Positions 1-64,000 of a stretch of DNA of 64,000 nt are shown here, piece by piece. Source of the stretch: Rhizophagus irregularis (lineage: Eukaryota > Glomeromycota > Glomeromycetes > Glomerales > Glomeraceae); assembly GCF_026210795.1 (NCBI RefSeq), contig NC_089452.1, positions 3,553,501 through 3,617,500 on the forward strand, in the 5' to 3' direction. The notes beneath the pieces are model-generated. The model saw only the letters and a list, made by a program, of their open reading frames with translations. It made no database searches and had not been told where the DNA came from. The translations under genes and the position numbers were made by a program. Each line of letters starts with the position of its first letter. Position 1 is the stretch's first letter.

Positions 1-105
1 TTTTAGTTAATTAACCAATAGAATTTAAGCAAATCCTAAGGTAAGGCTTTATATGAAAGTGAAATTTCTACTGGTAATATATCTTAGTAGTAGGCAGGGT
101 CCTGT

Positions 106-222
106 GTGAAGCTTGCAAATAAGCTTTTTTCTGTATGCGATATTAACTCTAAAATATGGATATCTGATTTAGAAAATTACATTGACAATGTCTTGGAAAA
201 CAATTTAAAAATGCTACATTAG
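106..222 (+). pseudogene. coding-like fragment, unrecognised
   Basis: A 39-codon open stretch with protein-like composition (VKLANKLFSVCDINSK, then a segment containing WISDLENYIDNVLENN) ends at a TAG at 220-222. It has no start codon and no clear neighbour exon, so it is probably a leftover exon piece. I do not recognise a domain. The DNA from 223 to about 540 downstream holds nothing I can assign. Confidence 0.25.
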
Positions 223-538
223 TTGATGTTCTGGATGACCTTTTCTGATTGTACTGTAAAAAAGTTCTCCTTGATTTATAAGTAAATGTAGAGACTTGTT
301 GGTTAATTAAGAAAAAAAAATACTGACAACAAAACTTTAGCTACAATTTAGTTGATATTAACCTTACAATGAACAAAAAAATAGGTAAACATAAATATAT
401 AACTTACCAAATTTTGTCAAATTATAAATATTATGAGAGAATATTCTTTAACCTCAATTTCAACTGAATCAAATCTTATATCTGCTCTACAAGAATTACA
501 AAATCTGTGACAAATTCAGGAATTATCAAGGTAAATTC

Positions 539-894
539 TTTTTTTTTTTTTTTTTTAAATGTTGAATCATGTACCATTTTATTAGAATATATTTGGACTA
601 CATAATAATCACAAATATTCTATGAATGATACTTCCAGCTTCAGGCCAGTCCGATCAACCATTAGATATTATATTACCAATAAAATTAAAATTAAGAATA
701 AAAGTAACTAAAAAGCATAGCAAAATAATATACTATAATCTAAAAGTATAAATAAAAATAAAACATTAAAAGAAAAACAAAAACAAATTAAAAATAAAAA
801 TAAAATTAACAATAATTAATAAATTATATGTCTAAAATTATAAATAAAAATAAATATAAATAAGAAAAGAATAAAAATATTATTTTTGTATCTA
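539..894 (-). other. probable LINE 3' tail region with poly(A) run
   Basis: The plus strand has 18 consecutive T at 539-556, which on the minus strand is a poly(A) run, followed upstream by about 340 bp of A/T-rich non-coding sequence that leads directly into the minus-strand LINE coding region. This fits the 3' untranslated region and tail of that LINE. No target duplication was identified, so the boundary is an inference. Confidence 0.4.
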
Positions 895-2995
895 TTAATC
901 CAATAATTTTTTGCTCATGTATAATGTAATCTTATCAACTTTCTTTTTTATTGAAATCCAATCCTCACATATGTATTTCCTTACAAAGGTATCCATAGAT
1001 TTCTTTACCAAAGAGACTGATTTTTGTAATCGATCTACTTTTCCCATTTGTAAATCTTTAACTTTATTTGTAAGTTGATTTGAATTGTCCTTTACTTTGA
1101 ATTCTGAAAGTTGATTTGAATTGTCCTTTGCTTTGGATTCTGAAGTAATTTTATCTGTTCGAAAAATACCTTCTCTTTTTTCCCATAAAATAACTTGTTC
1201 ACATCTTGGTTTCCATATTAATTCTTTAAATGCTAGAATGAATCGAATTAAAATGTTGGCCATAAGTGTCTGTGCCTCAGCAAGAGATATCTTGAAGTCT
1301 TTTTGTAATCTTATTGATAGACAAGTTTCAACTTTTACTTCTAATGCCAAATGTTAGAACTTTTGAAATTTTTCTGACTTTGCTGTAATTCCTAATATAT
1401 TTTGTAATACTTTTCTAATAAAATCTTCACCTTGGCATCTAATTTGTTTTTGTTTCAAACATATAATTATAGATTCTTTTGTTGTAATTTCCAATATTTT
1501 TTGCCAAGCTATCTCATATGCCTGACATTCAAATAAATGATTCCAATTTTCTTTCTTATTACATTTCATAATACATTTCATTTCCTTATAGAGCTTTGGT
1601 TTTCTTATTACTAAAATTGATCCTAATGGAAGGATTTTATGAAATAATTTTGCTATAAAAGTCCATAAATAGTTGATTCTCATACTATTGCAGTGAAACC
1701 CCTTGCAATAATGGAAAATAAGCCAAGTAATTTTCCAGTCTATCTGATTAACATCTCCATAACATAATTCCTGATTATTTTTTAACAATAACCATTCAGT
1801 AGCTTTTTACCTGTAGCTAATATTTTCAAAATAAATCTTCTAATATTAACTTCAATAGGTTTATCTATAAAAACAGGAAAATAAGATAATATATTATTAA
1901 TAAAATCTACATTATTCCTGAATAAATTGTTTCCACATCGTTCCTTCTTTGCTAATTTATCAGCTATATCATTGCCTATTATGCCACTATGACCCTTTAT
2001 TTTAACTAACTTTAAATTTATAGATGCTTCTCTGATCAGTATAATTATTTTAATAATGATTAGATTATTGGTCTTTTTAAACCATGTTCTAGTTGTTGAA
2101 TTAAAAGCTAAATTAATTGAATCAATAGCACCTAAGCTATCTGTATAAATAGTTACATTAGAATTTTCTGGTGTCAACAATGCCAAGAAAATAGCTACTA
2201 TTTCTGCCCTGGTTGATGATGGCCATAAAGATAAATATGAATATACTGAAAATTCTCCTAATTCATTACTTGTATAGAATGCTGCATCTAAATCCACAGT
2301 AGTATTATCTGCTCTATGTAAAAGGTTATTATTATCTATAGTCTGATTAGCTAGTGATCCATCTGTATAATATTCAATGTTTTTCAATGACTTTAATTGA
2401 TGTCTTATATTTGTAAGTTCTTGTTTAAGTGTATCTTGTTCGATCCATCGATTGATCCATAAACCTAAATTATCTCCATTCAAATTAATTATAGGTGTTT
2501 TTTCCAATTGTTGTATATCACTATTTGCTGAAATATTTTTAATTCTATTTAACGATTCCACTATATAATACCAGTCGATATGTGTAATTGCACCTGTTGA
2601 TAAATGAATAAAAATTGGTAATACTAATGCATTATGTTGGGTTATTGTAATCATCTTGGGACATTCCTGTTTCTGAATAATTGCTTTTTGAGAATTATCT
2701 GAACATATTTCAATATTACAAACTTCTATAATTAAACATTCAATTTTTTCCTCATTTTTCTTTATCTGTGTTCTTTTCTTAACAAATCCTACTGAGATTT
2801 CATTGTTTTTATCTTTTATTATAACATATGGGTGTTTTCGCTTATCTTCTGATACTGGTTATAATATATTATTCAAAAAGTTAAATAGGGAATGTCTAGG
2901 CATTTCTGGTGCTGATATTCCCTTAATCCATCGGATTAATAATTGAAACCATTTGGCTATGCGTCCTTTTGCTGATAGCCCTGCAATGAAATGAT
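895..2995 (-). pseudogene. LINE-type retrotransposon ORF2 C-terminal part (RNase H), decayed
   Basis: Read on the minus strand, the frame is nearly continuous from about 2995 to 895. A type 1 RNase H domain lies within 2400-1900: YTDGSLANQ holds the first catalytic Asp, then SSTRAEIVAIFLAL gives the Glu, IYTDSLGAIDSI the second Asp, and KIKGHSGIIGNDIADKLAK the His/Asp C-terminal motif. Downstream lies a Cys/His cluster (KCNKKENWNHLFEC, about 1570-1520), as often follows RNase H in non-LTR elements. The reverse transcriptase and endonuclease parts are absent. Lesions are a TAA near 2860, a frameshift near 1790 and a stop at 1354-1356. It once made the RNA-degrading domain of a retrotransposon polyprotein and is now dead. 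Confidence 0.8.
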
Positions 2996-2999
2996 AACA

Positions 3000-3360
3000 C
3001 GCTGTCACCATCGTCTGCCACCCGATAGTAAACAAGAAGAAATCGTCCTATTATCTTTAATCTTAACGAAATAAATATATTCTTGCTTGGTTTAGTGTTA
3101 TTTAGTTCTACTTAACTTTCAAAGTGCGATAGCTCTCGCTATGAAAATTTATCAGTTTATCTTCTTTCAAAATACGATAACTCTCACTACAAAAGTTTAT
3201 ATTTTATTCATTTCATAATTCTTGTTACGACATTAAATTCACCATAAATTTATCCAATTAAAATTAATTAAGCGAACATTAAATAAAGTTTAGGGCGAAC
3301 CTATTACCTTTAAAATGACATTATGCTTTATTAACTATTAATTAAATAAATTTACTTTTT
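3000..3360 (-). repeat. dispersed repeat shared with 50130-50600 (possible LINE 5' leader)
   Basis: This block and 50130-50600 share, in the same order and orientation, CGTCTGCCA, TTCTTGCTTGGTTTAG, GATAGCTCTCGCTA and a stretch around AAAATTAATTAAGC followed by GTTTAGGGC and ACCTATTACC. Here it lies directly upstream (minus sense) of the LINE coding remnant, so it may be that element's 5' region. At 50 kb it stands without an ORF. The interpretation as a leader is inference; the shared sequence is seen directly. Confidence 0.6.
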
Positions 3361-3599
3361 CATCATAAGAGATTGGTATCAAATAATCGAAATAAATACA
3401 CAGGTCAAATAGATGTCATTGTCACAAAATTTGCCTGGAATTTTTCTGGCAAATTGAGAATTATCCCGGTAAATTGGGTAAATTGTGTTACAATTTTGGA
3501 ATAATGGAGGTCTTACAATTTGGCAAATTTTGTTAAAATGGCAGAATTCCTACAGAATTCCTAATTCAAATGTTGAGAAATTTTTCAGTAAATTATCAT

Positions 3600-4210
3600 T
3601 AAATTGTGGGAAATTTTAGGCAAATCTTTAGTAATGATATGCAAACGAAGTGCAAATTGTGGTGAATTTAATTAAATTTTTAGTAATTTTATGCAAACGT
3701 AATATAAATTGTGATGAATTTTAGGCAAATTTTTAGTAATGCTATGCAAACGAAGTGCAAATTGTGTTGAATTTTGTTAAATTTTTAGTAATTTTATGTA
3801 AACGTAATGCAAATTGTGGTGAATTTAGTTAAATTTTTAGTAATGTTATGTAAACGAAGTGCAAATTGTGGTGAATTTAGTTAAATTTTTAGAAATGTTA
3901 TGTAAATTGTTGAAAATTTAGGTGAATTTTTCAGCAATGTTGTGCAAACGTAATGCAAATTGTGGAAAATTGTAGCATTTTTTTGGTAAATGTTAGCTAA
4001 ATTTAATGAAATTTAGGATAATTTCGGACAATTGAGTGAAAATATTTTACCAATTTTGGACAATTGAGTGTAAACAGTATAAATGCAACATTTTTGGAGA
4101 TAATTTAGTGAAATTTTGCAATAATTTTGGACAATTGAGTGAAATTTTGCAATAATTTCGGACAATTGAGTGAAATTTAGTAATAATTTTAAACAATTTA
4201 GTGTAAATGT
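3600..4210. repeat. left subterminal tandem repeats of element 1
   Basis: About six copies of a roughly 52-bp unit around GCAAATTGTGGTGAATTTAG and AAATTTTTAGTAATGTTATG (3610-3960) are followed by four copies of a shorter unit built on GGACAATTGAGTGAAATTTT (4015-4200). They sit just inside the left TIR. Such subterminal repeats often bind transposase. Confidence 0.7.
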
Positions 4211-4329
4211 TATGACAATTTAAAACATTGATTTAATAATTTTACATAATTTATTACAATATTATTTATTAACAAATGCACAATTATTATTTAATGATGA
4301 GAATCTATATTAATCTATATTCATCAGGT

Positions 4330-5912
4330 ATCCAATGATCCATGGGTAATCTGCACCTCTAATTCATTCATGTATCTAATGTCTGATGCCAAAGTAGAAG
4401 CTGGTAAAAACATACAAAAAAGAAAGTAAAAAAGAAACGTTAGTTAACGTTTCTTTTAAAAAAAAAGAATAAAAATTAAGTTTCGCAATATAACATTGCA
4501 AAACTTACCGGTCGTTTCCATCATTCTAACGTCCAGAACCTACAAAAAGTAAAAAAGAAACGTTAGGTAATGTTTCTTTTAAAAAAAAAAGAATAAAAAA
4601 TAAGTTTCACAATGTAACATTGCGAAACTTACCAGTCGTTTCCATCATTCTAACATCTGGAACCTACAAAAAGTAAAAAAGAAACGTTAGGTAATGTTTC
4701 TATTAAAAAAAAAGAATAAAAAATAAGTTTCGCAATGTAACATTGCGAAACTTACCGGTCGTTTCCATCATTCTAACGTCCAGAACCTACAAAAAATAAA
4801 AAAGAAACGTTAGGTAATGTTTCTTTTTAAAAAAAAAGAATAAAAATTAAGTTTCGCAATGTAACATTGTGAAACTTACTGGTCGTTTCCATCATTCTAA
4901 CGTCTGGAACCTATAAATATTAAAAGAAAGAAACATTTAGTATTATTTCTTTAAAAAAAAAATAATTAAAAAATAAGTTTCGCAATACAATATTGCGAAA
5001 CTCACCGGTTCATTTTGATTTCCATTATCCAAACATCTGGAATCTATAAAAAGTAAAAGAAACGTACGTTAGTATCATTTCTTTAAAAAAAAACATAAAT
5101 AAAATTAAGTTTCGCAACAATTGTTGCGAAACTTAACAGTTCGTTTCGAGTTTCAAACGTCCAGAACCTACAAAAAAAAGAAAGAAACGTTAGTTAACGT
5201 TTCTTTTAATAAAAAAAATTAATAAATTAAGTTTCATAACAATTTGTTGCGAAACTCACCGGTTCATTTCATCCAAATGTCTGGAACCTACAAAAAGAAG
5301 GAAAGAAATGTTAGTTAACGTTTCTTTTAATAAAAAAAAAATTTAAAAAAAAGAAAATATTACCTTCCTCCCAAAGTCTGGGTCATAATTTCGTCTGGCG
5401 TTCCTACAAAAAGAAGAAAGGAAACGTTAGAAATGTTTCCTAAAAGAAATTAAAAAAAAGTAAGTTTCGAAACTGTTTCGAACATGAAACTTACCATTTC
5501 ACTTTCTGAAGTTGAAGACCTACACAAAAGAAAAATAGGAAACGTTAGAAACGTTTTCTTACAAAAAAGAATTAAAAAAAAATTTTTTAAAAAAAAGTTT
5601 CAAAGCGAACGCTTCAAAACTTACCATTTTCGTTTTCTCGTTTCCTAAGTCAAAAATACTGAAAGACCTAAAAAAAAAATAAAGGATCGTTAAAAAAACG
5701 ATCCTTATAAAAGTAAAAAAAAAAAATTTATTTTAAAGTTTTGAAGCAAAACGCTTCGAAACTTACCATAATTTCAGTTCATTTTCCAAAGTCAAAACAT
5801 CGAAAATCCTACAAAAAAGAAAGAAAGGAAACGTTAAAAACGTTTCCTTGCAACAAAAATTAAAAAAAAAAATTAAAAAAGTTTTAAAGCGTTTCACTTC
5901 GAAACTTACCAT
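4330..5912 (-). repeat. array 1: tandem intron/micro-exon-like units
   Basis: About twelve units of roughly 120 bp. On the minus strand each unit has a T-rich tract ending TTTTTGTAG or TTTATAG, a short block, then GTAAG or GTGAG. Blocks on the minus strand are 5808-5767 (42 nt), 5667-5625 (43), 5519-5495 (25), 5403-5364 (40), 5287-5260 (28), 5167-5138 (30), 5043-5006 (38), 4910-4880, 4786-4756, 4663-4633 and 4539-4509 (31 each). A non-repetitive final block at about 4404-4330 has an open frame (LASDIRYMNELEVQITHGS) and then TGA. Each intervening segment holds two hairpins: one starting at the 5' splice site (TAAGTTTCGCAATG pairs with CATTGCGAAACTTA) and one around AACGTTAGTTAACGTT. Most blocks are 3n+1 long and would rotate the frame, so one continuous repeat protein is not supported. 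Confidence 0.6.
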
Positions 5913-6192
5913 TGTTTTTCTGAAAGACGGTTCTGGGAAAAGGAAAGAGAATGGGAAAGGAGTGGGGATCAAAAAGAGAAGGAAAAGGGCGAAGGGGAGA
6001 AGGGGAGAAAAAGAGGGAAGGTGAAGGTGAGAGAAAGAGGAAAGGAAAAAAAAAGAGGGAATAAGCTTTTGCTAAAAAAGCTTAATTTTTTTTTTCGTTA
6101 TACCGCAACTGAAGCTGCGATAATTATTAAGTAATATCACGTGACGCATGTGATATATAATTTTATATAAATAGGGCTTTCCCCCGCCCTGG
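5910..6192 (-). promoter_or_regulatory. promoter-like leader of array 1
   Basis: Reading minus: a TATATAAA-type TATA box (about 6162-6174), upstream of it a GC-rich patch (6175-6192). Downstream lies an inverted repeat containing CACGTG (TATCAC...GTGATA, 6136-6156), then a strongly pyrimidine-rich leader (about 6060-5930), and an ATG (5912-5910) in the context AAAACAATG directly abutting a GTAAGT donor. The layout suggests transcription starts here and runs into array 1. No expression evidence is available from sequence alone. Confidence 0.45.
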
Positions 6193-6589
6193 AATTTTTT
6201 TTTTATTTTAATAATTTTAAATAGATGTATATATATGTTTATATATACATATATATATATCTATTAACTAATACTTTACGAAAAGCGAGCCCTTCCTCTG
6301 TAAACAGGTAGAGGCCATAAAGTACCTATAGGGGGAGAGCCATTGCTGCTCCCTCCGCCTGTTTATAGTGACAAAAAGAAGGAGTCTTCAGTAGTAAGGT
6401 TTAGTACTGAATTAAACATTACAACACATCGTGTTGATACATTGTTTATATTAACAATGTGATTTAATGTTAAATAATTCATTTAGAATATAAATATTAT
6501 AAATTTAATAATGTTCGTAATTTACAAATAAATAAAAATAAAAATTAACAATTTTAATGTAATTAAGTGTAATGCTACGTTATTCAATG

Positions 6590-7430
6590 TAATTGTAGTA
6601 TTTTTTTTGTGTTTTTTAGCGCAATTCCGCATTTTTTAGTGCAATTCCACATTTTCTAGCATAATGTTACATTTTCCAGTATAACGCGAAATTTTCTAAA
6701 AAATATAATAATTGTGGTACTTTTTAGTATAATGCTACATTGTCTAGTGTAATTGTGGTATTTTTTAGTACAATGCCGCATAATTTAGTATAGTGCTACA
6801 TTTTTTAGTATAATTTAATGTAATGTGGAATTTTCCAAAAAATGTGATAATTGCGATGCTTTTTAATGTAATTTGGTGAAATGCTACATTTTCCAGTGTA
6901 ATGCCATATTATTGAGCATTTTCAAAAAAAAAATGTAACATTTTAATATTCTGACAAAAGTGAAACATTTGACCAAAAAAACATAAAATTTGCTGAAAAT
7001 ATGCAACATTTGACAGAAAATATAGAATTTTCATAAAAAATACACCATTTGCCAGAAAATTGGAATATTTGACAAAATTTGATTTTAATTGACAATGTTA
7101 CAACAATTTTATGAAATGTTGTTACAATGATGTCACATTGGAGATAAAATGCAGCATTTTCATAAAAATGCACCATTTGCAAGAAAATTGGAACATTTGA
7201 TAGAAAAAAAGCAAAATTTGATTTTAATGACAATGTTATAACAATGTCATAACAATATTACGAAATGTTACATTTGAGGTGTAATGTAGCATTTTCCCAA
7301 AATTTCATAAGATTTGCTAAATCAGACAATGTTGTAACAATGCTATTTCAAAAAATTGTTCAGCATAATGTAGCATTTTCCACAATTTCTCACCATTTTC
7401 CAGGAAAATGGGGAATTTGCATTTTTTGAA
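6590..7430. repeat. right subterminal repeats of element 1
   Basis: Degenerate units of about 25-30 bp built on ATTTTTTAGTGCAATTCC and ACATTTTCCAGTATAATG (6600-6930), then longer units with TTGACAGAAAAT and ACAATGTTATAACAATGTC (6950-7400). They mirror the left subterminal zone in position. The open frame on the minus strand here is only the repeat read through. Confidence 0.65.
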
Positions 7431-7468
7431 TTTTAAACAATGGTGCCCCTTTGACCTGTGTATTTTTT

Positions 7469-8800
7469 ATATATATCACACGTAATAGCATTTTTTTTTA
7501 CCATAATAATATAGTTTTAATAAATAAAATGTTTATTTATTCTTAATAACACGGGTGTGACATAAATAAATCATGGCTGAAATTTGTGTTCAATTTGTGT
7601 TCAATTTGTGTTGATAATTCTGGTAAAAATTTGTTAATTTTGGTCAAATTTCGTTAAATTTGTTAAATTTGTGTTGAATTTGTGTTGATAATTTTTAATT
7701 TATCATGAGGGGATGATATTTAGTAATTGTGCATATACAATTTCTGTACGATGTACATGATTTTTTAAAATGCGGATTTCCGTAATTTTACGATATCGTA
7801 TTTTCTGGCCAATCAAAATTAGACTGATCCTTGCATGTGATTTAATCATTTAATCATGCACGCATTTTTTGTCTTATTTATTTTTGTTTCTTATTTCTTT
7901 ATTCTTTTGTTCAATATTTTTAATTTTTTTGTCTCTTCTTTCTATTATTTCTTTAATTATATACAATATATTTACATATATTTCATAATTTATTGCTTTG
8001 CAGGTATAGAAATATTTGTTTATTAATACTACTAATTATTTTCATTTTTTTTTACCTCTTTATTACTTTATATCATAATACTAACAATAATATCCATGTT
8101 TTCTTTATTCCTTTTTACTTGTACTTTAATACTAACAATACTAACAATACTAACAACATGTTTATTTTTTTTTTTCTCTTTATTTCTTTATTCTTTTGTT
8201 TAATTACTTTGCAAATATAGAAATATTTATTTATTAATACTAATTATTTTAATATTAACGCATTTTTTTTACCTATTTGTTATTTTATGTCATAATACTA
8301 ACAATACTATCTACGTTTCCTTTATTCCTTTTTACTTGTACTTTAATACTAACAATAATATCCATGTTTCTTTTACTCCTTTTACTGTTTCTTTAACTCT
8401 TTTTACCTTAATACTAACAATAATAACAATATTTCTTTTATCTTTATATCTAATACTAACGTTACTATAGCTGTTTCTCTTCTTTTTACGTCTAATAATA
8501 TTGTTACTCTTTACTTTTTTTTTTACTTTTATGTATTCTGTATATATTAATAAATACTTGTAATTTTTTATGGTTTAATAAAATTATATCTAATAAAACA
8601 TACATTATATAAACTTATAGTACAGAAAATAAAGTATTATTTATCGAAATATTTTGAAATATTACAAAATATTAAGTTGTGTAAAATCACAGAATATTAC
8701 GAATCATCAAATTATGGAGCATTACGCATCATAGAATTTTGAAATATTTTAAAAAGTTGCAAAGTATTATGCAGTAAAATTACGGAATATTACAAATCGT
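7469..8800. other. AT-rich stretch with low-complexity repeats
   Basis: No gene is supported. At 8040-8480 a degenerate repeat of AATACTAACAATAATATCCATG recurs, mixed with T-rich tracts. Around 7580-7690 short TTTGTGTTCAATTTG repeats occur. Open frames here are repeat artefacts. Confidence 0.5.
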
Positions 8801-9064
8801 AAAATTACGAAGTCTTGCATATAGTAATATTTCAAAATATTTTAAAAAGTTACAAAATATTACGTTTACGCAAACTTGCAGCAGGTCTGAAAACTTACGA
8901 AATATTATGTAAAATTATAAAATATTGTGAATCACAAAATTACGGAATATTACAAATCGTAAAATTACAAAGCTTTGCATATTGTAATATTTCGAAATAT
9001 TTTAAAAAGTTATAAAATATTACGCTTACGCAAACTTGTGGCAGGTCTGAAAGCTTACGAAATT
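8800..9064. repeat. direct repeat, two copies about 160 bp apart
   Basis: The segment containing GCATATAGTAATATTTC, AAAATATTTTAAAAAGTTA, ACGCAAACTTG and CAGGTCTGAAA at about 8817-8907 recurs at about 8977-9064 with a few substitutions. The ATTACG/AAATATT background is also repetitive from 8640. Function is unknown. Confidence 0.6.
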
Positions 9065-9114
9065 ATGATGTGTAAACTTGCACAACTTTTCGCACTATAT
9101 AATTTCCTGATGAG

Positions 9115-9267
9115 GAACCTATAATCAAATATCGTCCTTTCTTTTTAAATGGATTAAAGTTTGATGTCTTCTTCCAAAATATCAAATTGCATTAGAAGTA
9201 CATCAGTTTCATAGTACCAGCTGGTATGAAGATGTCAAAAAACTCAAGAACTAACATTATTACGTAG
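9115..9267 (+). pseudogene. coding-like fragment, unrecognised
   Basis: A 51-codon stretch reads as plausible protein (EPIIKYRPFFLNGLKFDVFF, then after one in-frame TAG a segment with ISFIVPAGMKMSKNS) and ends at TAG 9265-9267. The composition differs from the AT-noise around it. I do not recognise the family. The following 9268-10070 holds only weak open frames that I cannot support. Confidence 0.25.
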
Positions 9268-10070
9268 GTATCCAATATGTACCCAATAGTATCGATTTTG
9301 ACCTGTGCAAATATATTCCTATCTTATAATGATGAAAATAAGAAGAAACCATTATATATCATAATCATAAAGATCTTTTTAGATTTATTCTTAATATTTC
9401 TGAAAGTAATTGTTTATATAATTGAATCTGGCTTTAATACATTAATAAAAGTAAAGGATCTAGCATTATCTAACATAACAAAAAAAGAAATAGTTTTTTA
9501 GTTTTAATGCTTTTTGTAATAATTTAATTAATCTTTTTAAATTGATCTATAGTATTTCAATAAGATCCTGAAAAATATATAAATTTGTAAGATTTCAAGT
9601 TGCTTAGTATTTGCCAAAAAAATTGTGTAAATCTTTTAATTTTCTAGTATTATTATAGTTCTGGTTCTAAAGAAATGCTTAGTAGAGCTTATAATAAAAT
9701 TTTTTTGGCTAGATCTACCTATTTATATAATTTTCAGGGTTCTATTTTAATCTTTAAAAATTTTGGCCAAATTAAAATCTCAGAGAAAATATTTAAACTG
9801 ATAAGAAATATATTCTTTCTTAAAGATAAATATGTATTAATAATAATTAGAGGAGTTACACATATCACATAATATTTAGTTTAATATAAACTTACTTCCC
9901 TCCCCCTTTTATTAGATTTAATAACCAATTAAATTATAATATTTATAAATCATATAATTTTATTAAGTGTAACATAAGATTTTGGTTATTCCCTTCCTCC
10001 CCTTTAATAATTATGTAATATGTGTAAGCTCCCTTAAATAGCTAAAGTTATGTTATTGTTATGATAATTT

Positions 10071-10480
10071 ATGCATGCCAAATTAACTGGGTTACCAAGT
10101 ATTTTGACAGATAAGATTCGTTCCAAATTATACAAAAGATATAAAAAAGAAACTGGATGTAAGCTATGGCAATTATCAAAAGCTGTGACAAGTATATCAG
10201 AAAAGCTTCAAGCCTCTGCCTATCACTTTCAAAGCCAAACCCGATCCAGAATTAATTATCAGATCCATGTTAGAGCATTTCACATACTTGAAATTCTGAA
10301 ATAGTTTCAGAGAGATTGATAATTATAATTTTGCATCACCTCAGCCGCCATGAAGCTCACCATGCCCTATCTGCAATGGAAAGCATGGGAATTATGGATT
10401 ACATGGCGAATGGTATAAAAATGAAACAGAATATTGTCTTACTTGCTTCACTTCAAGCAATAAATTCAAATTCACAATCA
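10071..10480 (+). pseudogene. zinc-finger-like protein fragment, frameshifted
   Basis: From 10071 a frame reads through YKRYKKETGCKLWQLSKAV. The continuation moves to another frame near 10220 (KAKPDPELIIRSMLEHFTYL), passes two TGA codons, and then encodes SSPCPICNGKHGNYGLHGEW and NETEYCLTC. The spacing CPIC...YCLTC is typical of a zinc-binding site. One frameshift plus two stops show a pseudogene. Both TGAs could derive from CGA by C-to-T change. I recall similar proteins in mycorrhizal fungi but cannot name a function. Confidence 0.4.
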
Positions 10481-10633
10481 TAGCATAGAAACTCTGTCAT
10501 GTGAAATCGATCACCTGAAAAAATGTGCAGTATCCAGAACGCCAAAATAATAGGACTGTGCAATGTAAGGCTGAATTCTTAATGAAATTTTGGTCACACA
10601 AGAATTTTTTTGACTATATTAATATAATATATC

Positions 10634-10810
10634 ATGCCAAATTTCTTACCAAACAATCAGAATAGTACAGCTAATAAGGAGCTGAAAGGCGCTTTGCTAA
10701 GGCAAAACTACTTGGTTTGTGAGGAATGTGATCATCACTCACATCTATATTGCAAAAGGTGTAAGAAGGTTATGGAAGGAATTTATAAGCAATGTGAATG
10801 TTTCAAGTAA
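10634..10810 (+). CDS. small Cys/His-rich protein (58 aa)
   Basis: An ATG at 10634 opens a clean 58-residue frame ending with TAA at 10808-10810. The C-terminal half carries CEECDHHSHLYCKRCKK followed by a second pair (QCEC), which is a typical zinc-binding arrangement. The N-terminal half is polar (LPNNQNSTANKELKG). It may be a small gene or the first exon of a lost one; a GT donor is not evident at the end. It lies 130 bp left of TIR element 2. Confidence 0.35.
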   Translation: MPNFLPNNQNSTANKELKGALLRQNYLVCEECDHHSHLYCKRCKKVMEGIYKQCECFK

Positions 10811-11479
10811 TTTGATCAATAAAGCAATGGTGCAAATTTACCAGACATTTTATAATTTTTTCGCATGGAATGAGTGATGGGATTGTGTGAAACAAAGTGT
10901 GTACTATTATCTTTTCAATCAAGTTTATTGTAGCTTGATAACATCGGGAAATTTTTTGGGGTGCAGATCTGCGCAGATCTGCAGGTGACATTTTTGCGCA
11001 GATCTGTGACCCTGTCGGCAGTCTTTGAAAAAAAAAAATCCTCAAAAACTGCGCAGAATTTCAAGAAAATAAAGTTCTGCAAAAATCTTCAAAATTAAAT
11101 CTGCGAAGAATTTCAAGAACTAAGTTCTGCAAGAAATTCAAGAACAAAATTCTGTGAAAAAATTCAAGAACGAAGTTCTGCTGCAATAATTCACAAAAAA
11201 ATAAATTATTTACTAATCATCACAGTCATTATATATTGTATTTTTTATTATGTATTTTTATTTACTAATAAATTTGTCAAATAAAATTGCAAAATTGAAT
11301 ATAGCTAAATAAATTTATAAAGTTAAAGAATTTCAAATATAACTAACTGAAATTAATAAAATACAATATAAAAATTGAGAAAAAAAACCCAATATATGCC
11401 AACTTATTAAAATATAATCATCTTTCAAATGTATTTTAATGACGTTGACAGCGCATATATCTAAAGTATTCATCCAAAA

Positions 11480-13420
11480 TTTAAAGAACTTTGAAGAATA
11501 CCTTCAAAATTCTCTTCAGATATCATCTAAAAAGTTGCGAAGCTACAAAAAAAAAGAGAAAAAATTAATTTCGTTAAAAAAAAAATTTTATTAAAAAAAA
11601 TAAAAATTTAAAGAACTTTGAAGAATACCTTCGAAGTTCCATTCAGGAAACACCCAGAAAGCCATAGACCTACAAAAAGAGAATACCTTAGTAAAGTTTC
11701 ATTAGAAAAAAAATTAAAAAAAATTGAAGTTTCAAAAAGAAATGAAACTTTTCAAAACTCACCTATCCAAAGGTCGCAACCAATACCAACAAAATATAGA
11801 AAAAAAATTGAAAAAAAATTGAAGTTTCGAAAAGTTAATGTAACTTTTTGAAACTTACTACAGGTTTCGTTTCCAAAGGTTGCAACCGATACCTACAAAA
11901 TAAAGAGAAAAAATTAAAAAAAAATTAAAGTTTCAAAAAGTAATGAAACTTTTTGAGAAAAAATGAAGTTTTGAAAAGTAATGTAACTTTTCAAAACTTA
12001 CCACAGGTTTCGTTTCCAAAGGTTCCAACCGATACCTACAAAATAAAGAAAGAAAATTAAAAAAAAAATTAAAGTTTTGAAAAGTAATGATACTTTTACA
12101 AAACTTACCTATTCAACCAACTGAATACGTTTCAAAAAGAACGAACAAAACTTTTCAAACTCACTTATTCAAAAATCCCAATTTCCAACTGATGATACCT
12201 ACAAAATAGAAAAATAAAGATAAGAAAAAAAAATAAGTTTCGAAAAGAAATAACGAAACTTTTCGAAACTCACCTATCCAAAAATCCCAACCGATACCTA
12301 CAAAATATAGAAATAAAGTTAAAAAAAATAAAATTTGAAGTTTTGAAAAGAATATGATTCTTTTCAAAACTTACCATCCAAATGTCCCCGCCAACCGATA
12401 TCTACAAATAAAGAAAAAAATTTAAAAAAAAAATAATAGAGTTTTGAAAAGAAGAACAAAATTTTCAAAACTTACTACTCCAAAGATCCCAACCAATACC
12501 TACAAATAAAGAAAAAAATTAAAATTAAAAAAAAATCAAAGTTTCAAAAAAATGAAACTCTTGAAACTTACCGATGCAAAGTGAAGGGTCTCGCCGATAC
12601 CTAAAAAAAATAAAAAATAAAAAAAATATTAAATTTTTTTAAAAAAAAATGAAGTTTCGAAACAAAACTTTCAAAACTTACATGAAGGGTTTCGCCGATA
12701 CCTAAAAAAAAATAAAAAAAAATATTAATTTTTTTTTTTAAAAACTTTTGAAACTTACCGATGCAAAGTGAAGAGTCTCGCCGATACCTAAAAAAAATAA
12801 AAAATAAAAAAAATATTAAATTTTTTTTAAAAAAAATGAAGTTTCGAAAAAATGAAACTTTTGAAACTTACGTGAAAGGGTTTCACCGATACTTAAAAAA
12901 AAGAAATAAATAAAAATATTAATTTTTTTTTAAAAAATGAAAGTTTCGAAAGTTTGAAGAATGAAACTTTCGAAACTTACCATGAAAGGGTTTCGCCGAT
13001 ACCTAAAAAAAAGAAATAAAAAAAAATATTAATTTTTTTTTAAAAAAAATGAAGTTTCAAAAAAATGAAACTTTCGAAACTTACGTGAAAAGGTTTCACC
13101 GATACCTGAAAAAAAGAAATAAAAAAAAATATTAATTTTTTTTTAAAAAACGAAAGTTTCAAAAGTTTTAAGAATGAAACTTTTTGAAACTTATGTGAAG
13201 GGCGCCGATACCTAAAAAAAATAAATAAAAAAAATATTAATTTTTTTTAAAAAATAAAGTTTCGAAAGTTTAAAGAATGAAACTTTCGAAACTTACCGTG
13301 AAGAGTCTCACTGATACCTAAAAAAATAAATAAAAAAAATATTAAAAAAATCTTTTAAAAAAACAGTTTCAAAAGAAAAACTTTCAAAACTTACCAATCC
13401 AAAGCGAAGAGTCTCGCTGA
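11480..13420 (-). repeat. array 2: tandem intron/micro-exon-like units
   Basis: About seventeen units on the minus strand, each with T-rich sequence ending TTTGTAG or TTTTTAG, a block beginning GTATCGG, and a donor GTAAG or GTGAG. Block variants include GTATCGGCGAAACCCTTTCA, GTATCGGTTGGGATTTTTGG and longer 29-41 nt forms. Block lengths (20, 21, 22, 24, 27, 29, 34, 41) are not consistently multiples of three. The donor-proximal intron forms a stem such as AAGTTTCGAAAGTTT pairing with AAACTTTCGAAACTT. Units at the low-coordinate end are longer and more diverged. Confidence 0.55.
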
Positions 13421-13609
13421 TACCTAAAAAAAATATTAGAAAAGATAAATTTTTTAAAAAAACTTTTTTTAAAGCTAAAGATTATCATTCGGCACACAAA
13501 CCATAATTGACTAGTCTGATCAACTTTATCGATTTCTGGTTTATATCCGATTGGTAATGATTACTGTAATAATACGAACTGACAAATATACTCCAACAGG
13601 ACCCTGATA

Positions 13610-14690
13610 TATAGTAACAAAAAGTAATGCATTTCGCATTATTTTAATATTTTTTAATAGGAAAAAAGTGCGAAATGCACTACTTTAACAAAAAATGGTG
13701 AATTTCGCACCATTTTATTAAGAACAAAAAGTGTGAAACACACCATTTTAATAAATAATTGGTGAGTTTCGCACCATTTAATTAATATTTTAATATAAAA
13801 AAGTGCAAACGCACCATTTTAACAAAAAATGGAGAGTTTCGCACCATTTTATTAATATTTTAATAGAGAAAGTGCGAAACGCACCATTTTAACAAAAAAA
13901 TGGAGAGTTTCGCACCATTTTATTAATGTTTTAATAGAAAAAGTGCGAAACACACCATTTTAACAAAAAAATGGAGAGTTTCGCACCATTTTATTAATAT
14001 TTTAATAGAAAAAGTGCAAAACACACCATTTTAACAAAAAAATGGAGAGTTTCGCACCATTTTATTAATATTTTAATAGAAAAAGTGCGAAACGCACCAT
14101 TTTAACAAAAAAATGGAGAGTTTCGCACCATTTTATTAATATTTTAATAGAAAAAGTGCGAAACGCACCATTTTAACAAAAAAAATGGAGCGTTTCGCAC
14201 CATTTTATTAATATTTTAATAGAAAAAGTGCGAAACGCACATTTTAACAAAAAAAATGGAGCGTTTTGCACCATTTTATTAATATTTTAATATAAAAAAG
14301 TGCGAAACGCACCATTTTAATAAAAAAAATGGAGCGTTTCGCACCATTTTATTAATATTTTAATATAAAAAAGTGCGAAACGCACCATTTTAACAAATAA
14401 ATGGAGAGTTTCGCACCATTTTATTAATATTTTAATATAAAAAAGTGCGAAATGCACCATTTTAATAAAAAAAATGGAGCGTTTCGCACCATTTTATTAA
14501 TATTTTAATATAAAAAAGTGCGAAACGCACCATTTTAACAAATAAATGGAGAGTTTCGCACCATTTTATTAATATTTTAATATAAAAAAGTGCGAAATGC
14601 ACTATTTTAACAAATAAATGGTGAGTTTCGCATGATTTTATTAATATCTTACTAATAGAAAAAATGTGAAACGAATTATATTAGTAACAA
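13610..14690. repeat. 70-bp palindromic satellite in element 2
   Basis: About fifteen head-to-tail copies of a roughly 70-bp unit made of GTGCGAAACGCACCATTTTA, AACAAAAAAATGGAGAG, TTTCGCACCATTTTATTAAT and ATTTTAATAGAAAAA. GTGCGAAACGCAC is nearly self-complementary and also pairs with the opposite arm TTTCGCACCATTTT, so each unit can form a long hairpin. Units differ by few substitutions, suggesting recent amplification. Confidence 0.85.
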
Positions 14691-14854
14691 AAATTTTTTG
14701 AACTAAGATTTGGATTTGCGTAGTGTTACTATGAAAAAAAGTTGTGTAGAGTTAATATCGTAGTAAATGCATGCCGATCATTTGTGAGTTATATTAGTAT
14801 TATTCGGGGTTTTACTCCAACCGGCAATTGTGTTAAATTAATTAGAGTTAATCA

Positions 14855-15110
14855 AAATGATAAAATTGCTGATATTTCAATGAAAAATAAAAGCAAAAAT
14901 CTGCAAAATTGCAGATTACCGCAGAATTTTTCTAATAAATCTGCAGAAATCTGCAAAATTGCAGAATTTTGCTGATTTATAGATAAAAATATTCAATTAT
15001 CTGCGAAGTTGCAAAATTCGCAGAATTTCGCAGAAATGCGTCAAAAAAGTGCAAAAAAATGCAGAGATCTGCTAATTTCGCAGATCTCCGCAGTTCTGCA
15101 CCCCAAAAAC
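14855..15110. repeat. right subterminal CTGCAAAATTGCAG repeats of element 2
   Basis: Repeated AAATCTGCAAAATTGCAGA motifs and CGCAGAATTT variants just inside the right TIR. The same motif family occupies 22560-22870 at the right end of element 3. These are likely transposase-recognition repeats. Confidence 0.7.
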
Positions 15111-15120
15111 TTTCCCGATG

Positions 15121-16200
15121 AAATAAACATGCAGTAATATTATAATAATTATTACATGTATCACAAGAACAAGTAATTGCACAAAATAATTTATTCTCAA
15201 ACTTTCTCGCACATTCTCAAAATTATGTATAGCCCTTTGATGATCTTTACATATGGATTATGGATAGCGTTAAATTCTTTATTGTTAAATCTGTTGATCA
15301 GATTTTCATGATGTATTCATATTAACGTAATTTTCCCCAAAAGCATATTCCAAGATCGATCCTGCAAATTGCATAAAAAGGTGATGTCCCGGCTAGTGAA
15401 TCCTTTTATCTGCCTCATGCAAGTAAAATAAAAAAAAATTCAAATCCATCAAGCTTACCATTATTAAAATCATTGATATTAACAATCAAACGAACTTGCA
15501 TTTTTCACAAAGTCATAATAAAGTAAGTTAGTTTATTGCTCGGCTAGCTTCTTGAAACATGTCATCACAATGTTATTTGATTTTCCCGCCTCTATAGATG
15601 TTCCAAAATAAAACGGACGTATTACTCTTCTTGTTATATATCAGCGTTTTGATCTTCGCCGAGAAAATCTTTGACTATCATCATGCGTATAATAGGCGCA
15701 GTGAAATTACTCACATAAATCTCGTCATATGCCTTAACATCACGCTCCTCAATAAAATTTGGCGCAGTGTGTCTTCAATAATAAACATCTTCACGTGCCG
15801 AATTCTTGGTATTTAGCGCAATATCGTAACGGCAATAAAAAAAAATTGAATTAACTTTATTGTAATGCATTAAGTAATAAATTTCAGGCAGAATGTAATG
15901 TTGCGAAAATTAATAGTAATGGTAAGTGTGAATCGGAAATATTACTATTTTTACATCAGTTGCTAATCTCCCGAATTTATGCTTGTAGATTCAAAATTAC
16001 TTAATCTCAGAGAAGTTTTCTTGCAGGAAATAATCTTTTATATAGTCTGTGCGGGTGAGAGTGATATAGATAGATGAAAATTCTGTAGATATGGAGTGCG
16101 ATAATTTATTTCGGAAATCTAGTGCAGTAAAAGAGTGTGGGGGTGAGAATCTTGTAGTTAGTAGAAAAATTAGCTATAGATATTTTTCGTAAATATGAGA
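15121..16200. other. stretch without a supported gene
   Basis: The sequence is less repetitive and slightly more GC-rich than its surroundings. A 72-codon open frame at 15598-15816 is hydrophobic but shows no family signal, donor or acceptor context, and I do not call it. The region probably includes the distal upstream part of gene 1. Confidence 0.4.
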
Positions 16201-16217
16201 GAGTAAAGAAATAGTTT

Positions 16218-16285
16218 GATGCTGGAACTCGCATTAAATGGCCTAGGATCCGCGTACTCCCTCCCTCTTTGATAGCATCATACAT
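16218..16285 (+). promoter_or_regulatory. conserved upstream box of gene 1
   Basis: CATTAAATGGCCTAGGATCC followed by CTCCCTC and GATAGCATCATACATTT recurs in inverse orientation at about 57703-57756, upstream of the paralogous minus-strand gene 2. Conservation in the same relative position and orientation to both genes suggests a shared promoter or core element. GGCCTAGGATCC has internal symmetry. Confidence 0.55.
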
Positions 16286-16450
16286 TTCATTAGTTTATGT
16301 AATTATATTTAATAAAGTTTCGCCTATAATCTAGATTATTATAATAAATCAGGTGGAGGTTCTTTAAATAGATAAAATTGGCTCATATAAAATATTTTTA
16401 AATAAATTGCTTGAAAGTTTCTCGTGTAAGACCTGTAAAACCTACTGCAA

Positions 16451-16620
16451 ATAACCACTCTGGATCAATTAAGAACGGATCCAGGAGATGTTGCGTGGCA
16501 ACTGCGATACACAGGTATGAGGAAACGTTCCCTCTTCTGAGCTGTCAAGACCTCCATATATTAACCACTCTGGATCCTTAAGAACAGATCCAGGAGATGT
16601 TGCGTGGCAATTATGGACGA
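16451..16620 (+). repeat. direct repeat upstream of gene 1
   Basis: TAACCACTCTGGATC plus AAGAACGGATCCAGGAGATG and TTGCGTGGCAA (about 16448-16500) recur at about 16560-16605 with a few substitutions. Both copies lie in the upstream region of gene 1, and each contains a hairpin-forming GGATC...GATCC. This could be a duplicated regulatory segment. Confidence 0.6.
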
Positions 16621-18639
16621 CAGATTAGAGGTGCAATGGATACAAATTTCATATATTACGGGACTAAATAAATACTATGCCTGAAATCTGTAACAGGTGA
16701 GACAGGTGATAGGTGTGACATCACTAATTATTAACCTATGTGCGACTTATCGTTAAATTCATCATATAAATGCATTTTCACTTTTTTCACTTTTCATACC
16801 TTTTTTCATAAAGAAAAACATTATGTCGGAACCAGCAGTTGATCCTGATTTCAGAATGTATCGATTTAAATACAAGAAATACAGTTTCTTCACGAACACA
16901 GATGCCCGACAATGGTCATTTCACTGTTTTTACATTTCTAGCCTTCACTCAGGAGACTCACCTAAAACATTCAATGAAATTTTCGACAAATGTGTTGCCA
17001 GCCTGAAATTCATTCAAAAGCAGAACAAGGTTCCAAAGTCAATTGTAAAGTTTGTGGGAGAGCTAATGGAACACAATCAGTCCAATGAATTTAAGAACTT
17101 ACAAGTTGCTTGCGAGCAGGATTTCTGTGCTCATGTTCTCTCGACTCTTTCAAGTGGATCGGTAACAAAGAGCAAAATGGCAAAAGGCTATATGAAACAG
17201 GCGAGTGATATCTTGGCTAGTGCAATGGGAGAACAAGATGAGGAGTTAGATGAGGAGTTAGATGAGGAGTTTGATGAGGATGGTACAAATGTATCGACAT
17301 TACTTCAAAATAAGGTAAGCTCTTCAAAAAGTGTTTTGCTTAGATGTTTGCAAAACATTAATGCAAGACTCATCATGCTTTCATATTTTTTTAGCAGAAC
17401 TCTAATCGAAAGTATAGTTATGACACACCCAGACGTGCTATAATGATTGAACCCACAAAAAGTACTTATGAATTCGATGATGAACAAACTTCATTAAGTC
17501 CCTCACCAGTCGCTTCTTCCTCAACACATAATAATTTGAAAAGAAAAATAGAAGATGGCCAGTCGGATTTTGAAGAACTGTCACTATTGTTTGATGAATC
17601 AAACGAAGACAACCTTGTAGAAAATATTAATGAAAATGTACTTGAACAAGAAACCATACTGCCATGTACAAGTGATTCTTCAAAGGTAAACCTTTAATGT
17701 TAATAGTTGGGAACGTGTATTCAGTAGGCTTACTGTATTATTTTTAATAGATAAGACCAAAGAATATAGATGCTAATATCATCGAAGCCTTCCATAATTA
17801 TCAAAACACAATCCCTAAAATTCGTAGAGTTATTACATAAGTTTGATATCATTCTATTATTGTTTTCGGTAATAACCAATTTACGGTTTATACACATTTT
17901 GTCCAATAGTCCTGCGTATTGGGAAATCCTCGACTTAACAGGAGAAAGTTTGTATGATTGCAAACAACTCTCAGAGGAAGACATATCACAACTATCACAA
18001 GAGTTTTCTGATGACATTTCCTGGAAAACAATGCCTCTAGAAAAGAATATACGACAATATTTCGATAGTAATTGTGAGATAAAGGTGGATGTTACTAGAA
18101 AACTGGACACAAACATCCAGTTTATGTCATCAGGAAATTTTTTGGGGAGCAGATCTGCGCAGATTTTCAGAAATTATATCTGCGCAGATCTTATACCCTG
18201 GCGCAAAACATTAGAGGAAAAATCCAATAAAAAACTGCGCAGATTTTATAAATAACAAAGTTCTGCGCAGATTTTTAAATAAAAAACCTTCGAAATACCT
18301 CAGCAATTTTTTTCAGTAAAAATCTGCGTCACAATAATACAAATTAATTTATTGCATTAATTACTAATTTATTTATATAATCAAAATTACTTTTTTATTA
18401 TATATTAACAAGTTTACAAATACAATTGAAATCTATTACTAGTCATTGCTATTCATCATCTTTTTACTGCACATTTACATGTTGTTAATGGTTTGGAACA
18501 TTGTTCCAGTTGGTTCGATTCCAACAAACAAAAAACAAAATAAAAAATCAGAGATATTTGTTACAAATTTTGAAGTTATTACTTTCGAAATGTTTGACAT
18601 GAAATCCCAGGATCTAAAAAATAAAGAAAATGAATGTTA

Positions 18640-21600
18640 GTAAAACGTTCGTTAAAGAAAAATAAAAAAAATAACTTCAAAGTATTATTACCTTCGAAGT
18701 TCTTTCAAATGGAAGTCCAGAACCTAAAAATAGAAGAAAAATGAACGTTAGTAAATGTTCGTTAAAGAAAATTAAAAAAAAAGAACTTTGAAGTGTCATT
18801 ACCTTCAAAGTTCTTTCAAATGAGAGACGGGACCTAAAAAATAAAAGAAAATGAATGTTAGTAAAATGTTCGTTAAAGAAAATTAAAAAAAAGAAACTTT
18901 GAAGTGTTATACCTTCGAAGTTCTTTCAAATGGAGCCAGAACCTAAAAAATAAAGGAAAAATGAACGTTAGTAGAACGTTCGTTAAAGAAAAATAAAATA
19001 AAAAATAAAAAAGAATTTTAAAGGTTTACCTTCAAAATTCTTTCGTCCAGGAGCCGGAGAACCAAAACCCTGCAAAAAAACAACTGAAACGTTAGTAAAC
19101 ATTTCGTAAATTAAAGTAACAAAAAAATAAGAATTTCGAAGTTTACCTTTGAAATTCTTTCGTCCAGGAGCTGGAGAACAAAAATCCTACAAAAACAACC
19201 AACTGAAACGTTAGTAAGTGTTTTGCAAATTAAAAATAACAAAAAAAAAATGAAGAATTTTGAAGTTTTACCTTCAAAATTCTTTTCGAATGATGATGAC
19301 CTACAAAAAAAAACAAAACGTTAGAAAATGTTTCGCTAAATAAAAAAAAAACATAAAAGAATTTGAAGGAATTTTACCTTCAAAATTCCATCCAGAAGCC
19401 GTAAACCTGCAAAAAGTAAAAATTAAAACGTTAATCTACGTTTCGTTCAAATAAAAAATAAAAATAAAATAATTTTGAATTTCACCTTCGAAATTCCGTC
19501 CAATCCAGGTGGCTACCAGAAAAAGAAAAAGAAATCGAAACGTTAGTAATGTTTCGTTTAAATAAAATAAAAAAAAAATGTGTTTCGTAACGAAAAGTTC
19601 ATTACGAAACTAACCATGTTGAAAATTCTGTCCAGGCTGGAACTAGAAAGCTGAAAATCTAAAAAAAAAGAATAAAGAACGTTAACGTTCTTTTACAAAA
19701 ATAAAATAAAATAAAGAAATAAAAGAATTTCGAAAAAATACCTTCGAAATTCAGTCCAGAAGAGTTCGGGAGAGCTGGAAACCTAAAAAAAATCGAAACG
19801 TTAATAACGTTTCGTTAAAATAAACAAAAAAAGAATAAAAAATAAAAAATAAAATTGAAGTTTACCTTTAAAATTAAAGTCCTTCGGCATCCTGGACCTA
19901 TAAAGAAGAGAAAAACAAACGTTAGTGAACGTTCGTTAAAAAAAAAGACACCCTTTTTTTTCAAAAGTTATTTACCTTCGAAATCAAGTATGAAACACGT
20001 ACCTTCAGCATCTTGGACCTACAAAAATGAAAACGAATGTTAGTTAACGTTCGTAAAAAAAAAACTAATAAAAAAAAATATATTTTTGAAGGATATAAAG
20101 GATATAACCTTCGAAATGAAGCTCCGGAAAGCCATGGGCCTACAAAAAAAAAAGCTGAAACGTTAGTAAACGTTTCGCTAAAATAAAAGAAAAAAAGTAA
20201 AATGAAATTTCGAAGCCTTACCTTTGAAATATAAGACCGGAACCTGCCTTTCAGTTTCTTGTACGGTTGTACCTATGAAAAGTAAAAAAATGAACGTTAG
20301 AATTAGTAACGTTCATTAAATAAAATAATAAAAAAAAAATCGAAGATTTTACCTTTGATATGGAAGTTCTTTCGGCTTCCTTTACCTAAAAAAAAAGAAT
20401 AACGAACGTTAGTGAACGATCGTTTAAATAAAAAGAAAAAAAAATTCAAAGGTTAAATTTACCTTCGATAGGTTCTTTTAACTCGTTTTCGGATTCCTTT
20501 ACCTAAAAAAAGGAAATACAAACGTTGTTAACGTTCGTCAATAAAATTAAATATATATATATATATTTTTTTTTTGAAGGTTTTACCTTTGATATGGAAG
20601 TCCGGTTTGTCTTTCGGCTTCCTTTAACTAAAAAAAAGATGAAACGTTAGTTAATGTTCGTCAATATAAATTAATTTTAAAAAAAATTAATTTTTTTTTT
20701 CGAAGGTTTGTTTCACCTTCGATATAGGAGCCCGGAACTCAGTTTCAGCTTCCTTTATCTAAAAAAAAATAAGACGAAACATTAGTTAACATTCGTCAAT
20801 AAAGTTAATAAAACAAAATATTTTTTTTTTCGAAAGTTTTACCTTCAAAGTAAAGTCCGGAGCCATTTTTTGGCGTTAGGACCTATAAAATACAAAAATG
20901 AACGTAACTAACGTTCGTTAAAGTTAAAATATAAAAAAAAAATATTTTGAAGATTTTTACCTTCGAAATAAGAGTCCGGAGCTGATCTTCAGCATCCAGG
21001 ACCTAAAAATATGAAAATGAACGTTAGTGACGTTCGTTAAATAAAATTAAAGATTCAGAAGTTAATATACCTCTGAATTTCAAAATCATCGATAGGTTCC
21101 ATCCGAACCTATATAATATAAAAAAAAATTATTTTTTTTTTAAAAAAATAAATTAAGATTCAGAGGTAAGCATACCTCTGAATTCCAATATCTTTGATAG
21201 GTTCCATCCGGAACCTATATAATATAAAAAAAAATTATTTTTTTTTTTAAAAAATAAATTAAATTTCGGAGGTAAGCATACCTCTGAATTCCAATATCTT
21301 TGATGGGTTCCATCCGGAACCTATATAATATATAAAAAAAATTATTTTTTTTTTAAAAAAATAAATTAAGATTCAGAGGTAAGCATACCTCCAAATTCCA
21401 ATATCTTTGATAGGTTCTATCCGGAACCTATATAATATAAAAAAAAATTGTTTTTTTTTAAAAAAATTCGGAGGTAAGCATACCTCTGAATTCCAATATC
21501 TTTGATGGGTTCCATCCGAACCTATATATAATATATAAAAAAAATTATTTTTTTAAAAAAAAAAATTAAGATTCAGAGGTAAGCATACCTCCAAATTCCA

Positions 21601-22140
21601 ATATCTTTGATAGGTTCCATCCGGAACCTATATAATATAAAAAAAAATTTTTTTTTTAAAAAAATAAATTAAGATTCAGAAGTTAATATACCTTCCAATA
21701 TCTTTGATAGGTTCTATCTGGAACTTATATAATATTAAAAAAATTAATTAAGATTCGGAAGTAAGCATACCTCTGAATTCCAATATCTTTGATAGGTTCT
21801 ATCCGGAACCTATATAATATATAAAAAAAATTATTTTTTTTAAAAAAAATAAATTAAATTTCAGAGGTAAGCATACCTATGAATTCCAACTAAAATCATC
21901 GATAGGTTCCATCCAGAACCTATATAATATAAAAAAAATTATTTTTTTTTTAAAAAATAAATTAAATTTTGGAGGTAAGCATACCTCCGAATTCCAAACT
22001 AAATCATCGATAGGTTCCATCTGGAACCTATATAATATAAAAAAATTTTTTTTTCTTTAAAAATAATTAAAGTTTCGGAGGTGATATACCTTCAAATTAA
22101 AATTGACAATAAGCTCTATTATGTTCTTGACTTACAAACT
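18640..22140 (-). repeat. array 3: longest array of intron/micro-exon-like units
   Basis: About thirty units of roughly 100-120 bp on the minus strand. Each has an acceptor-like TTTTTTAG or TATTATATAG, a block starting GTTC, and a donor-like GTAA or GTAT. In the low-coordinate part, blocks end AAAGAACTTCGAAG and the following GTAT segment carries the complement CTTCAAAGTT, putting the donor in a hairpin loop. The AACGTTAGTNAACGTT hairpin recurs in each intron-like segment up to about 21030. From 21040 to 22090 about eleven more uniform units have blocks beginning GTTCCGGATGGAACCTATC; 39-nt blocks occur there. Two blocks near 22090-22300 look non-repetitive. Confidence 0.55.
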
Positions 22141-22559
22141 GAACGTTAACTGACGTTCATTAAAAAAAAATTTTTTTTTTTAAAGAAGAAAAAAAAGGAA
22201 TACGACTCCTTTTTTAGTTCTGATTTCCCTGCATGTTGCAGATTATGTGCTGAATGTTGGACGAATTTGCCTTAAAGACTCCGAACCTTGCAAATAAATT
22301 TTTTTTTTAAAAAAAAAAATTTCTCTGATAAGTTTCAAAGCTTAAAAAATAATAGAAATATTTTTTCTTTAGAATCTTTAACAGATTATTTCCTGAAAGG
22401 TGTTGTAGAAAAAATTATTTCACAAAGTTTTTTTCTTTAGTAATAAGTATTGTAGAAAAAATTATTTTTTTAAAGTCTTGTAAAGTTTTTTTTTTAAAGA
22501 GTATTGTAGAAAAAATCATTTAGGTATTAAATCAAGTTAGAGTTAATTAAAGTTTAAAT

Positions 22560-22870
22560 ATTAAATCAATGATAAAATTGCAGATCGAACTGATATTTTA
22601 ATGAAAAAAAAGCAAAAATCTGCAAAATTGCAGACTTCCGCATAAATTTTACATAAAAAAAAGCAGAAATCTGCAAAATCGCAGACTTTCCGCAGAAATG
22701 TATACATAAAAAATTGGAAATATGCAAAATTGCAGATTATTGCATAACTTTGTAAAAAATAAAAAGTGAAAATCTGCAAAATCGCAGACTTCCGCATAAA
22801 TTCATTAAAAAAATGCAGAGATCTGCTAATTTTACAGATCTCCGCAGTTCTGCATCTTAAAAAATTTCCT
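22560..22870. repeat. right subterminal repeats of element 3
   Basis: About six copies of AAATCTGCAAAATTGCAGAC spaced about 45 bp apart with CCGCATAAATT between them, just inside the right TIR. They match the right end of element 2. The open frame read through them on the minus strand is an artefact of the repeat. Confidence 0.7.
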
Positions 22871-23830
22871 GATGGTATGTATAAGTTTCCTTTGATTATA
22901 TTTTGTTGTCTATATAGTATTCTGACTCTGAATTGATATACAGAAAAAGCGATATGGTTAGCTTTTAGGGAATAATGACAGAGGAAGAACTAAAAATGAG
23001 CACAGTATTCCCACTCTTCCGTGGGATATTTACTACTGGCAAGATTAAAAATACCTGGTAAGTTTCTTTTGTTTTTTGCCAAATATTAATGTTAAAGAAT
23101 TAACAATAACTATTCTATATATGTAAGGGGGAAGTTCAAGCCTTGTCGACCAATTATGCACGTAATGAAAAAGGAAACCCATTTAAAAGAGCACGCATGG
23201 GTAGAAAAGTAGATATAAAAAGTACTTTGATCCAAACCTCCAATAAATTTAAAGTTATTTACGGAGAGGTAGCAGGAGGGTTGGATACATTTGGCACTCC
23301 TACTGCCTGTCGTAAGAAGTGCTATCTTGATAAGTTAAAGCTGATGATCATTATGCGTGATAACATTAACCGTTTGCTAAAAGAATGCAAATATGTATCG
23401 TCTGAAAAATGTATGAATTTAATAATATATGGCTGGCTTCAAATTGGTAGGTCTTACTTGCGCCATTACACTTATGCAGATTTAACTCACTAACGAATAC
23501 CATTTTTATGTGTATATAGGTCTATATCTCAACTTTTATGCTATAAACTGGTTAGGAGCCGGCATATACAGATTTGGTTTAGTCGATCAATGCAGATTAC
23601 CGTCAGCCGAGAATGAATGTGAGATATTTGAAGACGCGTACTGCATTCTCAAATCACTTGAAGTAAATATTGATCTTTGTTAATAGTATTAATACAAATA
23701 TCCATCTAACTTGTCGATCAAATAAATGTAGAATAAATCGCTTGAGACCGAAAAACTCGTTAAGGAATTATTGTTAGAAAATACTAAGGGAAACGACGGC
23801 AAATTACATTTAAAACTGAACAAGAGTTGA

Positions 23831-24672
23831 ATACAAATCGTACCCCTAAAAAAAACAAACCTTCATAAGTTAATCGGAAAACATGTGGGGTGAATTCTTC
23901 ATTTTAATTATTCTCGCAAGTACCATCTGTAGTTTTTACCAGATATCGAGCACTATTCTAGTTTAATAATGAACACTCAGTAATAATTATCTAAACGTTA
24001 TCAACAACTAACTGCACGTGAGATGGATTATTTGGTTTTTTATTTGTTTGCTCACATCTCATGTATTATGTGATGTATGTGTTAGCTAAATGTAATAACC
24101 GTAGTCTGTTACCAATAAACCAATAAACGTATTGTACTATGCTACTTAACATAACTGATAAATGTTTGAAACCAGATTGTGTGTGATCTTAGATATTGTG
24201 CGATCTTAATCTTTTAGTATTAAATTACGGCATATCAAAACCGTAATTTGTTTGATTTTCTTTTAAGCGCTAATGCACCTCAAATTCAGGTGGAAACATT
24301 TGTACTAGATGGTATCCAGGCCATTATAATTGTTTAGATGGAAAAAAATGTAATAATGGCAAATACACAATGATCATCCTGTGGTTTTTGCTACTCTGAT
24401 TGGCCAATAATCCCATGATCTAGAAACCAGGAACGGGAAACTGTTGTGGAACTGGCAGGAAGGATATAATGGGATTTAGGGAGATCACATGTGATACAAA
24501 TTTTACAATTTAGCCAAATCAAAAATTGATTTTTACCTGAACAATCGAATAAAAATGAATTTGGATTTATTAGAGTATAATATTGCAAAACGCTAATATG
24601 GATTTAGATAGTAAAGCCTATTCCAAGTTAATTCATACACACAATAGTCATGACCAGTTATGACCATAACCA
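23831..24672. other. intergenic, nothing assigned
   Basis: Downstream of gene 1 there is unique-looking AT-rich DNA without recognisable exons, repeats or TIRs. One 65-codon minus-strand frame at 24391-24588 lacks any family signal. Confidence 0.4.
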
Positions 24673-24732
24673 TTGCCATCCCTATTCACAATTATGTTGA
24701 ATAGAAAATTTTTTCTATATATTTATATTGGA

Positions 24733-24993
24733 GGCTCTGAAGAATATATAAGAATTATTGTTGCAATATTGCCTTTAGCAGAAAAACATGATCATGAAAC
24801 ACCAGAAATGTGGTGCTCTCGTATTCGTGATCCATTTAGGAAAATACTAGAAGAGAACCCAAGAATCCTTTCTAAGAATGGATATATTACAATATATGGA
24901 AAGCTATATGTAGATGATAGGATTCATAATCATCCAACCAATTATATATATTGCAGTGCTTTGCTGAAACTTGGAGTTTACAATCGATATTGA
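24733..24993 (+). pseudogene. orphan exon, unrecognised protein fragment
   Basis: After a TTTATATTG tract a frame encodes GGSEEYIRIIVAILPLAEKH, then WCSRIRDPFRKILEENP and NGYITIYGKLYVDDRIHNHP, ending at TGA. Composition is protein-like. No start codon with good context and no second exon are visible, so it is a fragment. The GATATC satellite begins directly after it. Confidence 0.3.
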
Positions 24994-25770
24994 TTAGATA
25001 TCGCAATGATATCATTATGATATCATTGCGATATTTTGATAAAAAATAGATTCGACATCGTTAAGTTAGTCGTAACTGTATTTATTCGATATTGATTAGT
25101 TCGATATCTCTGCGATATCGTTGCGATCATTATGCGATGTAAATATTATCACGTAACCACATCGTAGTGATGTCGTATTAACATTGAATTAATATTACAA
25201 AAATATTTGACATTTATTTGATATCGTAACCACATCGTAGTGATGTCATATTAATATTGAATTAATATTACAAAATATTTGACATTTTATTTGATATCGT
25301 ATATTGTATTAACATTGAATTAATATTACAAAATATTTGACATTTTATTTGATATCGTAACCACATCGTAGTGATATCATATCAACATCGAATTAATATT
25401 GCAAAAATATTTTACATCTATTTGATATCGTAACCACATCGTAGTGATGTCGTATTAACATTGAATTAATATTACAAAATATTTGACATTTTATTTGATA
25501 TCGTAACCACATCGTAGTGATATCATATTAACATCGAATTAATATTGCAAAAATATTTTACATCTGTTTGATATCGTAGTCACATCGTAGTGATGTCGTA
25601 TTAACATTGAATTAATATTACAATTTTATTTGATATCGTAACTACATCATAATAATATCATATTAATATCGAATTAATATTACAAAAAATGTTTTACATT
25701 TATTTAATATCGTAACTACATCGTAATGATATTATATCAACACTGAATTAACATCACAAAAATATTTTTA
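24994..25770. repeat. GATATC-containing satellite, about 84-bp units
   Basis: About eight to nine units of TTTGATATCGTAACCACATC, GTAGTGATGTCGTATTAACA and TTGAATTAATATTACAAAAT. Each unit holds the palindrome GATATC and ACATCGTAGTGATGT, itself nearly palindromic. Related GATATC-rich DNA occurs at 36324-36736 and around 59000-59300. Confidence 0.75.
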
Positions 25771-26970
25771 TTGTAATATATGTTTATTATTTATTATACA
25801 TTAATAATAATAATTTTTTATTAGTGGATTATTATGGGTGAGTGGAGTACGTTTCTTTTCTTCCTTTTTTTTTTATTCTTTTCTTCTCTTTTTTATTCTT
25901 TTCTTTTCGTATGTGAGTGGATGGATACGTCATTTTCAATTTTAAAAAATATATATATATATATATAAAACAATCATGATTAATAAAATGTATTATTTGT
26001 AAAATATATTTAAAATTTAATACATAACCTTGGGATAATAGTTAGAGCAGGTAATTCCGGGATTTTGTAAAGAATAATAAAAATGATAATATTTTTAAGT
26101 TAGTTCTTTCTTTAAATTTTTTTGAGAGTGTTTTGTTTCTTAAAATCATAATATTGTAAAAAAATGCTGGTTGCTACGACTGACGGACAACGACAAATTG
26201 TCAGGCTACCCCTGGACAAAGTAATTGGAAGGTGGAAAATACCATAAATATCCAGCCCTATTTTACAACATTTTCTTCCAGGCTAAAGCAAATATTACAA
26301 AAGAAATTGCAAATATATTTAACAAGCAATAGATACATGGCCGTTGAAAAATATATTCACATTTATACCACAGTCTAACAAAAAAATACTCAACCCACAA
26401 CATATTGTAAAAAAAATATGAAAAATACGCGTATATCCTATTTTCATACCTTGCTTAACAGCTCCACTATTTATTTAAAAAATGGCTTTTTTCTCTTTTG
26501 TATGTGGTTAAGTGGGTACATTTTTCCTTTCTTTTATTCTTTTCTTTCGTATGTGAGTGGTGGGTACATTTTCTTTTCTTTATTCTTTTTTTATTCTTGC
26601 TTTTCATATGTAGGTGTTTTACTATGTTGAATATATAAACTAAAGTGTCCCAAAGTATTGTTAATATTGTAAAAAGATAATTAAAGTATACTTTAAAAAG
26701 AGAAAAGAAGAGACGAACAAAATAATGTAAAGTGTTAATATAAAAGACAAGAGAAAAGTGTATTTTTGAAAATAAACAAAAAAAATCTCATTAATAAAAG
26801 CGAATTTTAGCTATTTTTAGATATCACATGCATGTAATTAAAGTGATTTTAATTGGTTAATTTTAATTTATTATTACATCATGCATATGATTTTATTGGT
26901 TAATTTTAACCAAAATTTTATACGATACAAATTAAATAATTATTTTATTATATTTATATAATTAATATAA
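25771..26970. other. AT-rich stretch with a duplicated T-rich motif
   Basis: No gene is supported. The motif GTATGTGAGTGG followed by a (T/C)-rich TTTTCTTTTCTTTATTCTTT tract occurs near 25840-25950 and again at 26500-26620. A TA microsatellite lies at about 25955-25968. These may flank or belong to a decayed element, but no matching inverted ends were found. Confidence 0.4.
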
Positions 26971-29900
26971 TTATATGGCTGTAAAATAAAAATTATTTTT
27001 TATCCAAATTCTATTTGTAGTATCATGATTTGGTAGTTGGCACCTTTCTGAATTACAATTATGAATAAAGTGTACTTTTTGAACATTATCTATTACAGTA
27101 ATTGGAAAAATACGTCTCCATTTATCTCCTGTTGCTTGAAGACGGTAAAGTGGACATTTTAATACTGAATGTTCAACCATAGTATCTTCAAACCAATCTA
27201 CAACAATAAATGCATAATATTTGTTATTATTACCCTTATGTTGAAAGATACCTTTGATTATTGCATAAGATTCTTCATGATCTTCTTCATAAATTGTGAT
27301 AAAATCACCGAGATGTAGGTGAACTTTTGAAAGAATACCATTTTTTTCTTCAATTGTATATGATGCTAATTTGTACCAACTAATTGAAGAATTTATAAGT
27401 GCCGCCTCAAACTTCATATCCACATAAGATAAAAACAATTCAATTTTAAAATTATGCAAAGTCAAGAGAAGTTTATCATGTTCCTCTTTGACATTCTTTT
27501 TTTAAGGAAATATTGGAAATAAAATTTACTGGTGAAGTAACTAAATTAAAAGATTAGTAAATATTATGCATATGTGAAAAAATAAATATAAAGTACTATA
27601 ATATTTTGCTATCTTACTTTTTACGTCATCATTTTGAATTTGTTCCTCAATTAAATATTTATCTTCTGTAACATACCAATTCGAAAATAATTGATCAAAA
27701 TTTGAACTTGTGAACCCAGTACAAGATCTATTTAATCTTGGATCTATACCTCCATCTGCTAAATGTCGAATTGCAAATAAAGTATTGTAACGTTTTAATA
27801 AATCCAGGTCTATAGTTTTGCAATTAGTTTTTGATACCATTCCTTTAAAGATACGATGAACTATCTCTTTTATACTAACCTGAGAGTTGACAAGTGTACC
27901 AAAAGTTTTAGCATGCATCAAAAGATGCATATTAATATGTATATTTGGTAAGTTAACAAAACTTGCAAAAACCTATAAAAAAACAAAATATTGTTAATTA
28001 TTGAATTATTCCATGTTCTGAATTTCAAATTTATAATTATACCTTTGGAAGAATTAAAAACTCTTCTTTAAGACATAGCTGTAATTCCTTATATCTATCT
28101 AACGTAAATTCCTTATTAAAAACTGCTTTCATAGTCTTTGCAACTTGTACCCAACAAGATATAATAGCTTTTAGCAATAAGCTAATTCGAGCCACATCAA
28201 TCCTTTGTCGAATAGTGGCTGCTTCATTATTTTTGAGGCTTGATTCCTTTAAAAATCTATTTAATAAAAATAACATAATCATAGCTAGTCTAAGAAGATC
28301 AGACATCATAAAGCTATTGTAATGACTAATTGGATTTGGTAGACGAGACCACTTTTTTGGAATTTCAAAATTTTTCCAAATTTTAACAAAATCATCCTCT
28401 CTTTCTTGTGAAAATAATTCACAGGTTAGTTTTAGTAGCCGCCCAATCTTTCCTGCGGTGGCATGATAAATATCCTGTGGCGTCTGTAAATGTCTCTCAC
28501 GTTTTAATTTATCCAAAATACTAGGTAATGATCTTAAACCATATTCTGTACAAAGTTGTCCTCTTTTTGAATTTACAGATTCTTGAGAAATTTTTGAAAT
28601 TTCTTCATTTGTGATATGATGATAACATAATGTTGTCACACTATCCTGATTATAGGTACTCAATGATTCCTTTTTAGTTGTACAAGTACGGCAACCTTTA
28701 TTTGCATTATATCTAAATTGATTTTTAAATTTAAATCATTTTAATAGTTGTTACGAAAATATATTATTAAGATTAATAATTAAATTGAAAAATACCTCAG
28801 TACTCCTGCCATATCATTACCTTGAGGTAGATCTGCTGTAACAAGGCCCAACCCAGCAATTATCCATGCATCTTGTCCTTGAACGGTCATAATCTTTCCT
28901 TTCTCAAATTTTTTTATTTCTGAAACAAATGGTACCATAAACTAGTTAAAATTTCCACCAAAAGGAATAAATCTAAGAACAAAATGGTTCTTGATTAGCT
29001 TTCTCTGATGCGTTGGCATGTTACCAAACTGTATATAGACGCCACCTAAGGAATGGTATACATTTCTAAATGTACCAAAATCATCATAGTAAAGATCTAA
29101 AAACAGCTTATAAACTGGCATAGACGACGGTGGATTTCTGACAGAAATGTAATCTGAAGGATGTTGATATGAAAGCTTTGCATCACGAACGTGCCAACGG
29201 TCATTACATTTATAAATTATTTCAGTAATTCGTAATGAACCTTCTGGAATAATTTGGTGTTTATACGTCATCATTATAGTTACTTTCTCTAAAATTTGAG
29301 AGGTAATTATGGTTATAAATGGTTCATCCTGAAACCATACTTCCCTAGTTAGAGAACGACGTCGTCTTGATAGCCCTTTTATATTTCCAGATAAATCATC
29401 ATAATTTAAAATTAGTTGAACTCGTAACTCATAGTTTCCATTTTCATCTTTTAAAATTGCTCTCAATCTTCCAAGTTTTTTAAGACCATTATCATGATAG
29501 TAGACAAAATCACCAGATTGATATATTACTATTTTATTAAAATAAACATTTTAATGTTAACAAATCATAATTATACCAAAGTATATTGTCCTATTACCTT
29601 CTGATATTATTATTTCATGTTGTCCAAAAAGTGGTGATTCTCCCCATAAAGTTCCATGCCAATATTCTGACTTTGTTTCAGAATTAACACCGGGTCCGAA
29701 ATACATATGCTTCATCAGCATTGGATTGTTGAGAACACGCCATATAATATCACTAATTGAGAGTTGATATGAAAGCTTCGAATCTTGCAAAGTTGACAGA
29801 GTTTTTTTTGGTAAAATTTGAATAGGTTTTGTTATTATTGGTAGGAGAGGAAGACGTTTTCTCCATGATTGGAATCTACAGATATTTTTTACTACATGAG

Positions 29901-30560
29901 TAGGTTCGAATTGAGGATTGTGAATGATATCAACAAGGTCTTCATATGCTTTTGTAGAAACATTATGCTTCTGAAGCTAACAAAATAGTGCTTGCCGGTA
30001 GTTGTATAATTATCAAAGTACGGTGCAAATTCACCATTGCAGGACGGTATATTGTCTTCATCCAAAGCTTCAACAATTTGATGTATTTCTTCCTCTTCGT
30101 TGTCATTACGTTCCTCTTCGTCATTGTTACGTTCCTCTTCCTCTTCATTATTACCTTCCTCTTCCTCCTCTTTATTATTGTCTCCATTATCATCATCTTC
30201 CTCCTCATCCCTATTGTATTCATTGTCATTTTCCTCTTCCTTTTCACTATTGTATTCATTGTCAGTTTCTTCTTCCTCTTCATTATCAAATGATTGATCA
30301 TCATCTTCCATCTCATCATTGTAATACTGAGGACCAATTGATCCATATTCATTATCATCATCATTAATATCCTGAAAACTTAAATCATTATCTTCATGAT
30401 TATACTGAAAGTCCATGTTATCGTCATCATTATCAGGTGAACGTACAGGTGAACATCTCTCACCAGAAGTAGTTGTCTCACCAAGATTGCTGTAAGAAAA
30501 CCGATTTTGAATTCGAATTGGTTTTATTGGTTTGGCGTGACTATATCGTCTCCTTATCTT
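26971..30560 (-). pseudogene. CMC/Plavaka-like transposon main protein, multi-exon, damaged
   Basis: Minus-strand coding blocks in order: a basic N-terminus (about 30540-30420); a very acidic low-complexity region (30416-30070); IICRFQSW-type core with LPLLPIITKPIQILPKKTLS; SISDIIWRVLNNPMLMKHMY and YWHGTLWGESPLFGQ (29950-29600); a block with SLGGVYIQFGNMPTHQRK (29480-28945); ADLPQGNDMAGVLR and NKGCRTC (28880-28690); LPSILDKLKRERHLQTPQDI and KKWSRLPNPISHYNSFMMSD (28663-28037); MHLLMHAKTFGTLVNSQVSI (27980-27620); and a BAH-like end with HLGDFITIYEEDHEESYAII (27465-26975). I recognise the layout as a Plavaka/CMC-type transposase family of fungi, from memory. An in-frame TAG at about 28945 and other breaks indicate decay. 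It would act on DNA in the nucleus. Confidence 0.6.
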
Positions 30561-30574
30561 TACAACAATTACAA

Positions 30575-30945
30575 TTTAAATTAATTTAAATTTAACTAGA
30601 ATTTTATTAATTCAATTAGAACTTTAAATTTATTAAGCGTGTCGGCAAAAAAAAAAAAAAAAATGCAATTGCCAATTAAGTAATCATTTCGGTTAAATTA
30701 ATGCTGATTTGGCTATTAATGGATACACAAAATTTAGGGTCAATTATACTGTATATGGTTAATGACAATTGGTATGACAAATAATATTATCGAATAATGT
30801 TATTTATTGAATAAAATAATAAGTATATAATAAAATAAAATAAAATAAAACATAATAATAAAATAAAATAAAACATAATAATAAAATAAAATAAAACATA
30901 TAATAAAATAAAATAAAAAATAAAATGAAATAAAAATATTAATGA
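30575..30945. other. AT-rich intergenic with AAAATA microsatellite
   Basis: Includes an A run (about 30649-30662) and repeated AAAATAAAATAAAACATAAT (30830-30930). No gene is supported. Confidence 0.6.
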
Positions 30946-30949
30946 CGTC

Positions 30950-31534
30950 AGTGATGATGAGATCGAGAATGAGAGCGCCCGCGCTCTCAGTAGTAGGGAG
31001 ATCGAGAATGAGAGCGCCCGCGCTCTCGGTGGTGGTAGGAGGATCGGGAGCAAGAGTGCCTAGAGCACCTGTGCTCTCTATACTCGTATATCCTATGATC
31101 CACCCTATTTCTCCGGGAGGACCGGACTAATGCTTAAAACAAATGAATTAATGAAAAAATCAGTTAAATGATAAATACTTACGCTCAACTCTCCAGAACT
31201 CGTCTGAGAGTTCTTGGTAGAACCTCTCATCATGCAAAGATGGGGTACGAGTACTAGGGTAATCATCAGGATTTCTATTGATTAGCCTCTCTAGATTCTC
31301 GTACCCCGCCTTTAGTGCATTCCACTTCTTTCTGCATTGTTTTTTAGTTGGCCTGAATGTGTGGTTGTTTCATATATCACGAGCAATTCTACGCCATAAT
31401 TGTTTTTGGTCATGTAACCTCGTTGTGGTGAATAAGGGCTGATAGGCCCGATGATGCTGAATTAAGGTCAAAGCAGCATTATCAGGCCATTGAATGTATA
31501 CTGGAAGATTTGCGTTTAAGTTTAATGCTGCCAT
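30950..31534 (-). pseudogene. Myb/SANT-like DNA-binding protein, damaged
   Basis: ATG at 31534-31532 (MAALNLNANLPVYIQWPDNA) opens a domain with LWRRIARDI, then PTKKQCRKKWNALKAGYENL: the spacing of Trp and the QCxxKWxxL pattern fit Myb/SANT-like or MADF DNA-binding proteins. An in-frame TGA splits it near 31375. A GTAAGT donor follows GAGTTCTGGAGAGTTGAGC at about 31183. Past the donor a second exon (about 31125-30950) encodes an Arg/Ser-rich tail built from a tandem repeat. It lies 0.4 kb upstream of the Plavaka-like gene on the same strand and may be its partner protein. Confidence 0.5.
30957..31080. repeat. GC-rich 40-bp repeat with palindromes
   Basis: Three diverging copies of GATCGAGAATGAGAGCGCCC GCGCTCTC plus a spacer. 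GAGAGCGCCCGCGCTCTC is close to a perfect palindrome. It is the most GC-rich spot of the window. In the minus frame it gives Arg/Ser-rich residues. Confidence 0.7.
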
Positions 31535-31600
31535 TATTAAATATTATTAGTTTGATGGGGAAAATGTCAAGAAAAGGCTCTATATTTATAATAAATTTAT

Positions 31601-32110
31601 TATGATTTCTTTGAGTTTATTTTTACGATCTTGTCTAAATTTTTTAGTTCTAATGCAATCCTTAATTAATTTATTTAACATTGAATACACACATAATTTT
31701 TTTTTGATTTCTTTGAGTTTATTTTTACGATCTTGTCTAAATTTTTTAGTTCTAATGCAATCCTTAATTAATTTATTTAACATTGAATACACACATAATT
31801 TTTTTTTGATTTCTTTGAGTTTATTTTTACGATCTTGTCTAAATTTTTTAGTTCTAATGCAATCATCCTTAATTAATTTATTTAACATTGAATACACACA
31901 TAATTTTTTTTTGATTTCTTTGAGTTTATTTTTACTATCTTGTCTAGTTCTAATGCAATCATCTTTAATTAATTTATTTAACATTGAATACACACATATT
32001 TTTTTTTGATTTCTTTGAGTTTATTTTTATAATCTTGTCTAAATTTTTTAGTTCTAATGCAATCATCTTTAATTAATTTATTTAACATTGAATACACACA
32101 TAATTTTTTG
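31601..32110. repeat. 103-bp tandem repeat, five copies, open on both strands
   Basis: Units contain GATTTCTTTGAGTTTATTTT, TACGATCTTGTCTAAATTTT, TTAGTTCTAATGCAATC and CCTTAATTAATTTATTTAAC. Copies differ mainly by a 3-bp insertion and small gaps; the fourth lost about 14 bp. Both strands remain open for 135 codons. The minus version repeats YSMLNKLIKDDCIRTKKFRQ DRKNKLKEIKKKLC, a basic amphipathic pattern. Coding is possible but unproven. Confidence 0.75.
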
Positions 32111-32119
32111 ATTTATTAA

Positions 32120-33413
32120 TTTATTTTAAAAATATAGTTACAGTAATACTGCATCACGGCATTAATTAATATATATAAATAAAAATAAATAAACAAATTC
32201 TATTAATAAAAAGTGAGTTAAAAATGTTATTTATAATTATACATTAAAAAAAGCAATAAAGAAGACGAAAGTAATCTGCAAATTATATTTAAGGTAAAAG
32301 AAAATGTAATATTTTAAACTACGCATGTCCTTCCTTGATTATATTTCATATTACACTGCGATGATATATTACAATTATACTGAATTTTAAGCTAACCTTA
32401 ATCTACACCGTAAGGAACTTAATTCGATCTTAATTTACTCCGTTTTAGAATATTACCGAACAATTAGACAAATGATTAGTTGCACATGACTTGCATTATT
32501 TGTATAGTTGATACTTTATATACCGATATTTGATTACACCAATATGTATTAAAACTCTTTCCTACAGTATAAAATATCAATATATCAGTATTTTTCAAAT
32601 ATCGTTGTAAGTTGACTACTGTAGATCCCATCTATCTATTTAAAAAATTCTTTTATGTAATCAATCCAGGGGCTTACACTAAATAAGGCTTAGATATGGC
32701 TTAGTTAGATAGGATCATCACATGGTTCAGTTTAAAAATAATCGATCTTTTTTATTGATTGGTTTTTTTCCGATCATATTTTATATTTTATCGTCAAGAG
32801 TATAATTATTTAAAAATTTAATTTTTCTTGCATGTCATCATATCACACATAAAAATGGAAATTCAAAACGTAATATTCCATTAATTTCTTTTCACTCCTT
32901 TTTCTTCTACCGATCATTTTTCTTCTCACCCCTTTCCATTATTTTTCTTCTCATTCCACGTATAGCTTGAAAATATAATAAAATTTGGAACCGTAAAATC
33001 GATTTGAGGTAATCTTCCATATAAAAAAAAATGTCACTGAATGAAATTCGATATTGTAATAATTTATTTATATAAACTAAATTTAATTTCCGATCCTCTA
33101 GAAATCATAGTTTTTTTCCATCTTTCAACATTTTCAACTGATCCCGCATTCCCCTCAATTTATACGGTACACAACGATATTGAGATTCTGCATACTTTCC
33201 AATTACATTCTATAATTAAAATTACAGTAACCAAGATCTCATTTATATTGTGACAACCTCATTTTATATCCCATATTTGATCAAGGGGTTATATCAACAA
33301 TCTCGCTCTTTTGATCAAGGAGATCTCATTTATATCATGACAATCTTGCGAGAAGTTTACTTTACTTTTTTTTCTCATTCTCTCATTTTCTCTTGTTCTC
33401 TCATTACGATATT
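32120..33413. other. intergenic, upstream of the 33.4-kb gene
   Basis: AT-rich DNA without recognisable exons or repeats. A CT-rich stretch with TTTTCTTCTC blocks occurs at 32880-32960, and another C/T tract at 33365-33400 just before the start codon of the next gene may be its core promoter. Confidence 0.4.
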
Positions 33414-34684
33414 ATGACTAAACGTAATAATAAAGAAATAGAAATTGAAACAGGTATATATGTAACTCTTCCGTAAAAGTTTTGCTTATATGTAAGAATA
33501 ATAACCGAAATATGTATAATAGGATCGAAAAAAAATCAAAGGACCTTACCGAGAAAGAGGAGAGAAATAAATATTGAAGAAACTAATCAATTATTATTAG
33601 GTAAATATTAATTTATATAGGCTTTAGCTCTTTAATATTATTCTATTAATTTTTAATTGAAATAATTGAAATAATATATTACATACAGATATGAATACCA
33701 GGCAAAAACATAACGAAAGTGAAAAGGAAGTAATAGTAGAAGAGTATGTAAGGGATAAAAGTGAAGAAGAAGAGGAGGAAGAAGAAGATGATGATGATGA
33801 TGATAACGACAAGTTAGGCGTGGCTAAAACAATTCTGGATCCGTTTCAGTTTTGTACCAAATTAGACATATGTAACTGGCTTGTAAAAAATCCAGAAATT
33901 TTACAATTAGCAAATGAGATGAACGAATCATCTTATATTGTTAGTTCAAAGAATACTGAAGTTAGTATTAATACAATATGATAATATTTATTATGTCTAA
34001 ATCTCAAATAACGTATCTCAATATTTTAGGATAAAATACGACTATGGGATGAGTCGGTAAAGTGCTTATTTTTACGAGTGAGGAATCTGAGTAGTGAAGC
34101 ACTCGACAATTTGGTTGTGAAAATTTTTCAGTTTAAAATTTACACTAGCGAAGCTAGAGGATATCTAGATAAAACTCGTAAGTCTTTAACAGACTTCAGG
34201 AATAAATTCAACCAAAATATTCTAAATTTAGTGAGGGAATACAAAGAAATCAGAAAGAGCAGGTATTTGTTTATTTTATTGTTTTATAGTCAACAAAATA
34301 GTGCCATTTGTATAATTATTAATTAATTAATTATAGGGGTACGACTGGAAATCTTTCCCAAAAAGAAATTAAAGATTACGTTGACGAAAACGTGGTGCAG
34401 AAACTTCTAAATCGTCAACTCGCAGCTGTCAATATTTTGGAATTGACAAATAATGGAGGCATGGATACGTTAGTTGAGTTTGTTAAGGAAGCCGTCCGCG
34501 TTTCTTGGGACGGTAAAAACTTACCTGGTATAAAGGAGTTGGATACCATAACTAAAAATATAATTATCCCTTCCCGAAGTGGAAGTGATATAGTAAATAC
34601 CCTAAAACAAGTAAGTTATTTTATTTATTTCACACATCACGCCTTTGATAATAATATATTAATAAAATTAAATTATAGATTTAG
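33414..34684 (+). CDS. intact six-exon gene, acidic protein of about 300 aa, unknown function
   Basis: Exons 33414-33453, 33523-33600, 33689-33960, 34030-34262, 34337-34610 and a last exon from 34679. All introns are GT-AG, 60-90 nt, and all phases agree, giving 299 codons before the last exon. ATT TAG at 34679-34684 ends it; an alternative acceptor would end it about 7 residues later. The N-terminus is basic (NQRTLPRKRRE), followed by an acidic run (about residues 65-80), then a probably helical region: LDICNWLVKNPEILQLANEM, KTRKSLTDFRNKFNQN, LVEFVKEAVRVSWDGKNLPG. No signal peptide. I recognise no domain. The absence of stops or frameshifts contrasts with all neighbours. Confidence 0.75.
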
Positions 34685-34704
34685 GTGCGTTCTTATAAAA
34701 TTAT

Positions 34705-36320
34705 ATGACGAAGAAGAATCATTAATAAATGACTTTATAAAATTTTAATAAAAAAATAAAATTGAGTTTTATTGAGTATTTCTTTTTAGTTTATTTAATT
34801 ATATTTTTTTAATGGTATAGACTTTAATAATAATTAGCTTCAATCAAAAAATCACAAAAAGTTTTAAAAGTTTTGAATATCTGTTGAGATTCAATCATAT
34901 TTGAATTTCTTTAACTTGTTGTGTTATTACCATTAAATAATCAATTATCTATATAAACTGTGTAAAGTTAATTTGGCTCTATTTTGATAATATCCACCTA
35001 TAAAGAACTCATCCGTGCATTACCTAAACAATTATTGGTTGATCAAGTTCGTATAATACCAAATTTATAAAATTGTCTGATTAAATGATCGCGTAATTAA
35101 ATGATCGCGTATATTAAATGATCACGTATAAGACCTATTAATTCCTAAAAAGTCAATTCAACCACCATTTTATTTAACCGCTATTTATTTGTACGTTTTT
35201 TTTTTGAAAAAAAAAAACTTTCTTTTTGAAAAGTAGAGTCTTCCTCCTATACCGTTTGCCGTCGTGCATAGTGTGTTATAGGAAAAGGTGGACTTGTTTG
35301 ATTGATTATATGGGCATAAGCTTATGTTATATAGGCGTAAAACTTATATAATCAGTTTGATAACACAACAAAAATCCTTTAATCAAGGGTTAAAATAGGC
35401 ATGATGGGATATTCTCATATATCATGAGCTCTGTCTGTTCGAAGTGTCATTTTATATATAATTAAGTAGGCTTAAGTCATAAGTAACTTTTTTATAACAT
35501 TGATTATTAGAGAATTAAGTGGCAAAAATAATTTTTAGTTTGTAAGACTTTAACTCTATACCAACTTGTATGTGTTTGGCATATATTTTATTCCCTAACC
35601 CTTAGACCCACTCATGGGTTAGTAAGTTGCTTTGCACTTCTTGCAGCCTATCTTTAATGGGTTTTAGGTCCACGTTTGCCCATTTAAAATTTATTAAACA
35701 GGATGTCATTCGTCCAAACACATTGCAACGTTTGTTGATAAAGCTATGGTTGTCTAATAAAAGTTCACTTTGCCAGGCAATTTATGGTGGATTCAATGAA
35801 TCAAATTACAAACAACAATAATGCAGTCATATGAGAATTCCAGGCCAAAGAATAAGGGTGAATTGTCAAAGTTGAGAATATATTTGTATTTTTTTTTTAA
35901 AGCCATCATTCTCATGAACTTTTTCATTGTATTCCTAAGTTCAATGATTTTAGTAATGATGAAACTGCAGTTGTTTACAGGGGTTTCCCGCCAAACTTCT
36001 GAGGTGAATTTATGTCTGGTGTTTTTTGAATATACTTATCCTTTTTGCAATAGAGTCGTAGCGAGTCTTCTTAAAGCGTACCTGTGACACCCCATCCAAC
36101 TTGGGCAGTGTCACTGAATTTAAAGCAAGGTACCCAGTTAATCCTCAACTTTGGGTTGATGAGTTATGATTCTGGAGTATTAAGGCATAATGTTTTGACT
36201 TACATCACCAATTTAACTCATAATTCTAATTTATTGAATTAGTTTATTATAGATTTATTGATATTTTTTTTTATCTGTTATATAATATTTAAACTAATGT
36301 ATACTTTATCTGTAATTAAA
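34705..36320. other. intergenic, nothing firmly assigned
   Basis: Open frames at 35627-35821 and 35821-36087 have cysteine-rich or hydrophobic composition but no family signal. A patch at 36084-36180 has inverted repeats around CCTCAACTTTGGGTTGATGAG-like sequence. Possibly the decayed 5' part of the hAT element downstream. Confidence 0.35.
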
Positions 36321-36323
36321 ATT

Positions 36324-36736
36324 CTTTACAGAAACTTACCATTTTTAATCAATATAGAATCGATATCGTTAAGTTTATCTTAACGGTATCATTTCGATAT
36401 CATTTCGATATTATTTCAATATCGATTTAATATCGATACAATATCGAAATAAAGTATTATCACTTCGATATCATTTCGATATTAAATCGATATTGAAATG
36501 ATATCGAAATGATAATTAAAATGATATCGAAATGATATCTTTAAATTAAACTTAAAGATGTTGTTTCGATATCATTTCTATTATCATTTGATATCATTTC
36601 AATATCGATTTAATATCAAAATGATATCAAAGTGATAATACTTATTTTGATATTGTATCGATATTAAATCGATATCGAAATGATATCGAAATGATATTGA
36701 AATGATATCACTTGAAAATTTAAAGTTTCTGTAAAG
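36324..36736. mobile_element. GATATC-rich MITE, 413 bp
   Basis: Perfect 14-bp inverted ends CTTTACAGAAACTT (36324-36337) and AAGTTTCTGTAAAG (36723-36736). The interior is a chain of ATTTCGATATC, AATATCGATT and complementary ATGATATCGAAATGATATC motifs, so the element can fold almost end to end. If TA is the target, the ends would be CAGAAACTT flanked by TA. No coding capacity. Confidence 0.8.
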
Positions 36737-36749
36737 TTAAGATTAATTA

Positions 36750-37525
36750 TACTACATTTGGTAAATGGCTCACTTACTATTATCAAGCATGGGTTGGAAA
36801 AGAATCTACCTGTATTTTATGTGAATTTGATGACTTTCGTTTAGGAAAATATCCATTTGATTATGATACATATAAGCAATTTAATAGAGATATTTGGAGA
36901 TATTGGTGTTTTGCAGAAACATCTACAAATGAATTAGGCTTAGTTGCTTGTAGATTATTTGGAATTTGTGTAAATGCACCTTCTGTGGAGCGTCTTTGGA
37001 GTTGTATGGGTTTCTTACAGACAAATCGACGAAATCGTTTAAAGGTATTTTTATTTTTGTTATAAATATTGAATTTTTAATATTAAAATACTAATACTTT
37101 ATTGTCTTTATATTTAGTCATCAAAAGCTCTTGCTATGAGTAAATTAAGAGCAGATATTACATGGAAGCATCAGGTTAATTCTAGTACTTCTTCTACTTT
37201 AATAACTCCACTTAGTATTATAAATGATGTTAACAAAAATAATACAAATGATAATGAAGAAATCAAAAAAAATAATGAACAAATTCCAGAAAATGAAAAT
37301 GAAGAGGATGAAAATGATAATTTAACTAATTTAGAAAATGAATTTGGAGATTATTTACAAGAATGAGCAGAAATGTTAAAAGAAGAAGCTAACAAAAATG
37401 AAGAATATGAAACAGACGAGTTAGATATATTTATAGAAACTAATAAAATTACTCATCCGGCAATTGATTCTGATGCCAAATGGAAATTAAGATCAATTTT
37501 TAAAGAATTAGAATTTCCTTTTTAA
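36750..37525 (+). pseudogene. hAT transposase C-terminal part
   Basis: Frame with FGKWLTYYYQAWVGKES, then RLFGICVNAPSVERLWSCMG FLQTNRRNRLK: the pattern SVERLxSxxGxxxxxRRxRL is the hAT dimerisation region. An intron (about 37045-37117) is followed by SSKALAMSKLRADITWKHQ and an acidic tail. A TGA at about 37364 stands where the tail should continue (EMLKEEANKNEEYETDELDI goes on to 37525). The catalytic N-terminal part is missing; the MITE at 36324-36736 sits immediately upstream. Confidence 0.7.
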
Positions 37526-38698
37526 TAAAATAAAGAAAATAAAAAATGCCAATTTATTTTTATTAAAATACTTTTTTAAATTCAAATTAAACAGTTAAAA
37601 ATTATCAAAAAGTAAAATTACATTTACATTATATAAACTTAAATGTCCCAGATGTCCTTGGACATTACAAGTCTTGTCCAAGGACTTGGACTGTCCTGGA
37701 CTGTCCCATCCAAGGACATGTCCCATTCCCATACCAACACTGTAAACAGGTATGCATCAAACTTTTCCAGTAAAAAGTCATTGTATAAAAATCGTGCAGT
37801 TTTTATTTTATTTTTGTAATAATCATCTAGTTTCTGTTTAGTATTTGTATAATTGAATAAAATCGCATTTTTTCATAAAATTTAATCATATGATTATTGT
37901 AGGCTTTTCATAACATTATTAATATTCTGATATTTAAATTTTATTTCGTAAACTTAAATGTATGATTATTGTAGATTTTTTATAAAGTTATTAAATTCTA
38001 ACATTTATTAAATGAAAATAGTACAATTATTTTAATATGGATTTTTGAAATTTGTTTGAAATTTGTACTATTTAATGATTCGTGCAATTACATTAGGATC
38101 ATAAAACTATTTTCGCATGATTTTAAAAATCTATACATTGATCAATCACTCTCATATCAATAAATTGCTCAACTAGCGTATTTTTGCAATATCTTTGTTA
38201 TATGGTGAAAATTAATTAATGGAATATCATATTCTATATGTAAAAAATATGCAAATATAAAATTAGAGAAATATGCTAAAATATAATATCAATATATGAT
38301 ATATATATATAGTTTAGGAATCATAAACTTCGTAGCCACGCTCAATTAAGGCAATGTATTACTAGACTTACACTAAAGATGACTTTAGCAAGGCTTTCTT
38401 TGTGAATTAAAAGAAATTTCATACACTTTGCCAGCTGGTGGGATAGCTTATGACCTCTAACCTCAAGTCTGTTTATACTAATAAATCCAGAATATTTGCA
38501 TCGCTAATAAAAAGTATAGTTAAGGTACTTCAAAGAATCCCTAAAAAGAAAAAAATAAATAAATGAGCAATTAGTAAACATTCATCAAAATTAAAATAAA
38601 TTACAGCCGAATATACTAAGAGATATAATCAATATATTAACCAAATTTTACGTGTCTAGATCCATCTAAAGAGCAAATAGTTGTAGGTTCAATATTTG
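37526..38698. other. intergenic with GTCCAAGGAC cluster
   Basis: At 37646-37725 a compact cluster of ATGTCCTTGGACAT, TTGTCCAAGGACTTGG and CCATCCAAGGACATGTCC forms several inverted pairs and is clearly more GC-rich than the rest. The remaining DNA to 38698 is AT-rich, with a TA microsatellite at about 38298-38312. No gene supported. Confidence 0.5.
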
Positions 38699-39043
38699 TT
38701 AGTTTAGTTCTATTGATGTACTATTATCAGATTTGTCAATAGTTTCTTGAAAAATTGGTTCGTAATTAGGAGATTCTAAGTCTAAAATTTCAGTATTTTT
38801 GTCATTTTCTTCATCTTTGCTTGATTCTCGTTTCAAAATCTCAATATTTTCATCATCTTTATCAGATTCTTGCTCATCAGTACTTGATTTTTGAATATTT
38901 CCACTTTGAGAGTATTTTTTTTGATGACGTGTACGTGTTGAAATTGAAACTAAATTTTGGCCTTTGCATTTCAAACAATTACAAAAAACTTTTAGTCCTT
39001 TGTTACTTTTCTTTTTTTTCTTTTGACGGTTTTTAATAGACAT
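38699..39043 (-). pseudogene. tnp2-type transposase N-terminus, truncated (copy B)
   Basis: ATG at 39043-39041 (MSIKNRQKKKKKSNKG), then FCNCLKCKGQNLVSISTRTRH QKK: a Cys-x-Cys-x2-Cys cluster plus TRTRH that matches the start of the transposase at 44860 (CKCQSCKKELNGYKEVSKAT RTRH). An acidic linker follows. The catalytic region is gone; the frame stops at 38699. It diverges from the plus-strand partner gene at 39334 as in copy A. Confidence 0.55.
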
Positions 39044-39333
39044 TTGAATAATTATTAATCGGGATATTAAGAAAAATTGCTGCTGGTTAAAATATGGTAT
39101 AAAATCTAATAGTTACACTACATTCCTTATTTATATAACAAAAAAAACTTTTAAATTTTACTTATTATAGTAGACAATAGATCAATTAAAAATAGTTATG
39201 CAATAAGAATTTAACTTAAATAATTATGACGTATTATAAGTTTATATAATTCACATGATCTTTTTATTTTAAAAGTTTTATTTTCCCAGGATTCATTACT
39301 TTTATTTTTCAAAAAATAAAGATTTTCTCTATA

Positions 39334-40318
39334 ATGGAATATAATAATAGTGAAATGTCTGATTGTTCTTCCAATTCTGATGGTGGTTCTTTTATTAATT
39401 GTGAAAAGGAATCTACATTGAAAAAAATTGCAGAACTTAAAAAAAAAATTATGAAACTTGAAAATACTTCTATAAAAAAGGAAAAGACAAAGAGAAAATC
39501 GAACCAAAAACTTGTAGATAAAGAATCTTTTGCCATAACAAATAAAACAAAAGGATCATCAAATCAAAGTTGTTTAAAGGATAAATCTTTTAATAATAAA
39601 TATAATAGTAAAAGTCAGCCAACCCTCTCTGAAGAAGATGATACTGAATTTTCTAGTGATGAACCTAAACAGGTGGCAATTATTTTAAATATAACATTTT
39701 ATTGTTATTTTTATTTATTATTTTAAAATATATAATAGCCAATATTCAAGAAGAAAATATAAACTATCAAAAGATTCCTTCTTTTCTTCATATCCCAAAG
39801 AGTATTTGGCGTGGCTATGTGGTCAGTATATAATAATATTATTAATATTTGAGATAAATGTTTAACTTTAATATACTACTGCAGGAATCAATGAGACTTT
39901 TAGTAGCTGAAAAACTTTATCCTCTATATCCTACCACCGAATATCGTGATATGCCTATTAATGAAATTAATAAATGTATTGATAAGGTAAATACTAACTG
40001 TAATCCTGAATTACATTTATTTAACACTTTTTAACCAATTTTTTTTATTGTATTAGTTTCATAAGAAAAATCCATCCTTTCCAGAAACTGTTAGTGATTG
40101 GGCGGAACGTGAGATGATTCGTTGACATATAAATTATAGACGTAAGTTTATCTTAATTTAATATTGTTTTGTCATTATTCTGCTATTTTACTAAAATTTT
40201 CAACATTTTATAGGGTCAATTCTTAATCTTAGCGAAATGCATAAGACAAATATTTCTGTTAATAAAGCTAAGATCCGAAAACCAAATGGTAATAGTAAAA
40301 GAGCCAAAAAAAGGAAAT
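39334..40318 (+). pseudogene. transposon partner gene ORF2, copy B
   Basis: Exons: 39334-39672 (acidic/basic coiled-coil-like, ESTLKKIAELKKKIMKLENT), about 39739-39824 (FLHIPKSIWRGYV), about 39886-39986 (MRLLVAEKLYPLYP), 40057-40141 (FPETVSDWAEREMIR) and about 40214-40318 (ending in a basic KRAKKRK tail). Intron positions and the motifs WxGYV, ESxRxL and P-T-DWAxREMIR agree with copy A at 45171. A TGA replaces the Trp that copy A has after REMIRR. Presumably a DNA-binding helper of the tnp2 transposase; no named domain recognised. Confidence 0.55.
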
Positions 40319-40589
40319 AAACTATTAACAAAAAATCGAATCATGGTAATTTTTAATTTTGATGAAATATTTTAAAATAAATCAAATTAATAACATTACT
40401 ACCAATCAAACAGAACCATTATTGGTATCCAACAGCCTGAATATAGAAAGTTTGGAAAGGCTTGATAATAATAAATCTTTACCAAGTAAGAGTAAGCTCA
40501 TAGATTCTTTAATACATATGTAATCAATTAAATATATAAAATATATTACAATAGAATTATTAGAAGCCGTTGATGTCTCCCAGCTTATT

Positions 40590-40900
40590 CTAAACGTCCT
40601 GGCCATAAACATAAAATAACACAATCATCTGATAAAGAAGAAGCCATTGAAGATGTTGAAGTTGTAAGAATTCTTCCAGCAAAACATCCTGGTCGTAAAC
40701 GTAAGATAACATAGCCATCTGATGATGAAAAAGGTGTTGAGGACGTCAAAACTATCAGAATTCCTCCAGCAAAACGTCCTGGTCATAAAACTAAAGCAGC
40801 ACAACCACCTGATGATGAGAAAGGTGTTGAAGATGCTGAAACTATCAGAATTCCTCCAGCAAAATGTCCTCGTCGTAAATGTAAAGCGGTATAACATTAT
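40590..40900 (+). repeat. 90-bp coding tandem repeat with AT-hook-like motif
   Basis: About four copies of a 30-residue unit: PPAKRPGHKTKAAQPPDDEK and GVEDAETIRI. The PxKRPGxKxK core resembles an AT-hook, which binds the minor groove of AT-rich DNA. One unit has an in-frame TAG; the array ends with a TAA near 40893. It follows ORF2 copy B and may be its C-terminal domain or that of a separate gene. Confidence 0.6.
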
Positions 40901-41686
40901 TTAATATATTTATCTATGTATTTGATATTTTATAAATTAGTACATATTTAATATATTATACTTTAATATATTACATTCTATATATTTTATACATATGTAA
41001 AACAAAATATATACAAATGTATTTCGAATGCTAAATAAAAGTATTACGAGTTTGCTACAAATCATTTACAAATTTTGTATAAATGGATGCTCATAATTGT
41101 ATTAAACTTGTTATGTTAAAATATATTACATTTTTTATACGAAAATTTGACAAATACTTTTTACTGGGTTTATTGTATTGGATTTAAAATTAAATAACTA
41201 AATTACTAATATAACTTTTTCTCCTCTTTAATAAGTACATTAAATTAAATGGGTCTCGAGTTATTGTGTAATGGATATGAAAAATAAGTTTTCCTAACTG
41301 TATCTTCTTTTCTTTATTTATTTTATTCTTTATTTATTTTCGTTTTATATAGTTTCAGAAATATGAAATTAAACATTTTACTTTACTATCCCAGTAAGTA
41401 GTTTTCGTATAAATTTATACCCTATATATGTCTAAAATATACAATATATCATTATTTTGTATTAAATTTATGCTGATCCAAATCACAGTAATAAAATGAT
41501 TTACTAAATCGTGTTAAATTTATACTAAAATTGATATTTAAGAATGAAATCATACCAAATTTATAATACATACTTATTTAAAATATTTTCAAACATAAAT
41601 TCTGGATAAATTTACATATGTTTTAATTATATATTCCATATAAATCATTTGACCGTAATTTGTACAAATTTTGTATAAAATTTGTA
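40901..41686. other. intergenic between the two transposon copies
   Basis: AT-rich with scattered TACAAATTTTGTATAAA motifs (palindromic TACAAATTTTGTA) at 41050-41090 and 41660-41685. These may be subterminal repeats of the two-gene transposon, but no clear ends were found. Confidence 0.4.
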
Positions 41687-42664
41687 TTACTCCTCCTCTG
41701 CACCCATATAACTTGTATACAAGTTACTATCGTCCAGATCATTAACTTCTTTATCAATTATATAATAAATGTTATCTACTTTTAAAAATCCTATGCAACG
41801 ATCAATTACACAAACATCTATAAACTGTTTTGATCCAAACCCCTTAAACATTTTCAACCCATATTTGTCTTCTGATACCTGACTAGTCTATTGAACAAAT
41901 GCAATAATCCTTGGTATATTTCTGTATTCATAAACCATAAAATATTCTATACACCCATAAAATTCTTCAATCTGAAAGACTGATTTGTGATTCCGTTGTG
42001 ATGCATATTTGTCAACTTGCATTCTAATCTAATAGTAAATTGGATTATATAAATAATAAATGTTTTTTGGGGTAAAATCAAAATATATTACCAACTTATT
42101 GCAACTGTATAGTTAGTATTTGTAAAGTCTTTATTTCGTCTACCCCACTTGGATCCTATCATTTTACCATTTCTAATTTTAAGTCGACCATATTTCATAC
42201 CATTTTCAGAAACTTCCTATAATTTTATTTTTAATTAGTTAAAATATAATTTGCGTATTAGAAAAATTATTGTTACCTCTCCATCTTCTTCATCTATAAT
42301 AGTGTCATATGCAGTAAAATAATGTCTTTTAAGTTTTAACATTGTTGATTTGTTGATAAAATATCTTGCCCTTGGAAAATAAAGTTCTTCAATATAATAT
42401 TCATTAGAATAAATCATATTGTTTTTTTTTGCTTCTTGTTTTTGCTTTGTGAAAAATATTTGATTTTGAATAGAATAAAATCTTAGATGATTAAACTGTT
42501 CACGCAAAATAATATTATTGATAAGACTTTGATATAGATGCAATTTAGATTTAACTAATGGCAATAACATTCCACATAGACGTTTCATTGGGAACTGCCA
42601 CGTTGCCCAGCATGGCCCTGTGGCCTGAATACTATCTGTTAAATGAAGTAAGTAATGAAAGCAC

Positions 42665-43190
42665 TAAGGTTGCTTGACGAAACCTAGGGGTTTAGGTAAA
42701 GATGGCCCCGAAACCGAAATATTTCGGATTTGCCGAAATTCCGAAACCGTAGCCGTAATTTCAGCCAAATCCGAAATTCCGAAATCCGAAATTCCAGCCG
42801 AAATGCCGAAATTAAATATGTAAATTTGGCCGGAATTATGCACTTAATTCCGGCAGGAATTATAGAATTTCCTAAAATGGAAATCGATGTTACACAAGAT
42901 TCCATGTTCGTTCCTACCAAAATTGATTTTTGTGGAACGGCTATCGCCAAATATAGAAATGATCGACGTATCCGTTTTGACCGGAATTACGATTTTCGGC
43001 TGGAATTATGAATTCGGCCGAAATTATGAATTAATTTCGGAAAAATTTCGGATTTCGGATTCGGAATTTCGGATTTCGGATTTTTGCCAAATCAATTTCG
43101 GGGCCATCCTTAGGTTTAGGCAAGATGGTGTTTCGCCAAAAAGCGAAATTCTGCCGAAACTATATTAATATAGTTAAGAAATTTGCAAAG
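42665..43190. mobile_element. partial AGGTTGCTTG MITE inside the tnp2 gene
   Basis: TA plus AGGTTGCTTGACGAAACC (from 42667) and, beyond a nested element, CAAGATGGTGTTTCGCC and TTCTGCCGAAACTATATTA (43121-43170) match the MITE at 48224-48463. After about 43170 the similarity fades and no right end is found, so it is truncated. It lies just upstream of a coding exon beginning after TTTAACAG in the transposase gene. Confidence 0.6.
42697..43112. mobile_element. nested hAT-type MITE, 416 bp, with 8-bp target duplication
   Basis: Inverted ends TAAAGATGGCCCCGAAA (42697-42713) and, complemented, TAAGGATGGCCCCGAAA (43112-43096) match at 16 of 17 positions. The flanks are GGTTTAGG at 42689-42696 and GGTTTAGG at 43113-43120, a perfect 8-bp duplication as made by hAT transposases. 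The interior is full of CGAAATTCCGAAAT motifs in both orientations. It interrupts the partial AGGTTGCTTG MITE. Confidence 0.9.
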
Positions 43191-44869
43191 TATATTATAA
43201 TTTGATATCAATAATTTTATTCATCTAAAAAATATACCAGTTTCTGTTTCTATTTTTTTTTGTTGACTATTGTTAGTTGCAAAATTCAACTGATTAATAT
43301 TTTGAAGATAATTAGCATGATTTCTTTTTGGCAGGTTTTTTGGGTTATATTTGGTCAATTTGCTATTTTTAGGAGGAGTGGTTGGATAGTAAACATGATT
43401 ATAATATACACCATGTAGATTACAATATCGGCAACCTTTATATGAATTATATCCTGTAGTGCACATTAACTTTGAAAATGCTGGTATATCACCTGATCAA
43501 GATACCACAAAACATCTTAAAATAAAATTTTCTTTTTGAGCACCATCATAACATTTTACACCTAAAATAAACAAAATGTATTGTTATTTAAAAATTAATA
43601 ACACTATTAATAACTGAAGTTTCTATACCTTCTAGAGATTTTAATTCTTTAATTACTGGATATAAAAAAGAGTTGAAATTTAATGGAATATTTGGTCCAG
43701 GTATGATTGCTCCAATTAATAAATTATCATGTTTAACACGTTCTTGTGGTTTTAAATTAGCATTAATGAATAGTAAAACCTAACAATCATCAGTTTTCTG
43801 CTTAAATATCTGGTAACCATCAATAGAAGCTGTTAATGCAATATCTCTATAATCTGAAAAAAATCCTTCCTCACATAATTCTTTGTATCGTCTTCCATCA
43901 AATATATCATTATAACCTTCTTCATTAATATATTCAGAACTTGAAGTATATATATGTCTATATTGTAATGCTTCTGATCTTTTTAAATCTTGATATTGCA
44001 TAAGAAAATGATCAATAAGAGAAAAAAAGGCCATTTTTTTTGGGATACCTTTGTATTTCCTTTAATTATATATCGTGATTCTTTACATATTGGACAATTT
44101 TGTAAATCTTTTAAATCTCCTGTAAATGCATTACAACTATTAATGCAACAATCAATCCATATTGGTGAAATAGAAATCATTTTTTCTAGTTTTTTTGAAG
44201 CACAATAGAGACTTATTTGATGTTCACTAAAAGCTGACATAATCTCTGAATAGACTTGATCTGTCATATTAGTACGTGATTTTATTTCTAAGAGATGCAA
44301 GGCTTCCATATAACCTAATGGTAATGCTTCAAAATCATTATCTAAATAAAATTAGTTGTTAATTTCTTTCCACATTTTACCAGTTATTATAAATAAAGCT
44401 TACCATCATAATTTGAACTATTTGAACTACTTTCAGTTGATTTTTCGTCATCACTTATATTATCAAATTCATCTATATTTGAATTATTTGAACTACTTTC
44501 AGTTGATTTTTCGTCATCACTTATATTATCAAATTCATCCATATTTGAATTATTTGAACTACTTTCAGTTGATTTTTCATCATTATTTATATTATCAAAT
44601 TCTATATCCATATTAATAACATTATCATTATTACTTGCAGTAACAATATTAGTATTTATATTAAATAAATAATATTTTGTTAATTAAATAATTAGTGATC
44701 AAATTTTCACATTATTAAAATTATAATTTACCTTCCATTATTATTATAATATTTTTTTTTTTATCTTTTGCTCTATGACGAGTTCTTGTTGCTTTGGAAA
44801 CTTCCTTATATCCATTTAGTTCTTTTTTACATGATTGACATTTACATTTTACTTTCATTTTTATTTTTA

Positions 44870-45170
44870 AAATTTTTAAAATTTTTAATTGATATAAAAT
44901 ATGTAATAATCTGGTTAGTTATATATGAATGATTTAATAATGATCAAACAATCAATAGACAATATAATTGTTTAATAATCATATGACTGAGAATTCTTAA
45001 TACAAAATTGATTAATAATATACTTTTTTAGACTATATACTAATACTAATATATATAAGACTGAGGATTATTAATACAAAATTGATTAATAATATACTTT
45101 TTTAGACTATCATACTAATATATATAAACTAAATAATCGTACTATTGATTATTTTTTGAACTTGAATTAC
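44870..45170. promoter_or_regulatory. bidirectional intergenic promoter with 73-bp duplication
   Basis: This interval separates divergent transposase and ORF2 genes of copy A. ATGACTGAGAATTCTTAATA and CAAAATTGATTAATAATATA with CTTTTTTAGACTAT occur at 44985-45054 and again at 45055-45110. The equivalent interval in copy B is 39044-39333. Confidence 0.45.
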
Positions 45171-46838
45171 TATGGCACGTAAATGAGGTCAACGAGTTCA
45201 AGAAACTGAAAAAGCTGAAGATTCAGATATTATATCTGTAGCTAGTGACTCTGATTCTTCAAATAATTCATTAATACAAATATCTAAACAAAAAACTTCT
45301 AATAGAATAGCTGAACTTAAAGAAGAGTTACGAATATTAAATGAAAAGTTCTTGAATTCTAAAGTTGTACAAACTACGCCTAAAAAAACTAAAAAAATAC
45401 AAAATGCTACCATTGACTCAAAAAAAATACATAAACCTGTCAAACGTGAAGGAAAAGAGCCAGAATGGTTTTCATCAGATCCTGAACAGGTCATATTAAT
45501 TAAACAACTCAATATAATTATAATTTTTTTGCTATTTTAATTTATTTTCTTTAAATTTTTAGCCTATACCAAAGGAAAAAGGCAAAAACTATTATGATAT
45601 TCTAAGAACACTTCATATTAGAAAAATAACGTGGAATGGATATGTGGTACTTTTCTTTTATTCTTAATAATAATACCTTTATTTATTGTACAATATTTAA
45701 CTTATTTCAATTTTTAGGAATCACTTCGTCATTTATGTGAAGAATATTTATCAGAAGTTGCTAAAACTATGATGTTTAAGGATATTGAAATAAAGCTTAT
45801 TAATAAAACAATTCACAAGGTAATAAATAAGTGTATAAAAAAATTATATTAAAGTCTATTTGTTAAAATATCATTTCAGTTTAAGGATCAAAATGAGTGT
45901 TTTCCTCAAACTATGGGTGATTGGGCTCTTAGAGAAATGATTAGAAGATGGGTTAATAATTATAGTAAGTTTTAATAATAACTTTTTATTAGATATTCAA
46001 ATAATAATAACTAACTTTTTTTTAAATTAGGGGAATATAATAAAGAACCTGATAAATCTTCTAAAACTCAAAAATCTAGAAAACATAAGAAATCTAGAAA
46101 TTCCATGGAATTAGAATCTACTTCATACAATAATCATACAAGTGATGTTGAAGAATCACAAAATAATTCTGGTGACTTTACTTCAATAGAAACACTACAT
46201 TCTGATCATAAAAATGACACTGAACAAGATGATCCCAAATTGGAATCTAACAATATGACTACAAGTAAGTTTATTAACTTATGTTTTACCATTACATTTA
46301 TTATTAAAAATACTAAATTTTATTACATAATAGATGAACTTCAAGATATTACTCAGCAAATTGAAGAACTTATGAATAAACAGAAAAAATGCTTATTAAA
46401 GCAAGAAACAACAAACATAAGGTTAATGAAGTATTTACTTTGAGTAAGCAAATTTTAATTGTAAATCATTTGTAATAAAAATATTTATTATTATATGTTA
46501 ACTGAAATTATATTTTTAGATACTTCTAATTTATATTTACAATCAGAACAAGACATCCCAAAAGAAAATTCTCATTTGTCTAACAAAATCATTGATATTC
46601 AAGATGATGATAAAAATGACGAAATTTCTTTAAAAAGAAAAAATCCTGAAGATTCTTCCGTCACTCCAACCAATAATTCTTCTGACAATAAGCTTGTTGA
46701 TCTAACCAGTAAATGTAAAAGAAAAAGGAGTAATTCTACACAAATTGAATCTACAAGTGCAAATAATGATCTTTAAAAACAAAGAACCCGCCGTTCCACT
46801 CGAATTAAGACTACAAGTACAACAAGTGTTAACGTTAC
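45171..46838 (+). pseudogene. transposon partner gene ORF2, copy A
   Basis: ATG 45171 (MARK then a TGA), followed by AEDSDIISVASDSDSSNNS and IAELKEELRILNEKFLNS, a coiled-coil-like stretch. Later exons: ILRTLHIRKITWNGYV (about 45564-45647), ESLRHLCEEYLSEVAK (about 45718-45819), FPQTMGDWALREMIRRWVNN (about 45880-45964), then a long acidic/basic tail (46030-46264 and 46320-46776). Splice sites are GT-AG and line up with copy B. The Trp lost in copy B is present here. The role is presumably to help the adjacent transposase; a later TAA at 46774 and RRSTRIKTT beyond it suggest the end is uncertain. Confidence 0.55.
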
Positions 46839-46919
46839 GTAATTTTTCAGTCATACGAATGACCAAATTTGACTAATGTGGCTTTTTGTGTGCAACACAG
46901 ACCAGAAAAAAAAATAAAG

Positions 46920-47257
46920 TGTAGTAACTCTTGTGCGATGTGAGATTTCTCACGTTATAAACTCATTTAGATATGAGCATTTTTTTTCATAAATTTAACG
47001 TTATAATAACCAAAAATACAATAAAATAGAATAAGGATAAATATATTTATAGTCTAGTTTAGTATAACGAGATAGTTATATGATAATAGATTTTCAAATT
47101 TTATTAGAAAAAGATAGTAAATATTAGAAATATTTTTCTTAAAATGTATAAATACAAGTGGATTTCAATAGGAAATTCCGCAGTCTTGATTTTGTGTCTT
47201 GGCTCAAAATGAAATTAATATTAATAAAGAGTTATCATAGTGGTTTCACTATGAACA
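46920..47257 (+). mobile_element. candidate LTR with primer-binding site
   Basis: The block starts TGTAGTAACTCTT (46920) and ends AAGAGTTATCA (47237), inverted ends of about 318 bp. It contains a TATA-like TGTATAAATACAAG (about 47148) and a polyadenylation-like AATAAAG (47223). Three bases past the end comes TGGTTTCACTATGAACA (from 47241), the TGG-initial form of a tRNA primer site. No gag-pol and no second LTR were found, so it is a remnant at best. Confidence 0.4.
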
Positions 47258-47259
47258 AC

Positions 47260-48220
47260 GATTAATAATTATTGATTCTAATATAAAAAAAAAATAAATT
47301 AATTAAATTTATTTCGCTCTTAATATTAAATTTGGAGAAATTATCGCAATTTGAAATTTTGGTAAAAAATTTTGTTTTTGTAATTAATTTTATTTTAAAC
47401 CAAGCGAAGATAATATAAGAACTCAACACGTCGGTGGCAACATACGATAAATTGTTATTTATCCTATGGGCGGCGTGCCACATTTTTGGTGCATGTTCGT
47501 GAGAAAGTAAATGATTGTTATCTTCATACAAGATCTAAATAAGAAATAAAAGAAAATTATATGAGAAAATGAAAGAAAAATTTGTGAAATTAATAAGAAA
47601 AGGATGATATGAAAAATCATCAAAGATAAAAAAGGGATGATATGAGAAATCATCAAAGATAAGAAAAAGATGATATGAGAAATCATCAAAGAAATAATAG
47701 ATAAGGAAGACTTATCTGAAATATGAGAAAAGTATTACTATATATGAAAAAGGATATAGTAAAAGAAAATATATAAGAAATATTAAAATATTATTGAATG
47801 GTATACGAGAAATAAGAGAAAGTAATATTATGAAAAAGGAATATTACGGAATATATGAGAAATGAAAATATACGATATATTGAAAAAGTATATATTGAAA
47901 GGATGAATGAAATATTCAAGATAATAATGAAAAGATTTAAAAATTAAATGAAAATAAAAATTTATAATGAGAATGAATTTTGTGAATAATAAAAAGTTAA
48001 TAAATGATTAAAAAAATTCAAAAGTATTATAAGAAAAGAAAAGTTATTAGTAACAAACCCGTAAACTACTATACTTCTATGAAGAAGGTAGGCAAGCCCG
48101 GTATAGGTTACTAAATGAAAAAGAAAATTAAATGATATTGTAAACATGAGAAATATTGAAATGTTATTATTTGATATTAAAAAAAAATAATAATTTTATT
48201 ACAATAAAAGAATGATATGA
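47260..48220. other. A-rich stretch, GATGATATGAGAAATCATC repeats
   Basis: No coding support. At 47570-47700 a unit of about 31 bp, AAAGATGATATGAGAAATCA TCAAAGATAAG, repeats three to four times. The rest is purine-rich noise, possibly the decayed interior of the LTR element. Confidence 0.45.
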
Positions 48221-48223
48221 ATA

Positions 48224-48463
48224 AGGTTGCTTGTCTAAACCTCTTCAAAATCCTACGATTAGTTTTGTCAAAATTTTACTATAGATTTATTATAGTTTCG
48301 GCAAAGTTTCAGCAGTTTTGGCATTTATAATAAGTTTCGGCAGTTTCGCCTTTCTCCAAAGTTTTGCCAGTTTTTTAATATAACTTTAATATAGTTTCAG
48401 CAGAATTTCACTTTTCGGCAAAACGCCATCTTGTCTAAACCCCTAGGTTTCGGCAAGCAACCT
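48224..48463. mobile_element. AGGTTGCTTG MITE, complete copy (240 bp)
   Basis: AGGTTGCTTGTCTAAACC at the left and, complemented, AGGTTGCTTGCCGAAACC at the right, with TA on both outer sides (48222-48223 and 48464-48465). Similar sequence lies at 42667 (partial) and 61105-61354 (diverged). No coding capacity. Confidence 0.8.
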
Positions 48464-48730
48464 TAGATATGAAAGATTATAAAAGATAATAATGAATTAT
48501 ATGAAATAAATGATGTAATAATGATGTAATATAAAAATAAAAAGAAATTGCGTAAGCATGTTGCGTAAACAATATGAAATGTAATAAAATATTTAATCAG
48601 AAGAAGAGAACATGAGTTCAGTTACAGAAAATGAATAAATAAAATAAGAATTATACTGTGACAAGTCATGTGTTAAAAAAGCAGTAAAAATCACGTGATC
48701 AAAACGCAGTAGAAATAAAATGTTATACAA

Positions 48731-49086
48731 ATCCCCTATAAAAAATATTTTTGCTAAAATATACTTAAAATAAACTTAAAATTTTATTTTATACTTAAAA
48801 TATACTGAAATAGGCAAAAATTAAATATCATTTAAGTATAATTTAAGTATATAATAATATACTTAAAATATTCTTATTTTAAATATCCTTAAAATATACT
48901 GAAATGGGCAAAATTTAAATGTAAATTAAATATATTTTAAGTATATATTAAATACAATTTAATTCAAATTTTGCGAAAATTCAATTTTCAGTATATTTTA
49001 AGTATAAAATAAGAAAATTAAGTATATTTTAAAGTAAATTAAATATATTTTAAATATATTTTAAGTAAAATTTTTTTTATAGGGAT
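48731..49086. mobile_element. MITE with CCCTATAAAAAA ends (about 356 bp)
   Basis: Left end ATCCCCTATAAAAAATAT; complemented right end ATCCCTATAAAAAAAATTTT. Both arms carry TTTTATACTTAAAATATACT and GAAAT in opposite orientation, so the arms pair over a long distance. Borders are approximate and no target duplication is certain. Confidence 0.6.
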
Positions 49087-49103
49087 CACGTGAGTAATAT
49101 AAA

Positions 49104-49270
49104 TCACGTGATGAGACGCAGTAAATAGAAGAAAATAAAAGAAAGTATAAGTTACGTGATGAGACGCAGTAAATAGAAGAAAATAAAAGAAAGTATAAGT
49201 CACGTGATGAGACGTAGTAAATAGAAGAAAATAAAAGAAAGTATAAGTCACGTGATGAGACGCAGTAAAA
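49104..49270. repeat. 48-bp tandem repeat with CACGTGA boxes
   Basis: Three and a half copies of TCACGTGATGAGACGCAGTA and AATAGAAGAAAATAAAAGAA AGTATAAG. CACGTG is the E-box recognised by bHLH factors; further TCACGTGA sites lie at 48690 and 49085. One copy has TACGTG. Confidence 0.75.
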
Positions 49271-50129
49271 TATATATAGACCTCTCCAGTCTGAAGAGGT
49301 TGTGGACTTAGAATATTTTTCTTAAAATTTTATAAAATGATAATAATAAATAAATAAGAGAATAGTAAATGAATAGTTGTGTCACCAGGGCGTTATGTCA
49401 ACAGAAATTTTAGTACATTGATCGCTTAAAAATTCGTGGCTATCCAATTATAATAAGAAAATGTAAATGTATTATAAGATAATATATGAAAAATAAAATA
49501 ATATGAAATAAATTTGAATAAATAATTTGAAGGTCAATATAAGAAAAAGATTAAAAAGTTATTAAAAGTTTAATTTTGTGTATAGAACTGGTAAAACCCC
49601 AAGTATAAATAAGCCTTTATTAGTGATCATATTAGTCTGACACTAGGCAGCCCCAGTTATAAATAATCCCTAGCTTTGATTACAGTTTATTTGCGCAAGA
49701 TATAGAAATTTTATAAATAAAATCGCGATTATAGATTATATTATAGAATATATAAAGAAATTATAGAATCAAAGCTGGAACTTTGAAAATATTAGAATTT
49801 AAATTGTATTTTAGAGAAGTAAAAGATAAAATAGAAATTTAAATGATGTTAAGTTAATGATAAAATTTTATAAAATATAAATGAAAGTGAAATTATGAAA
49901 TGTTTAAATAAATAAAAATGTCTGATATATATATATGATAAATTAGAAGAGATTAAGAATAGACATGAAATAGAGAAACATAATGAATCAAGAGAGGAAT
50001 ATCAAGTAGACCCTTCATGTTTAAAATGTTATAGTACTGATGAAATAGAGATAGGAAATTGGTTTAAAAGATTTTGAAAAATTTTTCAAAAGGTAATACT
50101 GGAAGCAATGAGTTATAATAGGAACACGT
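49271..50129. other. intergenic, nothing assigned
   Basis: AT-rich DNA with no supported exon. A less AT-rich segment at 49610-49690 (AAACCCCAAGTATAAATAAG, CACTAGGCAGCCCCAGTTAT) is unique in the window. Confidence 0.4.
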
Positions 50130-50600
50130 TGTTACTCCCGTCTGCCATCTGGCGGTAAATAAAGTTCCCTGCTTCTGTTATATGTGCTCTCAGCGAAACA
50201 TTAATATTCTTGCTTGGTTTAGTTTTAAATCTTTAACTTAATTTTCATCAATTTCAACATAATTAACAAACAACGTAATCAACGAACAACATGCAACAAT
50301 ATATAACAATAACATTCTTGGTTCACAACATAAATAACATTAGTAATACAAAACATCAAGCGACATAAAATTAAATTTAACTTCTCTAAATTTTCCAAAT
50401 TATATCCACTTTTACCTTTAACTTCAAACTTCGATAGCTCTCGCTACGAATTATTACTTTTTAAAAACGTATATTTAATTCATCTTAAAATTTTTATTTT
50501 ATTCAATTAAAATTAATTAAGCAAACATCAATTAAAGTTTAGGGCAAACCTATTACCTTTAATTAACATTAAACTTTACTAACAAATAATTAAATGAAAC
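50130..50600 (-). repeat. second copy of the 3.0-kb repeat
   Basis: Shares TTCTTGCTTGGTTTAG, GATAGCTCTCGCTACG, AAAATTAATTAAGC and GTTTAGGGC...ACCTATTACC with 3000-3360 in the same order. No LINE ORF follows here, so it is a detached copy. Confidence 0.6.
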
Positions 50601-50799
50601 TTATATTTTTATTGAGTTCTGTGGATGAGAACTGTGGAATTACTTTGAATTCCGCTCTCTATTTATACAAATTTTATAATACTTTCTATTCTAATATACG
50701 CTATCTATATACTATCTTTTACAACCCATACAGGCAGTTACTTAGGGTAAGTACCTTTAAGATAAAACCTATACCTCGAGACTTAGGGTATGGTGTTCG

Positions 50800-51060
50800 G
50801 AAGTTTGTATGTTCTTTTTACATATTATCTTTGAACTATCTTTCTATCTTTCGAATATTACATCGTAAAGAAATAATTTATAACCCATCTTTTGTGGCTG
50901 TACTATCTTTTCTTTAAAATAACATAATCTTTCAAATATTATATTACAAAGACATAATCCATCTTTTGTGGCTGTGCTATCTTTTCTTTAAAATAACATA
51001 ATCTTTCAAATATTATATCATAAAGAAATAATCCATCTTTTGTGGCTGTGCTGTAGCTGC
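50800..51060. repeat. 70-bp tandem repeat, three copies
   Basis: CATCTTTTGTGGCTGTGCTA and TCTTTTCTTTAAAATAACAT with ATCTTTCAAATATTATATCA TAAAGAAATAAT recur three times. The 107-codon frame at 50594-50917 overlaps the first copy and has no family signal. Confidence 0.65.
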
Positions 51061-51576
51061 GGCTTATCATGTGATCTACTGCGCTCCTTTTGTGTTACTT
51101 TGTGTTGCCTAAAATTTCCTTATTTGGTAATTTCCAATTAATTATTAAATTCAAAATCTTATACTTCCCTACTATAGGTATATGATTTTTCTGACATTAT
51201 TGTCAAAATATTTTTCTAATCCTTCAATATTTTAAATTCTTAATTTTATTGGTTAATTTTTTGCGCCTTTGTTGGTTTTCCCAGATTTTCCCAGATTATT
51301 CCATTTCATCATCTTTGTCGATCGTTTATTGATTAATTACTGCGACTTTTTAACGACTTAAAATTTTGCTTCAAATACAATTCAATGGGTTTATTTTTTT
51401 TTAATTTCTCTTTCCAGAAACTATTTTGTTTCGTCCATTGCCCGACTGGAAATACTCTCTTCTTATAATTCCTTTGATCATTTCCTTCTTTTATTATCTG
51501 CAGTCCTTTTTCATTAAGATTCTACATAATCCCGTCTGATATTCATGGTTACAACGTATGCAAAATTAATGGAATA
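51061..51576. other. intergenic, nothing assigned
   Basis: No exons or repeats recognised. CCCAGATTTTCCCAGATTATT near 51280 is a short local duplication. Confidence 0.4.
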
Positions 51577-51578
51577 TA

Positions 51579-52141
51579 CATTACCCTTCCAAAAGTATCC
51601 GGTCAACCAATAAAAATCATATTTTATTAATAATAATTAATATTTAGTTGGCCATCCATTGTTTTTAATGCATGCTTCAATTCAGCGTAGTATGCTCTCA
51701 ATTAAATTAATGTAAGTTTCGGATGGAATTCTTTCCCACTCTTCTTTTAGCTGTTAATCCAGTCATGTCCTAAAATTTCCAAAAAGTACCATTACAGACA
51801 CAATTGTTCAATACAAGAATTTTAATCCTGATAGTTTCATGTCCTTTCCAAAGGCCAATAATTTGCCCACACTTACTCAATTCACTAGTTTTTCCCATTT
51901 TAAAAGTAGCTGAATGGCGTAGTAACAAAAAAAAAGCAAAGTTCAGCGTTGGCAAAAATTGAGGTGTTATTATTTTTTTATTGCCAAATCTGGTACAAGT
52001 ATCGTAACACAATAAAAATACATTCATTTTAATCGTTAGAACCAGGGGAATTATTTTTTTTTTAAAAAAAAATAATACTTTATATATTCAATCTTGAGAA
52101 AATCAAGTTGAGCTTGACCAGATACTTTTTGGAGGGTAGTG
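51579..52141 (-). mobile_element. Tc1-like transposon deletion derivative (563 bp)
   Basis: Left end CATTACCCTTCCAAAAGTAT CCGGTCAA and complemented right end CACTACCCTCCAAAAAGTAT CTGGTCAA match closely, and TA flanks both sides (51577-51578, 52142-52143). On the minus strand the N-terminal helix-turn-helix start MGKTSELSKCGQIIGLWKG (from 51898) and the C-terminal end with SETYINLIESM-like and MPRRIEACIKNNGWPTKY-type sequence (51760-51640) are present. The catalytic DDE core between them is deleted and the frames are broken. Confidence 0.75.
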
Positions 52142-52149
52142 TATAATAT

Positions 52150-52299
52150 TGATAAGAAATGATGCTTCTGATTGGTCATATGTTGATCAACCGGATATGG
52201 TATATGACATAGAATATACAGACGATTTAAATATTGATGATGAAGATTTAGATGCAATTTTGAAAGATAAAGCGGATAAATCAGAAAGTTTTATGTAAG
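52150..52299 (+). pseudogene. acidic protein tail fragment
   Basis: Frame with NDASDWSYVDQPDMVYDIEY and DLNIDDEDLDAILKDKADKS, ending at TAA. The sequence starts at the right border of the Tc1 element, so its upstream part may have been displaced by that insertion. Unrecognised family. Confidence 0.3.
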
Positions 52300-53049
52300 A
52301 AGATTAATGGTTGGGATTTCAGAATTCTATTTTATTACTAATTTACTCTTTTTTTTAGTTTTGCGTATTATAGTATGTTTTATTATATATCTGAATTAAT
52401 TTTACTCTTTTTTTAGTTTTGCGTATTATATTATATTATATTTTATAGCATATATGAATTTATTTTACTCTATTTTTTTAGTTTTGCGTATCATAATATA
52501 TTTTATAGTATATCTGAATTTATAAATTGAATTGTAATTGAATTATATCTGATTTATATCTGATTTATATAATAAATTTAGTTGATTTATATCTAATTAA
52601 TAGTGTCAAATTTAGTAGTATTTGTTAATTTATATCCGATTTATATCTGATTTCTTATTCTGAATTATAACTGAGTGGCAACCACTCGGAACTCAAACGG
52701 AATATTGCTTTTTTAAAAAAATCGGTCAAAATTGAGTTATAAATCAGATTAAAATTAGATAATCGATTTCTATCTGATTTGAACTATTTCGACTAGTGAA
52801 TAAATTCACTGCAATTCAGTAAATTTATGAATATATTTTTTTAAACAATTCGGATTAAAAATACTAAGCAATTCAGATATAATTTGGATATTCTAATCAG
52901 CGTTGATCAGCCTGCCAATTGGAACTTTGCCTAAATTAATAAATTGGCCATTTTTATCACCAAATTTAGCCTAAAATCGGACATCCAATTTCTAGCCAAT
53001 TTGAATTATTTCGACCGATGGCAAAGGTATAATATTCGAAGAAGGGCAT
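52300..53049. other. AT-rich stretch with two short repeat families
   Basis: At 52325-52535 three copies of about 72 bp, TTTTTTAGTTTTGCGTATTA with a TATCTGAATT end. At 52535-52670 repeated GATTTATATCTGATTTATAT. From 52700 two related blocks with ATTTCTATCTGATTTGAACTATTTCGA and ATTTCTAGCCAATTTGAATTATTTCGA. No gene. Confidence 0.5.
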
Positions 53050-53057
53050 CAAAAGGA

Positions 53058-53446
53058 TAAAGATGGTAAATGGTCTTTTTAGGCTACAGTCCATGACAGT
53101 TTTTAAAAGTTTTTTGAAAAGTAATAAGACTACACATCCAAATTTTTATTATGTTACAGAATTAATTAAAGACCAAAATGTGGCAAAATTTGGGTTTAAT
53201 TCAATCAGTCAATTTAGAATCAAATAGACTTTTATAGGTTTTTATGACAAAAGTCTTTAGACTGCAGTCTTTAAGCTAATTTGATCTCTGCTGGTCTTAG
53301 AAAAAGCAAGATAAAGGCCAAATTTTGCCACTTTTTGGTTTTTAGCCAATTCTGCTATATTACAAAAAATTGAGTGTGTAGTCTTGCTACTTTTTTGAAA
53401 AATTTTCAAAGACTGAAAAAGACTGAAAGACCATTTTCCATCTTTA
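53058..53446. mobile_element. hAT-type MITE, 389 bp, TAAAGATGG ends
   Basis: 21-bp inverted ends TAAAGATGGTAAATGGTCTT T (53058-53078) and, complemented, TAAAGATGGAAAATGGTCTT T (53446-53426), one mismatch. Flanks CAAAAGGA and AAAAAGGA form an 8-bp duplication with one change. The first nine bases equal those of the MITE at 42697, so both probably used one hAT transposase. It separates parts of a minus-strand coding remnant. Confidence 0.85.
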
Positions 53447-53454
53447 AAAAAGGA

Positions 53455-53555
53455 CCTTGACCAGAAATGTTGCCAACAGGAGAGCTTAAGGCAGGATGTT
53501 TAGTAGTAGTTTTATTTTCAGATTTGTTGTTTTTCTTATTATCTTTTTTAGTCAT
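53455..53555 (-). pseudogene. N-terminal coding fragment interrupted by the hAT MITE
   Basis: ATG at 53555-53553 begins MTKKDNKKNNKSENKTTTKH and PALSSPVGNISGQGPF. The frame meets the MITE border at 53454. Past the MITE's other end the sequence continues open for about 14 codons. Lysine/serine-rich, unrecognised. Confidence 0.3.
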
Positions 53556-53559
53556 AGCA

Positions 53560-54050
53560 AAAAGTATTCTAAAATACTAAAATAAAGTAAAAATAAAAGA
53601 AAAAGTAATAAAAAACTTGAAATTTTTTTTTTTTCATAAAAATTGTCAAGTGAGCAGAATAGGAGAGAATTTTTAGTTTTGTGCATCTCTTTATAATCAC
53701 TGCTTGCCAAGTATTTGAAAAAACGTCAAAAATCAGCATTTTTATTTTACAATAATGCAAAACTTTACATTTTACTGAATATCTCAGTATCTAGTAATTG
53801 TACAGAGATGTACAATAGCTCATTCAAATTGTTGCATTCAATAAGCTAAAGATCATAAAAATCCAATCATTGGATTAAAAAATATTTGTACAGAAATATT
53901 TAAATGTTTAAAGCATAATTGTATACTGAATATTGATTATGTAAAAATGATATTACTATCATTCAAATCCTCTCAATGAGACAAATCAAATGAATGTAAA
54001 ATTATGAAATTTCAATCACTAGATACCCAAATATCTTTAAATGTCTGTAA
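53560..54050. other. intergenic, nothing assigned
   Basis: AT-rich, no repeats or exons recognised. Confidence 0.4.
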
Positions 54051-54069
54051 AACATTGAACACCCTCTGT

Positions 54070-54559
54070 AGGCATGGGCAATGCCTTTCAACCAAGAATA
54101 AAAATAATCAATTGTCACTATTATGGTGATGCAAAAAAGGCCATATATGGCAAGCATCTTTCTGTAATGTGAAAAGTGGTACCTGGTGTCCATTTTGTTA
54201 TAGATATAAACATGAACAATTATGTCAAGAAATTGTAGCAAAGTATCTTGGTCCACCATCTGAAAATTGCAGACCAGATTTCTTGAAAATTCCTGAGCAC
54301 TCTAAAGGATTAGAACTTGATATTCCCTACCTATTATGAATATGGATTTGCAATTGAAGTACAAGGAGAACAGCATGAAAAGTATATAGAATTCTTTCAT
54401 AATGGTGATCCCAATAATTTTATCAAACAGCAAGAGCAAGATTAACTCAAGAAAGAATTATGCAAAAAGAACCAGATTGCATTAAGGTATGTTTGGTATT
54501 ACGAAGACCCATATGTAGTTATTCTAGAGCATCTTCGAGAAATGGGTCTAATTGAGTAA
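54070..54559 (+). pseudogene. zinc-ribbon plus PD-(D/E)XK-like nuclease fragment
   Basis: Reading plus: GHIWQASFCNVKSGTWCPFC is a treble-clef zinc-ribbon half, followed by CRPDFLKIPEHSKGLELDIP, then YGFAIEVQGEQHEKYIEFFH and LRYVWYYEDPYVVILEHLR, ending TAA at 54557-54559. The LELDIP...IEVQGEQH pair fits the Asp...Glu-x-Gln core of Vsr/DUF559-like nucleases. A short insertion shifts the frame at about 54335, and a TAA replaces a sense codon after QEQD. From memory, this protein type is common in mycorrhizal fungi. Its biological role is unknown to me. Confidence 0.55.
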
Positions 54560-54780
54560 TCACAAAGCTTTAAATGCTCTATAATTAATGTAAAAAATAT
54601 TGTTATATACTTTTGACAAGCAAAAAGCTTTATATTTCCAATGGATGCAGTTATATACGGCGAAATATTTTCTGAGATATATAATGTGATAAAATGCCTT
54701 TAAAATTTTAGTTTATTACAAATTATGACGCGAAAAAATAATTACAATCTCGGAATGTACTTAATTAAATTATGTTGACT

Positions 54781-57203
54781 TTAATTTAAGGAAGAATCTA
54801 CATAATTCAATTTTCTACTCTTCTTATTTGGGGTTTGTGAAGGGTTTCCAAACGATCCTCCTTTCTCACCAGCTTTTTCCGGATTCTTCCTTTTTCGATT
54901 TCTGTGTATAAGTGAATGTGCAAGCGAAACACTATTTGTGTGTTCACAAATAGTACTCAACGTATCCTGAAAATAGATGAATATAATAGTAAGATTTTAA
55001 ATATTATCAACTGTAGTAATGATAAGCATATAATACCTGCAAATCCGTGAAAAGTACATAGAAACTTTCGAGTACTGGGAGCATTTTTAGGGTGTTGGGC
55101 ATCTTTGAATGAGAAATACTACCAAGCCGTAGTATGTTCGTCGCTTTACAGTCCATCCCATATATATTATGAACCCATCCTTGCAAGAAACAAAAAAAAA
55201 TCTTTAATTGATGCAATTTCATTACTACAATTGTTTCTTCTGCATAATTACCCCATGAGTGTATTCCAAAGACAAATGTGGAATGAATTTCAGAGCTAGG
55301 CGCATTAGAATTCTCTCTAAAGAATGTATATAAGACATCCCGCATTGCCACGCTTAGATCAACTTTGTCTTCGTAAATTTTTTTTCGATGAGGCTCCGGG
55401 AGTCCACCACTTCTGAGACCTATGAGAGCCTCAAGCCTGTTGATACTCTTTTTTAAAGTTCCTCGAAAATCGCACTTTTGTCCAATGCGAGCTCTGAGAA
55501 CGACGGAACGACCTTCATTTCGGCGACAAGCTGACGCCCAGCATGCAATTTCCCCACTATAAAATTATATAAGATGGAATGTGATTACATGAAACCAGAC
55601 TGGTCATATTCTTTATCTATACTTACACATCCATCTTTAGTTCTTCCCTATTTAAGAATCTTTTTGCAAGCATGTTGGGAAATGCGTTGTCAAAGTCAGC
55701 CTCGGAAATGGGAAGATCAACTCTTTCTAGATTTTCCGCACTATATGTGCAAGAATTGACCGTAAGAAAACAAAATAAAGTTTTTGATAATTATATTTTG
55801 CTTCACTCACTATGTGACAACAGCCCGTCTTAAAATTGAAATAACATTTTTTTCTTCATCGCTAAGCTTTATTTTTCGATTCGTTTCAATAATTTCTGGG
55901 GTTAATCTATCGATCGCGTTGATGATATCCTTATCATCTTTTTTTGTAATCTAAATTGTTTGAGTCAGCAACATTTTTTAAAGTGTTGAAATAAGACAAA
56001 TATTTTCTTTTAACTTACTTGTCCAACTTCATCGAAAAAATACTCTACTACATCAAGAAAATCCGATTCAACCAATTTAACTTCATTATTGAAACTTTCA
56101 ACCATTTCTTCCCAGTCATTCGTCGAGAAAAGAGATTTTATTTGGGTGTCCTCGGTCAAGTCAAGTATATTCCAATATGCGAGGCTATAGGTGAAAAAAA
56201 TTCATAATTAAAAAAATCATCACTAACGTCTATATTATCTATCAATAAAACCTACTTCAAACATTTTTGGGCCTCAGGAATCGTCTTGACGCAACTTGAC
56301 AATTTATCTCCTACGTTTGTGCCACTACGGAGGACCCACGGACGTTGACAGGTTGATGACATTGGCTTGGATTCTTCTATACGTTCCACGAAGTTAATAT
56401 TATCAATATCATTATTTCCCTTGTCCATAAAGGATTTATCGATCTCATCTGCGGACCCCTCTTCTTTCCGATCTTCTTCTTCCCGATCTTCTTCCTCCTG
56501 ATCTTCTTCATCCTGATCTTCTTCATCCTGATCTACTTCATCCTGATCTTCTTCATCCTGATCTTCTTCATCCTGATCTTCTTCCTCCTGATCTTCTTCC
56601 TCCTGATCTTCTTCCTCCTGATCTTCTTCCTCCTGATCTTTCGTGTTTTTTACCGATGGCTCATCCTGTAATAAAATTACCCAGCCTTTTTAAGCATACT
56701 CGTTGAAAGCCTTTTAATTTGTTTTTTGAGAAATATGACTAATTTACCTTACTTAATGACAACGTGTTTATCTCCTCATGAAGATTAAGATTGGTATTAC
56801 GTACACCACGACGAACTAAAATCTATATAGATATTTTTGTCAGTACTAAATCCAACTATATCAACAGCTGAACATACCGCTGTTTTCTCCTGCATCCATG
56901 TTTCCCAATCACGTAAAATCCTTGCATCCTATCAAAAAAGCGATCAGTACTTTCTAGTTTAACAAAAACACTTCAATTACATACATCAACCGTTTCTTTC
57001 ATTGTTTTTAGTTTATTCCGAAGTTCCTGATTATCAGTAGTATTCAAGGCCAGGTTAAGGGTACTCCGATATTTATCAGTTGCTTTAACTCGATGTGCTG
57101 GAAATATATATCGAAAAAATGCGATCGGAGTTGGATTGGAGCAAGCTAGCATCCAATTGATGTTGGCTTCCTGCCGAGTTACCTTGCACGAGGATGATTT
57201 CAT
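54781..57203 (-). CDS. gene 2: multi-exon protein of unknown function, paralogue of gene 1
   Basis: Probable start ATG 57203 (MKSSSCKVTRQEANINWML) unless a further 5' exon exists; TAA at 54781-54783. About nine to ten exons with GT-AG introns: 57203-56985, about 56930-56880 (DWETWMQEKTA), about 56817-56755, about 56664-56262 (acidic repeat), 56190-56020 (LAYWNILDLTEDT), then blocks with ITKKDDKDIINAIDRLTPEI, SEADFDNAFPNMLAKRFLN, GQKCDFRGTLKKSINRLEAL, YGMDCKATNILRLGS, and 54966-54781 with a basic tail (NRKRKNPEKAGEK). LAYWxILDLT and the GRKxD-like block match gene 1. One junction near 56820 has an unresolved phase, so intactness is not certain. Nuclear location is plausible from the basic tail. 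Confidence 0.6.
56467..56640. repeat. 15-bp minisatellite coding acidic DQEEE repeats
   Basis: About eleven copies of GATCTTCTTCCTCCT and its A variant, in frame in gene 2, encoding DQEEE/DQDEE repeats on the minus strand. Gene 1 has a shorter acidic repeat at about 17235-17280. Confidence 0.85.
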
Positions 57204-57296
57204 TACCTGAGAGGAAAAGATATGGAAAGAAATTGTGAGTGTCATATTAAGCAAAGTATATGATGCGTTGAATAAAGTGGGTTGTTCTTCACATAA

Positions 57297-57480
57297 GGCC
57301 GGCCATCGCTTGATGATGACTTGCCAATTCTGGCTTCTGACAGTTTCTCTCTGCCACAGGCGCCTTTTGTGTTAAACAAAACCCATAAACTCTGTGCAAT
57401 GAAATCAGCCGGCCATCGCTTGATGATGACTTGCAATTGCTTGCTTCCGACAGCTTCCCTCTGTCGCAGGCGCTTCCTTC
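57297..57480. repeat. direct repeat upstream of gene 2
   Basis: GCCGGCCATCGCTTGATGAT GACTTGC followed by TGGCTTCTGACAG and TCTGCCACAGGCGC (57298-57365) recurs at 57410-57475 with scattered changes. It lies upstream of gene 2, as a different direct repeat lies upstream of gene 1. Confidence 0.65.
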
Positions 57481-57702
57481 TTGCTTAACAGAACTATTGC
57501 TTACAAGGAGAAGGAATATAATTACTTAGCTAGATTAAAAGTTTTAAGTTGTTCGAAGACGGAGAAAGATAAAAATAAAAAATGGATTGTCGCGAAAGAT
57601 ATGATTAATAAGCGTTCCAAGATTATATAATTGATCTCAAAGTCACATGATTCTGATCGGTAAGAAATGATAATCTGATATATAACTATGCTAGATAGGC
57701 AA

Positions 57703-57756
57703 ATGTATGATGCTATCGAAGAGGGAGGATCCTAGGCCATTTAATGCTCTCAGATA
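57703..57756 (-). promoter_or_regulatory. conserved upstream box of gene 2
   Basis: AAATGTATGATGCTATCGAA GAGGGAG and GGATCCTAGGCCATTTAATG on the plus strand are the complement of the box at 16218-16285. It lies about 0.5 kb upstream of gene 2 in matching orientation. Confidence 0.55.
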
Positions 57757-57759
57757 ATC

Positions 57760-58645
57760 GTAGTATAGAAAACAGCTACTATTTTTTTCCTATTATATAT
57801 GGTTTGTGTATCGTTATATCATCTAGTATTTTAATAAAAAAGGTATAATCACCGTCGAAGTAGATTCTTCTGATAGTTTAGTTCATTTTTTATTTTACTT
57901 TTTCATTACTTTTGATATGTTTATAAAATTTGTATTCGCTAACTATTACTGTTAAATAAAAAAATAAAAATAAAAAAAATAAAAAAGGTATAATCCCTGT
58001 GATGTAGCATTGGAAGATCATCAAAACACTTGCCAGGTATACTCTTTTTTGGTTAGATTTTATTAGACGAATTTGGAAAAAAAATGGTTGTACTTTATTT
58101 TAATATTTAATATTTAATAGTTATCTATTTAATATTCCTACTCCTACTCCTACTCCTACTTCTAATTTTAATTCTAATCCTAATCAATTCAATTATAGAG
58201 TAGCACCCCACCCTCCTAATAAATTTGTGTCTTATTTATACTTTTTAAAAAAATTTTTAATTAAAACTAAAAAAATAAAAACCTAAAATTAAAAATAAAA
58301 ATTCGTTTCGTAATATTTCATAATACTGTATATAAAAATAATAACAAATAAATTAAAACTCTACTAAAAAAAAAATGATATTTTTTATGGGAAAAAAAAT
58401 TCTTTTACATAATGTTTGATTATGTAGATCGGGGACGATGATTTTCTACGCGGTGATTAAGAGTGAATTCTGTATGTGATTAAGACTAATTATGTTACAT
58501 AATGTGATAACCTTTTTGGTCATTCTGTGCAATTCTTTTTTGTCCCCAAAAAGCAATGTATTTTATTAATTATTTCAAGATAAATTTCATGAAAAAAAAC
58601 TGCTATTATTAAAAATAAACTATTACTATTAATTATTAAAGTATA
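57760..58645. other. intergenic, nothing assigned
   Basis: AAAAAGGTATAATC occurs at about 57839 and 57983. A CCTACT/TAATTC microsatellite lies at 58135-58185. No exons supported. Confidence 0.4.
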
Positions 58646-58649
58646 TTAT

Positions 58650-58860
58650 TTAATTATTTGAACAATCATCTCCATTAAAATACAATATAGTTAATTCTTT
58701 AATGATTTGAAAAGTTTTGGCGATCACTATTTAAAAGGTTATTATACGTAGAAAAACTACGTTCCACGCTACGACTAGAAACTGGAAGCCAAATATAATC
58801 TAATGTAATATTTGATAAAATTGGTAAAATTTTTTGCATTACCGAGATCAATATTTTCTA
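58650..58860 (-). pseudogene. hAT transposase C-terminal remnant
   Basis: Minus frame QKILPILSNITLDYIWLPVS SRSVERSFSTYNNLL, then after a one-base shift IIKELTILYFNGDDCSNN and TAA (58650-58652). SVERSFSxYxxLL is the hAT dimerisation motif. The rest of the transposase is not visible. It is a different lineage from the one at 36750. Confidence 0.6.
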
Positions 58861-58869
58861 TTTTTTTTC

Positions 58870-60280
58870 ACCTCCTGGCCCTTACAATAAATTGCCCATT
58901 TCTACAATAATTTATCGAGATGAATCCAAATTTTGTAATTACTGAATATCAATGAATATCGTTCCCCACGTACTACTACAAATATTCAAATTTAAAATAA
59001 TATCTCAATGATATCATTATAAGATCGTAATAATTTTATAATGATTTTCTAAAATAATAATATATTGATATAGTTACAACTCTTAATGATAACGTAATAA
59101 TACTGTGATGATATAGTAAATGATATCAAAACGATATCGTGAATTTTATTGATCTTTCGAAATAGCATTATTTTAGTATCGCCATAGTGACGATCAGATG
59201 AATGATAGTAAAATGATTATTGATACGATAACTAGATGACTAGTCGTTTTGATATCGGCACATATCATCGCGAGTATTATTACATTATCACGTAAGCTGT
59301 ATCGGCATGTTATCATTTAAAAATCGGCGTAAAACCAATATGTTCCCGTATTGATGTCGTTGAATGTATAAAAAATAACTAATGATTATTGAAATATCAA
59401 TCATAATATCTTAATGATATTTAAATGTTATTAGCTTGGTATTATGACAATAATTTTTTTTTACTTCTTTATACTGAAAGGATCGATCATCTTTATTTAA
59501 GGTATAATTATAATAATCGCAACACGATTTACATAAAATAAATAAGGGCCATCACCCGTATGCAGATGAGACTTTAGATTGAAATTACCCTGATATGAAC
59601 TGTATTACCATTATAAACGCTGGTAAAAAAATGATTTATCCTGCATATTCTACTAGCGTATTGAGTGCTGAAATGTAGAAAATCATATATGAAATATACG
59701 CACGTATCATATGCAGGCATCGTCTTAATATATATCATACGTATATATCAGGTACCTGATAGGTATACTATATATATAAGTGCCCGATATGTGTATGTAT
59801 GTGTATTATTTGTGTATGATTTTACATTTTAGTTGCGATATATAGATATGTGTAGGATATGTGTAGGATATACCATTTTTTTACCGAGTGAAATACATTA
59901 AAACAAAAAAGTAATCGTAAAAATCAAACCTCTACATGATCCGCATGGGATTCGTTGCAAAGGATATCGCGACCCTTTGTTAAAATGTGCAGCCTTGCAC
60001 CATACTTGTCTTAATTTCTTATGGTGCAGTTAAAAGAGTTAGCATTACGGAATGAAAACCATAGGTCGCATTACATAATGCTTGCTTATCGTATCTGGTA
60101 GATATATCGGATCTAACTGTTACGCTTTAATGTGTCTAATGAATCCGTTCCGGCAATTGCTACATGATCAGCTTTGATTAGTAAAAATTAAAAATTAAAA
60201 TTCGCCAATCCCATCGGCCATTATGCCAAAAGACTGATCTACGTGAATCCAAAAAAGTTAGTATCTAACGCCAAGTTCGG
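58870..60280. other. AT-rich intergenic with scattered GATATC motifs
   Basis: ATGATATC, AACGATATCG and related sites are frequent at 58990-59300, resembling the interior of the MITE at 36324, but without clear ends. Tandem TATGTGTAGGATATGTGTAGG lies near 59848. No exon recognised. Confidence 0.4.
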
Positions 60281-60285
60281 ATGAA

Positions 60286-60427
60286 TCAGACATTCTAAAT
60301 ACGCTACGATTAAAGTTCAAAGCCCAAAAACTAAAGCAGCTGAAATTCAGGAAAATGAAAAAATAAAACTAACAAAGAAAAGGAAAGTCATAGCCTCGAG
60401 AAAACCCCTTAAGAAAAAAACTGAGTA
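60286..60427 (+). pseudogene. lysine-rich fragment with NLS-like motif
   Basis: Open stretch KYATIKVQSPKTKAAEIQEN, EKIKLTKKRKVIASRKPLKKKTE, stop TAA... the terminator is TAA or TGA context at 60425-60427 (TAA). KKRKV and RKPLKKK resemble a bipartite nuclear localisation signal. No start codon in frame, so it is an exon or remnant. Confidence 0.3.
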
Positions 60428-61100
60428 AAAATGGTAATAAATACCAAGCCTTCGGCCTAAACGCCCCAAACAACGACTAATAATAAGAAAATTACCGCTT
60501 CAGTAATGTATACCTTTAAGCCAATACTCAGCGAAAAATCTTTTGCAACGCTTTTAAAGTAAAGAAACTGACGAAGAAGCTTATTATGATATTATGATAA
60601 TAATTAAAGTATTAATTTTATTAATTTTATTAATAATCGAAAAGTTTACTTATTACGTATACGTCATGTAAATAATAATTAAGTACAACATTATTACTAG
60701 TAAAATTACTACTTAAAAGCTAACTTTATTTTACATAGTATATGTAAAATTTCAAAGTATATCCGCAAATACCATTCAGTTTGTTACATGCCCGCCATCT
60801 TCGAATGCCTCTTTCGGTGGCCATTGAGATATTTACGTAAGCAAAAGCGCAGCACAATTATTTAATAATACCATTCAGTTTTTAAGAAATACATGTTATT
60901 AATAATAATACCTACATCTTACGAAAATAAAATGTAACAATTGCAGATATAAGTGCTGTTTTAACGCATACTAAATTCCTGATGGATATGTATTAAATGA
61001 TTGTTTGGATTTTGCCGTAGAATTACATGGAAACGCATCTCTCGATTGTTCTTAAAAATACTACAGTTGAATATGATGTAAGGCCTAAAGATAACGAGTG
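60428..61100. other. intergenic, nothing assigned
   Basis: No supported features. Confidence 0.4.
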
Positions 61101-61104
61101 AGTA

Positions 61105-61354
61105 AGGTTCTGGAGAAACTAGAGGGTTTGGCAAGTTGGCGAAATGCTGAAATAGTGAAATTTTGCTGAAAGCCCATATAAAAATCTTATTAAAAAGTTG
61201 GCGAAATTCCGAAGAAAAGCGAAACCTGACAAAACTTATTATAAATGCTGGAAGCTGCGAAAAATGCTTGCAGAAAACTTATAATAAAACATAGTAAAAT
61301 TTTGGAGAAACTAATCGTAGAAATTTTTAAGGAAAAGTTTAGGCGAGGTAACGC
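61105..61354. mobile_element. diverged AGGTT MITE copy (about 250 bp)
   Basis: Shares with 48224-48463 (complemented) AGGGTTTGGCAAGTTGGCGAA, ACTTATTATAAATGC, AGTAAAATTTTGGAGAAACTAATCGTAG and a right arm TTTAGGCGAGGTAACGC, with TA at both outer sides. The terminal bases have drifted. Confidence 0.6.
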
Positions 61355-61863
61355 TACAGTAGAAGTAATAATATAAGCGGGAGGCTGATTCGATATTATT
61401 ATTTTTCATGTACGTGTTGTAAATGATAACCGATTCTTATTAAGATTGTTATGTATATCATGTAATGGCGCGATGTTCATTTGTCTTCCAATAACGTAAA
61501 ATTTGATTGATTTGTCAAATAAATTTATTATAAAATTATGCTTATCTTTCCAAGGAAGTCTTACAGGTGCTAATCTTGAAATCTGCATCATCTCATATAA
61601 TAGAAAGGCGCATGTAGTAGCATCACGGTAGTAAATCAGTTATCATTAGCATGAGGCGATAATAAAATTATTGGATATGTATGACGTAATTAAACGCTTT
61701 ACGTATATCTTATTTATTATTTTATAATAAAGTGATCAAAATTTTGTATATCGCTAATTATAAAGTGACCAAAATTTGTGTATCGCTATTATAAAGTGAT
61801 TAATAATATACGTGAAAAATGTTCCGATGCTTATATATAGAGCATGCTCACAATAAGGAGTAA

Positions 61864-62064
61864 TTATTGTCGTAGTGAGGCTTGCTTGTAATATGACGCT
61901 TTACTGGAATTTGTGGAATTAGAGCCGAGGAGGGTCTTGGCAAATTTTGTGTTCGGGTTGATGACAAATACATTATCGTTTTCGCTAAAGGATCGGGAAT
62001 AATAAATTGGGATTAGTGCGTTCATACGGTTGGCAAATAAATCCCCAATTTGAATAGGCGGCAT
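61864..62064 (-). pseudogene. possible exon, unrecognised
   Basis: ATG at 62064 opens MPPIQIGDLFANRMNALIPI YYSRSFSENDNVFVINPNTK for 66 codons. A second open stretch on the same strand (61591-61406, MMQISRLAPVRLPWKDKHNF) may belong to it. Composition is protein-like, but no family is recognised. Confidence 0.25.
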
Positions 62065-63110
62065 AAATTATTGATTATCTTGAATATTGCGGGGTTTATC
62101 CGCCAGTTGTTTCGATCTGCTTTTAATTAGAATGCTTGATCTGTGATCGCATTACGTAGGCCTGGTATGTGTTCAAAACTTGGAAGCTGTCTTTCTTTCA
62201 AGGGCGCGATTTTCGCTAATAGTTTTGAGCTAACGTGGGTTATTCTTCTTTAGATGATTGATATACGTTATATATTATATTGTTGGGGTTGACGTCAATA
62301 CTGTCGATTAGAATGGCCCTTGTATTATAGAAGGGAGAAATAAATTGCTCTTGGCTCCAGGTGATTGATCGTATCTCTATGAGCCATCAGGCTAAAAGAG
62401 TAAAACGAAGTATTAGTATTAGCGTCGTTTTAAAGAATAAGAAAAATCAGATTTCAAGTAGTAAAACTTGATATTTTTGTATAAAGCTTTATCGTTGATC
62501 GAAATTTAGAAATATAAAAGTGAATGTTAGATAACGTTCATTTAAAATTTTTTTAGTTTACGCGGAAATAAAGTCAATCTAACTTGGAAACGGCGCTACA
62601 AATTATTGATTATCTTGAATATTGCAGGGTTTATCGCAGTTGTTTTGATCCGCTTTCAATCAAAATGCTTGATTTACGATCGTGTTACTGTAGGTCTGGT
62701 ATGTTTGGCTTGAAAACCGTCTTTCTTTCCAGGCGCGATTTCCATAATAGTTACGAGGCTTCTTGATAGGTTATTCTTACTTGGATGGTTGATATATGCT
62801 TCCGTGTGCGTGTTGTTGGTCTTGATATTGCTTTCGATCGAGAATGGTACCTGTATTATAGAAGGGAGAAATAAATTACTCTTAATTCCAAGTGATTGAT
62901 CATTTACAAGCCATCCCTGAATTCTAAAAAATGTAAAGAACGAAGTATTAATATTAAACGTCATACCGTTTTTAAAGAATAAGAAAATCAAGATTTGAAA
63001 GTAGTAAAACCTTGAAAATGCTGTATAAAGCTTTTGCTCTAGTGATCAAGAAATTTAGAAATATAAAAGTGAATGTTAGATAATATTGTTAAAATTTTTT
63101 TTCGAAGTTT
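62050..63110. repeat. 540-bp tandem duplication, two diverged copies
   Basis: Copy 1 (about 62050-62540) and copy 2 (about 62590-63110) share AATTATTGATTATCTTGAATATTGC, GTATTATAGAAGGGAGAAATAAATT, GTATAAAGCTTT and AGAAATATAAAAGTGAATGT TAGATAA in the same order. Divergence is clearly visible (roughly one change in five). Each copy ends with a GTTAGATAACGTT-type hairpin like those of the arrays. Confidence 0.75.
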
Positions 63111-63159
63111 ACGCTGAAATCCGTCGGGTACGAACGCTTTGGTGATATGTGTCATAGGC

Positions 63160-63345
63160 CATATCATGAAGACGTTAGTTAACGTTTCATTTAAGTGAAA
63201 AATAAAAATCAGATTTTTCAAGCTTTCCTTTGAAAACGCCAGGAAGCCATAAATCCTAAGAAGAAAACTGAAATATTTAGCTTACATTTAATTGAGAAAC
63301 AATAAATAAAAAGAATTTCGAAAGTTACGCCCGAAATTCTATGCA
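63160..63345 (-). repeat. degenerate unit(s) of the micro-exon-like array type
   Basis: ACGTTAGTTAACGTTTCATT (63171) is the array hairpin core. It is followed by TTTTCAAGCTTTCCTTTGAA, CCAGGAAGCCATAAATCCTA AG and then AATTTCGAAAGTTACGCCCGAAATT. Order and spacing resemble array 3, but splice-like signals are eroded. The final 63346-64000 holds one unassigned 68-codon frame and nothing else recognised. Confidence 0.4.
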
Positions 63346-64000
63346 GTTTTTATTATTATTTGGTATATATGTATTAGATTTGATATTTCTTTAAGTAAAT
63401 CATGATGGCTTTCTTCTTGATTCGTTTTTATAATATTCATTTTACTTCTGTTTTAGTGTAGAGTCTGTTGGTACCGATTGGTTTTATATACTTTTCGAGC
63501 TTTTTCTTCTCTTGCATAGTATTTCCTCTTTTTATGTGTAGTTGTTGTTCGTACGGGTTTTCGAATTTATCATAGATTGGAATTTGTCTACGTTTAAAAA
63601 GCTCTTAATCTTGTGTTTGATGTGTTTATGTACGCGGCTATGTTTTGGAAATATTGAATTAAGCTTCCATTGAGAGGTAATTCAGCCAGTATCCTATTCA
63701 GGAGTAGTAAACTTTCATTTGGAAGAGTTATTGAGCTATTCACCCTTTTAGCTTTAAATTTCTGTTTCTGTTGCGGAGTAATATTTTAGAATGCAATCGT
63801 GCTGGCACAATCTTTCCTATCAATGAGGCAAGTTTCGTACAGGAGAATTTTGAGTTGTTTTTACGCCTTCCGATATTACTTTCGCTAGCTTTTATTTTGT
63901 GTTTTAATCAAACTTTTTCTTTCTTGTCATTTAATTGCGCTGCACTTGCAATCGTTCGTTCTTATATCATTTTCTGAATATTTAATCGTATCGAAATTTC

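Follow-up and report, generated by a model that had tools for sequence, protein, structure and literature searches.

Arrays of predicted hairpin-bearing introns and micro-exons as the interior of DNA transposons in Rhizophagus irregularis

Array 1 and the element that carries it

We analysed a stretch of 64,000 nt of the Rhizophagus irregularis genome (the window; C24:3553501-3617500), whose GC content lies between 22 and 36% in 2-kb steps, and searched the genome (146.7 Mb, 32 contigs) for related sequences. On the minus strand, from window position 5909 to 4412, we found 12 predicted introns (76–105 nt) and 11 micro-exons (25–43 nt), here called array 1 (Table 1). An earlier note on this DNA had described about twelve consecutive minus-strand units with splice-like borders, and the borders that it listed (5909/5808, 5766/5667 and 5624/5519) are exact when read as the first base of a donor and the first base of the next exon; nine of the 11 micro-exons are of length 3n+1, as it had said of most blocks. 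The introns have donors that are mostly GTAAGT or GTGAGT (GTAATA once), CTAAC-type branch points, a T-rich tract and TAG ends. The best chain of canonical introns through array 1 scores 34.8, compared with a maximum of 7.0 and a mean of 2.0 when this sequence was shuffled 200 times (first-order Markov), which bears out the claim that chance does not explain the splice-like array. Only six of the 12 introns are part of this chain, since intron 7 has a broken donor in the window copy (GT to TT). The last acceptor has also changed there, from TAG to TAT, and reads TAG in 17 of 17 aligned relatives; the intact order of donor, branch point and acceptor at regular distances therefore extends to 10 of the 12 introns rather than to every unit, as had been proposed. 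When the whole window was tiled, chain scores reached 26–35 in array 1, 17–19.4 in array 3 and 9–14 in array 2, all on the minus strand, and did not exceed 5.2 in any tile outside the three arrays. Across 21 loci (L001-L020 and the window, out of 60 loci fetched), a profile of the array 1 unit has 279 matches, 12 of which lie in the window copy, and the number per locus ranges from 10 to 19. Some copies have long unbroken chains, among them L011 with 16 introns and L013 with 17.

Table 1. Positions of the features in the window (array 1 in minus-strand order; the length of micro-exon 7 was assigned by homology)
Feature	Position	Strand	Basis or remark
Element 1, 4.06-kb predicted non-autonomous CACTA/EnSpm-type DNA transposon	3399..7460	- (array strand)	homology limits, shared ends
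Left terminal inverted repeat CACAGGTCAAA	3399..3409	+	
Right terminal inverted repeat TTTGACCTGTG	7450..7460	+	
Left subterminal tandem repeats, 52-nt and 31-nt units	3601..4230	.	part 3399-4024 common to 8-kb elements
Right subterminal repeats	6600..7400	.	part from ~6879 common to 8-kb elements
Leader / exon 1, pyrimidine-rich, ends AGAAAAACAATG	5910..6060	-	approximate 5' limit
Intron 1	5809..5909	-	splice-chain parse, fold analysis
Micro-exon 2, 42 nt	5767..5808	-	
Intron 2	5668..5766	-	splice-chain parse, fold analysis
Micro-exon 3, 43 nt	5625..5667	-	
Intron 3	5520..5624	-	splice-chain parse, fold analysis
Micro-exon 4, 25 nt	5495..5519	-	
Intron 4	5404..5494	-	splice-chain parse
Micro-exon 5, 40 nt	5364..5403	-	
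Intron 5, donor GTAATA, no donor hairpin seen	5288..5363	-	splice-chain parse
Micro-exon 6, 28 nt	5260..5287	-	
Intron 6	5168..5259	-	splice-chain parse
Micro-exon 7, 31 nt	5137..5167	-	homology
Intron 7, donor GT to TT here	5044..5136	-	copy alignment
Micro-exon 8, 38 nt	5006..5043	-	
Intron 8	4911..5005	-	
Micro-exon 9, 31 nt	4880..4910	-	
Intron 9	4787..4879	-	
Micro-exon 10, 31 nt	4756..4786	-	
Intron 10	4664..4755	-	
Micro-exon 11, 31 nt	4633..4663	-	
Intron 11	4540..4632	-	fold analysis included
Micro-exon 12, 31 nt	4509..4539	-	
Intron 12, acceptor TAG to TAT here	4412..4508	-	relatives
Final exon and 3' region with AATAAA-type signals	4240..4411	-	start by homology; approximate 3' limit
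Element 2 with splice array 2 (~11.5-13.45 kb), ends CATCGGGAAA, 2-bp duplication	10942..15120	-	empty site in L030
Element 3 with splice array 3 (~18.6-22.1 kb), ends CATCAGGAAA, 2-bp duplication	18128..22874	-	

The leader and the final block that had been reported around the units are present, and both turned out to be parts of a larger repeated element, element 1 (3399-7460). In copies L021-L024, which were read with their flanks, homology stops at about 3398-3400 and about 7459-7462. The inverted ends have the form CACAGGTC(A/G)AA / TT(C/T)GACCTGTG, with one changed end letter each in L021 and L022, and 3-bp target duplications match in seven of nine copies assessed (L021-L026 and L029; L027 was left out, left end); the 3-base flanks differ in the window copy (ata/tat) and in L028 (aga/aaa). 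A 578-base array query gave 217 matches at no fewer than 40 array loci, a lower bound since the best 40 of 287 candidates were scored. With each end as query (best 40 of 90 and best 40 of 89 candidates scored), paired ends lay about 4-5 kb apart, others 6.4-9.5 kb and one pair 24 kb. Four relatives of about 8 kb each (L025-L028) have both end regions in common with element 1 (84–90% in the longest stretches); homology in this DNA comparison is confined to the end regions, and none of the four contains a splice chain above 8. L025, the one among them that was scanned against Pfam for a transposase, encodes Tnp2 (PF02992; 38.6 bits versus a cut-off of 28.6, E = 8.9e-10), and the 384-aa Tnp2 piece of L025 has no match in 12 array-bearing sequences, which comprise element 1 and 11 loci, among them L059 (7.0 kb) and L060 (6.4 kb). 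Because element 1 lacks a Tnp2 match and shares its ends with array-less relatives, one of which encodes Tnp2, we classify it from its sequence as a non-autonomous CACTA/EnSpm-type element with the array as its interior.

Textbook CACTA/EnSpm ends start with CACTA or CACTG. Element 1 resembles the CACTA/EnSpm (CMC) elements and their non-autonomous derivatives in its CAC-starting inverted ends, its 3-bp duplication, its subterminal repeats and its longer Tnp2 (Transposase_21) partner; it differs from them in that its ends start with CACAG, letters 4-5 being unlike CACTA/CACTG, and in that its interior is a tandem intron/micro-exon array.

Two copies, L012 and L015, lack everything from exon 1 to the end of exon 3, with the junction at a repeated AATGGTAAGTTTCGAAG, as unequal recombination predicts. 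Elsewhere in the window we noted a weak match to the Tnp2 piece of L025 (43624-43929, minus strand; 24% identity over 119 aa, E = 2e-6), an open frame with an RNase H domain (1782-2858, minus strand; PF00075, E = 6.8e-14), which probably belongs to a retroelement, and a 48-nt tandem repeat with CACGTGA (49098-49269, 3.6 copies).

Coding potential of the micro-exons

Micro-exon genes such as the schistosome MEGs and the aphid bicycle genes, which are protein-coding, also have long runs of very short exons, and this parallel had been drawn in the earlier note. A protein-coding micro-exon gene, secreted or effector-like and with constitutive or alternative sets of exons, would be consistent with several features of the arrays: exon 1 ends in AAAAACAATG immediately before the donor in eight of 11 aligned copies, most individual exons have one or two open frames, and the stop-free runs of the joined exons equal the 95% shuffle bound in L014, L036 and L046 and exceed it by one codon in L010. 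However, these runs fall under the bound in 23 of 27 arrays, and neither in array 1 and its copies nor in the 27 arrays did the exons join into an open reading frame. Exon lengths modulo 3 (0, 1, 2) number 50, 108 and 73 over 231 exons of the 27 arrays, counted in the best chain per array only, of which the window copy gives five exons. The commonest exon, of 31 nt, shifts the frame and has TAG and TGA in its other two frames, while between copies exon 2 measures 42 or 31 nt and exon 3 43, 44 or 34 nt. The final exon, which had been taken for an open block, lacks 5 nt in six of 17 relatives and 1 nt in two more. Since no frame is kept, stop-free runs stay near those of shuffles, exon lengths change and the final exon carries indels, we conclude that the predicted exons of the array are non-coding; the parallel with micro-exon genes fails at the missing frame, and a protein gene is the least probable of the readings weighed here.

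Two narrower coding possibilities were set aside. Inclusion of a single exon (ATG, one micro-exon and the final exon) would leave the window copy with a short open reading frame, but in eight of 17 relatives the final exon has indels. The SP7-like effectors of Rhizophagus irregularis, presumably from the same organism, are likewise repeat-rich genes; PMC11333574 attributes to them a signal peptide, hydrophilic peptide repeats and, ahead of the first repeat, a single conserved intron, a description that sets them apart from the arrays, in which no frame is kept.

Hairpins and conservation of the splice signals

A hairpin of roughly 13 bp encloses many of the donors of array 1, and another one contains the branch point. 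In a fold test, donor windows had a mean z between -1.2 and -5.0 in all 11 arrays and branch-point windows one between -1.9 and -4.1 in 10 of them, EL2 having no branch-point hairpin (mean z -0.27). Among units that are related and do not count as independent events, the arms of the donor hairpin pair at 4.22 of five inner positions over 58 distinct arm pairs, compared with at most 3.72 in 2000 re-pairings (207 of 335 parsed introns had both hairpin anchors); the longest stem at the branch point averages 8.26 over 160 distinct units, compared with at most 7.33 in 300 re-pairings (20 of 30 parsed sequences; EL2, L034, L035 and seven others were left out); and the exon end pairs with the intron start in EL3, L040 and L045, with 6.12 over 48 units that include a few probably false parses, compared with at most 5.94 in 1000 re-pairings. 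The predicted donor and branch-point hairpins keep their pairing while their letters change. Together with the missing exon frame, this makes the structured spliced RNA that the earlier note had listed as one option the best fit, with splicing that is predicted from the sequence. Donor masking is not a general feature, since the predicted folds place the U of the donor GU in a base pair in only 57 of 110 introns.

Non-coding host genes of intron-encoded RNAs also combine short non-coding exons with structured introns. The hairpin introns might be precursors of small RNAs or decoys for silencing, which splicing merely releases, and the strong folding of donor and branch-point windows in most arrays would suit such a role, as would a sub-threshold match of array-3 units to the Rfam family MIR9481 (L039:1763-1907 and 1553-1696, 39 and 27 bits; gathering score 130). 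The stronger of these matches, in L039, a copy of element 3, has 39 bits and E = 4.4e-5, and both probably reflect hairpin likeness. We consider this explanation improbable: the stems are short in the predicted folds and, in contrast to those host genes, overlap or adjoin donor and branch point, and no Rfam family reaches its gathering score in the window.

The main rival to a spliced structured RNA is a passive tandem repeat, in which a captured intron-plus-exon fragment was amplified, the splice signals persist by shared ancestry and the array has no function. The array-1 profile has 101 matches in eight arrays of other kinds, which differ in 46% of exon letters (458 of 853 kept, 54%) yet retain the donor GT in 117 of 119 cells (98%, a figure that rests on a profile trained on parsed units), the branch TAA in 239 of 254 (94%) and the acceptor TAG in 112 of 113; these values lean upward, as 59–63 of the 101 local matches reach the donor and 32–42 the acceptor. 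This retention speaks against a passive repeat, as do the paired hairpin arms that change together and the recurrence of arrays in carriers whose ends are clearly different. The picture differs among recent copies of element 1, of which 11 were aligned (from the 21 loci L001-L020 and window): 10 of 292 GT/AG cells in the first seven introns have changed (3.4%), a higher rate than in exon cells (21 of 1359) or in the remaining intron cells (79 of 4711) outside CpG (1.5–1.7%). The core splice sites are therefore not protected in recent copies, which favours the passive repeat, although, outside CpG, none of 219 branch TAA cells had changed and only 1 of 354 cells at donor positions +3 to +6 and acceptor position -3. 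The variable number of units per locus points the same way, and so do the exon differences among the 11 copies, the majority of which occupy CpG-type positions (69 of all 2025 cells differ, and 21 of 1359 when CpG is excluded); this concentration also suggests that element 1 copies carry cytosine methylation. Taken together, the between-family and the recent-copy results could fit a transposon with constraint, if any, in a few source copies, and we regard a merely passive repeat as unlikely, yet as a possibility of some weight.

Further carriers and a possible role of the arrays

The two other elements in the window have ends similar to each other, and their 2-base flanks match in all five cases assessed (EL2, EL3, L037, L038 and L039; L040 was left out). 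L030 (C27:364200-366100) is a paralogous site that lacks element 2; there the sequence passes from window 10941 directly to 15121, the two sides overlapping by 2 bases. Since the sequences on either side of element 2 (window 10291-10941 and 15121-15980) are uninterrupted in L030, element 2 sits within another repeat. Element 2 also contains a 71-nt tandem repeat (window 13632-14673), located on the leader side of array 2.

The donor-hairpin pattern has 141 matches in the genome and 0 in a reversed control, and all six places sampled outside the element-1 list are splice arrays with other exons. Their chain scores exceed the maxima of 200 shuffles each: 61.3 versus 12.1 (L031), 58.3 versus 9.6 (L032), 37.0 versus 6.5 (L036), 18.9 versus 6.2 (L035), 15.1 versus 9.7 (L033) and 13.3 versus 7.2 (L034). 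This sample also bears on introners. Introners, fungal introner-like elements and sister stwintrons are, like the units here, repeated spliceosomal introns with inverted-repeat structure, and the likeness of the present introns, with hairpins as in fungal introner-like elements (PMC8469720), would suit a reading in which every intron unit is mobile by itself and inserted repeatedly. We hold this to be very improbable: exons repeat together with introns in tandem units within a larger transposon, whereas fungal introner-like elements are reported at dispersed gene positions (PMC8469720); target duplications border whole elements; and the six sampled places were arrays, with no dispersed single intron unit among them, so that lone introners were set aside.

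The L036 place is a 3.5-kb element, L045, with a copy, L046, that has 98.3% identity to it; the element therefore moved fairly recently. It begins with CACTGG, has ends CACTGGTCGAA and is flanked by 3-bp duplications in both copies. Its ends differ by one letter from those of element 1 (CACAGGTCGAA versus CACTGGTCGAA) and may be related to them, and we therefore count at least two clearly different kinds of carrier ends, one (CACAGGTC/CACTGGTC) flanked by 3-bp duplications and the other (CATCRGGAAA) by duplications of 2 bp. Element 3 and L045 have a 53-nt tail in common at 96% identity and similar array units with different ends, as if a transcription unit had passed between transposons.

We consider it probable, with moderate confidence, that the array is a transposon-borne, spliced and structured non-coding RNA that travels as cargo. 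This reading is supported by the chain score, the element ends, the 3-bp duplications, the at least 40 loci and the Tnp2 partner, as well as by splice signals kept between families and hairpin arms that change together. It is weakened by the unprotected GT/AG of recent copies, the two broken introns of the window copy, the pairing of the donor U in only about half of the introns, the lack of a branch-point hairpin in EL2 and the CACAG start of the ends. In such a scheme, an RNA polymerase II transcript of the minus strand would run from the pyrimidine-rich leader as far as the AATAAA region and would lose about a dozen introns of about 90 nt to the spliceosome, leaving a non-coding RNA of micro-exons. 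The hairpins would most likely keep splicing local, each donor being joined to its own acceptor, and those that cover a donor or a branch point would slow it. Units would multiply and shrink through unequal recombination, and whole arrays would move by a transposase supplied in trans. The earlier suggestion of a repeat that spreads as intron plus exon holds for the outcome and not for the mechanism, in which units multiply in tandem and the 4-kb DNA transposon does the spreading. As a guess, splicing may keep the RNA of the element, or read-through RNA, short and harmless, or hidden from RNA-based silencing.

A broader proposal, which we put forward tentatively and regard as rather doubtful, is that self-contained structured non-coding splice arrays constitute a new kind of transposon cargo, present in one genome in at least two clearly different kinds of carrier and kept in transposing lineages because splicing benefits the element. 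Among open-access articles in PMC, we found none that describes such arrays by title and abstract. According to PMC11075540, whose main text contains neither "intron" nor "splic", roughly two-thirds of Rhizophagus irregularis transposons are unclassified; splice arrays may explain part of this fraction. If the arrays are spliced, they would offer many natural, diverged series of introns of about 90 nt with donor and branch point in or beside hairpins, and a ready test of how RNA structure steers the choice of splice sites. If they help the transposon, a DNA transposon would be coexisting with its host by means of splicing, and new introns and micro-exons could arise from such arrays. These considerations refer to one genome, to loci from best-scoring lists and to 60 loci fetched.

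A further observation concerns the tail of element 3, where a motif of about 50 nt around GTTGGAATCGAACCAACTGGAACAATGTTCCAAACCATTAACAAC (window ~18500-18560, minus strand) comprises, in several copies, two hairpins closed by GTTGTT/AACAAC. Its 22-nt core has 118 genome matches with at most one mismatch and 0 in a reversed control, and some of these places end arrays and some do not. The other strand of the motif presumably resembles a tRNA T-arm; a tRNA gene was rejected, ARAGORN giving none in the window and one truncated call in nine short stretches. Nor did the motif serve as a marker of arrays: among five new loci, three had none, L057 was marginal (7.8 versus a shuffle maximum of 5.8) and L056 was a clear array (21.2 versus 6.5).
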